NCBI RefSeq assembly: GCF_900182935.1
Contig: NZ_FXUE01000002.1
Span: 1-64,000 of the forward strand
Length of the DNA stretch: 64,000 nucleotides
Direction of reading: 5' to 3'
Source of the DNA: Fibrobacter sp. UWB10
GTDB taxonomy: Bacteria; Fibrobacterota; Fibrobacteria; Fibrobacterales; Fibrobacteraceae
How positions within the stretch are numbered: position 1 is the first letter of the stretch; each line of letters begins with the position of its first letter. The translations under genes and the position numbers were made by a program. This document shows positions 1 to 64,000 of this stretch, in pieces. The notes under the pieces were generated by a model that ran no database searches, was not told where the DNA came from, and worked only from the letters and a program-made list of their open reading frames with translations.

Positions 1-205
1 TGAAGAATGCCGCGCTGAATTCCAACTGGTCAGTTTCAGAAATTCCTGCGGGGTTCACATACATGGCAGTATTGCCACCAAATTCTGCAAACCAGCCATT
101 CTGCTGATAGGTATTCGGCGCGTAGTTGGACTCAGCAAACAAAGAAGTGCTGGCTACAGCAAGTCCGATAGCGGACGCCTTGATGAAACTAGTACGCAAC
201 GTCAT
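1..205 (-). CDS. Outer-membrane protein, N-terminal part only (runs off window)
   Basis: The reading frame begins with ATG at 205 and stays open to the window edge (68 codons). It starts with a clear signal peptide: Arg and Lys, a hydrophobic stretch (AIGLAVASTSLF), then a cleavage site near Ala-Glu-Ser. The mature part reads NGWFAEFGGNTAMYVNPAG, which resembles the start of outer-membrane barrel proteins of the PorV/FadL-like or UPF0164 type, where an early 'xNPAG' turn is common. The exact family cannot be settled from this fragment. It is transcribed away from the dcw cluster, so the intergenic region probably contains divergent promoters. I see no convincing Shine-Dalgarno sequence. Confidence 0.6.
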   Translation of the reverse strand, partial: MTLRTSFIKASAIGLAVASTSLFAESNYAPNTYQQNGWFAEFGGNTAMYVNPAGISETDQLEFSAAFF

Positions 206-338
206 TTTATCTACGCTTGAAAAACTCTTCAAAAAGCAGCTTCTTCAATATACTTCATTTTGAGGGGGATTTACAAGCGATGGGGCTTTTCCCACAAAAA
301 AACTCAAAATTTTTATATCTTTTCGCCCCTCCTAGTTG

Positions 339-363
339 AACTATAAAGAATTTCTTTATAGTT
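339..363. repeat. Perfect 25-base palindrome
   Basis: AACTATAAAGAA (339-350) and its exact reverse complement (352-363) flank a single T. No U-tract follows, so it reads more like a protein-binding site or cruciform than a terminator. A second palindrome starts three bases later. Confidence 0.7.
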
Positions 364-459
364 GCCTCCCTAGGGAGTTCATCGTCCCTATAAATGTTAT
401 CAATATGCTGACCATACGCTGAAAAGGTCGTTCGGCGGTCCGCAGCATGTTCGCAGCTA

Positions 460-546
460 TACGGCCTGGCCTAACAGAGCCAGAGGGTCTTTTTCGCAGC
501 TTTTTCGCAGTTTCGACCCAAAAGTACGGTCTGGCCCGACAGAGCC
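460..546. repeat. Two imperfect copies of a 22-base unit
   Basis: TACGGCCTGGCCTAACAGAG plus CC (460-481) recurs at 525-546 with three mismatches. The unit is GC-rich within AT-rich sequence and contains a GGCCTGGCC-like core. Its function is unknown. Confidence 0.6.
489..510. repeat. Tandem 11-base repeat CTTTTTCGCAG x2
   Basis: CTTTTTCGCAG occurs at 489-499 and again at 500-510 with no gap. A related TTCGCAG also occurs at 450-456. It could be a regulator site or a slippage product. Confidence 0.6.
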
Positions 547-553
547 TTTTTAT

Positions 554-575
554 ATAGTGAACTAATGTTCACTAT
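554..575. promoter_or_regulatory. Inverted repeat, possible operator upstream of mraZ
   Basis: ATAGTGAAC and its reverse complement GTTCACTAT flank TAAT, making a 22-base site about 130 bases upstream of mraZ. The geometry suits a dimeric repressor site. The regulator is unknown. Confidence 0.45.
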
Positions 576-652
576 TTATTTGTCGAACCAAGAACCGAAG
601 TATGTTTTTTGTATGCTTTTCGGCTATGTAAATCGAAATTGCCTTGCCAAAG

Positions 653-698
653 TGGGAGAAAATGGTAGATTTGTACTGTGTTGTGGTAAATTGTGGTA
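653..698 (+). promoter_or_regulatory. Candidate MraZ operator: four TGGKA sites
   Basis: TGGGA (653-657), TGGTA (663-667), TGGTA (684-688) and TGGTA (694-698) lie 10, 21 and 10 bases apart, close to one helical turn and two turns. MraZ is known to bind direct repeats of a TGGGN type at 10-base spacing upstream of its own gene. The last two sites are part of a perfect tandem TTGTGGTAAA and end only seven bases before the mraZ ATG, so bound MraZ would cover the translation start region. Confidence 0.6.
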
Positions 699-705
699 AA
701 CTAGA

Positions 706-1182
706 ATGAACTTTACGTCTTTCATAGGTCAAGCCCAAACGGCTATCGATGGAAAGGGAAGGTCTTCCTTCCCCAGGGAATTCCGTCGTCAGCTCGGGCC
801 AACCGAAGGGGAGCAATTCGTGGTCACGCGTGGCCCTGCTCAAACCCTGCGGTTGTATACCTTGCCTGAATACGAAAAGTTCATGGCGGACCTGGACTGC
901 CGGTCCGACCGCCGTCAAGCTGACCTAGTTCGGAGAAGCCTTTGGCCCACGGTTGTGGAGCTGGATGGTCAGAACCGCATTTTACTTCCTAAGGTATTGC
1001 TGGAGTATGCTGGTCTTAAAGGAGAGGTCCTTTACGTACAAGCTAGCGGAAAAACTCTCGAACTATGGAATCCTGAACGCTATAATGCCAAGTATGGCTT
1101 AGAGTCTGAAGATGCTATTGCTGCATTCGATGCCGCGTTCTATGGTGAAAGCTTGACGGAGGGCGACAATGGCAATAAATAG
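706..1182 (+). CDS. mraZ: Transcriptional regulator MraZ
   Basis: 158 aa, near the usual family length of about 145-165. MraZ is an AbrB-fold DNA-binding protein that normally represses its own dcw operon. The tandem SpoVT-AbrB-like halves are visible: the first has the family motif DxxGR (D15-G-K-G-R19) followed by SSFPREFR, the second has LDGQNRILLP around residues 86-95, where the DxxGR motif is relaxed to DGQNR. It is the first gene of the cluster and overlaps rsmH by 14 bases. The ATG lacks a Shine-Dalgarno sequence; the bases before it are taken up by the TGGTA repeats that are its likely own operator. Confidence 0.93.
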   Translation: MNFTSFIGQAQTAIDGKGRSSFPREFRRQLGPTEGEQFVVTRGPAQTLRLYTLPEYEKFMADLDCRSDRRQADLVRRSLWPTVVELDGQNRILLPKVLLEYAGLKGEVLYVQASGKTLELWNPERYNAKYGLESEDAIAAFDAAFYGESLTEGDNGNK

Positions 1183-2206
1183 CCTCCGCAAAAACGAATT
1201 ACGTACAAATGAAGTTTTGAACGGCCGCGCCATGGCGGCTCATTCCGAAGCAGCCCTTGCTGGCGTTGAAAACGGTGTATTCTATCACGATCCGGTGATG
1301 CTTGCGGAATGTCTTGAAGGCTTGAACATCAAGCCGAATGGCACTTACAGCGATTGCACTTTGGGCGGTGGCGGACATTCTTACGCTATTGCGAACAAAT
1401 TAGATGAAAACGGAACGCTTCACGCTTTTGACCGCGACGAAGAAGCCGTTGCCTTTGCCACCAAGCGCCTTGCCGGCGTGAAACCCAAGTTCATTGTGCA
1501 TCCGGTTCGCTTTGGCGAACTGAAAAACGAAATTGCGCCGAATACTTTGGACGGCATTCTCTACGACTTGGGCATTAGCAGCCATCAGGTGGATGCTTCT
1601 GACCGCGGCTTTACTTTTGTGGGCGACAATCCGCTGGATTTGCGCATGGATCGCCGCGAAGGCGTTTCCGCTCAGGAATGGCTCAAGACAGTCGATGCCG
1701 ATACGCTTGCTGCCGCACTCCGCAAGAATGCAGATATGGATCGCGGCTTTAAGCTTGCGACTCGTTTGATTGAAATGGCTGCCTCTAAGGGCGACCAAGA
1801 AATTTTGCCTTCTGACGTGAAGGCTGTGGTGGAATCGGTGTTCCCTGACAAGCGCCGCGAAGTGAATGGTCTTTTGGCTCGCGTGTTCCAGGCGATTCGC
1901 ATGGAAGTGAACGGCGAACTTAAGGAAATCGAAGATAGCCTGCGCGCTGCGGTAGACTGCCTCAAGGTGGGTGGCCGCTTGGTGGTTATGAGCTACCATT
2001 CTGTGGAAGATCGCTGCGTCAAGGAAACAGCCGCTGAATTTGAAAAGGCCTGCATTTGCCCTGAACACTTGCCTGTGTGCACGTGCGGTGGTAATCACCA
2101 GCGCCTTAAAAAGGTGAATCGCAAGCCGATTCTGCCTTCTAACGAAGAAATTGCAAAGAACAGCAGAGCTCGCTCTGCAAAGCTTAGGGTGTACGAACGG
2201 GTATGA
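1169..2206 (+). CDS. rsmH: 16S rRNA (cytosine1402-N4)-methyltransferase RsmH
   Basis: 345 aa. RsmH (MraW) methylates N4 of C1402 in 16S rRNA using SAM. Visible signatures are HDPVML at 40-45, the SAM loop DCTLGGGGHS at 62-71, FDRD at 87-90, and the C-terminal NSRARSAKLRV. The N terminus is about 35 residues longer than usual, but the start is supported by GGAGG six bases before the ATG, inside the mraZ 3' end. A C-terminal patch CICPEHLPVCTC contains several cysteines as in many homologues. The stop overlaps ftsL by four bases, so translation is probably coupled. Confidence 0.95.
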   Translation: MAINSLRKNELRTNEVLNGRAMAAHSEAALAGVENGVFYHDPVMLAECLEGLNIKPNGTYSDCTLGGGGHSYAIANKLDENGTLHAFDRDEEAVAFATKRLAGVKPKFIVHPVRFGELKNEIAPNTLDGILYDLGISSHQVDASDRGFTFVGDNPLDLRMDRREGVSAQEWLKTVDADTLAAALRKNADMDRGFKLATRLIEMAASKGDQEILPSDVKAVVESVFPDKRREVNGLLARVFQAIRMEVNGELKEIEDSLRAAVDCLKVGGRLVVMSYHSVEDRCVKETAAEFEKACICPEHLPVCTCGGNHQRLKKVNRKPILPSNEEIAKNSRARSAKLRVYERV

Positions 2207-2511
2207 GTGAATCTAGCAAGAAATCCCTGTTCAACTCTAACCGCACCATTGTGTGGGTGTTTATCTGCGCCGTGCTGGTTGCAGGGCTTTTGCTGATTTT
2301 GCCGCTCTATATGCAGAACCGTCTGACGAAGCTTTATTCGAAGTCTCATGAGCTTTCGTATTTGATTGGCCAGCTGCAGCGTGAAAGAACTTTGCAGGAA
2401 CTTGAAATCAACAAGTTGTCTTCGCTTGAAAACTTGTCTGTGTTTGCAGACAGTGTTGGTCTTGATTTGAACGGCGTGCCGACTAAGGTGCGCGTAACGG
2501 GGGCTCCATGA
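2203..2511 (+). CDS. ftsL: Cell division protein FtsL-like
   Basis: 102 aa, a single-pass membrane protein with a short cytoplasmic N terminus, one membrane segment (about 14-36) and a periplasmic heptad-like helix (LYSKSHELSYLIGQLQRERT). This is the FtsL layout, and the position between rsmH and ftsI is the canonical ftsL slot. FtsL sequences are poorly conserved, so the call rests on topology and synteny. FtsL works with FtsB and FtsQ to activate the FtsW-FtsI septal synthase. It overlaps both neighbours by ATGA. Confidence 0.85.
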   Translation: MSESSKKSLFNSNRTIVWVFICAVLVAGLLLILPLYMQNRLTKLYSKSHELSYLIGQLQRERTLQELEINKLSSLENLSVFADSVGLDLNGVPTKVRVTGAP

Positions 2512-4406
2512 ATATTGTGAATATGGATGCCCTTTCGGTTGCGAAGATGATTGTGCTTGGCGCGATTGGCGTGCTAGCATGGCAGACCTTTAACATTCAG
2601 GTGCTGAACCGCGAAGTGTACCAGGCTGAAACCAAGAGCATGGTCACGCGTACCAAGAGCATTTATGCCGAACGCGGCGAAATTTTGGACCGTAACGGCG
2701 TGGTGTTTGCCAAGAACTTGCGCGATACCGGCAAGGCCGAAGACTACACCCGAATTTTCTTGCAGGGTAAGCTTGCTTCGCAGATTGTGGGCAAGGTCGG
2801 TTACGACGGCGAAGGCAGCATGGGCATGGAACGCATGTACGACTTGCGCCTGCGCGGTAACGAAGGATTCCGTGTGGGTATCAAGGATGCCAAGGAACGC
2901 GAAATTCTGGGCCGTTCTGAAAATGTGGCCGAAGCAAAGCCGGGTAAGAACCTTGTGCTGACGATTGACCGCAATATGCAGGAAATCGTGGAAAAGGCGC
3001 TCAAGGACGGCGTGAACGAATTCAGTGCAGCGAGTGCATCGGCTGTGGTGGTGGACCCGTATACGGGTGAAATTTTGGCGATGGCTAGTTACCCGACCTT
3101 TGACCCGAACTCTAAAAAGCAGGGTGTGGGCAAGATGGCCAAAAACGATATTGTGGCCATGTCTTTTGAACCGGGTTCCACGTTCAAGGTGATTACGGCT
3201 GCCGCAGCTCTTGAAAACGGTTCTGTTCCTGAAGATACTGTTTTTGCTAACGAAGGCAAATGCTGGAGTTGGAGCGCACGTGCTGAACGTATTTGCGATA
3301 CGCACATTTATGGCGACATGGACATGGCCGAAGGCATGGTGCAGTCGTCGAACATTGTGTTTGCGAAGGTGGCTGACAAGGTGGGCGCCGAAAAGCTTTA
3401 CCGCATGGCCCGCAACTTTGGCTTTGGCATGAAAACGTCTGAAAACCTGGCGGGTGAAGAAGCTGGCCGCTTGTACATGCCGTATGAACTTACAAGAGAT
3501 GACCGTACCCTTAAAACGATGGGCTTTGGTCACGCAGTTTCTGTGACGCCGATTCAGATGGTGATGGCTTATGCCGCAATTGCAAACGGCGGCACTCTGA
3601 TGGAACCGATGATTGTGAAGGAATGGCGCGATTCCGACGGAAACTTGGTCGAAAAGAAGGAACCGGTAAAGGTACGTCGCGTAATTTCGGAACGTACGGC
3701 AGCTTCGATCCGCAAGATGCTGAATCGCGTGGTGAACAGCGGTACGGCAAAGCGTGTTGCTAGCAAGAAGATTCCGGATGTGATTTTTGGCGGCAAGACG
3801 GGTACGGCTGAAAAGTATAACCAGGAAACCGGCAAGTATGACCGCGAACACCAGGTGGCTTCGTTTATTGGTCTTGCTCCGGTTGAAGATGTGCGCTATG
3901 TGTGCATGGTGCTGGTGGACGATCCGAACGCTGACAAACTTTACGGCCACACGGGTGGTGCTACGGCGGGCCCGATTTTCCGCCGCATTATGGAAGGCAT
4001 TTATTACCACCCGAAGCTTTCGCCGGCATCGCATGACCTTGCCTTTGTGAAGGGTAAGTCGCCCTGCGAAGGCGATTATGTGGGCATGCTTGCTCAGACG
4101 GCAAAGTCGGTGGCCGCAAACAAAAAGTGCCCGGTGATTTTTGAAGGCGAAGGTTCTCGCGTGCTTGCGGTGCGCAGGGACTTGACCGATTCGATTGCAC
4201 TTGTGCTCAAGCTAGGCGATGTCGATGCTTCGACCATGCCCGACTTGAAAGGACTTACGTTGAAAGATGCTCTTGAAATTGCCGGAAACATTCGCATAAA
4301 TGTGGAATATACCGGAATGGGCCGCGTTGTGTCCCAGACGCCGAAAGTCGGGGAAACGCTCCATAAAGGGCAAATTTGCAAGCTTACGCTTAAGGAGAGA
4401 GGCTAA
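2508..4406 (+). CDS. ftsI: Septal penicillin-binding protein FtsI (PBP3) with C-terminal PASTA domain
   Basis: 632 aa. This is the transpeptidase that crosslinks septal peptidoglycan. One N-terminal membrane helix (about 13-30) is followed by the class B dimerisation region (RGEILDRNG at 56-64) and the transpeptidase domain. Catalytic motifs: STFK (nucleophile Ser224), SSN at 280-282 and KTGT at 430-433. Residues of about 570-632 form a PASTA-like repeat (MPDLKGLTLKDAL ... SQTPKVGETLHKG), a feature of Gram-positive PBP2x and some spirochaete-like lineages and absent from E. coli FtsI. It overlaps ftsL by four bases and murE by one. Confidence 0.95.
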   Translation: MNIVNMDALSVAKMIVLGAIGVLAWQTFNIQVLNREVYQAETKSMVTRTKSIYAERGEILDRNGVVFAKNLRDTGKAEDYTRIFLQGKLASQIVGKVGYDGEGSMGMERMYDLRLRGNEGFRVGIKDAKEREILGRSENVAEAKPGKNLVLTIDRNMQEIVEKALKDGVNEFSAASASAVVVDPYTGEILAMASYPTFDPNSKKQGVGKMAKNDIVAMSFEPGSTFKVITAAAALENGSVPEDTVFANEGKCWSWSARAERICDTHIYGDMDMAEGMVQSSNIVFAKVADKVGAEKLYRMARNFGFGMKTSENLAGEEAGRLYMPYELTRDDRTLKTMGFGHAVSVTPIQMVMAYAAIANGGTLMEPMIVKEWRDSDGNLVEKKEPVKVRRVISERTAASIRKMLNRVVNSGTAKRVASKKIPDVIFGGKTGTAEKYNQETGKYDREHQVASFIGLAPVEDVRYVCMVLVDDPNADKLYGHTGGATAGPIFRRIMEGIYYHPKLSPASHDLAFVKGKSPCEGDYVGMLAQTAKSVAANKKCPVIFEGEGSRVLAVRRDLTDSIALVLKLGDVDASTMPDLKGLTLKDALEIAGNIRINVEYTGMGRVVSQTPKVGETLHKGQICKLTLKERG

Positions 4407-5833
4407 TGATTTCTGAAACGTTGATGCAGAAATTGAATGTGCAGGGCCTGTGCGACGACTCCCGCCGCGTAAAGGCAAAAGATTTATTCTTTTCGATGCC
4501 GGGTGACAAGTCCGACGAATTTGCGAGAAACGCCGTGGCATCGGGTGCAGTCGCCGTAGTGAGCGAAAATGTTGCTCCCGAAGGACTGACATCTAAGTGG
4601 ATACAAGTTGCCGACGTGAAGGCTGCACGCCTTGAAGCGGCGAAGATTTTCTATAAGGACCCGTTTGCAAAGCTTAACGCTCATGCTGTAACGGGTACGA
4701 ATGGTAAGACAACAAGTGCGTTCCTGATGGATGCAATGCTTTCGGCTGCTGGCCACAAGGTTGCTCTCCTTGGAACCATTAAAAATAAAATTGGCGAAAC
4801 TTCGGTGCCCGCTACACTAACGACGCCGGGGCTATTGGATCTGTATGCCTTTGCCGCAAAAGCAGTCGAGGCTGGTTGTACGGACTTGGTGATGGAAGCG
4901 TCTTCGCATTCCTTGGACCAGGGCCGTATGGCAGGTGTGCTTTACAAGAGTGCCTTGTTCAGCAACCTGACTCAAGACCACCTCGATTACCATAAGACGA
5001 TGGATGCCTACTTTGAGGCAAAGAAGCTTTTGTTTACGCGTTACCTTGCTGATGATGGTGTTGCCGTTATCAATATTGACGATGCGTACGGAAAGAAACT
5101 ATACGATTCCCTAGCCGGGATAGAAGCGGACCGGAGGGTGGCTGTCTCGCGTCTAGGGGTCGTTGGTGCTTTAGTGAAGCCCGAAGGTGCCGTGAAGAAT
5201 ACCGAAGACGGTCTCAAGTTGTTGTTGCCTGCCATTAGCGCAGAACCGTTTGAAACTCCGTTGTGCGGCGACTTTAACGTAGACAACGTGATGCTGGTAC
5301 TTGCTTGGGCAAAGGCAATCGGCCTTGCCGAATCTGCCATGCGCAAGGCTTTGGCAGAAGTCCGCGTTCCGGGCCGCTTTGAAAAGGTCTGGAACAAGAA
5401 TGGCCGCCACGTGATTGTGGACTATGCTCACACGCCTGACGCCCTTGAACGCGTCCTTACGACCGCTCGTAGCCTCTGCCGAGGCCGCCTCGCGTGCGTG
5501 TTCGGCTGCGGCGGTGACCGCGACAAGACCAAGCGCCCGATTATGGGTGCAATCGCCGAACGCATTGCGGACAAGGCCTGGCTCACCTCAGACAATCCGC
5601 GTACCGAAAATCCGACTGACATCATTAATGACGTGCGAGCTGGCATGAAGACGGACAAATTTAGTGTCGTCGAAAAGCGTGATGAAGCGATTGCCAAGGC
5701 TTGCGCAGAACTTAAGGACGGCGACTGGCTCGTGATTGCGGGCAAGGGCCACGAAGACTACCAGATTGTGGGTAAGACCAAGCATCATTTTGATGACCGC
5801 GAAGAAGCGGTGAAGGCAATGGAAAATGTATAA
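4406..5833 (+). CDS. murE: UDP-MurNAc-tripeptide synthetase MurE
   Basis: 475 aa. This Mur ligase adds the third stem residue to UDP-MurNAc-L-Ala-D-Glu using ATP. The P-loop TGTNGKTT is at 96-103 and the central motif EASSHSLDQGR at 164-174. The specificity motif DNPR (396-399, within DNPRTENP) is the signature for meso-diaminopimelate rather than lysine, so the peptidoglycan is predicted to be mDAP type. The start codon overlaps the ftsI stop (TAATG), preceded by AGGAGAGAGG. The end overlaps murF by eight bases. Confidence 0.95.
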   Translation: MISETLMQKLNVQGLCDDSRRVKAKDLFFSMPGDKSDEFARNAVASGAVAVVSENVAPEGLTSKWIQVADVKAARLEAAKIFYKDPFAKLNAHAVTGTNGKTTSAFLMDAMLSAAGHKVALLGTIKNKIGETSVPATLTTPGLLDLYAFAAKAVEAGCTDLVMEASSHSLDQGRMAGVLYKSALFSNLTQDHLDYHKTMDAYFEAKKLLFTRYLADDGVAVINIDDAYGKKLYDSLAGIEADRRVAVSRLGVVGALVKPEGAVKNTEDGLKLLLPAISAEPFETPLCGDFNVDNVMLVLAWAKAIGLAESAMRKALAEVRVPGRFEKVWNKNGRHVIVDYAHTPDALERVLTTARSLCRGRLACVFGCGGDRDKTKRPIMGAIAERIADKAWLTSDNPRTENPTDIINDVRAGMKTDKFSVVEKRDEAIAKACAELKDGDWLVIAGKGHEDYQIVGKTKHHFDDREEAVKAMENV

Positions 5834-7208
5834 ACTGGATTTGAAAATCAAGGAACTCTTGGAAATCCTCGAAACCTACTCCGTAGGCGTTGATGGCCGT
5901 ACCAAGAACCGAAAGGTGAATCTTTGCATGGATTCCCGCGAACCCGCCAAAGGTGTTGTGTTTTGGCCGATCAAGGGCGCCCGTTTTGACGCCCACCAGT
6001 TTGTAGCACAAATGGAAAAAAATGGAGCATTGATGAGTGTCGTGAACGCTGATGCCGAAGGCATTGAAAACTTCAAGATGTATGCGCCCGTCGACGATAC
6101 GACGAAAGCGCTCCTCAAGCTCGCCAAGGGCTACCAGAAGAATTTCAAGGTAAAGAAGGTTGCCATTACGGGCAGCAACGGCAAGACAACCACCAAGGAA
6201 ATGGTGAAGGCCGTTCTTTCGCAGAAGTACAATACGCACGCCACCGCTGGTAACTTCAATAACCACATTGGTGTGCCCATGACGTTGTTCCAGCTCAAGC
6301 ACAGCCACGAAGCGGCCGTGATTGAAATGGGTACAAGTGGCCCGGATGAAATCCGCCCGCTTTCTATGGCGGTGGAACCCGATGTGGCCGTGATTACCAA
6401 TATTGGCGCTTCTCACTTGGAACGCCTTAAGGATTTGGACGGCGTGTTTGCCGAAAAGAAGACGATTGTCGCTGGCCTCAAGAAGAATGGCGTGCTCATT
6501 GTGAATGCAGACGATCCGCGTCTTTGCAAGTGCCGTAGCAATACCAGCTACAAGGTGATTACCTTCGGCGTGAAGCGCGGCATCATCAAGCCTGAAAAGC
6601 TCGAATGGAGCGAAGACAACTGCGCCACCTTCTTTGTGGACCGCACCAAGTTTACGCTGAACGTGCCGGGCATTCATAACCTGTATAACGCTCTCGCCGC
6701 TATTGCCGTGGGCCAGCAGTTCAGAGTTCCGAAGGCTGAAATCGCAAAGGCTCTCGCAAACTTCCGTTCGACCAACATGCGCATGGAAATCAAGAATGCG
6801 AATGGCTTCAAGATTGTGTCGGACTGCTACAATGCAAACCCGTCTTCGACCAAGATGGCTTTGCAGACCATTGGCAACATGAAGGTGAACCGCCGCATTG
6901 CCATTTTGGGCGATATGCTGGAACTTGGCGCTCAGACCGACGCCCTGCATTTGGAAATGGGCGCCATGGTGCCTGAAATGAATTTTGACATGCTCCTGAC
7001 TGTGGGCGAAAAGGCAAAGCTTTATGTGAAGGGCGCAAAGTCCAAGGGCATGAAGGCTGCTCACCACTTTGCATCTGTTCAGGAACTGATTGACACCCTC
7101 ACCGAAATCGTGGCAGAAGGCGACGTGCTCTTGATTAAGGGTAGCCGCGGTATGCACATGGAACAGGTGGTCGATGCCATGCTTAAACTCACGAAGGTCA
7201 AAGCTTAA
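5826..7208 (+). CDS. murF: UDP-MurNAc-tripeptide-D-alanyl-D-alanine ligase MurF
   Basis: 460 aa. MurF adds D-Ala-D-Ala to the UDP-MurNAc-tripeptide, completing the soluble pentapeptide precursor. The ATP loop GSNGKTTTKEM starts at 116; GNFNNHIGVPMT and the DCYNANPSS motif typical of MurF follow. The frame starts inside the murE 3' end, consistent with translational coupling. The next gene is ftsW, not mraY as in most clusters. Confidence 0.95.
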   Translation: MYKLDLKIKELLEILETYSVGVDGRTKNRKVNLCMDSREPAKGVVFWPIKGARFDAHQFVAQMEKNGALMSVVNADAEGIENFKMYAPVDDTTKALLKLAKGYQKNFKVKKVAITGSNGKTTTKEMVKAVLSQKYNTHATAGNFNNHIGVPMTLFQLKHSHEAAVIEMGTSGPDEIRPLSMAVEPDVAVITNIGASHLERLKDLDGVFAEKKTIVAGLKKNGVLIVNADDPRLCKCRSNTSYKVITFGVKRGIIKPEKLEWSEDNCATFFVDRTKFTLNVPGIHNLYNALAAIAVGQQFRVPKAEIAKALANFRSTNMRMEIKNANGFKIVSDCYNANPSSTKMALQTIGNMKVNRRIAILGDMLELGAQTDALHLEMGAMVPEMNFDMLLTVGEKAKLYVKGAKSKGMKAAHHFASVQELIDTLTEIVAEGDVLLIKGSRGMHMEQVVDAMLKLTKVKA

Positions 7209-7226
7209 TTTAGGACTCACGAAGGA

Positions 7227-8402
7227 ATGGAAAACACAGTTGCAAATACCGGCATGAACAAGCTACTCTTGGTAGTAGTGTTGCTGCTGATTTGTTTGGG
7301 CGTGCCTATTGTCTATACGGCATCGGCCCATTTTGCTGTGTCCCATGGGCTCCCGGCAGAATACTACCTGCAAAAGCATTTGATGAAGGCTGTGCTTGGC
7401 TTGGTTTTGATGCTTGGTCTTGCTCGTTTCTTGGATTACGGTCATTGGATTTGGCTTGGACGCATTGCGTTCTTGGTGGGCGTGATTCTTACGATTGCAG
7501 CGCTTGTGTCGGGACACGGCGTCAAGGGTGCAAACCGCTGGATTATGGGTATTCAACCGTCTGAAATCATGAAACTTGGAATGCTCATTTGCATTTGCGG
7601 AAAGCTTTCTCAGGCGGGTGACAACATCAAGAGTGTTGCATGTACGCTTGTCCAGCCGGGAATCTTCTTTGGCATTACGGCGCTTTTGCTGATTTTGCAG
7701 CCGAACTACTCGATGCTTTTGATGCTTTCGGTGACGGTGATTTGCGTGTTGCTCACGGCAGGCGTGAATTACAAGTATTTGGCAATTACGATTGCCTCTG
7801 CGATTCCGCCGGGAATTATCATGTTGCTCAAAACTGGGCATTCCAGCAAGCGTCTCCAGGCGTTTACTGCTGCCGAAGGCGAAATGGTCGCTTCGAACTG
7901 GCAGGGTGAACATGCGTTGCTTGCTTTGGGTAACGGAGGGTTCTCTGGCACGGGATTCGGTCTTGGCGTGCAAAAATTGGGCTACTTGCCCGAAGTGCAC
8001 AAAGACGTGATTTATGCGGTGGCAGGCGAAGAATTTGGATTCATGGGAACGTTCTTCTTGCTTGCTTTGTATGCGCTTCTTTTTGCGCAGGGTTTCAAGA
8101 TTGCTCGTCAGTCTTCGACCCGTTTCGGAAAGTATTTGGCGGTGGCGCTTACGTTCTCGCTTTTCTTCAACTTTTTGGTTCACGTCTGCGTTTGCGTGGG
8201 ACTTTTCCCCACGACGGGCCAACCTCTCCCGTTCATAAGCTTCGGCGGAACCAATTTAATTTACAGCTGTGTGGCAGTGGGTATTCTTTTGAACATTTCT
8301 AGACCCAATACAGGCAAAATGATCAAGGAACCGTATATGAGCGGCGCCTCGCTCGAAAGCAGTGCCTACAGAAACTATGAATATTCAAGGAGTGGCGTAT
8401 GA
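7227..8402 (+). CDS. ftsW: Lipid II polymerase / division protein FtsW (SEDS family)
   Basis: 391 aa, about ten membrane segments. SEDS signatures are present: ALGNGGFSGTGFGLGVQK, YLPEVHKDVIYAVAGEE with the conserved Asp and Glu, and LPFISFGGTNLI near the C terminus. FtsW polymerises lipid II at the septum together with FtsI. AAGGA directly touches the annotated ATG; a second in-frame ATG nine codons later (MNKLLLV) could be the true start. It overlaps murG by four bases. RodA is the alternative SEDS member, but the cluster context favours FtsW. Confidence 0.92.
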   Translation: MENTVANTGMNKLLLVVVLLLICLGVPIVYTASAHFAVSHGLPAEYYLQKHLMKAVLGLVLMLGLARFLDYGHWIWLGRIAFLVGVILTIAALVSGHGVKGANRWIMGIQPSEIMKLGMLICICGKLSQAGDNIKSVACTLVQPGIFFGITALLLILQPNYSMLLMLSVTVICVLLTAGVNYKYLAITIASAIPPGIIMLLKTGHSSKRLQAFTAAEGEMVASNWQGEHALLALGNGGFSGTGFGLGVQKLGYLPEVHKDVIYAVAGEEFGFMGTFFLLALYALLFAQGFKIARQSSTRFGKYLAVALTFSLFFNFLVHVCVCVGLFPTTGQPLPFISFGGTNLIYSCVAVGILLNISRPNTGKMIKEPYMSGASLESSAYRNYEYSRSGV

Positions 8403-9469
8403 AAAAGTTCCTTTTCGTATGTGGCGGTACCGGTGGCCATATTTTCCCGGCCGTAGCCATTGCAAATAGTCTTAAGAAGATGGGCGTGACCGATATTACT
8501 TTTGCCGGCCGTAAAGATTCTATGGAAGAACGTTTGGTTGCAAAAGACTGGCCGTACGAATATATTTCTGCGGTTCCTCTGCATCGTGGTCCGTTCCTTA
8601 AGAACTTGGCGCTGCCCTTTAACCTTTCTAAGGCCCTTGTTCGTGCAAAGAGCGTGATTAAGAAAGTCAAGCCCGATGTCGTTGTGGCAACCGGTGGCTA
8701 TGTTTCGCTTCCGATTGTGCTTGCCGCAGGCACTGCCGGCATTCCGGTTTATCTGCAGGAACAGAATGCTGTGGCCGGCGTTGCCAATAAGGTGGGCGCC
8801 CGCTACGCAAAGACCGTGTTTGTAACCTCCGAAGAAGCTGCCAAGTTCTTCCCGGTAGAAAAGTGCATGATTTTTGGCAACCCGGTTCGTGAATTGCCGG
8901 TGGGTGATTCCTTGCCGCGTCCGGCTGAATTTGCTCCGGGCAAAAAGGCTGTGTTTATTGTCGGTGGCTCTCAGGGCGCTGTGGGTATCAACAACAAGAT
9001 TGAAGAAAGCATTCAGAAGATTGCCGCCCGCGACGATGTGTCTGTCGTTTGGCAGGTGGGCGTGAAGAATGTGGAAACGATTAGCTCTCGCGTGGGCGAA
9101 GTCAAGAATGTGGCGATTCGCGGTTTCTTGGATGGCATTTATTCTTACATGAAGCATGCCGACTTGATTATCAGCCGCGCCGGTGCTTCTGCCCTCGCTG
9201 AAATTTTGGCCTTCGGTAAGCCCTCGATTCTCTTGCCGTTCCCGCATGCTACTGCTAACCACCAGGAACACAATGCCCGCGTGGTGGAACATGCTGGTGC
9301 CGCCCTTGTGGAACTTGATGCCGAAGAAAATCACTTGTGGGAAAAGGTGGAACAGCTCTTGGCTGATGAACCCCGCCTGAATTCGATGGCTCTTGCTGCC
9401 AAAAAGCTTGGAATGCCCGATGCAGCCGACCAGATTGCTCGTGTTATCCTGTCTAAGGAGAATGATTAA
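8399..9469 (+). CDS. murG: UDP-GlcNAc:lipid I N-acetylglucosaminyltransferase MurG
   Basis: 356 aa, the usual MurG length. It transfers GlcNAc to lipid I, giving lipid II on the inner face of the membrane. The N-terminal glycine-rich loop GGTGGH is at 9-14, followed by ATGGYVSLPIVLA and QEQNAVAGVANK. The C-terminal donor-binding region includes GGSQGAVGIN and SRAGASALAEILAFGKPSIL. AGGAG precedes the ATG, and the start overlaps the ftsW stop (ATGA). Confidence 0.95.
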   Translation: MKKFLFVCGGTGGHIFPAVAIANSLKKMGVTDITFAGRKDSMEERLVAKDWPYEYISAVPLHRGPFLKNLALPFNLSKALVRAKSVIKKVKPDVVVATGGYVSLPIVLAAGTAGIPVYLQEQNAVAGVANKVGARYAKTVFVTSEEAAKFFPVEKCMIFGNPVRELPVGDSLPRPAEFAPGKKAVFIVGGSQGAVGINNKIEESIQKIAARDDVSVVWQVGVKNVETISSRVGEVKNVAIRGFLDGIYSYMKHADLIISRAGASALAEILAFGKPSILLPFPHATANHQEHNARVVEHAGAALVELDAEENHLWEKVEQLLADEPRLNSMALAAKKLGMPDAADQIARVILSKEND

Positions 9470-10851
9470 TGCAGATTAATGATTGTAAGCGTGTCCGTAA
9501 GCTTCATTTTGTAGGTATCGGTGGCGCCGGAATGTCCGGCATTGCTGAAGTGCTCCACGATAACGGTTTCGTTGTGAGCGGCTCTGATACCGGTGAAAGC
9601 CAGGTGATTGATTACCTGAAGGGCCTTGGCATTAAGGTGTTTTCGAAGCACGAAGCATCGAATGTCGAAGATACGGACTTGGTGGTTTATTCTTCTGCAG
9701 TTCCGCACGACAATCCTGAACTTGTTGAAGCCCGCAACCGCCGTATTCCGGTGATTCGCCGCGCCGAAATGCTTGGCGAACTCATGCGTATGAAGTACAC
9801 ACTTTCGATCGCTGGTACTCACGGCAAGACGACCACGACTTCTATCGTGGGCCAGATTTGGGAAGAAGCTGGCCTTGACCCGACCATTATCGTGGGCGGT
9901 GTCGTTAAGGGTAAAGGCTCGGGCGCTAAGGTCGGTAAGGGTGACTACCTGATTGCCGAAAGTGATGAATTTGACCGCAGCTTCCTTTCGATGATGCCGT
10001 CTTCTGCAATCATCACCAACATTGACGCTGACCACTTGGATACTTACGAAAACATCGAAGACATCAAGGATGCCTTCGTGCAGTTTGCCAACAAGATTCC
10101 GTTCTACGGCCAGGTGATTGTTTGCCTCGACGATCCGAACGTGCAGCAGATTCTTGCTCGCTTGAAGAAGCCGGTGATTACTTACGGCTTTACTCGTCAG
10201 GCTAAGTACCGCGTGGATAACCTGCGTTTTGAAAAGGGCTATCCGATCTTTGAAATTTTGAACGATGGCGAAAGCTTGGGCGAATTTAAGCTCCAGATTC
10301 CGGGCCGTCACAACGTGCTGAATGCAACTGCCGCTGTTGCGCTCGCGATTGAAGAAGGCATCTCTGCCGATATCGCACGCAAGGCCTGCGCCGAATTCGA
10401 AGGCGTCAAGCGTCGCTTCGAATTCATCGGCGAAAAGAATGACGTCCTGGTCTTTGATGACTACGCTCACCATCCGACTGAAGCGACTGCCACCTTGCTT
10501 GGCTTCCGCGACGCCTTCCCGGATCGCCGTATTGTCGTGGCCTTCCAGCCGCACCTGTTTACGCGTACCCGCGACCAGCACGATGCCTTTGGCGGTGCGT
10601 TTGCGAACTGCGATGTGCTCTTGGTGACTGACATTTACGCTTCCCGTGAAAAGCCGATTGAAGGCGTGACGGGTGCGCTTGTGTCTAACAGCGCCTCTGA
10701 CCGCGGCCACCGTGATTCCCGCTTTGTGGGCGACCAGATGAACTTGCTGCCGATTCTCAAGAAGGAATTGCAGCCGGGCGATGTGGTGGTGCTCATGGGC
10801 GCCGGAAACATCTGGAAGCTGGGCGAAAGAATTTTGAAGGAATGCCTGTAA
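9469..10851 (+). CDS. murC: UDP-N-acetylmuramate-L-alanine ligase MurC
   Basis: 460 aa. MurC adds L-Ala to UDP-MurNAc, the first stem-peptide step. GIGGAGMSGIAEVL (16-29) is the N-terminal UDP-binding loop, GTHGKTTT (116-123) the ATP loop, and DDYAHHPTEATATL the central-domain motif. The ATG overlaps the murG stop (TAATG) and AAGGAG lies just upstream. A 25-base gap precedes ftsQ. Confidence 0.95.
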   Translation: MQINDCKRVRKLHFVGIGGAGMSGIAEVLHDNGFVVSGSDTGESQVIDYLKGLGIKVFSKHEASNVEDTDLVVYSSAVPHDNPELVEARNRRIPVIRRAEMLGELMRMKYTLSIAGTHGKTTTTSIVGQIWEEAGLDPTIIVGGVVKGKGSGAKVGKGDYLIAESDEFDRSFLSMMPSSAIITNIDADHLDTYENIEDIKDAFVQFANKIPFYGQVIVCLDDPNVQQILARLKKPVITYGFTRQAKYRVDNLRFEKGYPIFEILNDGESLGEFKLQIPGRHNVLNATAAVALAIEEGISADIARKACAEFEGVKRRFEFIGEKNDVLVFDDYAHHPTEATATLLGFRDAFPDRRIVVAFQPHLFTRTRDQHDAFGGAFANCDVLLVTDIYASREKPIEGVTGALVSNSASDRGHRDSRFVGDQMNLLPILKKELQPGDVVVLMGAGNIWKLGERILKECL

Positions 10852-10876
10852 GGTTGAAAGAATTAAGGAATTAGAA

Positions 10877-11719
10877 TTGACTGGAACTAAAACGACATTC
10901 TTGGGACGCCGCATAGGCACCAATGAACGATTGCGCAAACAGGAGCGCGTCCGCAAATTAAAGAGCGGCGTGTCTTCGGTATGGCATTGGTTCAAGCGTC
11001 GTGGCTGGATTTTCACCATTATCCTGGTGGTTCTTGCCGTTCTCGCCATTCACAATCGTTTTTACTTGCAGCATTTCAACCCGCTGGAACTGCGCCACTT
11101 GCAGTATGTGGAAATCGAAGGCAACCGCATGCTTTCTTGGGAAGACGTAATGCAGGGTGCCCAGGTCGAAACGGGAATGCTTATGTCGGAATTGAACGCC
11201 GATTCTGTCGAAGCGTCTCTCATGCAACTTCCGATGATTTTGTCGGCGAAGGTCGAAAAGAAATTCCCGTCGTCGCTGTACATCAAGCTGCACGAAACGT
11301 CGCCGGTGCTTACGGTGCTTTCGGAAGGTCGCGCAACGATTTATTCCGAAAAGGGCTATCCGCTTCCGTTCTCGGTGGCAACGGCAATGAGGCTCCCGGT
11401 AATGGATGTAACGGCAATGGAACATGTGAAATCGGTAACTCAGTTCTTGGTTGAAATGCGTAGTTACGATGCTGAACTTTATAATCGTGTGTCGCAGGTG
11501 AGCTGGTCTTCTGCAGACGATTGCATGAAGGTCTATTTCAGAGATGTCGGCTTTACCGCTCTCTTTAAGGACTTGAAATCGAACAAGGATCAGTTTACGC
11601 TGTATAAGTCGCTTGAAAACGGGTTTGCAAAGGATTTGCTTTGCGCAGGTGAAGTCGATATGCGCTATTCGGGCTTTGCCTATGTAAGAAATTATGATAA
11701 GAGGTGCGTCAATGGATGA
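10877..11719 (+). CDS. ftsQ: Cell division protein FtsQ
   Basis: 280 aa. A basic cytoplasmic tail is followed by one membrane helix (about 43-60) and a POTRA-like segment (LRHLQYVEIEGNRMLSWEDV, from about 72), then a weakly conserved beta domain. FtsQ links early and late division proteins through FtsL/FtsB. The start is a TTG with AAGGA seven bases upstream; no better ATG is available. Position between murC and ftsA supports the call. The 3' end overlaps ftsA by eight bases if ftsA starts at 11712. Confidence 0.85.
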   Translation: MTGTKTTFLGRRIGTNERLRKQERVRKLKSGVSSVWHWFKRRGWIFTIILVVLAVLAIHNRFYLQHFNPLELRHLQYVEIEGNRMLSWEDVMQGAQVETGMLMSELNADSVEASLMQLPMILSAKVEKKFPSSLYIKLHETSPVLTVLSEGRATIYSEKGYPLPFSVATAMRLPVMDVTAMEHVKSVTQFLVEMRSYDAELYNRVSQVSWSSADDCMKVYFRDVGFTALFKDLKSNKDQFTLYKSLENGFAKDLLCAGEVDMRYSGFAYVRNYDKRCVNG

Positions 11720-12953
11720 CAATAAACAGGACAAAAGAAAAGACGAATACATCTTTGGCCTTGACATTGGTGAATCGAAGATAAACCTGTTCGTGGGTGT
11801 TTCCGAAGGCGAAAACGTTCGCGTTGTGGAATGCGGCGATTTCCCGCTCAAGAACGCAGACGAGTTCGATTCTGTAGTGGAAACATTGCAGCAGGCTGTC
11901 CAAGTCATTGAAAATACGACTCGCGTCGATGTGCACGATGTCTACGTGGGCATTGCTGGCAAGCATGTGCGTTCCTTGGTGACTCAGGGAATCGTGACGC
12001 TCCCCATGGGCGAAGTTCGTGAAGAAGACATTGACAACGTGACAAAGCAGGCGAGCACCTTGCCTGCCTCTGCCGGCGAAATCATCCATATCTTCCCGGG
12101 CGAATACAACCTGGACGACGAACCGCATATCCGCAATCCGAAGGGCCGCTCGGGCCGTCGCTTGGGCGTCGATGTCCAAGTGGTCGCTGTAAAGCCGACC
12201 GCCTTGCAGAACTTGGCCAAGTGCGTGAACCGCGCAGGCCTGAATGTGGCTGGCTTTGTGCTTGAACCTTTGGCGGCTGCAAGTGCAGTGCTCACCAACG
12301 ACGAACGTGAACTCGGTGTCGCTCTGGTAGACATTGGCGCAGGTTCTGCAGACATTGCCGTGTTCGTGAACGAATCCGTTCGCTTCACCTTCTCTTACGA
12401 ATATGCCGGCAACTCGATCACAAGTGATATCAGCCGTTGCTTGAACGTGCCTATCGCACTTTCCAAGGCCGAAGAAATCAAGAAGAAGTTCGGTACTTGC
12501 GTTATTAGCAACTTGATTGAAGACGAAACTTTCCCGGTGCCTGCTGTGGGCAACCGTGGCGATGTATCTTGCTCTCGCAAGCTCCTTGCCGAAATTATCA
12601 CAGCCCGTGTGGGTGAAATTTTCTCGATGCTCAACGAACAGCTTAAGGCACACCAGCTCGATACCATTATCAATGGCGGTATCGTTTTGACTGGGGGCTG
12701 TTGCGCACTGGATGGCATCGAAGATGTCGCCTGCAAGGTATTCGGAAAGCCTGTTCGTATTGGCCGCCCCAAGGGAATGAGCGGCATTCAGGAAGCCTAC
12801 CAAAATCCATCTTATGCAACGGGTATCGGCCTCCTTTACTATGCGAACAAGCAACACCGTGAAAAGAAAAATCGTGAAACCGGAACCCAAATTGCCGTTT
12901 CTATGAAGAAGGGCTTCCAGCGTTTCATCGAAATCATCAGGACTTATTTATAA
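11712..12953 (+). CDS. ftsA: Cell division protein FtsA
   Basis: 413 aa, an actin-like ATPase that tethers FtsZ to the membrane. The phosphate-1 motif FGLDIGESKINLFVG begins at residue 15; GVALVDIGAGSADIAVF is phosphate 2 and INGGIVLTGGCCAL the adenosine region. The last 15 residues (KKGFQRFIEIIRTYL) form a typical amphipathic membrane-targeting helix. An in-frame ATG at 11694 lies six codons upstream, but AAGAGG is spaced for the 11712 start, which I prefer. Confidence 0.93.
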   Translation: MDDNKQDKRKDEYIFGLDIGESKINLFVGVSEGENVRVVECGDFPLKNADEFDSVVETLQQAVQVIENTTRVDVHDVYVGIAGKHVRSLVTQGIVTLPMGEVREEDIDNVTKQASTLPASAGEIIHIFPGEYNLDDEPHIRNPKGRSGRRLGVDVQVVAVKPTALQNLAKCVNRAGLNVAGFVLEPLAAASAVLTNDERELGVALVDIGAGSADIAVFVNESVRFTFSYEYAGNSITSDISRCLNVPIALSKAEEIKKKFGTCVISNLIEDETFPVPAVGNRGDVSCSRKLLAEIITARVGEIFSMLNEQLKAHQLDTIINGGIVLTGGCCALDGIEDVACKVFGKPVRIGRPKGMSGIQEAYQNPSYATGIGLLYYANKQHREKKNRETGTQIAVSMKKGFQRFIEIIRTYL

Positions 12954-12989
12954 CAAACACCAACACTCAACATCAGGGAGATAAAACAC

Positions 12990-14621
12990 ATGAGTGAAAT
13001 CGATAACTTCAACTTCGAGGTAAAGTCTCGCGTAATGGGCGAGGAACCATCTTTCAACAACGCCAAGGTCAAGGTGTTCGGCGTCGGCGGTGCCGGCGGC
13101 AATACCGTGAACCGCATGAAGCGTATGAACATTGATGGTGTCGAATACTATTCCATCAATACCGACGCAATGGCTCTTGACTTGAGCCTTGCCGACCACA
13201 AGATTCTGATTGGCGAAAAGACCACCAGAAACTTGGGCGCCGGTATGGACCCCGAAATCGGCCGTAAGGCTGCAGAAGAAAACTTGGACGATATCAAGGA
13301 CGCCATGAAGGGCGCAGACATGGTATTCGTGACTGCCGGTATGGGCGGTGGTACGGGTACGGGTGCCGCTCCGGTGGTGGCAAACATTGCCCGCGAACTC
13401 GGTATCCTCACGGTTGCTGTGGTCACCAAGCCGTTCCGCTTCGAAGGTAACGCTCGTTCATCCATCGCACAGGAAGGTATCAACGCCCTCCGTGCTGCTG
13501 TCGACACTATCATCGTTGTCGAAAACAAGAAGCTTTTGACCCTCCTCCAGGCCTCCAACCAAAAGGCCACTATGGATGAAGCCTTCAAAATGGCTGACGA
13601 AATCCTCGGTAACGCAGTGCAGAGCATTTGCGGCATCATGTTCCGTCACGGCCTTGTGCACGTTGACTTTGCTGATATCCGTAAGGTCATGCTTAAGGGT
13701 GGCTCGGCTCTCATGGGTACGGGTTACGCTCAGGGCGAAAACCGCGGTATCATGGCTGCCGATATGGCTCTTGCCTCTCCGCTTCTCGAAGACATCAACA
13801 TCGAAGGCGCTTCGGGCGTGCTCGTGAACGTTGCCCACGGCGAAAACTACTCCTTGCTCGAACATAGCGATGCTATGGATCACATCTACGAAAAGGTTGG
13901 CGAAGAAGGTAACCCGAACATCATCATCGGCGATATCACTGACCCGGCTCTCGGCGACAAGGTTTGCATCACTATCATTGCTACTGGTTGCGGTGGCACG
14001 GCTGTGAATCAGCCCAAGCCCAGCACCGCTGGCTTCGGTTTCGGTAACTTCACTGTTCCGCAGCAGACCGCTCCGGCTTCTGCTCCGGTTCAGCAGGCTC
14101 CTGCCGCTCCGGCTGGCATCCAGCAGGCAACTCCGCGTCCGACCGGTTTTAACGTGTTCGATTTCCAGACTGTCAAGACCGACTCTCAGGAAATGTTTAA
14201 TCGTCCGCAGTACACTCCGGCCCAGCAGGCTCCTGAAGCAATGACTTCTTCTATCCCGTCTCTGACTGAAACGTCTGTGATGCGTTCTGTGAATGCCGCT
14301 ATGTTCAGCTCTCCGGAATTCAACGCAACGGCTCCGGCCGAAGAAGAAGTGGTGTCTCAGGGCTCCGAAACTTCTGAAATGTCTGCTGTTGCTGAAGAAG
14401 ATCGCATGAACGGCGGAGTTCCCGCTTACGAATCGCAGTCTGCTCAGTACGATATGCCTGCTTACGCTCGCAACGCTGCCAATGGTGCTACCGTGACTAT
14501 GGAACGCCCGGCTGCAACGCGTCAGCAAGAAGTTGAACCTGAACCGGTTGCTGCTCCGTCTGCAATTGACTTCAGCCTTCCTGCTTACCTGCGTAACAGA
14601 ATGAACACAAACAACTTCTAA
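12990..14621 (+). CDS. ftsZ: Cell division protein FtsZ
   Basis: 543 aa, longer than the usual 350-400. FtsZ is the tubulin-like GTPase that forms the division ring. GVGGAGGNTVNRM begins at 31 and the tubulin signature GGGTGTGAA is at 119-127. The folded core ends near residue 345. About 180 residues of Gln/Pro/Ala/Ser-rich linker follow, and the last residues contain IDFSLPAYLRNRM, a match to the C-terminal peptide that binds FtsA. AGGGAGA precedes the ATG. A gap of 36 bases separates it from ftsA, and terminator hairpins follow. Confidence 0.96.
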   Translation: MSEIDNFNFEVKSRVMGEEPSFNNAKVKVFGVGGAGGNTVNRMKRMNIDGVEYYSINTDAMALDLSLADHKILIGEKTTRNLGAGMDPEIGRKAAEENLDDIKDAMKGADMVFVTAGMGGGTGTGAAPVVANIARELGILTVAVVTKPFRFEGNARSSIAQEGINALRAAVDTIIVVENKKLLTLLQASNQKATMDEAFKMADEILGNAVQSICGIMFRHGLVHVDFADIRKVMLKGGSALMGTGYAQGENRGIMAADMALASPLLEDINIEGASGVLVNVAHGENYSLLEHSDAMDHIYEKVGEEGNPNIIIGDITDPALGDKVCITIIATGCGGTAVNQPKPSTAGFGFGNFTVPQQTAPASAPVQQAPAAPAGIQQATPRPTGFNVFDFQTVKTDSQEMFNRPQYTPAQQAPEAMTSSIPSLTETSVMRSVNAAMFSSPEFNATAPAEEEVVSQGSETSEMSAVAEEDRMNGGVPAYESQSAQYDMPAYARNAANGATVTMERPAATRQQEVEPEPVAAPSAIDFSLPAYLRNRMNTNNF

Positions 14622-14714
14622 TGAGTCTTGCTGAAAGAATCAGCAAGGTCTGTTCCGCGGCGAAAGCCCCGGTGGGTTTTGCTGAATTCCCCAAGAATTA
14701 AACACACACACAAC

Positions 14715-14734
14715 GAGTGCGCGGGTGCGCACTC
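14715..14734. repeat. 8-bp stem hairpin downstream of ftsZ
   Basis: GAGTGCGC and GCGCACTC flank GGGT. No U-tract follows directly. It lies between a small CTTGCTGA/TCAGCAAG hairpin after the ftsZ stop and the main terminator, and may protect the 3' end. Confidence 0.5.
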
Positions 14735-14748
14735 ACCACAACACAAAA

Positions 14749-14794
14749 GGGTTACCCGGGACTCCCTGCCTGGGTAATCCTTAGTGTTTTTTTT
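14749..14794 (+). terminator. Rho-independent terminator of the dcw operon
   Basis: GGGTTACCC (14749-14757) pairs with GGGTAATCC (14772-14780), with further G-C pairs inside. Eight T residues follow at 14787-14794. It ends the mraZ-ftsZ transcript. Confidence 0.85.
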
Positions 14795-14816
14795 AAATTT
14801 TTTATAAATTTATTCT

Positions 14817-16361
14817 ATGCGAATTCGTACTTTTTTGTTGACTATTGGCTGTTTGGTTGCGTTGGCTTTTGCTGAGTCTTCGGATTCTGTGGCGTACAAG
14901 GGCTATTTCCAGATTGGTACGGATTTTAACTTCGGGTTTAACGGAGGTCCGACGGACCCGACGTTTGCTGTTGACACTGCTGAACGTTACGGAAATAATT
15001 GGCGTGGGCTTCGCATTCCGCTTGAAAACGGTCGCAGTTACGAAGAACATATCGAGCCATTCTTTAAACTCAGTTTCCGCGCGGGCTACAAAGATTTTCA
15101 TTTCTTGATGGAAGCGCCGCTTCGCAAAGATATCGAAGCCTGGTACGACAGTAAACTCAAGACGAACTTTACCTACAAACCGAGTGAACTCGATATTGGC
15201 GTTCCTATTAACGCTTACGCCTTGTGGAATAACCCGGTGGGTTATGTGCAGTTGGGCCGTTTTGCTCCTGACTTGAAAGTTTCTCCGAACGATCTTGCTT
15301 TGGGCGGAACTCCTTATCACGATGGTTTGCATTGGCGATTCAAGGCGAGCATTTTCCGCTATGACTTCTTGCTCAGCTCTTTGAACGCGTGGCTCTTTGA
15401 CGATGTGATTAATCCTGAAACCGGTTGCCCGCCCGAAGGTTCTGAAGCTGCTGCGCAAAAATGCCCTCAGCCGGGTAAGCAGGCGAGTAATCAGCGCAAT
15501 CGTATTTACGACGATAACGTAAAGAATCTCGTGTACCACCGCATTGGTGTTGAAACATCGCATTTCTGGGCCTACGTGATTGAAGAAAGCATGGTGGGCG
15601 GCAAGGAACTAGAATTCCGTTCCATGAATCCGTTCATGTTCTTGCATAACAATTTTGCGGGTGGTTACACCAAGGCGGTCACGACGCTTGAACTCGGTCT
15701 TACGCCGATTCGCGGAGCCAGATTCTACGGCCAGATTAACATGGAAGACCTCAACAGCCCCGTGGGCGAAGATGACGACAAGGGAACTAATCGCAGCATG
15801 ATGAGTTTTATGGCGGGCTATTACCAGGAAATCCCGACGCTGCGTTACGGTACATTCTCTTGGCGTTTCGACGTGGTTCGCACGGACCCGTTGCATAACA
15901 ACGGACGCCTCCCGCTGCTGGAATATTCTAGCCGCCGTCTTTACCGCAGCAACTATCGTGAACAAGACGATTCCGATTACGCTGATATGTACTTTGTGGA
16001 TTACCCGATTGGTTACCGTCGCGGTTCCGATGCTTTGGACATGTGGCTCGACCTCGGCTGGAAATGGGGATGGCATAACCTGAAACTGACGCTCGCCTGG
16101 CTGCAGCAAGGCGACAAGGAACTTTACACCGACTACGATGTCGCCATTCTAGAAGAAAAGGCTCCGTCGGGCGTGAAGGAATCGCAGACCTTGGTTGATG
16201 CGCTCTACTCGCTGCAATACAACAGCTGGTTTGGCGTTTACCTAGGCGGCGGATTCCGCAAGTATGACAACTTGGCTCACGATAAGAGCGAAGATGGCGT
16301 CGATGGTTGGATTCGTTCCGGCATCAAGATGACCTTCAATCCGGTCGATAAAAAGTTTTAA
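14817..16361 (+). CDS. Outer-membrane beta-barrel (porin-like) protein
   Basis: 514 aa with a signal peptide (MRIRTFLLTIGCLVALAFA). The mature protein has alternating polar/hydrophobic strands rich in Tyr, Trp and Phe (YKGYFQIGTDFNFGFN, GYVQLGRFAPDLKVSPNDLALGG, FSWRFDVVRTDPL) and ends in aromatic Phe (FNPVDKKF), as outer-membrane barrels do. The family is not recognised; the size would suit a 16-18-strand porin. No Shine-Dalgarno sequence is present; ATAAATT lies six bases upstream of the ATG, the pattern of the leaderless-type genes here. A lipoprotein gene follows 33 bases later. Confidence 0.65.
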   Translation: MRIRTFLLTIGCLVALAFAESSDSVAYKGYFQIGTDFNFGFNGGPTDPTFAVDTAERYGNNWRGLRIPLENGRSYEEHIEPFFKLSFRAGYKDFHFLMEAPLRKDIEAWYDSKLKTNFTYKPSELDIGVPINAYALWNNPVGYVQLGRFAPDLKVSPNDLALGGTPYHDGLHWRFKASIFRYDFLLSSLNAWLFDDVINPETGCPPEGSEAAAQKCPQPGKQASNQRNRIYDDNVKNLVYHRIGVETSHFWAYVIEESMVGGKELEFRSMNPFMFLHNNFAGGYTKAVTTLELGLTPIRGARFYGQINMEDLNSPVGEDDDKGTNRSMMSFMAGYYQEIPTLRYGTFSWRFDVVRTDPLHNNGRLPLLEYSSRRLYRSNYREQDDSDYADMYFVDYPIGYRRGSDALDMWLDLGWKWGWHNLKLTLAWLQQGDKELYTDYDVAILEEKAPSGVKESQTLVDALYSLQYNSWFGVYLGGGFRKYDNLAHDKSEDGVDGWIRSGIKMTFNPVDKKF

Positions 16362-16394
16362 GCTATGGATAATCTTTGAGAAGGAGAAGAAACG

Positions 16395-17366
16395 ATGACC
16401 TTGAAAAAATTTGCACCATTCCTTGCCGCCATGTTCCTTGTGGCGTGCGAAGACGAAGGCAGCTCTTCTGCACCTGTAGTCGATGACGGTACTGTTGTAG
16501 AATCCTCGAGCAGTAGTGAGGGAAATCTTTCCAGCAGTGAAAAGTCCGATGTGAAATCTTCGAGCAGCGAAGCGTCTGAAGAAAAGCCTTCGAGCAGTGA
16601 AGATCAGTCTTCGAGCAGCGAGGCGGTGGATTCATCTTCGAGCGAAGCCCCTGAACAGTCTTCGTCTAGTGCAATCACAGAAGAATCTTCTAGCAGTGCA
16701 GACATGGTACCGAAGAAAATTGCGAATATAGAGGTCCGCACAGTCCAATATGTATTTAACGAAATGGATTTTGTGCGCTTGACTGTTGCTAATAATGAAG
16801 AACGTGATTTGGATAGCCTTTCGCTTAGATTTTACTTTACGGCAAAACCCGAAGAAGTTGAAAAATGCGCGACCTTGGTAGACGAAGATCTTTGCCAGAT
16901 GTTTGATGCTGAAGGTATGAGTTCGCCATGTGAAAATGAACGCGAAATACGTGACTTGATGCGTCGCTCTCTTCCGGTTCGTGTCGCTCAGCTTTATGAT
17001 TCTGTTGCGAAAACGTATGCTTATTACTTTGACATCTCTTTGGGCTCGACTACGTTCAAGCCGAAAACTAAAATGTCGATAGATCTTGGTTTTTCAAAGG
17101 GCTTGTCAAACGACAATTACCATAGCTGCGAAACGATGCGCGTATCTGCAGCGAAACGCTTTAGCAAGGAATCTGGCGATTGGTCTTGGATGCCGCATGC
17201 ATTGGCTGATGGTGCCTATTACGAAGGAATGCCTCTCGAAAACAAAGATTATGGTGATGCAGGCGAAGAAATCCCGATTAATCCCTATGTATTCGTTTTC
17301 AGAAATGAATTGAAAGAGGGATTCTTGTGGGGTTATAGTCCTATCGACAGTATCATTGGTTTATAA
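16395..17366 (+). CDS. Ser-rich lipoprotein
   Basis: 323 aa. The lipobox LVAC is followed by Glu-Asp-Glu-Gly, then a long Ser-rich low-complexity linker (residues of about 22-100, many SSSS runs separated by Glu/Asp), a typical Fibrobacter surface-lipoprotein tether. The folded part (about 110-323) has the phrase IEVRTVQYVFNEMDFVRLTVANNEERDL, reminiscent of a CBM3-like or beta-sandwich module, but I do not recognise it securely. AGAAGGAGAAGAA lies before the ATG. It probably forms an operon with the porin-like gene upstream. Confidence 0.7.
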   Translation: MTLKKFAPFLAAMFLVACEDEGSSSAPVVDDGTVVESSSSSEGNLSSSEKSDVKSSSSEASEEKPSSSEDQSSSSEAVDSSSSEAPEQSSSSAITEESSSSADMVPKKIANIEVRTVQYVFNEMDFVRLTVANNEERDLDSLSLRFYFTAKPEEVEKCATLVDEDLCQMFDAEGMSSPCENEREIRDLMRRSLPVRVAQLYDSVAKTYAYYFDISLGSTTFKPKTKMSIDLGFSKGLSNDNYHSCETMRVSAAKRFSKESGDWSWMPHALADGAYYEGMPLENKDYGDAGEEIPINPYVFVFRNELKEGFLWGYSPIDSIIGL

Positions 17367-17369
17367 TTC

Positions 17370-17376
17370 CTATATT
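17370..17376 (+). promoter_or_regulatory. CTATATT box upstream of purT
   Basis: CTATATT ends 27 bases before the purT ATG, leaving room for the AAGGAG site. See the finding on recurrent CTAnATT boxes. Confidence 0.45.
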
Positions 17377-17403
17377 ATTCCTGTAAACCAAGGAGCATAA
17401 TTT

Positions 17404-18588
17404 ATGGCAGAAATCGGTACACCTCTAAGTTCTAGTGCAACTAAGGTTCTCTTTTGCGGGGCCGGCGAACTGGGTAAAGAAGTTATCATCGAAATGATGC
17501 GTCTCGGCGTCGAAGTCATTGCTGTAGACCGTTATGCCAATGCTCCTGGCATGCAGGTGGCTCACCGCAGCCACGTGATTAACATGCTCGACGGTGCCGA
17601 ACTCCGCCGCGTGATTGAACTTGAAAAGCCGGACTACATCGTTCCCGAAGTCGAAGCCATTGCGACCGACACGCTCGTGGAAATGGAAAAGGAAGGCTAC
17701 AACGTCATTCCGACGGCCAAGGCTACCAAGCTTACCATGAACCGCGAAGGTATCCGCCGTCTGGCCGCCGAAGAACTCGGCATCAAGACGAGCCCGTACC
17801 GCTTCGCCGACAATTTTGAAGACTTCAAGGCTGCCGTCAAGGAAATCGGCATTCCGTGCGTAATCAAGCCGGTCATGAGTTCCTCGGGCCATGGTCAGAG
17901 TGTCATTAAGACCGAAGCCGACATCCAGAAGTCTTGGGATATTTCTCAGCACGAAGGCCGCACGGGACACGCTAGCCGTGTGATTGTGGAAGGCTTTGTG
18001 CCGTTCGATTACGAAATTACATTGCTCACGGTTCGCCATGTGGCGGGCACGAGTTTCCTGGAACCGATTGGTCACCACCAGGTGGGTGGCGACTATCAGG
18101 AATCTTGGCAGCCGCAGCCGATGAAGCCGGAACTGCTGGAACAGGCCAAGGTGATTGCGAAGAAGGTGACCGACGCCCTTGGCGGTCGCGGCATCTTTGG
18201 CGTGGAACTGTTTGTGTGTAAGGACGAAGTCCTGTTCAGCGAAGTGTCTCCGCGTCCGCACGATACCGGCATGGTGACTCTCATCAGCCAGGACCTTTCC
18301 GAATTTGCGCTGCATGCTCGCGCCATTCTCGGCCTCCCGATTCCAAACATTGCTTTCCACGGCCCGAGTGCCTCGAAGGCCATCGTGGTCGACGGCAATT
18401 CCGACCACGTGAAGTTTGGCGGCTTGGAAGAGGTGCTTGCAGAACCTGACACCGCGCTCCGCCTGTTTGGCAAGCCCGAACTCAAGGGCCACCGCCGCTT
18501 GGGCGTGCTGCTTGCTCGCCGTAATACGGTGGAAGAAGCCAAGGCGCAAGTCATGGCCATGCGCGAAAAAGTCAAAGTGACTTTGTAG
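17404..18588 (+). CDS. purT: Formate-dependent phosphoribosylglycinamide formyltransferase PurT
   Basis: 394 aa, the usual PurT length. It makes formyl-GAR from GAR, formate and ATP in purine synthesis, an alternative to folate-dependent Pur[18 protein letters not shown] (19-35) and [19 protein letters not shown] are PurT signatures; the ATP-grasp fold shows [15 protein letters not shown] and [21 protein letters not shown] precedes the ATG. It stands alone, with its own CTATATT box. Confidence 0.95.
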
Positions 18589-18660
18589 TTTTTGTCTATG
18601 TTTGGGGCAATACCCCGAGCAAACCGTTACATCTGTTTGGTGCATTGAGAAGGGGATGCT

Positions 18661-20958
18661 ATGAAAAAAATCCTGTTTCTCAGTTTAACGTCTATGGCGT
18701 TTGCGGCCACAGCCGTTGTTACGCCGTCGGTTCCTACGCTTGATTCCGACGGGTGTTACGCCATTTCAACCCCCGAAGAACTTTTCGGCTTTGCTGATGT
18801 CGTGAACGCATCTGACACTCACGACGAATGCGGCAAGCTTACGAAGGATATTGTCGTTAATAAATTCGTCAGTCGGGGCGGTATAATTCAGGTGGACGGC
18901 GATACGGTCCTGTGGACTCCAATCAAACGTTTTAGCGGCGTGTTCGATGGACAAAATTATGCCATTTCTGGCCTGATGCATTATCAATGGACCGATACTT
19001 CGGATATCGGTATATTTGCAGAACTTCGTGGAGATGTAAGTGATAGTCAGGATTCTAAAAAATCCGCTGTCGTGAAAAACTTGAATCTGCGCGGAACGTA
19101 TTTTATGGGGAACTATGGTTGCGTTGGGGGCATTGCCGGAAAAGCGGAATCTGCTGAATTGTTGAATGTACGTGCTTATGACATCGTGAGTCTAGACTCT
19201 CGAAATTATGCAGGAGGTTTGATTGGTTGCGCAACTGATGTTAAAATAAGCGCATCGATTAGTGGCGCCTATGCCTATACATCGAACCAAGATTCTGTTA
19301 GTGCGGCTGCAGGTGGCTTGGTGGGGTATAGTAACGGTTCCCTTTCTATCGTGAATTCATCTAATGGCGGCCAGGCTTCGGGCAAAGTTGTTGGTGGAAT
19401 GGTTGGAAATTCAACGGGAAAATTGAGCATTGTCAATTCGATTAATGCGTATGCGAAAGGGGGAACTTTTTCAACAGACCCGGTCCGTTTTTTAGGCAAA
19501 TATAATGAAGCCGAAACTCACATTGACAACTGCTTTTATTATGGCGATAGTGAACATGAGGCTAACGCATTTGCCACCCTTGCCAAAAAAGACGATATCA
19601 ATAAAGGCGTGATTGCAATGTTACTGCGCGAGTACAATAAAGATGGCGTAGATGGCTCTGTATGGGGACAAAGTTTTGGTATAGCCAATATATCTTTCCC
19701 GGGCTTGGATGGCGAAATGTCGATGCGTTATTCTGATTCGAATTATGATATTCATACATTCGTGTCTAAGGCCCCTGCTCTTGTAGATGGCTGTTACCAG
19801 ATTGGTTCTGCAGAAGAACTTTATGGATTCGCGTTTATCGCCAATAGGGATTCGTATAAAAAAGTTCCTGTTTGTGGCAAGTTGACGAAGGATATTGTTG
19901 TTAATAAGGATATTATCAAGAACGATACTTTAAATGGCAACCGGTTCGGACGTATTCCGTGGATTGGTATCAAAAACTTTGACGGAACTTTCGATGGTGC
20001 AGGCCATACAATATCGGGACTTTATTTTGATAACAGCTTTCGTGAACTTTATACGGGATTATTCAACTCGGTTTTAGGGAACGATAGTCTTCGCGAAGTG
20101 AAAATTGAAAACCTCGGTATCGAAGATGCTTATTTCGTGAGCGAACAGGCGGCAGGTGCCTTTGTTGGAATTGTCGATGTAGATAATAAGGCAACGTTGT
20201 CTATCAAAAATTGCCATTCTTCATCGTATACAAATTCGTGGGCATCGGGTGGCCTTGTTGGATTGCATAATGGGGGAAATCTCGCTATAGAACAGTCTTA
20301 TGCAACGGGCCGAATTGATGGTGGTGCCAGTGGTGGCTTAGTTGGCAATGCGTTTGAAAATTTTAAAGTGCTCAATTCCTATAGCGTTGTTAATCTTCAA
20401 AACGAAAGCAGTGGCCTCTTGATTGCAAATTTTGGCGATAAATCCAAAGGTTCTGTTATCAATTCTTATGGGCTTGATTTGGCTGCGAAGAAAATGTCGC
20501 GAGATGTTTATCCGTTAATTGGTCGCGTCGATGACAATTCATCGGTCGAATACGTTAATGCTTTCTCTGAGAAAACAGAAACTGCAGAAAACTTCTCGAA
20601 TGGAACGGTTGCCGTAAAGCTTCATTACTTTAATGCCGACGGCGTGAATGGTGAAGTGTGGGGACAGAATGTCGGTGTCGATAGCTACCCGGTCTTTAGC
20701 ACAACGGTTCCGGATAGCACCGGAAAGATGTCGGTTGCAACGACTTTGAAAATGTCTCCGGTTGTGGTCCGCAGTACAAATCGCATGATTGAAATTTTTG
20801 GCATGCAAACGGGCGAGGCCTACGCCCTCCTCGATATGCAAGGAAGGCTCTTGCAGCGCGGCTACGCAAGTGGCACAAGCGTGAGTCTGAATGTCGTGCG
20901 CTCTGGTCGCTACTTGATCCGGGTCGCGGGTCAAGTGAAAGCGGTTACAATACGGTAA
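18661..20958 (+). CDS. Secreted GLUG-repeat protein with C-terminal sorting tail
   Basis: 765 aa with a signal peptide. Two homologous modules occur in tandem, each starting with a phrase like DGCYxIxxxEELxGFA and CGKLTKDIVVNK (near 30-65 and 378-415) and each followed by an FDGxxxxISGL turn and GLUG-type repeats (GGLVGYSNGSLSIVNSS; GGLVGLHNGGNLAIEQSYA). GLUG repeats are known from bacterial surface proteins. The last 70 residues (RMIEIFGMQTGEAYALLDMQ, then GRLLQRG ... SGRYLIRVAGQ) match the Por-secretion (type IX) sorting-tail pattern. Likely an adhesin or fibre-associated surface protein. AGAAGGGGAT precedes the ATG. Confidence 0.75.
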   Translation: MKKILFLSLTSMAFAATAVVTPSVPTLDSDGCYAISTPEELFGFADVVNASDTHDECGKLTKDIVVNKFVSRGGIIQVDGDTVLWTPIKRFSGVFDGQNYAISGLMHYQWTDTSDIGIFAELRGDVSDSQDSKKSAVVKNLNLRGTYFMGNYGCVGGIAGKAESAELLNVRAYDIVSLDSRNYAGGLIGCATDVKISASISGAYAYTSNQDSVSAAAGGLVGYSNGSLSIVNSSNGGQASGKVVGGMVGNSTGKLSIVNSINAYAKGGTFSTDPVRFLGKYNEAETHIDNCFYYGDSEHEANAFATLAKKDDINKGVIAMLLREYNKDGVDGSVWGQSFGIANISFPGLDGEMSMRYSDSNYDIHTFVSKAPALVDGCYQIGSAEELYGFAFIANRDSYKKVPVCGKLTKDIVVNKDIIKNDTLNGNRFGRIPWIGIKNFDGTFDGAGHTISGLYFDNSFRELYTGLFNSVLGNDSLREVKIENLGIEDAYFVSEQAAGAFVGIVDVDNKATLSIKNCHSSSYTNSWASGGLVGLHNGGNLAIEQSYATGRIDGGASGGLVGNAFENFKVLNSYSVVNLQNESSGLLIANFGDKSKGSVINSYGLDLAAKKMSRDVYPLIGRVDDNSSVEYVNAFSEKTETAENFSNGTVAVKLHYFNADGVNGEVWGQNVGVDSYPVFSTTVPDSTGKMSVATTLKMSPVVVRSTNRMIEIFGMQTGEAYALLDMQGRLLQRGYASGTSVSLNVVRSGRYLIRVAGQVKAVTIR

Positions 20959-20965
20959 GTGAAAA

Positions 20966-21679
20966 CTAGAGAATCTTTCCGAGCGCAATAATCGCGGCAG
21001 TGCGTGCACGCAAGCGCGTATTGCCCAAATTCAGCAAGTGGACCTTCCCGTTCTGGAAGGTCTTTATTGCATCTATTTCGCGCGGCGAGAATCCGCCTTC
21101 AGGCCCGACAAGCAGAGTGACAGGCGTATCGCTTTCGCTGGCGTTTAAATTCAGCTGGCGTTCGCCATCGATGTCGCAGAGAATTAAGTCGCCCTTGTAG
21201 GATTCGAGCCACTTGTCGAATTCAACGGGGCCTTCGATTGCGGTCATCCAGGCTTTCTTGGATTGCTTCAGACTCACGAGGCTCTTGAGCTCTGCGCGGC
21301 GTACGGTCTTTTTCAAGTCGGAATTCTTGGGTTCCTGCGAAAAGTCCGTGCGCAAAAAGATGATTTTGTCGATTTCGGTCTGCGCCGCATGGAATACGAC
21401 TTCTTCTAAGGCGTCGTCCTTGAGGCATGCAATTCCGAGCGACACCTTGGGCCGCGGGCGTTCTGCCTCAATCACGTTGTCCACCCGAACCACGCAGGCT
21501 TTTGCGTCGGCCACCTCGATGACTGCGTCAGCGAAGTGCCCCACGCCATCGGACAGCTGTAATACATCGCCTACGCACGCCCTGCACACGCGCACCGCGT
21601 GCGTACTCTCGTTTTCGTCAAGGGTAATCGTGCCGACCGTAATCAGCGGGCAATAAAAGCGACTGTCAGGAGTTTTCAT
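20966..21679 (-). CDS. rsmE: 16S rRNA (uracil1498-N3)-methyltransferase RsmE
   Basis: 237 aa, typical for RsmE, which methylates N3 of U1498 in the 30S decoding region. The SPOUT-knot motif LLVGPEGGFSPREIDA and the following LGNTRLRARTAAI are diagnostic. An N-terminal PUA-like barrel precedes it (HAVRVCRACVGDVLQLSDG). It converges on the GLUG gene with seven bases between. TTATCTT lies a few bases before the ATG, and no Shine-Dalgarno sequence is evident. Confidence 0.93.
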   Translation of the reverse strand: MKTPDSRFYCPLITVGTITLDENESTHAVRVCRACVGDVLQLSDGVGHFADAVIEVADAKACVVRVDNVIEAERPRPKVSLGIACLKDDALEEVVFHAAQTEIDKIIFLRTDFSQEPKNSDLKKTVRRAELKSLVSLKQSKKAWMTAIEGPVEFDKWLESYKGDLILCDIDGERQLNLNASESDTPVTLLVGPEGGFSPREIDAIKTFQNGKVHLLNLGNTRLRARTAAIIALGKIL

Positions 21680-21723
21680 ACTATAAAAGATAAAAAAGAT
21701 GTTACCTCTTCATGTTTTTACAA

Positions 21724-21754
21724 TCTCTCGTCTCTCGTCTTTGGTCTCTCGTCT
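21724..21754. repeat. Three copies of CTCTCGTCT between divergent genes
   Basis: CTCTCGTCT-like units occur three times in 31 bases between rsmE and the HAD gene. A related TTCTCGTCTATTATTC lies between rlmI-like and vanZ-like genes (36572-36587). Meaning unknown. Confidence 0.45.
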
Positions 21755-21763
21755 AATAATATG

Positions 21764-21770
21764 CTATATT
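21764..21770 (+). promoter_or_regulatory. CTATATT box, 7 bases before the HAD gene
   Basis: CTATATT is followed by seven bases and the ATG. There is no Shine-Dalgarno sequence, so the transcript may be leaderless. Confidence 0.45.
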
Positions 21771-21777
21771 CAAAGAC

Positions 21778-22578
21778 ATGCCGAAGCGCACACCTATAAA
21801 AGCTGTTGTATTTGACCTCGACGGAACCTTGTACCTGAGTGGCCGCCCCTATCCGAAGGCGGTTAAGACGGTTTGCCGTGTGGCTAAACAAGTGCCTGTC
21901 TACTATTTGAGCAATAATACCAGCAAGTCGCCGGTCTTCTACGAAAACCGCCTCAAGGTCATGGGCCTTCCGCTGGCCGACGATGCCATTATCTCGGCTT
22001 TGTACCTTTCGCTTGATGCAATTCACGAAGAAGGCATCAAGAATGTGTTCTTCTTTGCAAACCCCGAAGTCACGGAATGGTTTGCCGCGCAAGACCCGAC
22101 GCTAAACCTGCGCCCGGATGTTGCCGACACGGAACTCGTGCTGATTGCTTACCATAACAGCTTTGACTACCGCGAACTTTGCGAACTATCGTTCCGCGTA
22201 CAGCGCAAGATTCCGTTCTGGGTCACGCATACCGACTTTGTTTGCCCCGATGCAAACGGCCCCGTGCCCGATATCGGAAGCTTCATGGCGCTCCTCAAGA
22301 CCGCTTACGGCGTAGAACCTGAACGCAGTTTCGGCAAGCCGAATCCGGCCATGCTCTCGGGCCTTCTCAAAAAGTACAAGCCCGAAGAGATTCTGTTCGT
22401 GGGCGACCGACTGTATACAGACTTTGAACTCGCCAAGCGTAGCGGCTGCCGGTTCGTGCTCCCGCTTTGTGGCGAAACTAAACAGCAAGATTTGGACAAG
22501 CTGACCGTGAAACCCGAATTTGTGGTCGATATGGTCAGCGATATCGACTTTGAATCCTTTTTCAAAGGCGAAATTTGA
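21778..22578 (+). CDS. HAD-superfamily phosphatase, NagD/4-nitrophenylphosphatase type
   Basis: 266 aa. The HAD motifs are complete: I VVFDLDGTLYL (nucleophile and acid/base Asp), II YYLSNNTSKSP, III Lys in FGKPNPAML, and IV FVGDRLYTDFELA. The C2-type cap between II and III is as in NagD and phosphoglycolate-phosphatase-like enzymes. Substrates in this family are small sugar or nucleotide phosphates; the real one is not readable from sequence. No Shine-Dalgarno sequence; a CTATATT box is seven bases upstream. A lipoprotein gene follows. Confidence 0.85.
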   Translation: MPKRTPIKAVVFDLDGTLYLSGRPYPKAVKTVCRVAKQVPVYYLSNNTSKSPVFYENRLKVMGLPLADDAIISALYLSLDAIHEEGIKNVFFFANPEVTEWFAAQDPTLNLRPDVADTELVLIAYHNSFDYRELCELSFRVQRKIPFWVTHTDFVCPDANGPVPDIGSFMALLKTAYGVEPERSFGKPNPAMLSGLLKKYKPEEILFVGDRLYTDFELAKRSGCRFVLPLCGETKQQDLDKLTVKPEFVVDMVSDIDFESFFKGEI

Positions 22579-22597
22579 TTTTAGAAACGGAGAAAAT

Positions 22598-23554
22598 ATG
22601 ATTAAAAAAATTGCATTTGCCCTTTTGCCGGCTGTAGCGCTGGTTGCGTGTGGCGACGATTCCTCTTCGGGAATTTTCAGTATGGATAAATCCTTCGAGA
22701 TGGTTCTCGAAAAGGCAAAGTATTCATACGACGACGATGATTCGACGTTCAATCGAATTGAACCGGTTTGCAAAGAAGGTACGCTCCACAATTTGGTGGG
22801 CCCCGATGATGCAAAGGAATGGGACACGCTCACTTACAAGGTCCATGAACATAAGGGCGTTATCACGGTAAAGAATGGCCCCGGTGACCCGGTCAACTAT
22901 AATGTCGAAGACGGCTCGTTCCCGAACGGTTTCTGGGCTGATCCGGATAACGATTCTAAAAAGATTCAGGGTGGTTTCCGCCTGACCAAAAAGAAAATGA
23001 TGAACCGAGTGATCCGTTATGAAGGTAGTTGCTTCATGAAGGATTACTATTCTCAGTTCCGCAAGAATCTTCCGGTTCTTCAGAATATGAATGACAAGCT
23101 GAGATCGTTCTATAAGGACTTCTTGCCGGAAGACACTAAATTCGACGACGAACAGATGCTTTTGGACATTAGCGCCTTGAATTGCGAAGAACTTGCGCTG
23201 TTCGATGCCCTGCTGGTTCTTAAGTTGGAAGACTTTACGGAATCTTCGGGCAACATCAAGGTTACGTTCAAAAAGAGAACCTGCGATGTCGGCTTCAAGA
23301 TTCGTTATGCTTACGAACAAGAAGATTGCGCTGCCGCATTCGAAGACTATAAGAATGACGACCATGCCGCTTCCAAGTTCGACTTTAAGGATTACTTCTT
23401 CAATCTTGCCTATACCGGTACCGATGACGAATTCTGCCTGACGTACTTGAAGGTGGACCTCCAGAAAGAAATGGGAATCTCGCCGACAAAATCGGTCAAG
23501 ACGGCTGACTTTGCCCGCGGCATCGTGAATTTGATGATTGGCGGTTTGAAGTAA
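22598..23554 (+). CDS. Lipoprotein of unknown function
   Basis: 318 aa from the ATG at 22598, which has CGGAGAAA nine bases upstream; an upstream in-frame start would delay the signal peptide by 26 residues. The signal peptide ends LVAC, followed by Gly-Asp-Asp-Ser-Ser-Ser. The mature part is acidic and Lys/Asp/Phe-rich with several cysteines (Cys at GSCFMKD, LNCEELA, KRTCDVGF, EQEDCAA) that could form disulfides in the periplasm or at the surface. No family recognised. It ends at a bidirectional terminator. Confidence 0.7.
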   Translation: MIKKIAFALLPAVALVACGDDSSSGIFSMDKSFEMVLEKAKYSYDDDDSTFNRIEPVCKEGTLHNLVGPDDAKEWDTLTYKVHEHKGVITVKNGPGDPVNYNVEDGSFPNGFWADPDNDSKKIQGGFRLTKKKMMNRVIRYEGSCFMKDYYSQFRKNLPVLQNMNDKLRSFYKDFLPEDTKFDDEQMLLDISALNCEELALFDALLVLKLEDFTESSGNIKVTFKKRTCDVGFKIRYAYEQEDCAAAFEDYKNDDHAASKFDFKDYFFNLAYTGTDDEFCLTYLKVDLQKEMGISPTKSVKTADFARGIVNLMIGGLK

Positions 23555-23576
23555 TAACTTCGCCCTCAAAAGTGTA

Positions 23577-23612
23577 AAAAAGAAAGTCGCCTGTAAGGGC
23601 GACTTTCTTTTT
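23577..23612. terminator. Bidirectional terminator between convergent genes
   Basis: A perfect 15-base stem (AAAAAGAAAGTCGCC at 23577-23591 and its complement at 23598-23612) with a six-base loop. It has A-runs and T-runs on both sides, so it serves the lipoprotein on + and the paralogous-domain gene on -. Confidence 0.9.
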
Positions 23613-23630
23613 GGAGGAAGTTGAAAGATC

Positions 23631-24329
23631 TTAGCGGAGGTCAGCTACACAGCGCACGTAGAGTCCCTTGGAAAGGCTTTCGTCGGTGCGGTTGATGCTG
23701 TGGGCCACACTGCGGAATTCCCAGGAACGTGCGGTGTTCTTTTTGACCTTGGAGGCAGACCAGTAGTGACCGGTGCTGCTGCTTTCGCAGTATCCGTCCC
23801 AGTCCTTGCAGCCGCCCTTACCCAGGTTGTTCCAGTCGAGCTTAGACTGGTCCTTCTGATAATCGCGCCATTCGCCGTCATCGGGCAGGTGCCAACCATT
23901 GGGACATGCCTTGGTGGCTTCTTTATGGCTGTAGAATCGTCCGAACTTTTTGCAGTTGCCTTCTTCTTCGAGCAGGCACTGCTTGGGGGTCGAAAGGCTA
24001 AAGGCGAGGTTGTTCTTCATCCATGCCTTGTCGCCCTTGATTTCAATCTTGTAAGTCTTGCCGTCGCGAGCGTCGGTGAGCGTGTTGCCATCTTTAGAGA
24101 TGTTCTTGCTCTGGAGCGCGAGCGCAAAGAGTTCTTCTTCGCTCAAGTTCTGTTCGGGTTGTTCAATCTTAGCGGCCTTGCTCTTGTGAACCAGGTTCGT
24201 CTTCTTGGCAGAGACCTTCGTCATCTTGTGCATACCCATCTTCTTGGGACCTGCGGCAAAGCTTGTTGCGCAGCAAAGTGCCATAATAGCGGTTGCAGTG
24301 ACCAGACGATTGAAGTTGATACCAAACAT
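23631..24329 (-). CDS. Secreted Fibrobacter major paralogous domain protein
   Basis: 232 aa from the ATG at 24329. A GTG three codons upstream is in frame but would overlap the AGGAG site, so the ATG is preferred. Signal peptide MFGINFNRLVTATAIMALCCATSFA. A Lys-rich stretch (KKMGMHKMTKVSAKKTNLVHKS, written here in part: MHKMTKVSAKKTN) precedes the domain. The Fib_succ_major signatures are clear: DGKTYKIEIKGDKAWMKNNL, then CxxxGRFYSHKEATKACPNG, then HLPDDGEW, then YWSASK and VRCVADLR. This family is expanded in F. succinogenes; its function is not established. Confidence 0.85.
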   Translation of the reverse strand: MFGINFNRLVTATAIMALCCATSFAAGPKKMGMHKMTKVSAKKTNLVHKSKAAKIEQPEQNLSEEELFALALQSKNISKDGNTLTDARDGKTYKIEIKGDKAWMKNNLAFSLSTPKQCLLEEEGNCKKFGRFYSHKEATKACPNGWHLPDDGEWRDYQKDQSKLDWNNLGKGGCKDWDGYCESSSTGHYWSASKVKKNTARSWEFRSVAHSINRTDESLSKGLYVRCVADLR

Positions 24330-24412
24330 TTCACACACTCCTGAGGCGTTTTGTTTTGCCTACGCTTTGAATATATACAGGAGTTTTTGAAAAGGTATCT
24401 TATAAATTTGTT

Positions 24413-25213
24413 TCAAAAGCGGAGTGTGACGCCGGCAACATTTGGGCCTACCCACACTGAAAATTTTTCGTTACGAACGCGGTGCATTTCCAGAATTCCG
24501 AGGCTTACACCCGTGCCGACAAGGGCTCCGACGACCATATCTGTAACGTAATGTTTACCTGCGGCGATGCGGAGTACGCTTTCGAGGGTGGCAAGCGAGT
24601 AAGCGGATGCTCGCATAATTCCTTTGTATGGGGAGTTCGGGTAGGTTGTCCTGAACCATTGGTCGGTGAAGGTGGCGACTGTAAAGGCGGCGGTGGCATG
24701 CCCCGAAAAGAACGAACCGTTGGCTTCGGCTTTGGCATTTTCGGCTTTTTCCTTGCCTTCGCCACTTTCGGCGTACATGTGGGGGCGTGGCCAAATTTCG
24801 AGCGAGCGCAGGGTTAGGTTGAGTCCGTTTCCGATGCCAATGGCCTCCAAAAACATTAAGGAAAATGTCGCAAATTCGGCTCCGCTGGAGCTCCCGTCGT
24901 GCCAGGCGATACCCCCGACCACAAGGGGGGCGACTGCCAAAATGCTCCCGATATCGCTTGCCTTGTCTGCATTTTCGCTGTAACGGCCGGCTAGGGGCTT
25001 GTCCCAGGGCAAAAGAACGTCTTGGTCCTTTAGGTTGTCGGGCGTTTCCATGCGGTAATAAAGAACGGTGCCAAAGCTGATTATGCCTATGGATGACAGG
25101 GTAAGCGGCACGTCGGTTGCAAGGTCTATCTTGTATTCTGGGCGCTCTTCGGCCTGTACCAAGCCAATCAAGCATAAACCCGCTACAATCAATGACCTTT
25201 TGAAAATTCGCAT
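24413..25213 (-). CDS. PAP2-family phosphatase
   Basis: 266 aa with a signal peptide (cleaved near VQA-EE). All three PAP2 phosphatase motifs are visible: C1 as R136...RP (143-144), C2 as SGH (170-172), and C3 as R215...GKHYVTD with His221 and Asp225. Members dephosphorylate lipid phosphates such as undecaprenyl pyrophosphate or PGP at the periplasmic side. Hydrophobic segments of about 36-53, 88-103, 113-130 and 225-243 fit a membrane enzyme. AGGGG lies before the ATG. UppP-like activity is possible but not shown. Confidence 0.85.
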   Translation of the reverse strand: MRIFKRSLIVAGLCLIGLVQAEERPEYKIDLATDVPLTLSSIGIISFGTVLYYRMETPDNLKDQDVLLPWDKPLAGRYSENADKASDIGSILAVAPLVVGGIAWHDGSSSGAEFATFSLMFLEAIGIGNGLNLTLRSLEIWPRPHMYAESGEGKEKAENAKAEANGSFFSGHATAAFTVATFTDQWFRTTYPNSPYKGIMRASAYSLATLESVLRIAAGKHYVTDMVVGALVGTGVSLGILEMHRVRNEKFSVWVGPNVAGVTLRF

Positions 25214-25268
25214 ACAGCCCCTAAGCTAAAAAAATTATATTGCTTTATACTAAACGAATGGAGCTTTT

Positions 25269-26216
25269 GTGGCAGATTCTTTAAATACTCGCGAACCGAT
25301 TGTACCCAGCATGGACCTTTTCGGAGCCATTTCCGACGAAATGCGCCTCAAAATCTTGTTGCTTCTGGACCAGGCGGAATTCACCGTCAACGAAATCAAG
25401 GATATTCTGGATATCCACCAGAGTAACGCGAGTCGCCACCTGGCAAAGCTTTCTGCCTGCAATTTGCTCAAGGACCGCCGCGACGGTATCAAGGCCTACT
25501 ACCGCTTGAGCGAAGAACTGTACCTGAGCACCCGCATGCTTTCGATGATTCGCGATGCCTACGAAGAACTCCCGGACAAGGACATTCTCAAGTGTCGTGC
25601 TGCCCAGGTGCTCGAAGACCGCACCGACAAGACCAAGGGCCAAATCCACAAGCTCGACCAGGCGGGTGGTAGCCTTAAGGCGCAAATCAGTCTGTTCGGC
25701 CGCCTCATGTACCCGTTCGAAAATGCGGTCGATGTGGGCTGTGGCGAAGGCGGCGACCTCACGCTCATGCTCTGCAACCGCTGCAAGCGCGTGACTGCCC
25801 TTGACTGCGACCCGAAAATCATTAGTGGGCTCCAGAAGATTTTAAAGCAAAAAAATATCCAGAACGTGACGCCCAAGGTGGCTGACATGGTCAGCACGGG
25901 CCTGCCCGACAACTTTGCCGACCTCGTGCTCATGAGCCAGGTGCTTCACCACGCCAAGGACCCGCGCCTTGCCCTCAAGGAGGCTGTCCGTATCCTCAAG
26001 CGCGGCGGTACGCTTGCCCTGCTCGACTTGGCTCAGCACAAGGAAGAATCCTTCCGCACCACGCACGGTCACATTTGGCTTGGTTTTGACCGCAGTCAGC
26101 TCGAATTCTTTGTCAAGGAATTCAACTGCGAAGTCGTTTCTAGCGAAATCATCCCCAGCGAAAACGAAGTCGACAAGAAACTGCCCGTCATCTGCATGAT
26201 TCTCACGAAATCGTAG
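25269..26216 (+). CDS. ArsR-type HTH regulator fused to a SAM-dependent methyltransferase
   Basis: 315 aa; GTG start with GGAG six bases upstream. Residues of about 13-85 form an ArsR/SmtB winged helix (MRLKILLLLDQAEFTVNEIK; IHQSNASRHLAKLSACNLLKDRRDG). Residues of about 150-300 form a class I methyltransferase with motif I VDVGCGEGG (154-162) and motif II LDCDP. No obvious metal-site CxC is present in the HTH. Such fusions are widespread and usually annotated as metalloregulators, though their methyl acceptor is mostly unknown. Divergent from the PAP2 gene. Confidence 0.85.
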   Translation: MADSLNTREPIVPSMDLFGAISDEMRLKILLLLDQAEFTVNEIKDILDIHQSNASRHLAKLSACNLLKDRRDGIKAYYRLSEELYLSTRMLSMIRDAYEELPDKDILKCRAAQVLEDRTDKTKGQIHKLDQAGGSLKAQISLFGRLMYPFENAVDVGCGEGGDLTLMLCNRCKRVTALDCDPKIISGLQKILKQKNIQNVTPKVADMVSTGLPDNFADLVLMSQVLHHAKDPRLALKEAVRILKRGGTLALLDLAQHKEESFRTTHGHIWLGFDRSQLEFFVKEFNCEVVSSEIIPSENEVDKKLPVICMILTKS

Positions 26217-26236
26217 CAGATTTATTCAACAGTGCG

Positions 26237-27067
26237 CTATTTCTTGATGCAGCGGACCGAGAAGTGGTAATCCACATCGAGCCAATAGCAACTCGCATCT
26301 AATTTGTACGGATAACAGCGGATAGCCTCATGGCTATTTCCCTGGCCCTGATCGTTCAAGGTCCAGAAATCCGTATCGTTGCCCAATCCACTGTACTCGC
26401 GGTGGTCTTCATCACAACCAAAGCTCATGCAGAAACCCGCCGGAAGCATGTTAAAGCCGAAAGCATCTATTCCGTTTCCGCCAAACCACAGCCCTTCTTC
26501 CCAGCCTTCCGACGACTTGAGCATATAGCCGGCAACATCCCTTCCGCCAACTGTTTCGAACAGGTCTTCCCATTCATCGTGGGTCGGCAAGCGCCAACCA
26601 TCGGGGCACGCTTGAGACGCCGCGCTCCATGAATACAGACGTCCGTACTTTTCACAGTTCAGCGTATCCAAATCATAACAGTAGGTCCAGGAATAGGCAT
26701 ACTTCAGATTCTCCGCCATCCATTCCCGACCGCCAATCTTGACGGTCTTGTAGACCTGGCCGTCGCGTTCGTCCTCAAGGATTCCGTATTCGCAGTTGTC
26801 TTCTTTTTCCGTCTTGCACCCTTTCACAATGGCGGGTATGTCCAGGTCCCTGTCATCGGGATAACGGGTATCAGATCCGTCCTTTAGAGAAGTGGAACTT
26901 GTCGAAGTTCCCTTGTTCGACGAAGAACTAGACGAAACATTCTTTTTAGAAGAAGAACTCTGTTCGGTGTCATTGCCGGAATCAGGCCTTGCGACAAACG
27001 AATCGTCATCATCACAGCCGCACAACAGAAGCGACATCAAGCAGGCGGCGATAAAGATTCTCTTCAT
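26237..27067 (-). CDS. Lipoprotein with Fibrobacter major paralogous domain
   Basis: 276 aa. Lipobox LLCGC, then DDDDSFV and a Ser/Thr-rich linker to about residue 62. The paralogous domain follows: YGILEDERDGQVYKTVKIGG, REWMAENLKYA, then YGRLYSWSAASQACPDG, LPTHDEWEDLF, and the terminal SVRCIKK. The first residues after the lipid Cys are identical to those of the two-domain lipoprotein at 57730-59181 (CDDDDSFV). GGAGAAAA precedes the ATG. Converges on the ArsR-methyltransferase gene. Confidence 0.85.
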   Translation of the reverse strand: MKRIFIAACLMSLLLCGCDDDDSFVARPDSGNDTEQSSSSKKNVSSSSSSNKGTSTSSTSLKDGSDTRYPDDRDLDIPAIVKGCKTEKEDNCEYGILEDERDGQVYKTVKIGGREWMAENLKYAYSWTYCYDLDTLNCEKYGRLYSWSAASQACPDGWRLPTHDEWEDLFETVGGRDVAGYMLKSSEGWEEGLWFGGNGIDAFGFNMLPAGFCMSFGCDEDHREYSGLGNDTDFWTLNDQGQGNSHEAIRCYPYKLDASCYWLDVDYHFSVRCIKK

Positions 27068-27171
27068 TTTTTCTCCTTTTCCACGATATCCAACCCCAAT
27101 TATAAAAAATAAACTTGCATTTCATTGAAAAAAAAGTATTTTAGAACTAGAAACAACCTCTGGAGCTTCTT

Positions 27172-27294
27172 ATGGGAAAAATCATTAAATATGTCGCCAT
27201 TGCCGCTGCATGCATTATCTCGGCATTTGGTGTGTATTGCCTGATCAAGTATTCTTCTGCCGACGACAAGCTCGAAAACAAGTCCGAAGAATAA
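27172..27294 (+). CDS. Small single-pass membrane protein (40 aa)
   Basis: ATG at 27172, preceded by GGAG at eight bases, encodes 40 aa: a short basic start (MGKIIKY), one hydrophobic helix (VAIAAACIISAFGVYCLI) and a charged tail (KYSSADDKLENKSEE). A terminator-like hairpin follows directly, so it looks like a monocistronic small gene. No family recognised. Confidence 0.6.
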   Translation: MGKIIKYVAIAAACIISAFGVYCLIKYSSADDKLENKSEE

Positions 27295-27317
27295 TCTTAA
27301 AAACACTTTTTGAATAA

Positions 27318-27343
27318 GACGGCTGGATTCCCGGCCGTCCTTT
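27318..27343 (+). terminator. Likely terminator after the 40-aa gene
   Basis: GACGGC (27318-27323) and GCCGTC (27334-27339) form the stem, followed by CTTTAG. The U-tract is short. Confidence 0.5.
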
Positions 27344-27365
27344 AGTGTTTGTCTGTAACTATTTG

Positions 27366-27372
27366 CTACATT
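27366..27372 (+). promoter_or_regulatory. CTACATT box, 6 bases before the YfhO-like gene
   Basis: CTACATT plus six bases, then ATG. No Shine-Dalgarno sequence. Confidence 0.45.
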
Positions 27373-27378
27373 ATCCGC

Positions 27379-30138
27379 ATGAATTTCTTAAACAAGAAGC
27401 CTGCTTTCTTTGTGGCGCTTTCCGCCATTTTCCTTGGAATCTTGCTGATCGTGTTCCGCGATTTCGCGTTCGACCCGAACCAGCTCATGCTCAACAGTGA
27501 CCAGCTGAACGGTATCGGTAGCCGCATTTTGCGTGCCGAAAGTGCCGTGCTCACGGAATGGGACGATTCCCGCTTGGGCGGTGTGCCCACGATCGACGCC
27601 TTGTTCGCCGACGCCTACCATCCGCTGGTATGGGTACAGTTCCTGATGGATCCGGCCCGCGCTGTGGGCTTCAAGTTTATCCTCACGCTGTGGGTGGCCT
27701 TCATGAGTGCCGTGCTCCTTGCTTGGAACCTGACGGGGAACCGTTGGTGGGCGGGCCTGCTCGGCATGCTTTACGCATTCTCGCCGGAATATTTCACCTA
27801 CATTTACGGCGGCCACGATGGCAAGATGATGGTCTTTGCGATTACTCCGCTTGCACTGCTTGCCATTCGCAAGATTGTGCGTACGGGTAGCATTCCTTAC
27901 ATGATTGTGCTTGCGCTCTCGGTGGCCTGGATGATTTTGGGTTCCCACCTGCAGCTCACATACTTGTTCCTGTGGGGTGCCGGCCTTTATACCCTTTACG
28001 AAGTAGCCTTCCATTGCGATGCTTTAAAGACTCGCGGTAAGCGTCTTGGCCTTGCAGCGGTGGGTCTTGGCTTTGGCCTTGCGCTTTCTTGTTTCCAGAT
28101 TGTGCCGCCTTACATGTACACCACGACGCAGTCGGTGCGCGGCGACGATAGCCATACCAATTACGGTCACGCAGTCAGCTGGTCCTTGCACCAAGAAGAA
28201 ATGGCCCAGATTCTGTTGCCGGGCTTTGTGGGCGTAGACGTTTATGAACAGAACGAAAAGACGGGCGACCTCGAAGGTTCCTCTTTCGTGAGTTTCTCGA
28301 TGGATGAATACCGTAAGTTGCAGGGTAACTCTCCGTTCTATTGGGGCCACAATGCATTCAAGCTTGACCATAACAATGCGGGCGCCTTGCTGACCTTCCT
28401 TGGATTCCTTTGCCTGTTCTTGCCGGGCAAGCGTCGCTATGCCGCTTTCTGGGGTCTGGGTGCTGTCGTTGCTTTGAGCTACGGCATGGGTGACCATTCT
28501 CCGTTGTTCAAGTTGTGGTACAATGTGCTTCCTGGCGTCAAGAACTTCCGTGCTCCGGGTATGGCCTTGTTCTGGTTGCCGCTGTTGCTGGTGATGATGG
28601 CGGGCCCGGTTTTGAAGGCTTTGAGTGCCGAAGGCAAGACTCCTGAAGAAGCTGCCGAAGCCGAAGATAACCGTCGCGCTCTGTTGCATGGTACTGCTAT
28701 GTATGGTGTGCTCTTGGTGCTTGCTTTGATCGCCCGCTTTGCCTGGACGACCTTTATTGGCCCTGTTGGCTTGGTGGTTATGATTCTTTATGCAGCCCTC
28801 TGCCTTGGCGTGATGAGCCTTGATGACCAGAAGAAAAAGCTCACTGTTGCAAACTTGACGGAAGCTTTCCAGAAGGGACTCCCGGCAACTCCGCGTGCTT
28901 TGCAGGCATGCATCTTTATCGGCTTTGCTTACCTCGGCGTGATGCTCATGAGCGGTCAGAAACTTTTGGAAGACCCGATTACGGCTCCGTACTTTAAGCC
29001 GCTTAATGAAATTGTGATGAGTGCAACCGCTGGCAAGGTTATCCCCAGTTTTGTGCTGGTGTTGGTGATTGTCGCGGTGACGCTCTTTGTGTTCAAGTGG
29101 AAGGCTCCGATTGCTCAGAAGGCTGGCGTGCTTGCTCTTGCCGCAGGTCTTGAACTCTTCTTTATCGATGGAGCGTTCATCCAGAATGTTGCCGCAAACG
29201 AATATTTGCAGCCGACAAACCCGGTGGTTGCCGCCTTCAAGGCTCCGTACAAGGCTGACTCCCTGAATACGCCGCGCGTGCTTTCGCTATCGCGCAACAA
29301 GGCTTTGAGCGGTAACGCCTTCCCGCAGTATCATTTGCGCAATGCCGACGGTATTCACGATAACGAACTCGCTAGCTACCGCGCTTTCCGTGGTGGTCAG
29401 CAGGATGCGAACTATTTGATGAATATCAACGAACCGACTGCTGCTCATCCGTTCCTCGACTTGATGAACGTGGGTGCCATCATTTTCGATAGCCGTCAGG
29501 GTACGACTTACATGCCGATTCCGACGGCGATGGGTGAGGCCTACCTCTACGGCGAAGCCGTCGTGATGGATGATTCTGCCGCGATCAAGACGCTTCAGAC
29601 GCAGGCGGCCATTCGTGAACCGAAGGCTGCTGAACCCGCTGTTGACTCCGCCGCGGTTCCGGCTGATAGCGCTGCTGCTGATTCTGCAAGCGCTGTGGCT
29701 GCAAAGCCTGCTGCTCCTGAATTCGGTGACGAACCGGGCAAGTTCTTCTACCGCGAAAAAGTTATTTTGTCTGAAACTCCGGAATTCGACGGCAAGGGCA
29801 GTGTGGCTGCCAAGGGCCCGATTCAGGGCTCTGCAAAGCTTGTCGCAAGCCCTAAGATGGATACGCAGGTGTTCAATGTGACTGCTGACCGCGAAGGCTT
29901 CATGGTTGTCGCAGGCAACTATCACCCGTACTGGAAGGCTTATGTGAACGGCAAGGAAGCTAAGGTCTACAATGCCTTTGGAACTTTGCGTGCCGTGCAG
30001 ATTCCGGCTGGCAATTCCGAAGTCCGCATGGAATACCGCAGCGCCCCGTTCCACAAGACTGTTTGGGTGAGCTTGGTTGCCGCTGTGCTGCTGATTGCCC
30101 TCGGTGCATTCGCTGTCGTGCGTAGTCGCAAGCAGTAA
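27379..30138 (+). CDS. YfhO-family multi-spanning membrane protein
   Basis: 919 aa from the ATG at 27379 (a TTG ten codons upstream overlaps the preceding terminator tail). About 13 hydrophobic segments form the N-terminal two thirds, with the early periplasmic loop LTEWDDSRLGGVPTIDALFADAYHP. A periplasmic beta domain near the C terminus (NYHPYWKAYVNGKEAKVYN ... IPAGNSEVRMEYRS) and a last membrane helix complete the YfhO pattern. YfhO proteins are GT-C-like and linked to glycosylation of cell-wall polymers in Firmicutes. An Ala/Pro/Ser/Asp-rich insertion lies around residues 755-785. Confidence 0.75.
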   Translation: MNFLNKKPAFFVALSAIFLGILLIVFRDFAFDPNQLMLNSDQLNGIGSRILRAESAVLTEWDDSRLGGVPTIDALFADAYHPLVWVQFLMDPARAVGFKFILTLWVAFMSAVLLAWNLTGNRWWAGLLGMLYAFSPEYFTYIYGGHDGKMMVFAITPLALLAIRKIVRTGSIPYMIVLALSVAWMILGSHLQLTYLFLWGAGLYTLYEVAFHCDALKTRGKRLGLAAVGLGFGLALSCFQIVPPYMYTTTQSVRGDDSHTNYGHAVSWSLHQEEMAQILLPGFVGVDVYEQNEKTGDLEGSSFVSFSMDEYRKLQGNSPFYWGHNAFKLDHNNAGALLTFLGFLCLFLPGKRRYAAFWGLGAVVALSYGMGDHSPLFKLWYNVLPGVKNFRAPGMALFWLPLLLVMMAGPVLKALSAEGKTPEEAAEAEDNRRALLHGTAMYGVLLVLALIARFAWTTFIGPVGLVVMILYAALCLGVMSLDDQKKKLTVANLTEAFQKGLPATPRALQACIFIGFAYLGVMLMSGQKLLEDPITAPYFKPLNEIVMSATAGKVIPSFVLVLVIVAVTLFVFKWKAPIAQKAGVLALAAGLELFFIDGAFIQNVAANEYLQPTNPVVAAFKAPYKADSLNTPRVLSLSRNKALSGNAFPQYHLRNADGIHDNELASYRAFRGGQQDANYLMNINEPTAAHPFLDLMNVGAIIFDSRQGTTYMPIPTAMGEAYLYGEAVVMDDSAAIKTLQTQAAIREPKAAEPAVDSAAVPADSAAADSASAVAAKPAAPEFGDEPGKFFYREKVILSETPEFDGKGSVAAKGPIQGSAKLVASPKMDTQVFNVTADREGFMVVAGNYHPYWKAYVNGKEAKVYNAFGTLRAVQIPAGNSEVRMEYRSAPFHKTVWVSLVAAVLLIALGAFAVVRSRKQ

Positions 30139-30168
30139 TTCACGAAGAAAAATTCGAATTAAAATTTT

Positions 30169-30196
30169 AAAGGACTGTTGTGAAACAGTCCTTTTT
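30169..30196. terminator. Terminator between convergent genes
   Basis: An 11-base stem AAAGGACTGTT/AACAGTCCTTT with a four-base loop and T5 on the + side; A/T-rich on both sides, so it may also act on -. Confidence 0.85.
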
Positions 30197-30210
30197 GCTA
30201 TCCCTAGTGA

Positions 30211-30426
30211 TTAGCCGACGCGTTCGCCCTTGTTGTTTGTTCCGGGGGGCGCCTTTACGAAGTAGATGACGCACGGAACGACAATGCATGCTATGCAGCA
30301 GGCGCTCAGGAATGTGTCAAAGCCCGAGCTTTCGGTAAGCGATGCGGGCAGAAGCAGAATGCTGATCAGTTTCAGCGCTACAGCGACAAGAAGGCCAACG
30401 ATAATTCGTGCAATGATTTTACTCAT
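30211..30426 (-). CDS. Small two-helix membrane protein
   Basis: 71 aa from the ATG at 30426. Two hydrophobic segments (IIARIIVGLLVAVALKLISILLL, in part IVGLLVAVALKLISILLL, and FLSACCIACIVVPCVIYFV) are joined by PASLTESSGFD; a short polar tail follows (KAPPGTNNKGERVG). Function unknown. The frame extends further upstream, but the extension lacks hydrophobic or signal character and crosses the promoter of the divergent TPR gene. Confidence 0.55.
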   Translation of the reverse strand: MSKIIARIIVGLLVAVALKLISILLLPASLTESSGFDTFLSACCIACIVVPCVIYFVKAPPGTNNKGERVG

Positions 30427-30481
30427 ACCAAGAATGTAGTATTTCTTTGGGCCAAAGGGAATGTTTTTGCTGTAAAATTTG

Positions 30482-30488
30482 CTAAATT
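30482..30488 (+). promoter_or_regulatory. CTAAATT box, 6 bases before the TPR gene
   Basis: CTAAATT plus six bases, then ATG. No Shine-Dalgarno sequence. Confidence 0.4.
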
Positions 30489-30494
30489 GAACGC

Positions 30495-31862
30495 ATGAAT
30501 ATCCGTATTTCTGCGATTGCATTGGCATGTTTGGTGGGTCTATCGTTCAGTGCTGACCCGCGAATGGAACAAGGTGCCCGTTTCGAGGCGAAAGGCGATT
30601 TTGAAATGGCGCTCGGTGAATACCGCGCTGTTCTGGCCGAAAATCCGAGAGATGCTGCTGCCTATTTTGCTGCTGCGCAAGTTCGCATGAAAATGAAGGA
30701 TTACAGTGGGGCGCTTGCTAACTACCGCCTTGCTTATAAGTTTGAACCGACGATGAGCGCCGCCTACGAAGGTGCCGCCAAGGTTTATGAAGCTCTTGGT
30801 CAAAAGGCGAAGGCTGATGCCGAACGCGCCAAGGACCCGAAGAACAATCCGATTGTAGAAGAAACAGTTCAAGAAGTGGCGGCCCCTGCTGAAGCTCCCG
30901 CTGCAGCACCTGCTAAGGCTGAACCTGCTCCGGAACCTGTCAAGGTTGCCGAACCCAAGCCGGAACCGAAACCGGTTGAAGTGGCAAAGCCTGTTGAAAA
31001 GCCGGCAGAAGTGGCTAAGTCGGAACCTGCTAATGTGGCCGACGCCTCTTCGAATGACCCGTTTGAAAAGGGCAAGGCTCTTTATGCCGAAGGCAAGTAT
31101 AAAGAAGCTGCTCCCATGTGGCGCGAAGTTTTGCGCAAGCAACCAGGACACGCTGGTGCGTATTTCTATGCTGGCCTTACCCGTTTCCAGCTCGGCGAAT
31201 TGGACAAGGCTGAATTCAACTTGAAGAAGGGCCTTGAATACAAGGAAGAAGGCAACGATGCTAACTACATTCTTTCCTTGATTGCCCAGAAGAACAAGAA
31301 ACCTGAACAGGAACTCAAGTTCTTGGCCGCCTACATGAAGAAGGCTGCTCCCAGCGCCAAGTATCGTGCTGCTGCCGAAGCTCGTATTGCTGAAATTAAG
31401 GCTGAAAAAGAAGCGAAGAATCAGCCTGCTGCTGTAGCAGCTCCGGCTACCGAAACGGTGGCAAAGGCAGAAGTGAAGGCTGCTGAACCCGCTCCGGTAA
31501 AGACGGTGGAAGAAGCTCCGGTTGCACAACCGAAGGTGGCCGACATTGCTGATGCTCCGTCTGGGGCTCCGACTCTTGCCAATGCAAACTTGCTCTACAG
31601 CGCTGGTAGCATTGAGTCTGCTGTCAAGATGTACAAGGCTTTGCTTGAAACCGAACAGCAACCCGAAGAACGCTACTTTACCATGTTGCAGTTGGGCAAT
31701 GCTTACCGCGAACTTCGTGACTTCCACAGTGCAGTGGTGCGTTACCGCGAAGTGGTGCAGCAGTTCCCGGATTCTGACTGGGCTGCCGAAGCCGAACGCG
31801 CACTCGAAGATGCCGTGTGGCTCGAAAAGCACGCCTCCGAGTTACCGCGTCGTACGCGGTAA
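30495..31862 (+). CDS. Periplasmic TPR-repeat protein
   Basis: 455 aa with a signal peptide (MNIRISAIALACLVGLSFSA). Tetratricopeptide repeats occur in three groups: about 22-110 (ARFEAKGDFEMALGEYRAVL; AAQVRMKMKDYSGALANYRL), about 190-300 (KALYAEGKYKEAAPMWREVL; AGLTRFQLGELDKAEFNLKK) and about 375-455. They are separated by Ala/Pro/Lys/Glu-rich linkers (about 125-185 and 320-365). TPRs are protein-interaction scaffolds; a role in envelope assembly is plausible but not shown. The last 60 residues resemble YbgF/CpoB-type repeats. Confidence 0.75.
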   Translation: MNIRISAIALACLVGLSFSADPRMEQGARFEAKGDFEMALGEYRAVLAENPRDAAAYFAAAQVRMKMKDYSGALANYRLAYKFEPTMSAAYEGAAKVYEALGQKAKADAERAKDPKNNPIVEETVQEVAAPAEAPAAAPAKAEPAPEPVKVAEPKPEPKPVEVAKPVEKPAEVAKSEPANVADASSNDPFEKGKALYAEGKYKEAAPMWREVLRKQPGHAGAYFYAGLTRFQLGELDKAEFNLKKGLEYKEEGNDANYILSLIAQKNKKPEQELKFLAAYMKKAAPSAKYRAAAEARIAEIKAEKEAKNQPAAVAAPATETVAKAEVKAAEPAPVKTVEEAPVAQPKVADIADAPSGAPTLANANLLYSAGSIESAVKMYKALLETEQQPEERYFTMLQLGNAYRELRDFHSAVVRYREVVQQFPDSDWAAEAERALEDAVWLEKHASELPRRTR

Positions 31863-31982
31863 GACCGTTCGGCTCTATTGCGATCACGCGAATGTGACTT
31901 CGCCTCGCTCTCGTCTCCACGATTCGTTGATACGAATCGCTTGAGACTCACGGTAAATCTCTCGACTTTATTGCATTTAAAG

Positions 31983-32011
31983 CGCTTGCAACCCCTGTTG
32001 CAAGCGTTCTT
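31983..32011 (+). terminator. Rho-independent terminator after the TPR gene
   Basis: CGCTTGCAAC (31983-31992) and GTTGCAAGCG (31997-32006) with loop CCCT, followed by TTCTTTTT. The 120 bases between the TPR stop and this hairpin hold only a GATTCG/CGAATC mini-palindrome (31921-31938). Confidence 0.85.
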
Positions 32012-32093
32012 TTTGCCTGCTACTTATTTTTTGCTTTGCGAAAAGCTGTCTTGAAAGTATATTTAAGAGGCAAGTGTTGGGTGAGGATTGGAT

Positions 32094-33599
32094 ATGAAAA
32101 AACGTTTTATAATCTCGAGTATTGTGGCTCTGTCGGCGTCTTTCGCGTTCGCCGATCCTCCGTCTAATTTTAGCGGTTGGGAAAAGGTTTTCGAAGATGA
32201 TTTCGACGGCGCCAGCCTCGACAAGAAAAAGTGGAACCCCACGTACAACTGGGGCCCGACGCATAACCACCGCGCCTATTGTGCCGAAGAGAATGTGATT
32301 GTCTCTGACGGTACACTCAAACTTAAAGGCGAAAAGAAAGTTCACCCGAATGCCAACGGAAAAAAGGCGAAGTTCAACAACAAAGAAATTCCTGTAGACT
32401 ACACGAGCGGTGCCATCGATACCAAGGGGCATTTCGAAGTCAAGTACGGCTACATCGAAGGCCGCTTCAAGGCGCCTTCGCAAAAGGGAACGTGGCCTGC
32501 CTTCTGGACTCTGCAAGACGGTTGGCCTCCTGAAATCGACATTTTGGAAATTCCGGCATCGCGCAAACAGCACCATTACTATTTGCATTACACTGACCCG
32601 AGCTGGTACAGCAGTCATGGTTCAGCGTGGGATCACGAAGCATCCTTCGGTGGTCATAAAGATGACGACGTGGATCGTTCTGCAGGATTCCACAACTACG
32701 GTGTGGAATGGGACGAAGGCACTCTCAGCTTTTACTTTGACGACAAACGCTTCGCAAGTTACAACCGCCCGACCGAAATCAAGCAGCTCGCAGCACAGTA
32801 CATTATCGTGAATCTGGCTATTGGTGGCTGGGCAGGCGATGACATTGATATTACAACTGACAAACCCGCGTATTTTGAAGCGGACTGGGTGCGCGTGTGG
32901 CAAGCCAAACCCGCAAAGCCCGATACCGTGCGCATTATGTCGATGAATTTCGGCACGTGCATGGTCAGAACTGCTGAAGATAAGCTTGAACTTGGCGACT
33001 GCAAGGGCGACAATGCAGTTGTCACAATCACGCCGCTTTCTTCAACAACTTACCGCATCAACTTTGGCGACTTGTCCATTGACACTCCGAACGAATCGAC
33101 TGATGCCGGCATTACGATGGGACTGTATAAGTGGAATGCGGGCGGACACCAGAAGGTCGTGATGGAAAAACAGTCCGGCTATGAAGGCTCCGTGGTGCGC
33201 ATGAAAATGCAGCACAGCAACATGTACCTGCGTGCGACCACAGATGGTGAACGCGTGGTGCAGAGTTGGGCCGATGACTGGGAATGGAATCAGGTGTGGC
33301 GCTTGCTCGGCAAGGATGATGAAATTCCGACAAAGGATACGAATAAAACAGCGCTCGGCAATTTTGCAAGTGCATACGGAACTTCGGTCCATTATGCAGG
33401 CAATCATTTGTTTGTGGAACTCGGAAGCAATTTTGTGGGTGGTGCCAATGTGCGAATCCTTGATTTACAAGGTCGCGAAGTCATGCGCAAATATGCGGGC
33501 CATTCGGTGGCTCTCGATGTAAAATCACTTGCTCCGGGAATGTACCACGTGGTGGTGCAAAACAAAAACCGCACGGATATCCGGCGGTTCAGTAAATAA
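32094..33599 (+). CDS. GH16 endo-beta-glucanase (laminarinase/licheninase type), secreted
   Basis: 501 aa; signal peptide MKKRFIISSIVALSASFAFA. The GH16 catalytic domain (about 30-275) has the retaining signature ExDxxE as EIDILE: Glu147 nucleophile, Asp149, Glu152 acid/base. Trp-rich substrate-cleft motifs flank it (GTWPAFWTL; WPPEIDI). Residues of about 285-410 resemble a ricin-type beta-trefoil module (NFGTCMVRTAEDKLELGDC ... WEWNQVWRLLG). The last 75 residues match a type IX sorting tail (NVRILDLQGREVMRKYAGH ... LAPGMYHVVVQ). It would cut beta-1,3 or mixed-linkage glucans outside the cell. GAGG is seven bases before the ATG. Confidence 0.9.
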   Translation: MKKRFIISSIVALSASFAFADPPSNFSGWEKVFEDDFDGASLDKKKWNPTYNWGPTHNHRAYCAEENVIVSDGTLKLKGEKKVHPNANGKKAKFNNKEIPVDYTSGAIDTKGHFEVKYGYIEGRFKAPSQKGTWPAFWTLQDGWPPEIDILEIPASRKQHHYYLHYTDPSWYSSHGSAWDHEASFGGHKDDDVDRSAGFHNYGVEWDEGTLSFYFDDKRFASYNRPTEIKQLAAQYIIVNLAIGGWAGDDIDITTDKPAYFEADWVRVWQAKPAKPDTVRIMSMNFGTCMVRTAEDKLELGDCKGDNAVVTITPLSSTTYRINFGDLSIDTPNESTDAGITMGLYKWNAGGHQKVVMEKQSGYEGSVVRMKMQHSNMYLRATTDGERVVQSWADDWEWNQVWRLLGKDDEIPTKDTNKTALGNFASAYGTSVHYAGNHLFVELGSNFVGGANVRILDLQGREVMRKYAGHSVALDVKSLAPGMYHVVVQNKNRTDIRRFSK

Positions 33600-33601
33600 A
33601 A

Positions 33602-35317
33602 TTATTTTTCGAAATGGAATACATGGCGGTTGTAGTTCGAAGTTAGCAGGTATTGCTTTTCGCGCTGCACCGTCATAAACATATTCACGAAATACATTCG
33701 AAGGCCTGTTACGGATTGTTCGAGATCCGTGAGGTTCATAATTTTTCCATCGTCCTTGATGACGATAAAGAAGTCGTCTTTTTTCATTTTGATGGAAACT
33801 TCCAAGAAAACCTTTTTTCCTTTGTTGCTTTCGAAAATGGTCATTCCAAGTTCTTCGATAAGCAGCATGGCCTTGAGCTTGCTTTTGTTGCTTACGGAAC
33901 GGTGGTCCAAGAGCTTGCCAAAGTTGTCAAGGTAGTGAATCAGGTTCTTGGGGGTAAGGTCGATATCGTGTGTGTACCAGTAGTTTTCTTTGGAGAAATG
34001 CTCTAGGAGCAGCGGGAAGTGTTCCTTGCCGTAGAAAAGTAATTGGCAAGTAGCTCCTGCGCCGAGTGCTAAAAAGGGAGCGATTCCAAAGCCTAACCAT
34101 ACATATTCATGCCCGGTAAAGGTGTTCATGGCAATGACGCTAATCAAGGGGCATGCGAATGAAACAAGGAAAATGAACAGGAATGAAAGAAAGGGCTTTT
34201 CGTGAACGTGGAATGCCGCGTAGATTTTGACTATTGCGAGAGGCAAAATTCCGATGCCGCAGGCACGGATAGCGAATGCGGCTTCGATAGCGGTTTCTTC
34301 GGATTCAAAACTGAAAATTTTCGTGAGTAAAGGTGCGAAAAAGAGAAGGAATGACGTGGTAAGCAGACTCAGCTTGAAAATAGTCCAATTGACAAAGCGC
34401 ATGGTCTGTACGATGCCTTTGTTGTTTTCTTCGCCGCGGTAAATGTTGATGAGCGGCTCGGCGGCCATCCAGACGCCATTGAATATGACGCTCAATTCAA
34501 TGATTTCGTATACGATAGAAAGAATGGAGAACTTGGTGCTGCCAATGTGGCTTGCAAAATACAAGTTCATCACGCCGGCAAATAAGGCGAAGAATAAAAA
34601 TTCGCAAGCTTCGGCCATGCTAAAGCGAATGACCGAGGCGATGTCGCGCATGTTAAAATGCCAAATGAATCGTAGCGAATTATGCTTTCTTGCAAAGTGC
34701 GTACTGAGAACAGATGTACTGAGAATGACTGAAATGACGGTGCCGAGCGCGATGCCGGACATTCCCCAATAATGACAGCATATACAAGATAAAATGACGT
34801 TCCCTAATAGCAGTGCCGCGTACGAAGCGTTGCATGTTTTGGTGTCGCCGTCCACATACACCATTTCTTGTAGGGTGTTGTTGAGCGGAATCAAGAAGGC
34901 GAGCCCCAAGAACCATCCGTAAAATTCATTCACGAACTGCATTTGCTCGGGTTCGACATTCATGTAGCTAAACAGGAAATGCTTGCCTATGGCAAAAGCG
35001 ACGACCATTAAAATGCCGATACCAACCGAAAGAATAATGCTCTGCCCAAAGAATCGGTCCGCCTTATTCTTGTTCATGCGCCCCAGTTCAATGGAGTAGC
35101 AAACGAGGCTTCCGACCATGACGATCGAACTGGCGAATAGAATGACCGAAAAGAGAGGCGTAAAGAACGAAATGGCGGCAAGCGCGTTTTCGCCCAGCAT
35201 TCGGGCGGCAACGATTTTATCGATAAAGATGTTTATGAATTCTGCACAAACAGAAAGCGATGCTGTTAGAAGCATGGACTTGAATCGTCTACCGCAAAAT
35301 GTCTGGTTAATGCGCAT
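33602..35317 (-). CDS. MATE-type transporter fused to a C-terminal GHKL ATPase-like domain
   Basis: 571 aa. Residues of about 1-430 hold 12 membrane segments with the MATE pattern (FINIFIDKIVAARMLGENAL; GMSGIALGTVISVILSTSVL), a Na+ or H+-driven exporter fold. Residues of about 440-571 are soluble and resemble an anti-sigma/GHKL-type HATPase: LKAMLLIEELGMTIFESNKG (about 480-500) corresponds to the N-box with conserved Glu, and VIKDDGKIMNLTDLEQS (about 519-535) to the G1 box, which keeps D-x-G-x in reduced form. ATP binding is therefore uncertain. Stops two bases from the GH16 stop (convergent). TTATATT lies nine bases upstream of the ATG. Confidence 0.7.
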   Translation of the reverse strand: MRINQTFCGRRFKSMLLTASLSVCAEFINIFIDKIVAARMLGENALAAISFFTPLFSVILFASSIVMVGSLVCYSIELGRMNKNKADRFFGQSIILSVGIGILMVVAFAIGKHFLFSYMNVEPEQMQFVNEFYGWFLGLAFLIPLNNTLQEMVYVDGDTKTCNASYAALLLGNVILSCICCHYWGMSGIALGTVISVILSTSVLSTHFARKHNSLRFIWHFNMRDIASVIRFSMAEACEFLFFALFAGVMNLYFASHIGSTKFSILSIVYEIIELSVIFNGVWMAAEPLINIYRGEENNKGIVQTMRFVNWTIFKLSLLTTSFLLFFAPLLTKIFSFESEETAIEAAFAIRACGIGILPLAIVKIYAAFHVHEKPFLSFLFIFLVSFACPLISVIAMNTFTGHEYVWLGFGIAPFLALGAGATCQLLFYGKEHFPLLLEHFSKENYWYTHDIDLTPKNLIHYLDNFGKLLDHRSVSNKSKLKAMLLIEELGMTIFESNKGKKVFLEVSIKMKKDDFFIVIKDDGKIMNLTDLEQSVTGLRMYFVNMFMTVQREKQYLLTSNYNRHVFHFEK

Positions 35318-35326
35318 AACGAATTC

Positions 35327-35333
35327 AATATAA
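35327..35333 (-). promoter_or_regulatory. TTATATT box upstream of the MATE-fusion gene
   Basis: On the minus strand TTATATT is followed by nine bases and ATG; no Shine-Dalgarno sequence. Confidence 0.35.
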
Positions 35334-35347
35334 CAAGTTTTTCGAGG

Positions 35348-36541
35348 CTATACTATCTGCACCAGGAGTCCCTTTAGGTATTGGCCTTCGGGGAATGCCG
35401 TATTCACGGGGTGGTCGGCGGGTTGGCCGAAGCGTTCAATGATTTGAACGCGCCGTCTCGCATCGGCGGCGGCATCCGCGATAATCTTCTGGAATAAGTC
35501 CATTTCCATGAGTCCGGAACAGCTAAAGGTCGCGAGCATGCCGCCTTCGGCCAAAAGCTTCATGGCGAGCAAGTTAATGTCCTTGTAGCCGCGGGCGCCC
35601 TTCTGCAGGTTGTCCTTGCTTTCTACGAACTTGGGCGGGTCAAGTACGATGAGGTCGAAGGTTTCTGCCTTGTCGCGGCACTTGCGCAGGTACTGGAACA
35701 CGTCGGCTTCCACATGGGTGGCGTGGGCGGTGCTGAGCTTGTTGCGCATGATGCCTTCCTTGGCGAGCTTGAGCGCGTCCTTGGAAACATCCACCTGATA
35801 AACTTTTTCGCAACCGCCGCGGAGAGCGTAGAGCCCGAAGCCGCCGGTATAGCAGAAACAGTTCAGAACCTTCTTGCCCTTGGAAATTTCACCAATGCGG
35901 CGGCGAGCGTCGCGCTGGTCCAGATAGTAACCGGTCTTGTGGCCGTTCTTTACATCGATGGGGAAGAGGATTCCGTTTTCGTTGATGATGACCGGTTCGT
36001 CCGGCACTTCGCCGTAGACGCAACCGGTGCGCAATTGCAGGCCTTCTTTCTTGCGTACGTCAGAATCACAGCGTTCATAGATGCCGCGGCAGTGCGTCTT
36101 TTCGGCGAGCAGTTCGTAAATGTCTTTGCGATGGACTTCGGCGCCGGCGGCGAGGATTTCGACGGAGTAAATGTCGGCGTACTTATCGATAATGCAACCC
36201 GGAATGCCGTCGTTCTCGGCGTTAATCAGGCGGAAGGCGGATTCCTTGTCTTCGATGTCAAAGCCGCGGCTCTTGCGGGCGGCAATGGCGCGGTCCAGCA
36301 AGTCGCTAAAGAATTCGCGGTCAATGTTTGCCTTTTCGCCGAACGTCCAGAAGCGCCCGCGGATCTGGGACTTGGGCGAGTAAGCCGCAAGACCCAGAAA
36401 ATCGCTCTTGTAGCTGTAAACTTCAACGGTGTCGCCAAGTTCCGGGTCGCCGATAACTTCGTCAACGGCTCCACTAAAAATCCAGGGGTGATAACGCAGT
36501 GCGGACTTTTCGCGTCCGGCTTTCAAGGTAATTGCTTTCAT
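35348..36541 (-). CDS. RlmI-like 23S rRNA (cytosine-C5) methyltransferase
   Basis: 397 aa, the RlmI/YccW length. N-terminal PUA domain (HPWIFSGAVDEVIG), a middle EEHEE-type region (DKYADIYSVEILA), then the Rossmann methyltransferase: GHKTGYYLDQRDARR, NCFCYTGGFGLYAL (motif I region), LIVLDPPKF (motif IV DPPK) and ATFSCSGLM. In E. coli RlmI makes m5C1962 in 23S rRNA; related RlmK/RlmL-type enzymes differ, so the exact site is inferred. CTATATT is seven bases before the ATG. Confidence 0.88.
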   Translation of the reverse strand: MKAITLKAGREKSALRYHPWIFSGAVDEVIGDPELGDTVEVYSYKSDFLGLAAYSPKSQIRGRFWTFGEKANIDREFFSDLLDRAIAARKSRGFDIEDKESAFRLINAENDGIPGCIIDKYADIYSVEILAAGAEVHRKDIYELLAEKTHCRGIYERCDSDVRKKEGLQLRTGCVYGEVPDEPVIINENGILFPIDVKNGHKTGYYLDQRDARRRIGEISKGKKVLNCFCYTGGFGLYALRGGCEKVYQVDVSKDALKLAKEGIMRNKLSTAHATHVEADVFQYLRKCRDKAETFDLIVLDPPKFVESKDNLQKGARGYKDINLLAMKLLAEGGMLATFSCSGLMEMDLFQKIIADAAADARRRVQIIERFGQPADHPVNTAFPEGQYLKGLLVQIV

Positions 36542-36548
36542 GAGGGTA

Positions 36549-36555
36549 AATATAG
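36549..36555 (-). promoter_or_regulatory. CTATATT box, 7 bases before the rlmI-like gene
   Basis: Minus-strand CTATATT, seven bases, then ATG. No Shine-Dalgarno sequence. Confidence 0.45.
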
Positions 36556-36603
36556 TAACCTGCGGGGGCGCTTCTCGTCTATTATTCTATCTTTGCCGCC
36601 AAG

Positions 36604-37032
36604 ATGTTTGAAAGCGTATTCGACAAATACCCCTTCTTTAGAGCAGTGCCTTGCGTGCTCTGCATGGCTATCATCTTTAAACTGTCTTCGCTCACGAATG
36701 AACAGCTTGAAGACTTTCCGCACATTTGGGATAAGCTTGCTCACTTTTGTGAATACGCCTCGCTTGCCGGTTGCTATGCCATGCTTTGGACCCGTAACGA
36801 ATGGTCCAAACGCCAGTGGCTGCGTGTGCTGGTAGTGGGTATTCTTGCGCTTGCTTATGGTTGCACCGATGAATTCCACCAAAGTTTTGTCGATGGCCGC
36901 GACAGCAGTGTGCTGGACTTGGTGGCTGACTTGACCGGTGGCTTGATGGGTGGCGTTGTTTACGCCATTGTCACGCGAATCTTGAATCGCTTTGATCCGG
37001 TGCCGGAAAAGCAACCCGCCGCAGAAGACTAG
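36604..37032 (+). CDS. VanZ-family membrane protein
   Basis: 142 aa with four hydrophobic segments. The VanZ pattern is visible: FKLSSLTNEQL, DKLAHFCEYASLAGCYAML (the HxxxY/F motif), and GCTDEFHQSFVDGRDSSVLDLVADLTGGLMGG, the conserved DExxQxFxxGR-D block. VanZ proteins are poorly understood; the founder raises teicoplanin resistance. CTATCTT lies ten bases before the ATG. The stop overlaps the convergent murB stop in a shared CTAG. Confidence 0.85.
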   Translation: MFESVFDKYPFFRAVPCVLCMAIIFKLSSLTNEQLEDFPHIWDKLAHFCEYASLAGCYAMLWTRNEWSKRQWLRVLVVGILALAYGCTDEFHQSFVDGRDSSVLDLVADLTGGLMGGVVYAIVTRILNRFDPVPEKQPAAED

Positions 37033-37937
37033 AATTTTCCTAGCAATATTATTTCACGCTTGAGCTGGATGCCGAATTTCTCGGCGACTTTCTGCTGTAC
37101 GAATTCGCTTAATTGCTTGATGTCGCCTGCGGTAGCGCCGCCTGCGTTCACGATAAAGTTCGCGTGTACGGTGCTGACTTCGGCGCCACCGATGCGGTAG
37201 CCCTTGAGGCCTGCTTGTTCAATGTAATAGCCCGGCGCGATTTGTTGCGGCATGTCGGCGGAGCCTTTGTCGAGGCGCTTGAAGGTGGAGCCTGCGTTCG
37301 GCATGTTGAGCGGCTGGCTTGCTTTGCGCTTGGCCATGCATTCGGCGAGTTCTGCTTCAAGGTCGGCGACCGTCTTGCCTTCTGCGTTGGCGGCGGGGAG
37401 CTGGAATGTCGCCGAGAGAATAATTGCTTTGTCCTTCTGGAAAATACTTTGTCTATACCCGAAGGCGCAGTCGGCGTTAGAAATTTCGCGAATGTTTCCG
37501 TCGCTGTCAAGAACGGTGACTTGCGTGCAACAGGTTCCAATTTCTTGGCCGTAGGCGCCCGCATTCATGTAAATTGCTCCGCCCAAGGTTCCGGGAATTC
37601 CGGCGAGCTTGTGGATGCCTGCAAAACCCAACTTGAGTACATTGCGGGCGAACCTGCCGAGCGGGGTAGCCGCTCCGACTTTGAATGCCCCGTTTCCGAG
37701 GTCCACGATTTCCGAAAATTCTCCGGCAAGCGTAATTACGACTCCGTCAAATCCCTTGTCCGAAACAAGCAGATTCGTGCCGTTTCCTAAAATAAAATAG
37801 GGAAGTCCCTTTTCGCGGGCGAGCGCGGTAGCGCTCTGAATGTCGTTTATGCATTCCGCCTTCACGTAATAGTGTGCGGACCCACCCACTTTAAAGGAGG
37901 TGTGCTTGCTCATCAATTCGTTTTCGAGAATCTGCAT
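37029..37937 (-). CDS. murB: UDP-N-acetylenolpyruvoylglucosamine reductase MurB
   Basis: 302 aa from the ATG at 37937; the longer frame begins before the CTATATT box and is unlikely. MurB is the FAD enzyme that reduces enolpyruvyl-UDP-GlcNAc to UDP-MurNAc with NADPH. Motifs: HTSFKVGGSA, GNGTNLLVSDKGF (FAD loop), GIPGTLGGAIYMNAGAYGQE, YRQSIFQ, and NAGSTFKRLDKG with the catalytic Ser. This gene feeds the pathway encoded in the dcw cluster but lies 23 kb away. Confidence 0.94.
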   Translation of the reverse strand: MQILENELMSKHTSFKVGGSAHYYVKAECINDIQSATALAREKGLPYFILGNGTNLLVSDKGFDGVVITLAGEFSEIVDLGNGAFKVGAATPLGRFARNVLKLGFAGIHKLAGIPGTLGGAIYMNAGAYGQEIGTCCTQVTVLDSDGNIREISNADCAFGYRQSIFQKDKAIILSATFQLPAANAEGKTVADLEAELAECMAKRKASQPLNMPNAGSTFKRLDKGSADMPQQIAPGYYIEQAGLKGYRIGGAEVSTVHANFIVNAGGATAGDIKQLSEFVQQKVAEKFGIQLKREIILLGKF

Positions 37938-37943
37938 ATTGTA

Positions 37944-37950
37944 AATATAG
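37944..37950 (-). promoter_or_regulatory. CTATATT box, 6 bases before murB
   Basis: Minus-strand CTATATT, six bases (TACAAT), then ATG. No Shine-Dalgarno sequence. Confidence 0.5.
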
Positions 37951-37967
37951 CTTTGCCAAGAAAAATT

Positions 37968-37974
37968 GTATATT
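37968..37974 (+). promoter_or_regulatory. GTATATT box, 8 bases before the primase-like gene
   Basis: GTATATT, eight bases, then ATG; back-to-back with the murB box 18 bases away. Confidence 0.4.
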
Positions 37975-37982
37975 ACCTCGCG

Positions 37983-39098
37983 ATGACTAACGAGGAACTG
38001 AAACAATTTAAGTCGGCGATTTCGATTACTGCCGTTGCACAGAGTCTAGGGGTAGATGTGTCCCATGGCAAGTGCCGTTGTTTCTTCCCGCAGCGCCACA
38101 CGCATGGTGATCGTACGCCGTCGGTTTCAATTTCTGAAGAACGTGGAACGTTCCGTTGCTGGGTTTGCGACGATGTTCGTGGTGACGTGATTTCGTTGGT
38201 GCAAATTGTAAAGGACTGCAGTTTTGTCGAAGCGCTCGGCTGGCTTATGGCGCAATACCCGTTCTTGGTACCGCCCTCTGCTCGCAAAGAAATGGAGCGC
38301 CTGACCGAACGTGCACAGATGGCGCAAGGACATGCACCGGTGAATACTCGACCGATGCCCGAAATAGTCCGTCCAGAGGAACCTGAAGAACCACCCCTTG
38401 TTTCTGAAGACGACCGCAAGAAAATCATTCTTTCGTTCCTCAAGCGTTTAAGCCCTGTCGATAACACGCCTGCTGGCAAGTGGCTCGCACGCCGCCGCAT
38501 ATACAAGCCCGTGTGGGACAAGATGCTTTTGCGCACCATCAGCAATTACGAAGAGGTGAACAACAGCCTTAAGGCGGACTTTGGCGAAGAGGTGCTGAAG
38601 TACGTGGGTCTCTTTAACGACAAAGGGCATTTGCGTTACTACAAGCACCCGTTGATTTTTCCGTATCTGGACCCGCAGCGCAGAGCGTTCTATTTCCAAT
38701 CGCGTGCTATCGATAACACGGTTGTGCCTAAGGAACTCAACTTGCGCGGTACCGTGCCGTACCCGTACAATATGGTGGCGCTGGACCAAAAGCCGGGCTG
38801 GGTTTATTTGTGCGAAGGTGTGGTCGACACGCTTACATTTTTAGGACAAAAGATTAATGCAGTCGGAATTCCTGGCGTTCGCAGCTTCAAAGTGGAGTGG
38901 TTGAATCTTTTTAGAAACAAAAATGTGGTACTTTGTCTGGATCACGATGAAGCGGGCCGCTCTGGTATGGAATATATTGGCAACTTGTTCACACAAGCGG
39001 GCATTCATAATGTAATTTTAGGCGAAGGTATGGAAAACTTGCCCACGGCCATGAAGGAAGGTGAAGACATCAATGATTGGTTCGGAGGAAAGAAGTAA
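37983..39098 (+). CDS. CHC2 zinc-finger and Toprim primase-like protein
   Basis: 371 aa from the ATG at 37983. Residues of about 31-75 form a CHC2-type zinc finger (C33, H39, C59, C62 with TPSVSISEERGTFRCWVC), as in DnaG. Residues of about 265-345 form a Toprim fold: WVYLCEGVVDTLTFLG (Glu) and VVLCLDHDEAGRSGM (DxD). Between them is a partial catalytic-core region. The C-terminal helicase-binding domain of DnaG is missing, so this is a short, mobile-element-like primase or a Toprim nuclease rather than the replicative DnaG. Its stop overlaps the next start by one base. Confidence 0.75.
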   Translation: MTNEELKQFKSAISITAVAQSLGVDVSHGKCRCFFPQRHTHGDRTPSVSISEERGTFRCWVCDDVRGDVISLVQIVKDCSFVEALGWLMAQYPFLVPPSARKEMERLTERAQMAQGHAPVNTRPMPEIVRPEEPEEPPLVSEDDRKKIILSFLKRLSPVDNTPAGKWLARRRIYKPVWDKMLLRTISNYEEVNNSLKADFGEEVLKYVGLFNDKGHLRYYKHPLIFPYLDPQRRAFYFQSRAIDNTVVPKELNLRGTVPYPYNMVALDQKPGWVYLCEGVVDTLTFLGQKINAVGIPGVRSFKVEWLNLFRNKNVVLCLDHDEAGRSGMEYIGNLFTQAGIHNVILGEGMENLPTAMKEGEDINDWFGGKK

Positions 39099-40132
39099 TG
39101 GATAAAGTGAAGTTGTATTTTGGTAAGGTCAAGGACTTTTTTAAGTGGTTCGTTGGAACCAAGTTTGCGAAGGTAGCTGGGTTTATACTCAAGTGGCTTT
39201 ACCGAACGATCAATTTCATTATCCGCCAAGCGTTGCTGATTCTGATTATCTATTCTGCCATTTTCTCGGTGGCCGCCTCTTACGCTTTGTACCGTGCCTT
39301 TATTTACGGCTACGATATTTACGATGGTGTGGCGCAACTCAAGGATGCCCAGCCTGAAATGAGTAAGTACATGGAAGCTCTGCGCGATTCGAATCCGAAT
39401 ATCGAAATCAAGCATACCTATGTGCCGCTCGATTCTATTAGCCCGTACCTGCGCAAGGCTGTTATTGCAAGCGAAGACGCCGGATTCTATTTCCACCCGG
39501 GCTTTGACATTCGTGCCATTGCAGAAGCCTTGGATGCAAACCAGATAGCAGGGAAGACCAAGTTCGGAGGCTCTACGATTACGCAGCAGCTTGCGAAGAA
39601 CCTGTTCTTGAGCGGGGAACGTTCCTTCAGCCGCAAGTTCAAGGAACTCGCATACGCCTTGTTGATGGAGCATGAACTCGGCAAGGACCGCATTCTGGAA
39701 CTGTACTTGAATTACGCCCAGTGGGGAAAAGATATTTTCGGCTGCCAAGAAGCCTGCCGCACCTATTACAAGAAGAGTTGCGCCAAGTTGAGTGTAGACC
39801 AGGCAATCAACCTGGCTGCCATGCTCGCAAGCCCGGGCAAACACCACCCGCACATGCGCGAAAGCCAATTCATGGCCAAGCGCCGTGCCGTGATTTACCA
39901 GAACATGTTCCCCAAGAAGGACAGCGTGCTGGTGGATTCATTGCGCCAGCTGATGGCCCCGCCGCCGAAAGACAGCTCCGCCAAGGGCTCCAAGGCATCG
40001 GAAAAATCTATAGAAAAAGGCTCGGCTAAAAACCTGGACAAAAAGCCCGAAAAGGCTGCGGAGAAAAATTCGTCGAAGACCTCTGAAAAGTCAGCGAAAG
40101 CTCCCGCGAAAGCCTCTACAAAAAAGAAATAA
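39098..40132 (+). CDS. Monofunctional peptidoglycan glycosyltransferase (GT51)
   Basis: 344 aa from the ATG at 39098 (GGAGG upstream, TAATG overlap with the primase-like gene). One membrane helix (about 41-64), then the GT51 domain: IASEDAGFYFHPGFD with catalytic Glu126, GGSTITQQLAKNLFLS from 157, and the RKFKELAYALLMEHELGKDR and LELYLNYAQWG motifs. No transpeptidase domain follows; instead a Lys/Ser/Ala-rich tail (about 290-344) ends the protein. It polymerises lipid II glycan like MtgA, though it is longer. A CTATATT box for argG follows the stop. Confidence 0.85.
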   Translation: MDKVKLYFGKVKDFFKWFVGTKFAKVAGFILKWLYRTINFIIRQALLILIIYSAIFSVAASYALYRAFIYGYDIYDGVAQLKDAQPEMSKYMEALRDSNPNIEIKHTYVPLDSISPYLRKAVIASEDAGFYFHPGFDIRAIAEALDANQIAGKTKFGGSTITQQLAKNLFLSGERSFSRKFKELAYALLMEHELGKDRILELYLNYAQWGKDIFGCQEACRTYYKKSCAKLSVDQAINLAAMLASPGKHHPHMRESQFMAKRRAVIYQNMFPKKDSVLVDSLRQLMAPPPKDSSAKGSKASEKSIEKGSAKNLDKKPEKAAEKNSSKTSEKSAKAPAKASTKKK

Positions 40133-40138
40133 AAGTTT

Positions 40139-40145
40139 CTATATT
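40139..40145 (+). promoter_or_regulatory. CTATATT(TG) box upstream of argG
   Basis: CTATATTTG lies 35 bases before the argG ATG, and AAAGGACG provides the ribosome site. The TATATTTG matches the TAnnTTTG -7 element described in Bacteroidetes. Confidence 0.5.
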
Positions 40146-40180
40146 TGACTTGTCTAAAATTTTCTTAAAGGACGCTAAAA

Positions 40181-41452
40181 ATGGCTAAGAAAGAATCCAA
40201 GAAGAAGGTTGTCCTCGCTTATAGCGGTGGACTCGATACTTCCATCATCATCCCCTGGCTCAAGGAAAACTACGACTGCGAAGTGATCGCTTTCGCTGCC
40301 GACCTCGGTCAGAACGACTTCCCGGACGCTAAGGCCCTCGAAGACAAGGCTCTCAAGACTGGCGCTTCCAAGTGCTACGTTCTTGACCTCAAGAAGGAAT
40401 TCCTTGAAGACTACGTTTGGCCGACCGTTCGCGCCGGTGCCAAGTACGAAGGTACCTACCTCCTGGGTACTTCTTTCGCCCGTCCGCTCATCGCCAAGTA
40501 CCAGGTTAAGATTGCTGAAAAGGAAGGTGCCTACGCTGTTGCTCACGGTGCTACCGGTAAGGGTAACGACCAGGTCCGTTTCGAACTGACCTACGCCGCT
40601 CTCAACCCGAAGCTCGAAATCATCGCTCCGTGGAAGGACCCGAAGTGGACGTTCCATAGCCGCGAAGACGCTATCGACTACGCTGCCGCTCACAAGATTC
40701 CGCTGAACGGCATCAGCAAGAAGAAGATTTACTCCGAAGACGGTAACCTGTGGCACCTCTCTCACGAAGGTGGCGTTTTGGAATTCCCGGAACAGGAACA
40801 CAAGTACGAATTCCTCAAGCACACCAACACGTATGAAAAGGCCCCGAACAAGGCTGATCACGTGACGATTACCTTCGATAAGGGTAATCCGGTGGCTATC
40901 GACGGCAAGAAGATGGGTGCTGTCGAACTCCTCGAATACCTGAACAAAATTGGCGGCAAGAACGCTTGCGGTCTCTTGGACATCGTTGAAAACCGCCTCG
41001 TCGGCCTCAAGAGCCGCGGCGTGTACGAAACTCCGGGTGGCACGCTCCTGTACAAGGCTCACGAATGCCTGCAGCAGCTCGTGCTCGACAAGGAAACTTT
41101 GTTCGAAGCCCAGAAGATGTCTATGACGTACGCGAACCTCGTGTACAATGGCCAGTGGTTCACTCCGCTCCGCCAGGCTATGGACGCCTTCTTCGCTGAA
41201 GTGAACAAGGTTGTTACCGGTGACGTGACCCTCAAGCTCTATAAGGGTAACATCATTCCGGCTGGCATCAAGAGCCCCTACAGCCTCTACGACATGGGCC
41301 TCGGTGGATTCACCGACGTTGACATGTACGACCAGAAGGACGCAACGGGCTTCATCCGCTGCTACGGCCTCCCGCTCAAGACGCGCGCTCTGTTGCTTGG
41401 CAACAAGACCAACGTCGACTTCGGTAAGCCGGTTGTGCTCCCGAAGAAGTAG
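40181..41452 (+). CDS. argG: Argininosuccinate synthase
   Basis: 423 aa. It joins citrulline and aspartate with ATP, the penultimate arginine step. The N-type pyrophosphatase loop AYSGGLDTS is at 13-21; [34 protein letters not shown] and EGGVLEFP follow in the expected order. Codon use is strongly biased (GGT, GCT, AAG, GAC), suggesting high expression. Monocistronic, with its own box and a strong terminator. Confidence 0.96.
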
Positions 41453-41470
41453 TCGGTAAAGACATTCGTC

Positions 41471-41507
41471 AAAAAAATCCTCGGTTTTAAAAACCGAGGA
41501 TTTTTTT
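41471..41507. terminator. Perfect bidirectional terminator after argG
   Basis: 18-base perfect arms (41471-41488 and 41490-41507) around one A: A7-TCCTCGGTTTT and its complement ending in T7. Serves argG on + and the convergent gene on -. Confidence 0.92.
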
Positions 41508-41522
41508 ACTTCTTACTTCCTA

Positions 41523-42026
41523 CTAAAATTCGTACATGTACCCAGCTCCCCATAGGAGCTTCTTGGTGTCATGTTCTCTGTAGCGATTAACGGGTACGCT
41601 AATTTGTGTGTACAGCCCGTAAAAGTGCGTCCAAAGTTCTATCGAAATGTCGGCGGTTTCTTTGTAGTTGTAAGGCAACGCATACATCGCGTTGTTTGCC
41701 TTGTTTAGGGCTCGGTGCATTTCGTTTGGAGACTCGGCGTATTCGTAGCCACCGCTAACGCCTGCATCCATGTGGAACGGGAAATCCTTGAAAAAGGTCC
41801 AAAGCAAACTCCCGCGAACGCCGCACCAATAGTCGTTAGGCCCGTTGTGAAAACCCATTCCTTGTACGTAAAGCATTAAATTGCTGTAACCGACGCCACC
41901 AATCAGTACAACTGGCGTTTGGTTGCGAAGGCCTGCGCCAATGCTAAAACGCCATTCACTAGCGTGGCTAATGACCGTGACAAAAAGGACTACAAAAAAT
42001 AGAGTTCTAAAAACAGCGCGAAACAT
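41523..42026 (-). CDS. Secreted or outer-membrane protein of unknown function
   Basis: 167 aa with a signal peptide (MFRAVFRTLFFVVLFVTVISHA). The mature part has short amphipathic strands (WRFSIGAGLRNQTPVVLIGG; NLMLYVQGMGF; LYTQISVPVNRYR) and ends in GAGYMYEF with a terminal Phe, suggesting a small eight-strand outer-membrane barrel. No family recognised. CTATATTTG lies six bases upstream of the ATG with no Shine-Dalgarno sequence. Confidence 0.6.
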   Translation of the reverse strand: MFRAVFRTLFFVVLFVTVISHASEWRFSIGAGLRNQTPVVLIGGVGYSNLMLYVQGMGFHNGPNDYWCGVRGSLLWTFFKDFPFHMDAGVSGGYEYAESPNEMHRALNKANNAMYALPYNYKETADISIELWTHFYGLYTQISVPVNRYREHDTKKLLWGAGYMYEF

Positions 42027-42032
42027 AGTTCA

Positions 42033-42039
42033 AATATAG
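42033..42039 (-). promoter_or_regulatory. CTATATT(TG) box, 6 bases before the 167-aa gene
   Basis: Minus-strand CTATATT, six bases (TGAACT), then ATG. Confidence 0.5.
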
Positions 42040-42080
42040 CCAAAACATATAATTATACTCGCAAAAACCTGTTTTTATTC

Positions 42081-42087
42081 CTATATT
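42081..42087 (+). promoter_or_regulatory. CTATATT(G) box upstream of the DUF3078-like gene
   Basis: CTATATTG lies 53 bases before the ATG at 42141, leaving a leader that ends in AAAAAAGGAATC. Confidence 0.45.
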
Positions 42088-42140
42088 GTTTTGTGTAAAA
42101 CTCGGCTCGCCGTAGCACGGGCCACAAAAAAGGAATCAAT

Positions 42141-43013
42141 ATGAAGATGAAATCACTTATCAAGGCTTGCGCATTTGCTTGCGCTTTCGCCGCTCCTGCA
42201 ATGGCTGAAGGTGGCATGTTCGAAGGGGCTCTCCCGGAAAACTGGACTGCCGACGTTGTCGCAGCAGTTCGCTATAACTGGTACAACTTCAGCAATTGGC
42301 AGAAGGACGGTACCTCGAACTACACTTGGCTCGTGACTTACGATGCCGACGTGCAGGGTAAGTGGAAGGTCGCCAACTGGCGTAACCTCATCGACATCGA
42401 TCTCGGCCAGACTTGGACTAAGGGCGTGGGTAAGCGCAAGTCCAGTGACCGCCTCTTCTGGGAATCTATGCTTGACTTCAATTTGAGCGAAGTTCTGAAA
42501 CCTTACATTGGTAACCGTTTCGAAACCCAGTTCATGAAGGGTTATGAATACAGCGAAGACGAAGAAGGTAACGAAGTCAAGAAGGATATTTCTAGCTTCA
42601 TGGATCCGGCCTACGAAACTCAGGTTGCCGGTCTTGCTTACATCCCGAACGAAAACTTCTCTCAGCGCCTCGGCTTTGCTAACCGCATGACCATTTCTCA
42701 CGGTTACGGCTATGCAGACGATCCGGACACCAAGAAGTTTGAAAAGTTCCGTGACGAACCCGGTCTCGAATCTATCACCGAAGCCAAGTATGCTTTCTCT
42801 GACATTGTGAGCTTCAAGACCCGTCTGTGGGCCTTCTGCAACTTTGAAGGTGTCGAAAAGATCGATGGCCTTTGGGAAAACTTGCTCTCTGTGATGATTG
42901 CACCGCTCGTTGAACTCCAGGTTGGCTTTGATATGGCCTACGACTGGGATCTCGACGAAGACGCTCAGTACAAGAGCATGGTGCTCTTCGGCCTGACCTG
43001 GCGCTGGTTTTAA
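42141..43013 (+). CDS. DUF3078-like outer-membrane protein
   Basis: 290 aa; signal peptide ending APAMA. The mature part has the phrases NWYNFSNWQKDGTSNYTWL and RNLIDIDLGQTWTK, as in DUF3078 proteins of the Bacteroidetes/Fibrobacter group, which are predicted outer-membrane beta-barrels. It ends in WRWF, a typical aromatic C terminus. Codon use is biased towards favoured codons, hinting at abundant protein. AAAGGAATC is before the ATG, and a terminator follows. Confidence 0.7.
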   Translation: MKMKSLIKACAFACAFAAPAMAEGGMFEGALPENWTADVVAAVRYNWYNFSNWQKDGTSNYTWLVTYDADVQGKWKVANWRNLIDIDLGQTWTKGVGKRKSSDRLFWESMLDFNLSEVLKPYIGNRFETQFMKGYEYSEDEEGNEVKKDISSFMDPAYETQVAGLAYIPNENFSQRLGFANRMTISHGYGYADDPDTKKFEKFRDEPGLESITEAKYAFSDIVSFKTRLWAFCNFEGVEKIDGLWENLLSVMIAPLVELQVGFDMAYDWDLDEDAQYKSMVLFGLTWRWF

Positions 43014-43032
43014 TCGCAGAACCTAAAATATC

Positions 43033-43070
43033 AAAAAAAAGAACCCGGCTTTTTGTCGGGTTTCTTTTTT
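43033..43070. terminator. Terminator between convergent genes
   Basis: AACCCG (43042-43047) and CGGGTT (43057-43062) with A8 before and CTTTTTT after; likely works on both strands. Confidence 0.8.
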
Positions 43071-43095
43071 TGCAAAATCAACTAAGTTCTGCTAA

Positions 43096-43725
43096 CTAAG
43101 TTCTGCCTTCTAAATCCGCTTTCATGGCGCGGATGGCATTTCCGCGGTGGCTGATGCCTTTCTTTTCCGCAAGTTCCATTTGAGCGAAGGTGCGGTCGAA
43201 TCCGTCGGGAACGAATAGCGGGTCGTAACCGAATCCCATGTCGCCAACGGGGGCGAAGTTGATTTGTCCGCGGCATTCGCCTTCGTAAATCTTGGGCTCG
43301 CTCACGGTCCATTTGCCGTCCACTTCGGCGACTTTCTGGTAAGAGAGCGCGCAGAAATAGCGGGCGCTGCGGTCTTTGACGCCTTCGAGCTTTTGCATGA
43401 GCTTGTCGTTGTTCGCTTGATCGTTGCCATGGTAGCCGCAGTAGCGGGCGCTGTAAATGCCCGGTTCACCGTTCAATGCGAATACTTCCAAGCCGGAATC
43501 GTCTGCAAGCACGCTTGCTTCGATATGCTTTTCGCAAAGCCACTTGGCCACTGTGCTAGACTTGATGATGGCGTTTGCTTCGAATGAATCGCCGTCTTCA
43601 ACAATGTCGTCAGTGAATCCAATGTCCTTGAGCGTCTTGAATTCCTTATTCTCGGTTCCGAGAATGTGCGCAAAATCCCTAATCTTCCCGGGATTTCCCG
43701 TCGCGATAACGAATAAATGTTTCAT
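43096..43725 (-). CDS. rdgB: Non-canonical purine NTP pyrophosphatase (RdgB/HAM1)
   Basis: 209 aa. It hydrolyses ITP, dITP and XTP to keep deaminated purines out of nucleic acids. Family motifs: VIATGNPGKIRDF at 6-18, EDGDSFEANAIIK, LADDSGLEVFALNGEPGIYSAR (catalytic Asp, quoted in part: DDSGLEVFALNGEPG), MGFGYDPLFVPDG and SHRGNAIRAM. TTATATATG overlaps the start; no clear Shine-Dalgarno sequence. Confidence 0.93.
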   Translation of the reverse strand: MKHLFVIATGNPGKIRDFAHILGTENKEFKTLKDIGFTDDIVEDGDSFEANAIIKSSTVAKWLCEKHIEASVLADDSGLEVFALNGEPGIYSARYCGYHGNDQANNDKLMQKLEGVKDRSARYFCALSYQKVAEVDGKWTVSEPKIYEGECRGQINFAPVGDMGFGYDPLFVPDGFDRTFAQMELAEKKGISHRGNAIRAMKADLEGRT

Positions 43726-43763
43726 ATATAATTTGATTCCCGATACTTAGTTCTAGAATTTTT

Positions 43764-43795
43764 AATTCCGAACTCTGAATTCCGAATTCTGAATT
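43764..43795. repeat. Tandem 14-base repeat AATTCCGAAYTCTG x2
   Basis: AATTCCGAACTCTG (43764-43777) and AATTCCGAATTCTG (43778-43791), then AATT. It lies between rdgB and the TM2 gene. Probably slippage-derived. Confidence 0.5.
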
Positions 43796-43985
43796 AGTAG
43801 TGTTCCGGTTTCATCACGATAAGAATCGCGTCGACAACGACACCTACGCCACAGAGACCGCCTGTGCAAAGCCAAAGGATTCCAGTCCAGATTTTACCTT
43901 CGTAAAAACGGTGCAGTCCCAGGTAACCGAGCAAAATGCAAAGGGCGAGGGCAATCCATTTGTTATGTTCACCTTGTGCGGCCAT
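43794..43985 (-). CDS. TM2-domain membrane protein
   Basis: 63 aa from the ATG at 43985, which has AAGGAG eight bases upstream; the longer frame crosses the promoter. The TM2 pattern is complete: two helices (IALALCILLGYLGLHRFYEG and ILWLCTGGLCGVGVVVDAIL) joined by the GLHRFYxGK turn, with GLCGVG and the Asp in VVVDAI. TM2 proteins are small bacterial and eukaryotic membrane proteins of unclear function. Confidence 0.85.
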   Translation of the reverse strand: MAAQGEHNKWIALALCILLGYLGLHRFYEGKIWTGILWLCTGGLCGVGVVVDAILIVMKPEHY

Positions 43986-44012
43986 AAAGTCTCCTTGGTT
44001 TAAGGCAGCCCA

Positions 44013-44019
44013 AATATAG
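44013..44019 (-). promoter_or_regulatory. CTATATT(TG) box upstream of the TM2 gene
   Basis: Minus-strand CTATATTTG, 27 bases before the ATG; the gene has an AAGGAG site, fitting the long-leader class. Confidence 0.45.
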
Positions 44020-44044
44020 AAAATCGCGACCCTAGAATTATTTG

Positions 44045-44051
44045 CTACATT
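44045..44051 (+). promoter_or_regulatory. CTACATT box upstream of the ABC-2 permease
   Basis: CTACATT is followed by GGAG and, after 12 bases in all, the ATG. Confidence 0.4.
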
Positions 44052-44063
44052 GGAGTTAAATCT

Positions 44064-44708
44064 ATGCTCCACGTATTTAAACATGAACTTCGACTGATTT
44101 TTAGGGACCCGCGCTTCTGGATTCCGTTCATCATTCCGCCGGTGATTCTGGCGGCAAGCCAGGGCATTGCCGTGTCGCGTTACGGCGGGCAGATTATGCA
44201 GGGCATGCAGGGCTACATGATGCTCTTGCTCGGTTGCCTCATGGCGCCCATGGGTTCGCCTTTGGCAGGGGATTCCTTCGCGGGCGAGCGCGAACGCAAT
44301 TCGCTTGAACTTTTACAGCTAGCCCCCATTGCGCCGGCAAAACTCTTTTGGGGAAAGCTCTTGGCAATCCTTCCGTTCCCGGTGGTTTTTGCATTGCTTG
44401 CGCAGCTCGGCTACTGGGTGTCGCATCCTGAAATTTCGACGATGTCTGCGGTGGCGTCCGTTCTTGGGGCGCTTTCGGCAGTCCTTCTCACGACCTCGTT
44501 TGCCTTGGTTGTGTCTTTGCGAGTCAAGACGGTTCGTGCAGCGACGCATATTACGTTGTTCCTTATCGTGCCGCTCTTGCTGTTGGTGCAGCTCGGTCAC
44601 GAGGCCTTTTTGAGTGGGCTCTTCGTGCCTATTGTAACGCTTGTCGTGTCGGTCTTATTGAGTATTGCGGCGACCTACATGAGCATGCGCAAGTTTGTAA
44701 GCTTATAA
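44064..44708 (+). CDS. ABC-2-type / CcmB-like transporter permease
   Basis: 214 aa, six membrane segments. The ABC-2 hallmark lies after the second helix: FAGERERNSLELLQLAPIAP followed by AKLFWGKLLA (GExxxxxLexLxxxPxxxxxxxxGK). Length and layout resemble CcmB, the haem-exporter permease, but no ccm genes and no ATPase gene lie nearby. The partner ATPase must be encoded elsewhere. A lipoprotein gene follows after 17 bases. Confidence 0.7.
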   Translation: MLHVFKHELRLIFRDPRFWIPFIIPPVILAASQGIAVSRYGGQIMQGMQGYMMLLLGCLMAPMGSPLAGDSFAGERERNSLELLQLAPIAPAKLFWGKLLAILPFPVVFALLAQLGYWVSHPEISTMSAVASVLGALSAVLLTTSFALVVSLRVKTVRAATHITLFLIVPLLLLVQLGHEAFLSGLFVPIVTLVVSVLLSIAATYMSMRKFVSL

Positions 44709-44725
44709 TGTAATAAAGGAGTTTT

Positions 44726-45268
44726 ATGAGAAAAAGTCTTTTCGCCCTCGGATTCTTGGTGTTTGCGCTAGCCTTTACAGCGTGCGGAGATTCTTCATCC
44801 GGAGTGTCCGATTCAAATTTGTCTAACGATGGAAAAACTTCTGCAAAAAGTAGCTTCCCCCAAAATGGCGATCCGGACTTTTATTGTGAAGTAACTAGTG
44901 GAACCGATGAAGATGGTAAAACCTTTGGGCAGATCAAGGTGAATATTCCGAACTACAAGGGACATGTAGAAAGAATTGCTTTTGATGAAGCCGGTAATGG
45001 TACGCAATATTATGAAGAATCCTATTACAATTTGAATTCATATAATAAAAGGGCTATGTGCCTTGAATTCGAACAGGGTATCGAAGAAAAGTCAAGGAAG
45101 AAGAATTTTACCGAAACATACTGCGAAAACGGAGTCTCTTACTTTGTAATATCTTTCCAGGACGCACCCATAGATCATCTTGCGCAGCATGCGAATGAGT
45201 ACAAAGAAGATTGCGAACAGTATAGGCGCGAGTGGGAAGACGGCGAATTCGACGAATTTCAGAAATAA
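44726..45268 (+). CDS. Lipoprotein of unknown function
   Basis: 180 aa. Signal peptide MRKSLFALGFLVFALAFTAC with lipobox, followed by GDSSSGVSDSN. The mature part is acidic, with an N-terminal Ser/Asn linker, a beta-like block (KTFGQIKVNIPNYKGHVERI) and a charged C terminus (YRREWEDGEFDEFQK). Four cysteines lie in the mature part. AAAGGAG is seven bases before the ATG. No family recognised. Confidence 0.7.
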   Translation: MRKSLFALGFLVFALAFTACGDSSSGVSDSNLSNDGKTSAKSSFPQNGDPDFYCEVTSGTDEDGKTFGQIKVNIPNYKGHVERIAFDEAGNGTQYYEESYYNLNSYNKRAMCLEFEQGIEEKSRKKNFTETYCENGVSYFVISFQDAPIDHLAQHANEYKEDCEQYRREWEDGEFDEFQK

Positions 45269-45270
45269 CG

Positions 45271-46146
45271 TTAGTCTTTCAAGTAAATGCTTCGCCCGTT
45301 ATTCAACATCAGAATGACGGGTAATTTTTTTGCTGTAAAAATGCCGTCGTTCAAGATGCCGCGTTCTATCAATTGACCGTTCAGGCTGAAAGCCTTGTAC
45401 GGAGTGTTGCTCGCGACATCTGCGATATGGTAGCGGTTGGAACCAACTCGAGTGAATTTGGCTTCTCGGGGTAGTCTTGAAATTTGCAGCGCTGTAATAT
45501 CCTCGGCGGGGAACTTGTAATCTGGGCAAGTGTTCAGCGTATCGAGAAGGATGGTGAACTCGCCGGCAACGGCTGCAAGTGCAAGAGGCATGTCGACCAT
45601 GTCGACGTCTTTCCTGCCCTTTTCGGGCGGATTGAATTCGCAACCGGCGTAACCGAGATCTTTGCTGTAGAACCGCTGGCACAATTCAAATACATGCGTC
45701 ACGAGGGAATCCGCCTGTTCCGCCGTGCCCCTGAAAACGCCGGCATTCTGCAGGCGCGGAAACTCGTCTTTGTACACGTCTTTGTGCTTCACAGTGAAAA
45801 GCGAGTCTGCGCGTGTGCTCTCGTCTTCAGAATAGGTGACTCGTGCCACCTTGACCACCTTCTCGGTGACAATCACGATCATGGTGGAATCCAGTTCGGA
45901 TCTGTACACCCATGCCGTATCGGTGCCGGAGGCGTTCTTGACGGCGGGCTCGCGCTGGCTCATTTTGGAAAGGTCCAGATAGCTGTCCTCGAACAGGTAG
46001 AGCGCTGTCGCCGGGTACCCTAGGTAAGGATCAGTGCTGCCACCTGTGCCTTGATGGTGGGTGACGTTACATTCTGCAGCCTGTAAGGTTGTGGCTCCGA
46101 TGCTAGCGGCAAATACGCCTGCAAATAGAATTTTGGTGAAATTCAT
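45271..46146 (-). CDS. Secreted protein with sorting-tail-like C terminus
   Basis: 291 aa; signal peptide MNFTKILFAGVFAASIGATT, cleaved near LQAA. The mature part has HHQGTGGSTDPYLGYPATALYL near the start (quoted in part: GTGGSTDPYLGYPATALYL). Its last 65 residues (GSNRYHIADVASNTPYKAFS, then LNGQLIERGIL and LPVILMLNNGRSIYLKD) resemble the type-IX-like tails of the GLUG and GH16 proteins. The substrate or role is unknown. AAGGAGA is before the ATG. Confidence 0.6.
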   Translation of the reverse strand: MNFTKILFAGVFAASIGATTLQAAECNVTHHQGTGGSTDPYLGYPATALYLFEDSYLDLSKMSQREPAVKNASGTDTAWVYRSELDSTMIVIVTEKVVKVARVTYSEDESTRADSLFTVKHKDVYKDEFPRLQNAGVFRGTAEQADSLVTHVFELCQRFYSKDLGYAGCEFNPPEKGRKDVDMVDMPLALAAVAGEFTILLDTLNTCPDYKFPAEDITALQISRLPREAKFTRVGSNRYHIADVASNTPYKAFSLNGQLIERGILNDGIFTAKKLPVILMLNNGRSIYLKD

Positions 46147-46244
46147 ACTCTTTTCTCCTTTTAGTCTATCTCCAGAAAATAGTAAAAAAAGAGAGCAATT
46201 TTCGAGCCTGTCAAAAACGAGTGATTTGAGTCAATGAAAAATGA

Positions 46245-46273
46245 AAAGAGGTGCCCGCATGGGGCACCTCTTT
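46245..46273 (-). terminator. Likely valS terminator (minus strand)
   Basis: A 12-base stem, AAAGAGGTGCCC (46245-46256) with its complement (46262-46273). On the minus strand it is followed by TTTTCATTTTTC. Confidence 0.75.
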
Positions 46274-46289
46274 AAATTGGATTGTCGCT

Positions 46290-46390
46290 GCGACTACTTA
46301 AGTTCCTTAAGTGCAGCCTCATTTTTAGCAATAATGTGTACTTTCGCTTCGCTCAAGTACCAAATGCTGGGCTCGGTCATATCCATGCAA
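46290..46390 (-). pseudogene. Possible relic of a second valS 3' end
   Basis: Between the valS stop and its terminator the minus strand encodes, in a 30-codon frame, ...SEAKVHIIAKNEAALKELK followed by a stop. The true valS ends REIIAKDEAALKDLQ. The last 14 codons align codon by codon with about 70% base identity, but the preceding codons do not match. It could be a leftover of a replaced or duplicated valS end, or a chance small frame. Confidence 0.35.
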
Positions 46391-46434
46391 GCATGGCTGC
46401 GACTCTCGCCCTACGCATTTGTCCTGTCGAGAAA

Positions 46435-49182
46435 TTATTGCAAGTCCTTAAGGGCTGCTTCATCCTTTGCAATAATTTCTCTCTGCGTAGCGAGCTTCGT
46501 CCTTTCGGCGTTCACGACTGCTTCGGGGGCGCCACTGACGAACTTCTGGTTCGAAAGCTTCTTCTCGATGCTGGCAGCGAATGCCTTGGCCTTCTCGATT
46601 TCCTTTTCGAGGCGGGCGATTTCTGCTGCCGGGTCGAGGATGCCTTCCAGCGGGATGTAGAGTTCGCCACCGGGCACCACGGCACTGGCGCTGAACTTCG
46701 GCTTGGCGGCCTTCACGGCAACGCTCAGGTCAGAAAGACCCGAAAGTTCGGTGATGATTGCCATGCAGTCCTTCACGCTTGCTTCCGTCGCGGCGTCGTC
46801 CACGCTCACCACGGCGCTGAGCTTGGTGGCGGGGCTCACGTTGTAGCGGCCACGCACGCCACGCACGCTTTCCACCACGGCGAATGCCTGGTCGAATGCG
46901 GCTTCGATCTTCGCGTCAATGAGCGATTCGTCGGCCTTGGGCCATGCGCGGCTGATCACCATTTCGCTGCCCTGGAACAGGATGCTGTTGAGCTCTTCGG
47001 TGATGAACGGCATCACCGGGTGGAGCAGGTCAAGCACGTTCTTCAGCACGTAGCTGAGGATGGCCATGGCGTTCTTCTTTTCGGCGGTGAGCGTCTCGCT
47101 GTTGATCACGGACTTCTTGATTTCCAGGTAGCTGGAGCAGACGTCGTCCCACACGAAGCGGTACAGGAACCCGGCGAGCTCGGCGAAGTGGTATTCTTCG
47201 AGCATGCGGGTGGCATCCTTGATGGTCGTCTGCAGGCGGCTCAAAATCCACTTGTCTTCGAGCGCGAACAAGTTCTTGTCCATCGGGAGTTCGGCGGCAA
47301 GCGCACCGGCCTGTTCCAGCTGCGGGTAAAGGAAGCGGCAGGCGTTCCACAGCTTGTTGCTGAAGTTACGGCCGATTTCGAACTTTTCGCTGGTGTTGAT
47401 TTCGCGGCCATCCGGCTGCTTTTCCTTCTTCACCGGCAGGCGCACGTCCTGGTTGTCGGTGCAGAGGCTTGCCATCACAAAGCGCAGGGCGTCGGTACCG
47501 TACTTCTCTTCGATATCCATCGGGTCCACGCCGTTGCCCTTGGACTTGCTCATGGTCTGGCCATTGCCGTCCAGAATCTTCGGGTGGATGTACACCGTGT
47601 GGAACGGAACCGTACCCATGTTTTCCTGGCTAAAGAGCACCATGCGGGCGACCCACAGCGTAATGATGTCGCGGCTCGTCACGAGCACGCTGGTGGGGTA
47701 GTAGCGCTTGAGCGTGTCGGTATTTTCCGGCCAGCCCATGGTGGAGTGCGGCCACAAGCCACTGGAGAACCACGTGTCGAGCACGTCTTCTTCCTGCTTG
47801 AGCACGCGACCCGGAACAGCATCTTCCTTCAGGTCTTCTTCCTGGCTGCACACCAGGTAACCGCCGTTTTCGGCCTTGTAGAAGTAGATGTCGTCGCGGC
47901 CCGCGAATGCGGCCTTCAGTTCGTCTTCGCTAGCGTCGGTGTGCCAGATAGGAATGCGGTGGCCCCACCAGAGCTGACGGCTGATGCACCAGTCGCGCTT
48001 TTCGGCAAGCCAGTCCAGATACTTGTTGGCGTAACGTTCGGGGATAATCTTGATTTCGCCCGACTTCACGGCGTTCATCGCGTTTTCGGCGAGCACGTCC
48101 ATCTTCACGAACCACTGGTCGCTGAGGTACGGCTCAATCACAGTCTTGGAACGGTCGGAGTGGCCCACGTCCATTTCGTGGTCTTCCACCTTGATCAAAA
48201 GTCCGAGTTCTTCGAGACCAGCCACCACGGCGTCGCGTGCGGCCTGGCCCTTGAGACCCTGGAACTTGCCGGCGTTTTCGTTCAAGCTGCCGTCATCGTT
48301 CATGATGTTGATCATCGGGAGCTTGTGGCGCAGACCCGTCGCATAGTCGTTCGGGTCATGAGCCGGAGTCACCTTCACGGAACCCGTACCGAAGTCCTTG
48401 TCCACCAAGATAGCGTCGGCAATCACCGGGATTTCGCGGTCAACGAACGGCACCTTCAGCATCTTGCCGATGTACTGCGCATAGCGTTCGTCGTTCGGGT
48501 GCACGGCGAGGGCGGTATCGCCCATGATCGTTTCCGGACGGGTTGTCGAAACGGGGATAAATCCCGAACCGTCGGCCAGAGGATACTTGAATGTCCAGAA
48601 GTGGCCCTTCACGTGTTCGTAGTAGATTTCGTCGTCGGCAACGGCGGTCTGGAGCTTGGTATCCCAGTTCACCAGGCGTTTGCCACGGTAAATCAGGCCC
48701 TTCTTGAACAGGTTGAAGAAGGCGTGACGCACGGCCTTCGCGCAGACCGGGTCGAGCGTGAAGCGCTGACGGCTCCAGTCGCAGCTGACGCCCAGGCTCT
48801 TGAGCTGCTTCGTGATGCGGGCTTCGTATTCGTCCTTCCATTTCCAGATGCGTTCCACCAGCGCGTCGCGGCCGATGTCGTGGCGGGTCTTGTGTTCGTC
48901 CTGGAAAAGGCGCTTTTCGACGACTGCCTGCGTGGCGATACCGGCGTGGTCCGTACCCGGAATCCACAGCGTGTCGCGGCCCGTCTTACGGCGGTAGCGT
49001 ACCAAAATGTCCTGGAGCGTATCGTTCAGCGCATGTCCCAAATGGAGTGCGCCGGTAACGTTCGGGGGCGGAATCACGACCGAGAACGGTTCGCCCTTTC
49101 CGCTGGGTGCAAAACTGTTATTCTCTGCCCAGGTTTTATGCCATCGGGCTTCCACATCTTTAGAATTGTAACGAGTTTCCAT
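46435..49182 (-). CDS. valS: Valyl-tRNA synthetase
   Basis: 915 aa from the ATG at 49182. It charges tRNA-Val and edits mischarged Thr. The class I signatures are HLGH at 47-50 (within PPNVTGALHLGHALN) and TMSKS at 543-547. The CP1 editing domain (VSTTRPETIMGDTALAVHP), the anticodon-binding domain and a C-terminal coiled coil (about 850-915, EIARLEKEIEKAKAFAASIE) are all in place. A long open frame on the opposite strand is a mirror artefact of its codon use. CTAAATTTG lies ten bases before the ATG. Confidence 0.96.
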   Translation of the reverse strand: METRYNSKDVEARWHKTWAENNSFAPSGKGEPFSVVIPPPNVTGALHLGHALNDTLQDILVRYRRKTGRDTLWIPGTDHAGIATQAVVEKRLFQDEHKTRHDIGRDALVERIWKWKDEYEARITKQLKSLGVSCDWSRQRFTLDPVCAKAVRHAFFNLFKKGLIYRGKRLVNWDTKLQTAVADDEIYYEHVKGHFWTFKYPLADGSGFIPVSTTRPETIMGDTALAVHPNDERYAQYIGKMLKVPFVDREIPVIADAILVDKDFGTGSVKVTPAHDPNDYATGLRHKLPMINIMNDDGSLNENAGKFQGLKGQAARDAVVAGLEELGLLIKVEDHEMDVGHSDRSKTVIEPYLSDQWFVKMDVLAENAMNAVKSGEIKIIPERYANKYLDWLAEKRDWCISRQLWWGHRIPIWHTDASEDELKAAFAGRDDIYFYKAENGGYLVCSQEEDLKEDAVPGRVLKQEEDVLDTWFSSGLWPHSTMGWPENTDTLKRYYPTSVLVTSRDIITLWVARMVLFSQENMGTVPFHTVYIHPKILDGNGQTMSKSKGNGVDPMDIEEKYGTDALRFVMASLCTDNQDVRLPVKKEKQPDGREINTSEKFEIGRNFSNKLWNACRFLYPQLEQAGALAAELPMDKNLFALEDKWILSRLQTTIKDATRMLEEYHFAELAGFLYRFVWDDVCSSYLEIKKSVINSETLTAEKKNAMAILSYVLKNVLDLLHPVMPFITEELNSILFQGSEMVISRAWPKADESLIDAKIEAAFDQAFAVVESVRGVRGRYNVSPATKLSAVVSVDDAATEASVKDCMAIITELSGLSDLSVAVKAAKPKFSASAVVPGGELYIPLEGILDPAAEIARLEKEIEKAKAFAASIEKKLSNQKFVSGAPEAVVNAERTKLATQREIIAKDEAALKDLQ

Positions 49183-49192
49183 AGTGCGGGCA

Positions 49193-49199
49193 AATTTAG
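49193..49199 (-). promoter_or_regulatory. CTAAATT(TG) box, 10 bases before valS
   Basis: Minus-strand CTAAATTTG; the ATG follows ten bases after CTAAATT. No Shine-Dalgarno sequence. Confidence 0.4.
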
Positions 49200-49266
49200 A
49201 AATTCTCACACATTATGGCAAAAAGGATTATACAAAAAGGGGAGGGGAAAGCCTTGGTCTTTCGCT

Positions 49267-49623
49267 CTAGACCTTATATACTTTCCGCTTTTCGGCAACG
49301 GCGCAAGGCACGGAACTTCGCTTACGCCTGAATTTGACCTTGGGAATAAGCTGCATTTGAATTCCCAAGGCGGCAAGTACTTTGAATACTGTTTCAAAAC
49401 GTGGGTGGGCCTTTTCATCAAGAGCCTTGTAGAGACTTTCCCGACCTAGTCCGGATACCTCGGCGATTTTTGCCATTCCTTTGCTACGGGCTACATGTCC
49501 AATTGCCCGCAGTAACAGAGCCGGATCATTTTCTCGACAAATCAAATTGAGATATTCGGCAACCATTTCCTCGCTGTCAAGGTATTCCGCGATGTCCAAA
49601 TGTGTGATTTCATTTTTTTTCAT
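49267..49623 (-). CDS. HigA-type antitoxin (HI1420-like addiction module antidote)
   Basis: 118 aa. An N-terminal segment (HLDIAEYLDSEEMVAEYLNL) and a Cro/XRE helix-turn-helix (SKGMAKIAEVSGLGRESLYK, then ALDEKAHPRFETVFKVLAALG) match the HI1420/HigA antidote family, which neutralises the paired RelE-like toxin and represses the operon. The C terminus is extended by about 20 basic residues (KVKFRRKRSSVPCAVAEKRK). The start overlaps the toxin gene by 14 bases. Confidence 0.88.
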   Translation of the reverse strand: MKKNEITHLDIAEYLDSEEMVAEYLNLICRENDPALLLRAIGHVARSKGMAKIAEVSGLGRESLYKALDEKAHPRFETVFKVLAALGIQMQLIPKVKFRRKRSSVPCAVAEKRKVYKV

Positions 49624-49912
49624 TTTTGATTCCTTGCCAAATGTTTTTTGCCTTTATGATGTCGTAATCCTGCGATGATTTGTTGCCTCCAATCAAGAGG
49701 ATTACGATTGCTTCGCCGTCTTTTGCAAAATAAAGTCTGTAGCCTGGTCCGTAATCGATGCGCATCTCTAAAACACCGTTTCCGACCGATTTAAAGTCTC
49801 CTAGATTGCCTTCTTCGACCTGAGTCAATCGGGAGAGAATGTGCGCTTTTGCTCGGAAATCACGTAATTTTCGCATCCATTTTTTGAACTCGGCTGTTTG
49901 ATTTACAATCAT
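49610..49912 (-). CDS. HigB/RelE-family toxin (HI1419-like)
   Basis: 100 aa, the size of the family. TAEFKKWMRKLRDFRAKAHI and the core GVLEMRIDYGPGYRLYFAKDG are typical of HI1419-type HigB toxins, ribosome-dependent mRNA endonucleases. KSSQDYDIIKAKNIW closes the fold. The toxin is upstream of the antitoxin, the HigBA order. A sigma70-like promoter with an overlapping inverted repeat lies just upstream. It marks the left edge of the AT-rich accessory island. Confidence 0.88.
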   Translation of the reverse strand: MIVNQTAEFKKWMRKLRDFRAKAHILSRLTQVEEGNLGDFKSVGNGVLEMRIDYGPGYRLYFAKDGEAIVILLIGGNKSSQDYDIIKAKNIWQGIKNEKK

Positions 49913-49924
49913 TCAGTTTCTCCA

Positions 49925-49953
49925 AATGTATCTAATTGGATACTTTTTGTCAA
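49925..49953 (-). promoter_or_regulatory. Promoter and operator of the toxin-antitoxin pair
   Basis: On the minus strand TTGACA (49948-49953) and TACATT (49925-49930) are spaced 17 bases, a good -35/-10 pair. The inverted repeat GTATC-N6-GATAC (49928-49943) overlaps the -10, a natural site for autorepression by the antitoxin. Confidence 0.65.
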
Positions 49954-50325
49954 GTCAGGGATGTTTAAACCAAAAAGAATTTTTTTGCTTTGATGAAACT
50001 GCGTATTTCTTGTGATTTAGCTGAAATTAGCGTCCGTATCGGCATCGTTTTTTTATTCATCATTAACTCCTTTGACGTACAAGCAAAAAAAACGCCAAGC
50101 TATACATTTGTACACTATAATATAAATCAAAATAAATGGTTTGTCAATAGTAACTTGTATTTTTTTGATTGGATGGGGAATGCCTTCCCCTCGCTCGCAC
50201 TACGTTGCTCACTCCCCCTTCTAGCGGGGCCTGCCGGCCCCGCAACGCCCCGTTATTTGTTCGCAAAGCAAAGCTGACATGAGTAAACTTCATAATCTTG
50301 AATACTTTTTATTAAATTTCTTGAT
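49954..50325. other. AT-rich spacer with a GC-rich hairpin block, no gene
   Basis: The stretch between the toxin promoter and the DUF6361 gene has one open frame (49990-50277), which lacks a ribosome site and runs through the hairpins, so I do not accept it. The sequence is AT-rich except for the block at 50170-50255. Confidence 0.5.
50175..50243. repeat. Twin GC-rich hairpins with identical TGCC loops
   Basis: GGGGAA-TGCC-TTCCCC (50175-50190) and GCGGGGCC-TGCC-GGCCCCGC (50224-50243) lie 33 bases apart in otherwise AT-rich DNA. The pair looks REP-like. No U-tract is present after either. Confidence 0.55.
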
Positions 50326-51549
50326 ATGGAAATAGGTTTTGTCCATTTTTCTTCTGAAGAACGCCGCAGGGTAAATAACGCTCTACAACGATTGCGAGAA
50401 CAGGGATCCGTCGATGAATTAGGTATTGGACGCGTTAGGGACGCTTTCGCCGACCTTTTATTTCCTGGCATATCAACACTGCAACACCATGCAAAATATT
50501 TTGCAGTATTGCCTCAATTGTACCATTTAGCACAGAAAGAAACTTACAAAAGCCCCCGCGATGTAAAAGCCAAAATAATAGAGCTAGAAATTAAATTAAC
50601 CAAAAATCTTGTAGCGGGCTCGGAACCAGGAACTGGTGGCATCACAGGCAGCAGTGTTGTTGAAGGCAGCAAGTATGTCAAGTATAATCCAACGTACATC
50701 TATTGGACAGGATTAGTCGCATTCGGCATCATGAAAGAGTCCGGATCTCTATACAATTTGATCTACGATTACTCCCGACATGAAAAAACCGTAAAATACA
50801 GAGGCAACGAGGCCGAAGAAGGTGGAATAGATGATGATGGAGGTGATGGAACCGTCGCTTTCTATTCTAAACCTACATGTAATTTTGACATTAATAAAAA
50901 GATGAACATAAAGCTGAACAATAGTGAAGCCTTGTTTATCAAGCGACATATTATATCTTCGGAGAAAACTCGAAAAACGCTGCTTGCTTATTTTTTGGAA
51001 CATGATGAGATTACAAACAGAAATAATAGTTTTTTAGATTTTGACATCTCGCAAATTCAAGACTTGAACATTCGCAAACAACTTGAATTAGCGAGAAAAT
51101 TCACTCGCTTTATATTCCCTATGCATGTACGCTACAATTATATCTACGCAGACGGATGTGGCAATGAATTGGCAAAGAATGAATTGCACAACCAGTTTCT
51201 GGAAGAATTAGATAAATCAAATGACGTACATAATAAAGAAACGTTGAGTGAAATTTTCTCATTCCTTGGCAGCAATCTGAATGATCCTAGTATACGGTTT
51301 TTCTGCGAGAAAGCGTTAAACGCGACGCATGAAGGCAAATCAACAGGCGATTTTTCAAAATTGGATGATATTTTAGTTGACCGAGAAAGAGATATTAAGG
51401 GAAATGTTCGCTATAAATTACGACATCCTGCGGCCTATTCTTTTGATCCAAACCATCTAGTGCATTACCACCATCTTACATACCGATGGGAAACGGCATG
51501 GACAATGGTAAATGAAATTTGTGAAGGGCTAGGAGTGGGCAATGGCTGA
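50326..51549 (+). CDS. DUF6361-family protein, first gene of a candidate defence operon
   Basis: 407 aa. The N terminus GFVHFSSEERRRVNNALQRL and GSVDELGIGRVRDAFADLLF, then PGISTLQHHAKYFAVLP, is the DUF6361 signature. The biochemical function is unknown. No membrane helix or signal peptide is present, so it acts in the cytoplasm. A Gly/Asp-rich loop (GGIDDDGGDG) lies near residues 164-173. It overlaps the PLD gene by eight bases. There is no Shine-Dalgarno sequence; TTAAATT lies seven bases before the ATG. The coding sequence is clearly more AT-rich than the dcw or argG genes, suggesting transfer. The context with a PLD nuclease and a helicase points to anti-phage defence (inference). Confidence 0.8.
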   Translation: MEIGFVHFSSEERRRVNNALQRLREQGSVDELGIGRVRDAFADLLFPGISTLQHHAKYFAVLPQLYHLAQKETYKSPRDVKAKIIELEIKLTKNLVAGSEPGTGGITGSSVVEGSKYVKYNPTYIYWTGLVAFGIMKESGSLYNLIYDYSRHEKTVKYRGNEAEEGGIDDDGGDGTVAFYSKPTCNFDINKKMNIKLNNSEALFIKRHIISSEKTRKTLLAYFLEHDEITNRNNSFLDFDISQIQDLNIRKQLELARKFTRFIFPMHVRYNYIYADGCGNELAKNELHNQFLEELDKSNDVHNKETLSEIFSFLGSNLNDPSIRFFCEKALNATHEGKSTGDFSKLDDILVDRERDIKGNVRYKLRHPAAYSFDPNHLVHYHHLTYRWETAWTMVNEICEGLGVGNG

Positions 51550-53266
51550 CTCGTATTTCAAAAGTCTGATGTATGGAGATATGCTTAATTCGCCCGGCTA
51601 TGAAGTTGAATTTGCGGTCGGATTGACTTATTCTTTGGATCTCGAAACGCTCATTTCTGTTCCCATTTCCTTTGGAATGCTTGGCGATTCAGAAGACTTT
51701 GCCAAGCAATCTCCTGCTTGTTTATTGGCTGCAATCCGTAAGAGTAGTGATAAAATCGCAGTCTTCTGCAATCCAAGTAGTATAAAGGTGCCAAGAGATT
51801 GCCGTACTGTATATTCTCTGCTAGAAAACAGCATTTTTCCTGTCAAGCAGAAAGGAAATTTCCATCCAAAACTTTGGGCAATTCAGGAAGTCAATAAAGA
51901 AGGATGCCAAAGAATAAAACTTGTGGTTTTGAGCCGAAATTTGACTTTTGACGACAGCCTTGATATCGTGGTAACTTTAACAGGCGATGTAACCGGAAGT
52001 GTCAGGAATAAATCGAAATACATGCCCGTAGTCAACTTACTAGATTGGGTAGCAAAATTTGCATCACCTAAAAAACGAGAAATGGTCCGCAAACTATGTG
52101 ACAGTTTGTGCCGTGTCGATAAATTTGTCGTAGACGAGCCTTTTGACGATTACGAATTCTACGCTTTCAACCCTGCTATAAACGGGTTAATGAAACAAGA
52201 AAACGTTTACGATGAAATGCAGGGCCGTGACATGATTGTTTTTTCCCCATTTATTGACGAAAAAACTCTAAAATGGCTTTTTGAAAAAGCTAACAGGAAG
52301 CATCTTGTCACTCGCCGAAACAATATAACTCAAAACGTTCATGACCTTATGGGCTTAGGCAACATTTTTGCCGTAAATGAGAACCTTATAGACGACGAAG
52401 AAGCAAAAGTTGATTTACATGCAAAAATGTATTTCGTTTCAAAGGACGGCAATAACAACCTTTATCTAGGCTCAGCAAACGCAACGCATAATGCTTTTAA
52501 CCGTAATACGGAACTACTTTTGCGTTTGCATTATATGCCTTATAAGGCTAGTTTCGACAAATTCAAGGAAACCATGCTAGGTGAAGAAGAAAACCAGTAT
52601 GTTCCTGTAGACACCATATTTGCCGATGACTGCGCAAGAGAATTAACCGCAGAAGAAATTGCCTTTGGCGAAGCCATTCGCAATATAGATCATGCCAAAG
52701 TGGTAAAGACCGGGGACCAATATGACACAATTGTCTACTTCAAAAAATGCGAGTGGGATGTCGATGTGTTCATAACGCCGTTGCAAGGTCCTGCAAACAA
52801 GCCCTATATTGAAGTTTCAGCCGAAACGAAGATTTCGGGAATGCTTTTGAAGGACTTGTCGGAATTCTATATCTTGACGGCCGGAAAAGACCCGAAGACA
52901 CAACAACGTTCTGTCGTAAAAATCCGCACAGAGGGGATTCCCGAAGAACGTGATAATGCCATATTCCAGAGTATCGTAGATACGGAGAACAAGTTTATCA
53001 ACTACGTATCCATCCTTTTATCCGACCATCCCCAAGAAATTCTTTTCAATAAAAAGGAACAGGAACGGCTCTTAGGAAACAAAGTTCTCGGAAAAGACTC
53101 CTCTGTAACAGCTTCACTTTATGAAGAAATGTTGAATGCTGTTTCCAATGATCCAGACCGATTAGATATTATAAAACAAGATTTGAACAAGTTTGGCAAC
53201 AAGGTTCCTGAATCGTTCAAGACAATGCTTGATGTTTTCCTGGAAGCACGGAAATATGTGAGGTAG
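51542..53266 (+). CDS. Phospholipase D-like (HKD) protein, candidate defence nuclease
   Basis: 574 aa. Two half-sites of a PLD fold are visible. The first is NFHPKLW (His108, Lys110) with SRNLTFDD (Ser131, Asn133). The second is DLHAKMYFV (His293, Lys295) with LGSANATHNAFNRNTELLLR (Ser311, Asn313, Glu324). This matches PLD proteins paired with helicases in bacterial genomes; the classical trailing Asp of HxKxxxxD is not obvious, as in several defence PLDs. The C-terminal half (about 370-574) is not recognised. AGGAG precedes the ATG, inside the end of the DUF6361 gene. The helicase starts two bases after its stop, so the three genes form one unit. Confidence 0.8.
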   Translation: MADSYFKSLMYGDMLNSPGYEVEFAVGLTYSLDLETLISVPISFGMLGDSEDFAKQSPACLLAAIRKSSDKIAVFCNPSSIKVPRDCRTVYSLLENSIFPVKQKGNFHPKLWAIQEVNKEGCQRIKLVVLSRNLTFDDSLDIVVTLTGDVTGSVRNKSKYMPVVNLLDWVAKFASPKKREMVRKLCDSLCRVDKFVVDEPFDDYEFYAFNPAINGLMKQENVYDEMQGRDMIVFSPFIDEKTLKWLFEKANRKHLVTRRNNITQNVHDLMGLGNIFAVNENLIDDEEAKVDLHAKMYFVSKDGNNNLYLGSANATHNAFNRNTELLLRLHYMPYKASFDKFKETMLGEEENQYVPVDTIFADDCARELTAEEIAFGEAIRNIDHAKVVKTGDQYDTIVYFKKCEWDVDVFITPLQGPANKPYIEVSAETKISGMLLKDLSEFYILTAGKDPKTQQRSVVKIRTEGIPEERDNAIFQSIVDTENKFINYVSILLSDHPQEILFNKKEQERLLGNKVLGKDSSVTASLYEEMLNAVSNDPDRLDIIKQDLNKFGNKVPESFKTMLDVFLEARKYVR

Positions 53267-53267
53267 T

Positions 53268-56200
53268 ATGCTAAAAGAACCAAAAGATTTTCAGCTAGCT
53301 ACCGCAAACCGTATTTTGGAAGTTTTCCAAAACGGTCAAAAACGCGTTCTATTGGCCGATGAAGTTGGCCTTGGAAAAACCGTTGTAGCGAGTAAAGTTA
53401 TCAAGATAGTCGGCGAATGGCATCGTACAGATCCCAACATTCTAGACGACCATTTCAAGGTTGTCTACGTATGCTCTAATGCGAATATCGCTAACCAAAA
53501 TGCACACACTCTTGGTGTTGATGATACTCTAGATATTAGCGAAAGTCGACTTTCGATGCAACACCTTTCCATATACCAAAAAGCGGGGAAGGACCATGCC
53601 TATGAACAGTTAATTCCGTTAACTCCTTCAACATCTTTCTCCATGACCCTTGGGTGTGGAAATAAGAGAGAACGAGCTCTGCTTTATGTGTTATTGAGCC
53701 GTTTAGACTATTTCTCTGACGTTCAGCAGAGATTTTCCAAATTCATGAGAATGAATGTAGAGAATGGTTGGGAGGGGTGGATTGAAGAATATGAGAATCA
53801 AGTCGTCAAATGCGATGCCAATGGCAGCAATTATCTAGAGGAAATGAATGCCGCGCTAAAAGATATTCTTGCGCGAGAAGATAATTCCGATATTATTCCT
53901 AGCATACTCAAGATACTTGAGGAAAAATATCCATCCTATATTTGCAAAGAATCTAAAATCTTGATTAACAGGCTTCGCCGTATTTTCGCAGAGATAAGTC
54001 TCGCGAAAATGGACCCAGATTTAGTCATCATGGACGAATTCCAACGGTTTAGGAATCTGATCGATGAACCTGATGACAATAGTGAAACCAACATGTTGGT
54101 AAAGAAGTTCTTTGGAAACCCCAATACAAAGATTCTTCTATTGTCGGCAACACCCTATAAACCTTATAGTACACTTGAAGAACTGAACGAGAATAATGTT
54201 GACGAGCAATATCAAGATTTTCTTTCGTTGATGAAATTCTTGCACACCGAGGGCGAAGACATATCGAAATACGGAAAATTTCAGCAGGTTTGGGAATCCT
54301 ATTCTAAGAACCTTTCACAATTAGATGGTGAAAACTACACAATTCTCAAGGCAAGTAAGAATAAAGCAGAAGAAGCCATGTATAGGGTCATGTGCCGAAC
54401 AGAAAGAATCAACACTGGAATTGTAGATGACTCCAAAGCACTAGAAATCCCGATAAAAATTGGAGATATTCTTTCATATAACCAGTTGCAACGGATTATG
54501 GATGCAAGCTACGAAAGCGATTTGAAAAAGAAGAATAATCGCGCCCATACCTACAAAGTCCCCGTTGAGTATATAAAATCTACTCCCTTTGTCCTTTCTT
54601 TTACCGATGATTACGATTTAAAGAAACATCTCTTTGAGAAGTCTTTCAAAGATGACGAATTTGCCTTGTTGGATTTCGTGAAAAAGCATCGCAAGTATAT
54701 GCTGACCCAAAGCAACATATACAACTACAACGAACTTGATTCCAATAACGCAAGACTCGAGTATTTGAAAAAATTGCTATTTGAAGATTCCCAAAGCGAG
54801 TGCTTACTTTGGGTTCCCGCCTCACATCCGTATTACAAGAATGTGGGCGGCATTTTTGAGAAGAACAAGGATTTTTCAAAAATCTTGGTGTTTTCGGCCT
54901 GGGCAATGGTTCCTAGGATGCTTGCAACACTGTTAAGCTATGAGGCCGAACGCCTTACTATCGGGAAACGCAGGGAATTGACTTACGAAGGGAAACGCGG
55001 CGTTAAATACGGTTTCCAAAACGAGCATGGTAAAGCTATAGTCAAATTTGTCTCCCCGAAGATTGCAGAATTGTATAATCCTCAGGAATACTATGGTTGG
55101 GATTTAAAAGATGTTTCTTCAGCCATCCGTCGCAAAGTCAATGAATTATTAGATTCCGTTGCCGAAAAGTATTCCTTGGAGCGGCATGGCAACAATACCG
55201 CTATTGGCATGCATCGTTTGCTATTCCTTATTGAAGGTTGGGAATATACCGAAGAATTTGAGGATAATAACTCTCTTCTCTCCATTCCTGATTATGCTGC
55301 AGATGTTTTGACAAATGTGGCGATAGCATCTCCGGCTAGCTGTTTTTACCGTATTTTCAAAAATGAAACAAATAGGGCGGAAATCGCTGAAGAATGTGCA
55401 GAAGAGTTTGTAGCCATGTTCAATCGACGCGAAAGCGCTGCTGCCATCTACAAGATCAACAATCGCAAAGATGACAGCTATTATGAATATGTCCTCGATT
55501 ATTGCGTCAAGGGAAATTTGCAGGCCGTGTTGGACGAATATGCATTCATGATAGGCAAAGAAGGTGAAGAACTCAAAGAAGAACTGCTTGACGGTTTTGT
55601 TGGCGGCGAATCCAGTTTGCAGGTTGATACCTATACACCAACGGGGCGAGCTCCATTCAGAATGCGAACTCATTATGCACTGAGTTATGCAAATACAAAA
55701 CTAGATGACAAAACAATAAGCCGAAATTTGAATGTGCAGAAGGTGTTCAATTCACCCTTCCGACCTTTCGTTCTTGCTAGTACATCTGTCGGTCAAGAAG
55801 GGCTTGATTTTCATAAATATGCACGCAAGGTAATGCATTGGAACCTTCCGGCAAATCCGGTGGAACTGGAACAGCGCGAAGGTCGTGTAAACCGATTCTT
55901 GAATCTTTCTGTTCGCCGTAATGTGGCACATAAATACGGCCAATTATTTGACTGGAACGAAATGCTTGAGGCAGCAAAGCGTGATTACAAGGAAAATGAC
56001 TGCGAAATGGTCCCGTATTGGTACTTACCGCCAAAAATGCTTGAAGATATGCGTCAAGAAGACATCCCTGTCGAAAAGATTGAACGCATTGTCGCCATGT
56101 ACCCATTGAGCAAAGACAAAATCAAATATGAACGCCTTATAAAAATCCTTACTTTATATCGTTTAACAATGGGACAGCCCCGACAAGAAGAATTGCTAGA

Positions 56201-56288
56201 AATGCTTAGTGGTGTGGTATCTGAGGAGCAGATAGAAGAACTTCTGATACAGTTAAGTCCGGTGAGAAAGAATAGAATTAGATCGTAG
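53268..56288 (+). CDS. SF2 (SNF2/DEAD-like) helicase, candidate defence ATPase
   Basis: 1006 aa. The N-terminal motor has the Q-like region FQLATANRILEVFQNG, Walker A ADEVGLGKT (30-38), Walker B as DEFQ (256-259) instead of DEAH/DEAD, and motif III SATP (293-296). The C-terminal motor has motif IV/V STSVGQEGLDFH and motif VI QREGRVNR (869-876), the arginine fingers. The ADEVGLGKT and EGLDF wording is typical of SNF2-like helicases of defence systems such as DISARM DrmA or related helicase-PLD pairs. A region of about 300-700 residues lies between the motors and is not recognised. GAGG lies just before the start. Confidence 0.85.
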   Translation: MLKEPKDFQLATANRILEVFQNGQKRVLLADEVGLGKTVVASKVIKIVGEWHRTDPNILDDHFKVVYVCSNANIANQNAHTLGVDDTLDISESRLSMQHLSIYQKAGKDHAYEQLIPLTPSTSFSMTLGCGNKRERALLYVLLSRLDYFSDVQQRFSKFMRMNVENGWEGWIEEYENQVVKCDANGSNYLEEMNAALKDILAREDNSDIIPSILKILEEKYPSYICKESKILINRLRRIFAEISLAKMDPDLVIMDEFQRFRNLIDEPDDNSETNMLVKKFFGNPNTKILLLSATPYKPYSTLEELNENNVDEQYQDFLSLMKFLHTEGEDISKYGKFQQVWESYSKNLSQLDGENYTILKASKNKAEEAMYRVMCRTERINTGIVDDSKALEIPIKIGDILSYNQLQRIMDASYESDLKKKNNRAHTYKVPVEYIKSTPFVLSFTDDYDLKKHLFEKSFKDDEFALLDFVKKHRKYMLTQSNIYNYNELDSNNARLEYLKKLLFEDSQSECLLWVPASHPYYKNVGGIFEKNKDFSKILVFSAWAMVPRMLATLLSYEAERLTIGKRRELTYEGKRGVKYGFQNEHGKAIVKFVSPKIAELYNPQEYYGWDLKDVSSAIRRKVNELLDSVAEKYSLERHGNNTAIGMHRLLFLIEGWEYTEEFEDNNSLLSIPDYAADVLTNVAIASPASCFYRIFKNETNRAEIAEECAEEFVAMFNRRESAAAIYKINNRKDDSYYEYVLDYCVKGNLQAVLDEYAFMIGKEGEELKEELLDGFVGGESSLQVDTYTPTGRAPFRMRTHYALSYANTKLDDKTISRNLNVQKVFNSPFRPFVLASTSVGQEGLDFHKYARKVMHWNLPANPVELEQREGRVNRFLNLSVRRNVAHKYGQLFDWNEMLEAAKRDYKENDCEMVPYWYLPPKMLEDMRQEDIPVEKIERIVAMYPLSKDKIKYERLIKILTLYRLTMGQPRQEELLEMLSGVVSEEQIEELLIQLSPVRKNRIRS

Positions 56289-56297
56289 CTCTTTTGC

Positions 56298-56951
56298 TCA
56301 CTCCAAATACCAGACGGTTTCGATTGTATCGCCAGCTTCGATATCGTCGGGCGTGAAATCGATTCCTTTATCCTCTACGCAAGCTTCGCAACGCAGATCT
56401 AAAGGTTCCTCAGCCTTAAAATTGATCTCTACGCTACGTTTGGAGTAATCTGCACTGACAAAGCCTCCCAGCTTATGCCCCAACGTTGCTGCGATAACCT
56501 CAGCCTTTTCGCGTGCATCCTTGACGGCAGATTCCAAAATTTGAAGTTTTGCATCGTGAGCATTCTTCTTGATGAATGAGATCTTCACTTCAAGTTCTGG
56601 CCATGCATCCCCCAATGTCGCGATGACGCGCGATATAAGAACACTGTCAATAGGCAAATCAAGATAAAGCGTTTGGCTCAATTTGAACCCCACGAACACC
56701 CGCTTGTCTTCCTTGCGGCTCCATTCCGTTTCTTTCGTTATTGAAAAATTTGTCGTTTTGAGAGAGTCCTTGTCTATTTCAAAGCTTTCAAGGAAGGATT
56801 TCATTTCGCCATTTCCCATGGAGGCCTCGTTATACGCATCTTCGTACGTATTGTGCAGGGAATCCACCTCAAACGTGAGCCTTGTGGTGTCGGGAGCAAC
56901 TTTGACAAAGCCCGTTCCCATAACTCTAATGGTTTTCTGATTCTGTTCCAT
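56298..56951 (-). CDS. SIMPL-domain protein (DUF541)
   Basis: 217 aa from the ATG at 56951, which has GGAGG six bases upstream. The SIMPL pattern is clear: IRVMGTGFVKVAPDTTRLTF, TTNFSITKETEWSRK, and VKDAREKAEVIAATLGHKLG. SIMPL proteins are usually periplasmic and oligomeric; this one has no signal peptide, so it seems cytoplasmic. Function unknown. It converges on the helicase gene with nine bases between. Confidence 0.85.
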   Translation of the reverse strand: MEQNQKTIRVMGTGFVKVAPDTTRLTFEVDSLHNTYEDAYNEASMGNGEMKSFLESFEIDKDSLKTTNFSITKETEWSRKEDKRVFVGFKLSQTLYLDLPIDSVLISRVIATLGDAWPELEVKISFIKKNAHDAKLQILESAVKDAREKAEVIAATLGHKLGGFVSADYSKRSVEINFKAEEPLDLRCEACVEDKGIDFTPDDIEAGDTIETVWYLE

Positions 56952-56975
56952 AATAGCCTCCATTTGGTTATACCA

Positions 56976-56983
56976 CAAATATA
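56976..56983 (-). promoter_or_regulatory. TATATTTG box upstream of the SIMPL gene
   Basis: Minus-strand TATATTTG, 24 bases before the ATG; the gene has a GGAGG site, fitting the long-leader class. Confidence 0.4.
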
Positions 56984-56995
56984 TATTCATTTAAA

Positions 56996-57010
56996 TGTCA
57001 TAAAATGACA
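56996..57010. promoter_or_regulatory. TGTCA-N5-TGACA site, copy 1
   Basis: TGTCA-TAAAA-TGACA, upstream of the SIMPL gene. Two more copies with different spacers lie at 57478 and 59756. Confidence 0.5.
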
Positions 57011-57131
57011 ATTTGTAGGAGCGTTTTACTTCGCGTATCTACAGATTTGTGGGACTCCACCAGAAAAGCTCGTCACTCGGCTTTCATTTTCGTGCGTTAG
57101 TAAATTGTCGATTTTGACTCAGGCTCACGGA

Positions 57132-57179
57132 AAAGTATACAGGAAAGTACACAGAAAAGTACATAGAAAAGTACACAGA
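57132..57179 (+). repeat. 12-base tandem repeat x4
   Basis: Units of the form AAAGTAYACAGR at 57132, 57144, 57156 and 57168, one to three differences each. They encode a Val-x-Arg-Lys repeat. Confidence 0.75.
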
Positions 57180-57238
57180 AAGTCGATATACTTTGTCAAA
57201 TTGGCTCTAAAAAACGCCCTAATTGATGAAAAAATGCA

Positions 57239-57274
57239 AATGTCCAAGAAAAAGTCCATGAAAATGTCCATGAA
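57239..57274 (+). repeat. 12-base tandem repeat x3
   Basis: AATGTCCAAGAA, AAAGTCCATGAA and AATGTCCATGAA, one after the other. They encode the second linker block of the broken gene. Confidence 0.75.
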
Positions 57275-57477
57275 AAATCTAGAACGGATTTGATTTTGGA
57301 TGTTATACGAGAAAATAATGCTGTTTCTCTAAAAGAACTTGCGCAAAAGATTGGTGTTGCTTCAAAAACGATTCAGAGAGACCTTGGCCGACTAAAAAGA
57401 GAAAACGTTATCCGTCGAATTGGTCCAGACAAAGGCGGCTATTGGCAAATTATGAAGGATTCCTAAAAAACGATTTT

Positions 57478-57492
57478 TGTCACTTTCTGACA
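57478..57492. promoter_or_regulatory. TGTCA-N5-TGACA site, copy 2
   Basis: TGTCA-CTTTC-TGACA, ending 21 bases before the first 46-base repeat copy. Confidence 0.5.
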
Positions 57493-57513
57493 TATATTTG
57501 AATCTATATTTAT

Positions 57514-57559
57514 GATGATGTTATACATGACTGTTTATGTGGTTAGGCGGGGGTCTTGT
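57514..57559 (+). repeat. 46-base direct repeat, copy 1
   Basis: Begins GATGATGTTATACATGACTG and ends GGGGGTCTTGT. It matches 59792-59837 at 45 of 46 positions (G here, A there). Confidence 0.85.
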
Positions 57560-57729
57560 TGAAGGAGCCGGTTTCTGCGATTCCGATGGCGTAACGTAGT
57601 TGCTGGAGGGGTATTTGCTACCTCTCTTTAATTTCCTGTCATTTTAATAGGAAATAAATATAGAATAAGACTTCTTTGCTGTCAACGGGCATTTTATAGA
57701 AAAAAGTTATAGAAGAAAATTCCCGCTCC

Positions 57730-59181
57730 CTAGTTCTTAAGGCAGCGGACATTTAGTGCGTCCCGGTCAGTGGAGAAACCCGTCAGGTAGCCCTTGCTGC
57801 AGTTTGTGAGCCACAGGCCTACGGCCCACGGGCCCTTGTACGAAGGCGAGGATGTCCAGAAAACGGAATATACGCCCACACTTACGGCTCTGCCATCGGT
57901 GTAGATGTAGCCCGCCGGCAATGCATTAAACCCGTACTTGTCGGTCCCGTTGGACACGACGGACTGAGGGTCATCGCATTCCTTCCACCCTTCGATAGAT
58001 TTCATGGCTTTGCTCGCCATGAACGTTCCGCCCATCGAATGGATCAACTCGTCGTAGTCCAGGGAATCGGGCAGGTGCCAGCCTTCCGGGCAAATACCCC
58101 TGAAATTCCTGGGCAGTTCGCACCACGCGGAATCCCCGCAGCCTATGCCTTCGGGGCCAAAGAGACCGGCGCTGTCTACGGCGGCAGACCAGGTGTAGAA
58201 CCGCCCGAACTTCTTGCAGTCGGCATCGATGGAGTCGTTGCATACGCTTATCGCGGAGCCCTCGTTGTAATCGTAGTTCAGGTTCTCCGCCATCCACACC
58301 TGGTCGCCAATCTTCACAGTCTTGTAGGTCTGGCCGTCGCGCGAGTCGGTCACCGTCCCGGTTTCCCCCGAAGGTTCTATCGGAGTGATTTTTTCGAGCG
58401 CGCCCCTGATGCAGCGGATTGAATTCGCCTCCTCAACAGAGCGCTCCTTGTCGGTATGTCTGAAATACGGCTCCTTCCTGTCGTACGTAAATACGACGGA
58501 CCTCGTCTTGCCGTCATCAAACTCCGCCGTCATCCACAAAAAAGCGTCGAATGTCTCTTCGTAATACCCACGCCAGCCTTCCTTCTGTCTGTGTCCGGCA
58601 GGCAAAACCGAGAACGAGTATATGCCCTTGCCTCCGTAACCCTTGTCGTCCTTGCTTATGTACCAGCCGGTATCCGATTTCAGCATCATGGCCGCTGTCC
58701 CCATGCCGCCGACAGCCTCGAACAGTTCCTCGTACTCATACTCGTAAGGCAAGTGCCAACCTTCGGGGCAGGCATCGTTCACTACATCCCATAGATAGAG
58801 CCGGCCATACTTGACACAATTGGAATCCTGGTCGTCGTAGCAGAAGGAGCCTTCCATGGCGTAGTTCAGGTTCTCCGCCATCCATACCTGCGAAGCGTAC
58901 TCGAACGTCCTGTACAGCTGACCGTCGCGGGCATCGCAGAGCACATAGTCGGGCTGCCCCTTGCAATCTTCCGCATACCTGTTCGAAGAAGACCTGCTCG
59001 ACGAAGAATTGGCCGTGGACTTCTCGCTGGAAGACTTCCCGCCGGAGGATTTCCCGTCCGTAGACTTGCCTGAAGACGACTGCTCCTCGGGAGAATCCGA
59101 ATTCGGCGACACGAAGGAATCGTCATCATCACAGGCGACAAGCAAGAACACCAGCGCAAACATGTACAGGAACTTCTTCAT
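57730..59181 (-). CDS. Lipoprotein with two Fibrobacter major paralogous domains
   Basis: 483 aa. Lipobox LLVAC, then DDDDSFVSPNSDSPEEQSSS and a Ser/Gly/Lys-rich linker to about residue 68. The first paralogous domain (about 80-265) reads LCDARDGQLYRTFEYASQVW, then MAENLNYA, CPEGWHLPYEYEYEEL and SIRCIRG. The second (about 280-483) reads DSRDGQTYKTVKIGDQVW, MAENLNYDY, CPEGWHLPDSLDYDEL, VFWTSSPSYKG and NVRCLKN. A tandem arrangement suggests duplication within the gene. CTATATT lies seven bases before the ATG, no Shine-Dalgarno sequence. The gene lies between the two 46-base repeats. Confidence 0.85.
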   Translation of the reverse strand: MKKFLYMFALVFLLVACDDDDSFVSPNSDSPEEQSSSGKSTDGKSSGGKSSSEKSTANSSSSRSSSNRYAEDCKGQPDYVLCDARDGQLYRTFEYASQVWMAENLNYAMEGSFCYDDQDSNCVKYGRLYLWDVVNDACPEGWHLPYEYEYEELFEAVGGMGTAAMMLKSDTGWYISKDDKGYGGKGIYSFSVLPAGHRQKEGWRGYYEETFDAFLWMTAEFDDGKTRSVVFTYDRKEPYFRHTDKERSVEEANSIRCIRGALEKITPIEPSGETGTVTDSRDGQTYKTVKIGDQVWMAENLNYDYNEGSAISVCNDSIDADCKKFGRFYTWSAAVDSAGLFGPEGIGCGDSAWCELPRNFRGICPEGWHLPDSLDYDELIHSMGGTFMASKAMKSIEGWKECDDPQSVVSNGTDKYGFNALPAGYIYTDGRAVSVGVYSVFWTSSPSYKGPWAVGLWLTNCSKGYLTGFSTDRDALNVRCLKN

Positions 59182-59188
59182 GGGGAAA

Positions 59189-59195
59189 AATATAG
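59189..59195 (-). promoter_or_regulatory. CTATATT box, 7 bases before the two-domain lipoprotein
   Basis: Minus-strand CTATATT, seven bases, then ATG. Confidence 0.45.
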
Positions 59196-59230
59196 AACAA
59201 ACGATTTAGACAAAGGATGCTGCGCCTTAT

Positions 59231-59683
59231 TTAAAGTGGCGTTTTTTGTGCCCACAATTCCTCGAACATCGGGCGGTATCCTTCGATGTCATCCAGCTGC
59301 ACGATGGTCGTAATCTTGTTGCCGGCGTCTTTGGAAGATGCTCCGCAGTGATACAGCTTCTCGCCCTTCGCCTTAAAATCTACAAAGATATTTTGGGAAG
59401 GCCTGTCCAAGGTGCAAATTTTGCACCTTGGACAATTTTCCATATCTGTTTTCGTTAACTGGAATCTAAATTCTTCGGGAAACCGTTCATTATTGTTTTT
59501 GACTTGCCTGTTGAAAGCCTTTGTTTCGTACCCGTAAATCTCCGCCAGGTCGGCGTCGAGCATTACCTTGACCCCGCGGATGGTGTAAATCCGCGATTTA
59601 AGCAAATTTTCGTCAATCAGGGAAAAGTCCGGCTTCGCAACCGCTGCGTCCGCACCCTGCGGCGCCATTTCTTGCTTTTTCAT
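59231..59683 (-). CDS. ORF6N-domain protein, internally deleted
   Basis: 150 aa; an ORF6N/KilA-N-type DNA-binding N terminus is clear: IYTIRGVKVMLDADLAEIYG, then YETKAFNRQVKNNNERFPEE and FRFQLTKTDMEN. Full-length relatives continue with a YAFTEQG motif and a long middle region. Here the sequence jumps after CKICTL straight to a C-terminal block (GEKLYHCGASSKDAGNKITT) typical of the protein end. A 31-base perfect palindrome sits exactly at the join. ORF6N proteins are phage or mobile-element regulators. Probably a degraded or shortened mobile gene. Its start is upstream of a Lys/Ala-rich lead of 20 residues. Confidence 0.65.
   Translation of the reverse strand: MKKQEMAPQGADAAVAKPDFSLIDENLLKSRIYTIRGVKVMLDADLAEIYGYETKAFNRQVKNNNERFPEEFRFQLTKTDMENCPRCKICTLDRPSQNIFVDFKAKGEKLYHCGASSKDAGNKITTIVQLDDIEGYRPMFEELWAQKTPL
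59404..59434. repeat. 31-base perfect palindrome inside the ORF6N gene
   Basis: TGTCCAAGGTGCAAA (59404-59418), one T, and the exact complement (59420-59434). It lies at the point where the ORF6N homology breaks. Confidence 0.85.
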
Positions 59684-59755
59684 CTATTCCTCCGTCCGCC
59701 TACACGCACGAAAAGGCGGGGTTATGCATCTGCCGCAAAATATAGATTCCCGCAA

Positions 59756-59770
59756 TGTCAAATAATGACA
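59756..59770. promoter_or_regulatory. TGTCA-N5-TGACA site, copy 3
   Basis: TGTCA-AATAA-TGACA, ending 21 bases before the second 46-base repeat copy, the same spacing as copy 2. Confidence 0.5.
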
Positions 59771-59791
59771 GATTGACGTTTTTCCGAAAAA

Positions 59792-59837
59792 GATGATGTT
59801 ATACATGACTGTTTATGTGGTTAGGCAGGGGTCTTGT
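59792..59837 (+). repeat. 46-base direct repeat, copy 2
   Basis: Second copy of the repeat at 57514-57559, same orientation, one mismatch. It lies 90 bases upstream of the 356-aa gene. Confidence 0.85.
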
Positions 59838-59891
59838 GTAAACAATTTTGCCATTGAAACTGCGGAAATAAACATTGAAGTAAAACATCAT

Positions 59892-59898
59892 CTATATT
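59892..59898 (+). promoter_or_regulatory. CTATATT box upstream of the 356-aa gene
   Basis: CTATATT is 28 bases before the ATG; the gene has AAAGGAGG, fitting the long-leader class. Confidence 0.45.
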
Positions 59899-59926
59899 TA
59901 TAGGTGACTCTAAAAAGGAGGCTCCT

Positions 59927-60997
59927 ATGCAGACAGATGATGAAAATCGGGACTTGAAATACTGCCGCTATTATCATGGCGAACAACAGGATCCGTATAT
60001 GGATTCCTTCAAGGGTCGCGCCTGGATGGCAGAACAGTTAGCCAGTGAACGCGCTTCGGATTCAGCGAAGGATTTCTTGTCGTTTGTGGCGGCACATATC
60101 AGCAAGTGGGAACCTTATGGCTATGAACCGGATGTCGCTCGCTATATAGCCCTCTTTGATTATTGCTCCTTAGAAGAAAAAATTGAAATTGCAAGGGACT
60201 TTGCAATCGGGGATGCTCTTCAATTCAAGAAGCCGCGTGGCCGGACTATTTTTGAAAGTCATTCAGATGCTGGGTTCTATACTCCCGATACAATCGATGT
60301 GGGTGTTTTACTCTATTATGATGGGAGCGTCTACATTAAAAATGTTTCGCTAAATCCTTGCATTCAGGCTTATTTTTATGTAGGGAAATACAAAGAAACT
60401 GCCGATGCGGTCAAGAAACTGATAACTGAAAATTGGGAGCGTATTTCTGCGTTGCCGTCAAAGATTGAAGACCTCGTTTGCGATGGAGGTTTTTCTCACT
60501 ATAAATTTTTGAGCAAACATTTTAAGGGTATGATTTATGGTGACTCGGAGGAATCGAAGGCGGTCGAGTCTTTTCATAATCAGGTACTCAATATTTTCTA
60601 TAGGATGAATGCTCCTTCTTACGATTGGCTTGATGTTACGACCGATGTTGAAACTTTCGTCGAACAATGGGGTGCTTTGTTGGATGAAATTGATGCTGAT
60701 GAAACCCATGCAAAGGTATATGATTTTATCGAAAGTGGTCGGTTTGATGAAGACTGTCGAAATCTTGGTTTTGAAATGGATTGTTTTGAAAGTTTCGAGA
60801 AACTTTGCAACTGTGATTCTGAAAATACTTTAGGCAACTCGTATAAAGAATTGTTTGCTGTTTGTTCGGATTATCATGTTTTAGGTAATGCGATTTTTAG
60901 CCAGTGGCGTTATTACAACCACTGGGCTGATGATGTAAAAGCGGAATTTGATGCCGAATGGTTCAGGCTTGCGTTTAAGCGGCTACTAGAGCTGTAA
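59927..60997 (+). CDS. Cytoplasmic protein of unknown function
   Basis: 356 aa; ribosome site AAAAAGGAGGCTCCT, so the start is firm. No signal peptide or membrane helix. The protein is acidic, with phrases such as MDSFKGRAWMAEQLASERAS, VGVLLYYDGSVYIKNVSLNP and FEKLCNCDSENTLGNSYKEL. I do not recognise a family. Codon use is AT-richer than in the core genes. It lies at the right edge of the accessory island, behind the second 46-base repeat, so island cargo is possible. Confidence 0.6.
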   Translation: MQTDDENRDLKYCRYYHGEQQDPYMDSFKGRAWMAEQLASERASDSAKDFLSFVAAHISKWEPYGYEPDVARYIALFDYCSLEEKIEIARDFAIGDALQFKKPRGRTIFESHSDAGFYTPDTIDVGVLLYYDGSVYIKNVSLNPCIQAYFYVGKYKETADAVKKLITENWERISALPSKIEDLVCDGGFSHYKFLSKHFKGMIYGDSEESKAVESFHNQVLNIFYRMNAPSYDWLDVTTDVETFVEQWGALLDEIDADETHAKVYDFIESGRFDEDCRNLGFEMDCFESFEKLCNCDSENTLGNSYKELFAVCSDYHVLGNAIFSQWRYYNHWADDVKAEFDAEWFRLAFKRLLEL

Positions 60998-61020
60998 AAA
61001 CAACAAGTATTCCTGATAAC

Positions 61021-62115
61021 CTAGTTCTCTTCGTCCAGGCATTCCTTGATTTGCTTGCGGATGAATTCCTTGTGTTTGTCGATTCGTTCCTGGTAGGTCG
61101 GGTTCACAGTGGTGTCGCCGTCGCAGATTTGCTTTTTGGGAAGAATTTCTACCGATGCATAGGATGTGCTAATCCGGATGTCCGATAGACACAAGGATTC
61201 GCTTTCCGAAAGATTGTCTCCGGCAGCAATCTTGGTGCTGTCCACTAGATCATTCCTGTCTTTTACGAAGACTTTTTCCATGTCTCCATAAGTGGCAAAA
61301 TCGTCCTTTTGGCAAAGCGGAGACGGAGGCGGAGCGCTGTTGCTAGAACTCGGTTCTTCGCTAGAGCTGGATAGGAATTTTTCGGGATATTTTTCTTTAT
61401 ATTCTTTTGGAGTGTAGAGAAGCTTGCCTTCCCCTTCAATCAAACCGCCCTTGTCAGGGTCGTCGTCATGTTGTAGAGAATAGACTGTGTTGTAAGAATA
61501 GATGTTTCCGTTGGAGCACTTGTATATGGGCGACGGTGAACTGACATGTGTACAAGACGTTGAGAAAACGCCGTATAGGCAGACTTCCATGTCCATGCTG
61601 GGGTCTTCATTTTCGTCTTCAAGTTCTCGTAGCTGCTCCAAAGTTAGGGTCTGATTTTCGGCGAGTTGTTTTTTGATTGCGTTGACTGATTTCTGATGGT
61701 CCTCAGCATCAAGGCATCTGCCGCCGTCGTTGTCTAAAGTGTGAACGCAGGTGATGGTCGTGTCGCTTGCAAGTCTGAGCTTTTTATCGGCGCTTTGGCT
61801 TGAACTGGGTTCAGCCGATTCGCTGGAACTAGAAACGGCTGCATCTTCAGAAGAAGCGGGAACAGTGCAGTCGCCATCGCAGGAGTCAGAACTGGAAATG
61901 GCGCCCGAGTCAAGATCAATGACGGCTTGAACGCCGTAAAGGGCGACCATGCCGCCGTCGTCAATCGTTGAGTTTGAGTCGGGGATTAGGGTGGCGGGGG
62001 CCTCATTGGTGGTTCCGCCTGCAGCAGAAACGCTTTCGCTATCGCCTCCGCAGCTTGCCCAGAAGAATGCGGTTGATGATAATAAGACTTTTTTCCAGTG
62101 TTTGCGAATATTCAT
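61021..62115 (-). CDS. Ser-rich lipoprotein of unknown function
   Basis: 364 aa. Signal peptide with lipobox WASC (MNIRKHWKKVLLSSTAFFWA), then GGDSESVSAAGG and a long Ser/Ala/Asp linker to about residue 110. The mature part has several cysteines and the phrase TTITCVHTLDNDGGRCLDAE, then a second Ser/Glu patch (SSSSEEPSSSNSAPPPSP, about residues 250-267). The C terminus is charged (HKEFIRKQIKECLDEEN). No family recognised. GAGGAGA lies before the ATG. Confidence 0.65.
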   Translation of the reverse strand: MNIRKHWKKVLLSSTAFFWASCGGDSESVSAAGGTTNEAPATLIPDSNSTIDDGGMVALYGVQAVIDLDSGAISSSDSCDGDCTVPASSEDAAVSSSSESAEPSSSQSADKKLRLASDTTITCVHTLDNDGGRCLDAEDHQKSVNAIKKQLAENQTLTLEQLRELEDENEDPSMDMEVCLYGVFSTSCTHVSSPSPIYKCSNGNIYSYNTVYSLQHDDDPDKGGLIEGEGKLLYTPKEYKEKYPEKFLSSSSEEPSSSNSAPPPSPLCQKDDFATYGDMEKVFVKDRNDLVDSTKIAAGDNLSESESLCLSDIRISTSYASVEILPKKQICDGDTTVNPTYQERIDKHKEFIRKQIKECLDEEN

Positions 62116-62142
62116 AAGTTCTCCTCAATTTTCTATAACATA

Positions 62143-62168
62143 AAAATACCCTTTTGCGAGGGTATTTT
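62143..62168 (-). terminator. Terminator of the DUF4832-like gene
   Basis: AAAATACCCT (62143-62152) and AGGGTATTTT (62159-62168) with a six-base loop; on the minus strand it ends in TTTTTA. Confidence 0.8.
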
Positions 62169-62217
62169 CTACAAAAAAATGTTTTTGGTATGGATTATTT
62201 GTATAAAATTGTGTAAA

Positions 62218-63738
62218 CTAGCGTTTTAAAACGGGGTAATAGGCGCCTTTGGCTGCCTTTTCCGGAACATTGCGACCCTTGAGGTCGATTTTGCCTGCTC
62301 GAGCCTTGCCGATATTGCCGCTGTTTAGAATGCGAGCCCCAGCAATGGCTGTCGTTCCGTTTTCGTCAAGGAGGCCTTCAATCGGCTTTGCGCTACCGTC
62401 GAGGCTTGCCTTGTAGGGAATAGTTGCGTCTTTCAGAATCTTGTCGCTGGTAATGGAAACTTCGGGCGATTCGCTATCGCCGATTTGGATGCCCGCTACA
62501 GTAAAGGTTGCTTCTTTGCCAGGCAAGAGTCCCTTGAGCGATTTTTCGCTGCGCACTCCCTTCACGGTTACGTAGGCGTTGTGGTACAGCGGGGCGATGC
62601 CGATGTTTTTCACGCGAACGGCTGCAGAAATCTTGTTGACCGCATAGCCCGTGACTGCGAACTTGTAGCCCGCATAGGAACTGGCCTCGTACACGCGCTC
62701 CTTGGTGGCGTAACTGCCTTCGGGTGCATCGTTACCTATCACGTAGGTCATGTGGTACTTGGCGGCGGCATCTTCCCAGGTGACGCCGTAAAGGCCTGCG
62801 GGGTTCAAGAATTCGTGCTGGTCCTTGTCTTCGTAATAGCTGATTTCACCGCCGGCGGGCGATGTCTTCCAGCGGTCCGTGCCGATGGCCTGCCAGTTCT
62901 TTTCGTTGTCGCCATCGCCCTGTGAAATGTCGTGTTCCTTGTGCATGAAGGAGTCGTCGAACAGGCCGAATTTGAGCCCGAGCAATGTCTTGTTGCCGGC
63001 GATGGGCGTGTATTTTTTATCGGCGGCGTCTATGGAAATGCTCCACGGGGTTTCTTTGAACAAACTATCGAGATGCGTCAGGAATTCGCTCTGGTAACCC
63101 TTGCCTGCAAAGTTCGTATCTAGCTTGAGCGTCGTGCCGTAAATGTGGTATTCGGCCCAGTGTCCGAAACCTGCCTGCACAAAAGCGATGCGTGGATCCT
63201 TGTCGTATTTCGCAGAAAAGTCGGTGTAGAACTGCTTGTAGAACCACTGGAGTTCCTTGTTGCTCCAGTCGGCATAATACGTGGGGCCGTCGCCGCCCGG
63301 GTCTTCGGAATACGTCTCGGTGTAGGACTTGTTCGCCTTGATGTAGTTGGGGACTGCGGTGGCGCCCTTTACCTTCTCGGTGCAGCCCGATGCGTTCGTG
63401 ATGGTTTCGCTTGGGTACTCGATGCGGAACCGCACGATGGCCTGGTGCCCGCGGCTCGCGATATCGTCGAGCATCTTTTCGAAACTGCTCCAGTCGTAGT
63501 CAATCTTGTCGTCGGTCTTGCCCTTCACCACGGCGCAGGGGAGACAGTACGAGAATTCGAGCGAAATGGAACCCTGCAAATTCTTTTGGCTCTTGGCCTG
63601 GTCGGGCCAGAACACGATTCCCTTCATGGGTTCGAGTGATTCGATTTCTTTTTTGAGCGCGACGGAACGATCCGCCGCGAACGCCGCTGTTGCCAATAAT
63701 GCAACCGCGCTACCTGCGATTATCAAATTCTTCTTCAT
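62218..63738 (-). CDS. Secreted DUF4832-like protein with C-terminal tail
   Basis: 506 aa from the ATG at 63738, with AGGAG six bases upstream; an in-frame GTG two codons earlier would sit too close to that site. Signal peptide MKKNLIIAGSAVALLATAAFA. The central part resembles a TIM-barrel-like DUF4832/DUF4874 protein: IDYDWSSFEKMLDDIASRGH, IVRFRIEYPSE, and DPRIAFVQAGFGHWAEYHIY. A beta-sandwich follows (AVRVKNIGIAPLYHNAYVTV). The last residues, DLKGRNVPEKAAKGAYYPVL, are shared with the next gene upstream. It may act on polysaccharides, but no activity is known. Confidence 0.65.
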   Translation of the reverse strand: MKKNLIIAGSAVALLATAAFAADRSVALKKEIESLEPMKGIVFWPDQAKSQKNLQGSISLEFSYCLPCAVVKGKTDDKIDYDWSSFEKMLDDIASRGHQAIVRFRIEYPSETITNASGCTEKVKGATAVPNYIKANKSYTETYSEDPGGDGPTYYADWSNKELQWFYKQFYTDFSAKYDKDPRIAFVQAGFGHWAEYHIYGTTLKLDTNFAGKGYQSEFLTHLDSLFKETPWSISIDAADKKYTPIAGNKTLLGLKFGLFDDSFMHKEHDISQGDGDNEKNWQAIGTDRWKTSPAGGEISYYEDKDQHEFLNPAGLYGVTWEDAAAKYHMTYVIGNDAPEGSYATKERVYEASSYAGYKFAVTGYAVNKISAAVRVKNIGIAPLYHNAYVTVKGVRSEKSLKGLLPGKEATFTVAGIQIGDSESPEVSITSDKILKDATIPYKASLDGSAKPIEGLLDENGTTAIAGARILNSGNIGKARAGKIDLKGRNVPEKAAKGAYYPVLKR

Positions 63739-63814
63739 ACACACTCCTGTCGGGAATACCCGTTATTCTAAATCTATCGTGTTGAAAGGCTTGAGTCAAG
63801 TAAAAAATATGAAC

Positions 63815-64000
63815 TTATTTCCCGTTTACCGGATAATATGCCCCGCGTGCGGCTTTTGGGGGAACATTACGCCCTTTAAGATCGGTGGCGCGGGTTTTGC
63901 GCCTGTCATTGCTCATAGCTTTGCCGTAGTGAGGCCTAATGGCTGCGTTCGCGTACTGCAGAGCGATGTAGATGCTGTCGAGGATTGGGTTGCCTGTACC
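63815..64000 (-). CDS. Tandem paralogue of the DUF4832-like gene, C-terminal end only
   Basis: The minus-strand frame is open from the window edge to TAA at 63815-63817 (61 codons). It ends DLKGRNVPPKAARGAYYPVN plus GK, nearly the same as the tail of the neighbouring protein. Upstream residues (GNPILDSIYIALQYANAAIR) are not recognised. Only 76 bases separate the two genes, so they may be co-transcribed. Confidence 0.65.
   Translation of the reverse strand, partial: GTGNPILDSIYIALQYANAAIRPHYGKAMSNDRRKTRATDLKGRNVPPKAARGAYYPVNGK

Follow-up and report, generated by a model that had tools for sequence, protein, structure and literature searches.

The locus

The window analysed in this study is a stretch of 64,000 nucleotides from Fibrobacter sp. 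UWB10, a member of a genus of rumen bacteria. Positions 33602-35317 hold an uninterrupted, ATG-started open reading frame on the minus strand, a detail that the original prediction had not given. The gene and its features are as follows.

33602..35317, minus strand: MATE-GHKL fusion gene, 571 aa, stop codon included (open reading frame and translation)
34028..35317, minus strand: MATE transporter core, residues 1-430 (Pfam MatE, model and fold search)
33608..33979, minus strand: predicted RsbW/SpoIIAB-like GHKL domain, residues 447-570 (secondary structure and fold search)
33824..33865, minus strand: degenerate N-box LLIEELGMTIFESN, residues 485-498, with Glu489 kept and Thr493 at the Asn position (alignment with neighbouring kinases)
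33734..33760, minus strand: G1-like IKDDGKIMN, residues 520-528, with Asp522 and Gly524 kept (alignments)
33626..33631, minus strand: Asn563-Arg564 (NR) motif, a clade marker (alignments)

The original prediction had described a MATE exporter with a twelve-helix core fused to a GHKL ATPase-like domain, and this description holds for both halves of the protein. The Pfam MatE model matches the 571-aa protein with 63.1 bits (E 3.3e-17), which exceeds its cut-off of 24.9, with the best stretch at residues 20-177; the NCBIfam MATE models also match, yet below their own cut-offs. A full-length AlphaFold2 model, built on an alignment of 28 full-length rows (mean pLDDT 86.1), contains 14 helical segments between residues 7 and 429, which we interpret as 12 transmembrane helices, including two broken ones. 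In a Foldseek comparison with MATE structures, this model matched 6fhz (E 3.6e-12, TM by target 0.76) as well as PfMATE. An acidic coupling residue in the first helix is a trait of MATE proteins, and we assume from the family that the present exporter is ion-coupled. The closest named relative in our genome scan is L033, which is 99% identical and lies on a contig titled Fibrobacter succinogenes. The gene is preceded by an RlmI-like gene 30 bp upstream and followed by a glycosidase-like gene in convergent orientation; we named these two neighbours by eye. An operon partner was sought among these neighbours and not found, and a promoter and terminator scan at the gene gave nothing above shuffled sequence.

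Predicted fold of the tail

Behind the MATE core lies a soluble tail of about 125 residues. In both the full-length model and a tail-only AlphaFold2 model (27 tails, mean pLDDT 77.6), the tail consists of a strand, two helices, two strands, an ill-defined loop, a helix and two strands. The first rows of a Foldseek search of the tail model against the PDB were RsbW 6m37, UsfX 8ih8 and 8jzt, and SpoIIAB 1tid, 1th8, 1l0o and 1til, at E values of 1e-6 to 2e-5, with the response regulator LvrC (9qih) at rank 3. VIA-align superposed eight RsbW/UsfX/SpoIIAB entries on the tail over 112-128 residues at 2.1-2.7 A, with Z scores of 13.1 to 13.8 that were highest for RsbW 6m37 (13.8), UsfX 8ih8 (13.7) and SpoIIAB 1tid (13.5). 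Lower rows comprised the ninth entry of this group, 6m36 (12.6), SiaB (12.6, rmsd 5.6), Rv1364c (12.4) and LvrC (11.5), and histidine kinases reached a Z of 7.9 or less. Because the RsbW/SpoIIAB entries rank above the histidine kinases, the likeness to RsbW/SpoIIAB that had been proposed from the letters alone is the right comparison for the tail. A GHKL fold of the anti-sigma (RsbW/SpoIIAB) kind is well supported by these models, and the predicted structure speaks against a fold unrelated to GHKL ATPases.

The window tail alone has no Pfam GHKL match, HATPase_c_2 being absent at E values up to 10. POTRA_3 (0.058) and Csd3_N2 (0.098), which came up for the same tail in the Pfam and NCBIfam scans, were rejected, as neither was over its cut-off. 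A profile of 27 tails found no match among PDB sequences at E values up to 5, so the fold was used instead. Below threshold, HATPase_c_2 was seen in 6 of 27 relatives' tails (E up to 1, best 0.009). When the profile of tails was compared with the stand-alone RsbW-like protein of a related locus, L042, 94 columns were aligned with N-box on N-box and G1 on G1, at an E value of 8.4e-5 for a single comparison and a probability of only 60%. Given that the window tail has no Pfam GHKL match, the GHKL assignment relies on the predicted fold, on this profile comparison and on the HATPase_c_2 matches of relatives.

Distribution of the fusion

Of 167 Fibrobacterota genomes, 41 match the tail profile, and the match is strong in 38. 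Forty-nine of the 52 matches in these genomes lie below E 1e-30, all in frames of 570-613 aa, and the tail is therefore rejected as a separate short family, of which no example was found. The other three matches are weak in frames of 139 aa (G051) and 560 aa (G056) and partial in a frame of 181 aa (G067). The partial match, at G067:C17:256933-257151, may be the remnant of a fusion gene.

The fusion extends beyond the Fibrobacterota. In the family of G170 (a genome with a contig, L056, titled Lachnospiraceae), the profile matches 28 of 397 sampled genomes, and further full-length relatives lie on contigs titled Firmicutes, Mollicutes, Clostridium, Traorella, Solobacterium, Oscillospiraceae and Clostridia and on one Akkermansia MAG, where single contigs may be misbinned. 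Ten of the more distant fusions, hand-chosen out of 30 matches in the family of G170, were scanned with Pfam; MatE was over its cut-off in all ten and HATPase_c_2 in seven, with two below the cut-off and one without a match. Judged by their sequences, these distant fusions with clearer motifs connect the degenerate tail to the Pfam HATPase_c_2 family. As both parts of some members are within reach of Pfam models, this architecture is probably already present in domain databases. Two relatives differ in their layout: at L057 (6001-7701) the fusion is present as two open reading frames, a 452-aa MATE part and a 100-aa GHKL part, and at L149 (3607-5853) a 749-aa protein carries an extra N-terminal region, with its MATE core starting near residue 204.

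Degenerate motifs under purifying selection

The two motifs quoted in the original prediction are present at the N-box and G1 positions of the tail. We aligned 50 fusions, some of them near-identical (such as the window protein and L033), with 8 kinase domains from neighbouring genes. Thirty-six of the fusions carry the NR motif and constitute the window's clade. The N-box Asn, which has a role in Mg-ATP binding, is found in none of these 36 and in 8 of 8 kinase domains, its position being taken by T, S, V, L, H, A, F, E, K or M. In the same 36 fusions, the loop after the G1 glycine (Gly524 in the window) is 15 residues long, compared to 22-23 residues in the 8 kinase domains, and the glycine-rich G2 box (GGLG) is replaced in tails of this clade. 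The G-box had indeed been described as reduced. Other positions are mostly kept: 32 members have Glu at position 489 and 3 have Asp, 33 have Asp522, and all 36 have Gly524, so that the tail could still bind a nucleotide. Among the 14 fusions without the NR motif, 10 have the N-box Asn, and 5 of those 10 have the 15-residue loop. The short loop is therefore older than, or independent of, the loss of the Asn and is by itself no marker of lost activity. The motif changes point to a domain that has lost the usual mode of Mg-ATP handling in the window's clade. Of the options raised at the outset, ordinary nucleotide binding agrees less well with the absent N-box Asn and the short lid loop than a module that only binds protein.

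Purifying selection acts on the tail. In comparison with L034, the sole unsaturated orthologue pair, dN/dS is 0.044 for the tail and 0.085 for the core; saturation affects the pairs with L035 and L037 and, for the core, the pair with L038, where the tail gives 0.148. The alignments also show conserved EE, DxG and NR positions in the tail.

Linkage to SpoIIE and STAS genes

The genomes of relatives add an observation that lies beyond the view of a single stretch, namely the linkage of the fusion genes to genes for STAS proteins and SpoIIE phosphatases. Across the 38 Fibrobacter genomes with a strong tail match, at least 35 of 49 fusion genes have SpoIIE and/or STAS as a neighbour within 8 kb, comprising at least 6 of 18 of the window type and at least 29 of 31 of the other type. 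The corresponding count for ordinary MATE genes of the same genomes is 1 of 31 among the matches listed, where ordinary genes are frames under 530 aa and the 641-aa frame of G062 is left out. The Fisher value for this difference is 3e-10, which overstates independence as the genomes are related. Left out of the linkage count were the two SpoIIE rows with the weakest matches, SulP-like rows (with frames of about 300 aa or 460-650 aa) and STAS rows weaker than about 2e-11. The iterated neighbour profiles were seeded from these loci and may include fusion tails; Pfam scans of chosen neighbours, among them the GHKL protein of L042 and the SpoIIE-GHKL protein of L075, are an independent check.

All six linked window-type genes (L040-L044 and L075) have a STAS gene and a separate GHKL domain beside the fusion. 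The order is GHKL, STAS, fusion in L042 and L043 and SpoIIE-GHKL, STAS, fusion in L044 and L075. At contig edges, it is SpoIIE-GHKL, fusion, STAS in L041 and a 61-aa GHKL end fragment, fusion, STAS in L040. The separate domain has the N-box Asn in five of the six clusters, the sixth being the fragment of L040, and the STAS proteins of the clusters keep the SSAG serine motif. With a separate Asn-bearing GHKL domain at hand, the fusion is not needed as a kinase in the window-type clusters, which leads us to prefer the tail as a receiver. The paralogue operons (L072, L076 and L077) are arranged differently, as no GHKL gene other than the fusion was seen there beside STAS and SpoIIE. In these operons the fusion itself may be the kinase, or a kinase may act in trans.

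This arrangement is the reason to consider the tail as an unusual but active serine kinase, in which case the fusion would phosphorylate the STAS protein and the MATE core, as transporter or sensor, would control the kinase. The mostly kept Glu489, at the catalytic position, and G1 Asp522 would fit such an activity, as would the N-box Asn of 10 of the 14 more distant fusions, but the same Asn is missing from 36 of 36 members of the window's clade, the G2 box is replaced, and the window-type clusters supply a kinase domain of their own. We regard an active kinase as unlikely. A tail that receives a STAS protein is the reading carried forward here.

For the window gene and 11 of the 17 further genes of its type, the matches listed place neither STAS nor SpoIIE within 8 kb, and some of the contigs end nearby. 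In a quick tree, the linked genes L040-L044 fall outside the F. succinogenes group of unlinked genes, with L075 (linked) and L074 (unlinked) beside that group. This position of the linked genes suggests that the window gene probably lost its linkage, with support of 91-94 at some forks and an uncertain place for L074 and L075. Separately, L074 (4713-7832) has an ordinary-length second MATE gene (461 aa) directly downstream of its window-type fusion.

The unlinked genes could also be taken to mean that the tail is an added structural module, serving for instance dimerisation or stability, and that in the window's lineage it currently has nothing to do with partner switching. The strong purifying selection on the tail, its conserved EE, DxG and NR positions and the linkage of sister genes all speak against this explanation, and we hold it to be very improbable. 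Under the receiver reading, the partners of the unlinked window gene would be encoded elsewhere in the genome.

A paralogue operon and a candidate partner in the same genome

The genome of the window encodes two SpoIIE genes, one of which directly adjoins a paralogue of the window gene that is 29% identical over nearly its full length. This paralogue is part of the gene run of L072 (G000:C2:164000-180000, about 5647-13403), which consists of STAS, an aminotransferase-like gene, an AMP-binding/PCP/condensation NRPS, MATE-GHKL and a 7TM-SpoIIE phosphatase. The NRPS is one module of adenylation, PCP and condensation domains; the aminotransferase-like label comes from a weak PDB match (0.0026) with no Pfam match, and the 7TM model of the phosphatase is below its cut-off. 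AMP-binding open reading frames also occur beside fusions in L045-L049, L053, L054, L062, L063, L076, L077 and L078. At the level of gene content, this AMP-binding/NRPS company hints at a secreted product under signal control.

On contig C7 (about G000:C7:35.9-38.6 kb; L073, G000:C7:32000-44000, 3854-6649), a gene for a Cache-HAMP-SpoIIE-GHKL protein is followed by a STAS gene. The locus thereby holds sensor, phosphatase, kinase and antagonist in two genes. The Cache-HAMP-SpoIIE-GHKL protein matches HATPase_c_2 above the cut-off, as no other protein of the genome does. The 98-aa STAS protein of C7 shares 67-78% identity with the STAS proteins of five window-type clusters, compared to 40-42% with those of three paralogue operons. 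The C7 SpoIIE-GHKL and STAS pair is the natural candidate for a partner of the window gene in trans. Similar SpoIIE and STAS pairs occur in genomes without a window-type fusion (G098 and G101), so such pairs must have other targets as well.

In the family of G170, 10 of 20 regions have a SpoIIE or STAS open reading frame besides the fusion, one of which (L156) is a weak partial match; the 20 regions were hand-chosen out of 30 matches, and the control count of ordinary MATE genes covers the Fibrobacter genomes. SpoIIE or STAS is directly adjacent to the fusion in L142, L151, L158 and L160 (Pfam-checked). Among the non-Fibrobacter loci of the relatives scan, STAS and SpoIIE lie in the flanks of L061 only (1 of 10).

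Discussion

Partner switching is best known for freeing sigma factors. Our analysis suggests another output for this logic, and we give about even chances to the window gene encoding a MATE exporter with a probably non-catalytic, RsbW-like docking tail that is controlled by a STAS protein, itself set by a kinase and a phosphatase. In this model, a SpoIIE phosphatase and an intact GHKL kinase domain, either fused in one Cache-HAMP protein or separate, would set the phosphorylation of the STAS serine. The tail would serve as the docking site for this SpoIIAA/RsbV-like STAS protein, and docking of one of its phospho-forms on the exporter would switch transport on or off. In the case of the window gene, these roles would fall to the unlinked SpoIIE-GHKL and STAS pair of contig C7.

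Information could also flow in the opposite direction, from membrane to cytosol. The MATE core would then be a receptor-like transporter in which passage or occupancy of the substrate alters the tail, and the tail in turn retains or frees its ligand, be it a STAS protein, a sigma factor or the phosphatase. Sensing or signalling from the membrane had been suggested in the original prediction; known members of the RsbW kind bind both sigma factors and STAS proteins, and the gene linkage fits either direction. However, the linked phosphatases come with their own sensor-like regions, Cache-HAMP or 7TM, and this points to them as the place of input and to the transporter as the output. We consider the receptor-like alternative improbable and retain the exporter as the controlled component.

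With somewhat less than even confidence, we extend this proposal to the family as a secondary transporter family under direct partner-switch control. The GHKL half of the switch would have become a regulatory tail of a MATE protein and lost its kinase chemistry in one clade, with a phosphorylatable STAS protein gating small-molecule export in Fibrobacterota, Lachnospiraceae and some other gut bacteria. The linkage in only 1 of 10 non-Fibrobacter loci is what keeps our confidence in the family-wide reading at this level. In the paralogue operons, the small-molecule cargo would perhaps be the product of the adenylation-PCP-condensation NRPS. If the proposal is correct, a transporter with a switch domain in its own tail would constitute a post-translational output of partner-switching logic. 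The fusion loci also point to gut-bacterial clusters in which the export of NRPS-like products may be under signal control.

A literature search of titles and abstracts, with subscription papers and preprints outside its scope, returned no fusion of MATE with an RsbW or GHKL domain and no partner switching on a MATE protein; the fusion is new to print only as far as this search reached. Partner-switch proteins with targets other than sigma factors, SypE-SypA and others, have been published, according to excerpts of PMC4517449 and PMC12826045. In Vibrio fischeri, the PP2C and RsbW-like domains of SypE control the STAS protein SypA, and the target is apparently no sigma factor (PMC4517449, PMC12826045, in excerpt). 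The target of SypA is given there as unknown, whereas in MATE-GHKL the RsbW-like domain sits on a transporter. RsbW-like domains joined to other modules are also represented by TciR of Vogesella indigofera, a REC-RsbW fusion with apparently conserved kinase residues (PMC12826045, in excerpt), and by Rv1364c (PMC12143880, in excerpt). TciR resembles MATE-GHKL in carrying an RsbW-like domain on another module but, as far as the excerpt describes it, is a response regulator with no transporter.

The tail resembles RsbW/SpoIIAB (HATPase_c_2) in its predicted fold, in the N-box Glu and the G1 Asp and Gly positions, and in the STAS/SpoIIE company of its relatives. It differs in being attached to a 12-helix transporter, in the absent N-box Asn and short lid loop, and in the lack of a Pfam match for the window tail. 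Core sequence and fold resemble those of MATE exporters of the MOP superfamily (PfMATE 3vvn and 6fhz), but the extra cytosolic GHKL tail sets the protein apart from ordinary MATE proteins, which in the same genomes are mostly about 450-520 aa long among the matches listed. SLC26/SulP transporters carry a STAS domain in their cytosolic tail. These STAS-tailed transporters are mentioned in an excerpt of PMC4517449, and they resemble MATE-GHKL as transporters with one half of a STAS/GHKL-type pair in the cytosolic tail. The tail is the STAS half in SLC26/SulP and the GHKL half in MATE-GHKL, which, if our proposal holds, would make the fusion the mirror image of the SulP transporters with STAS tails.
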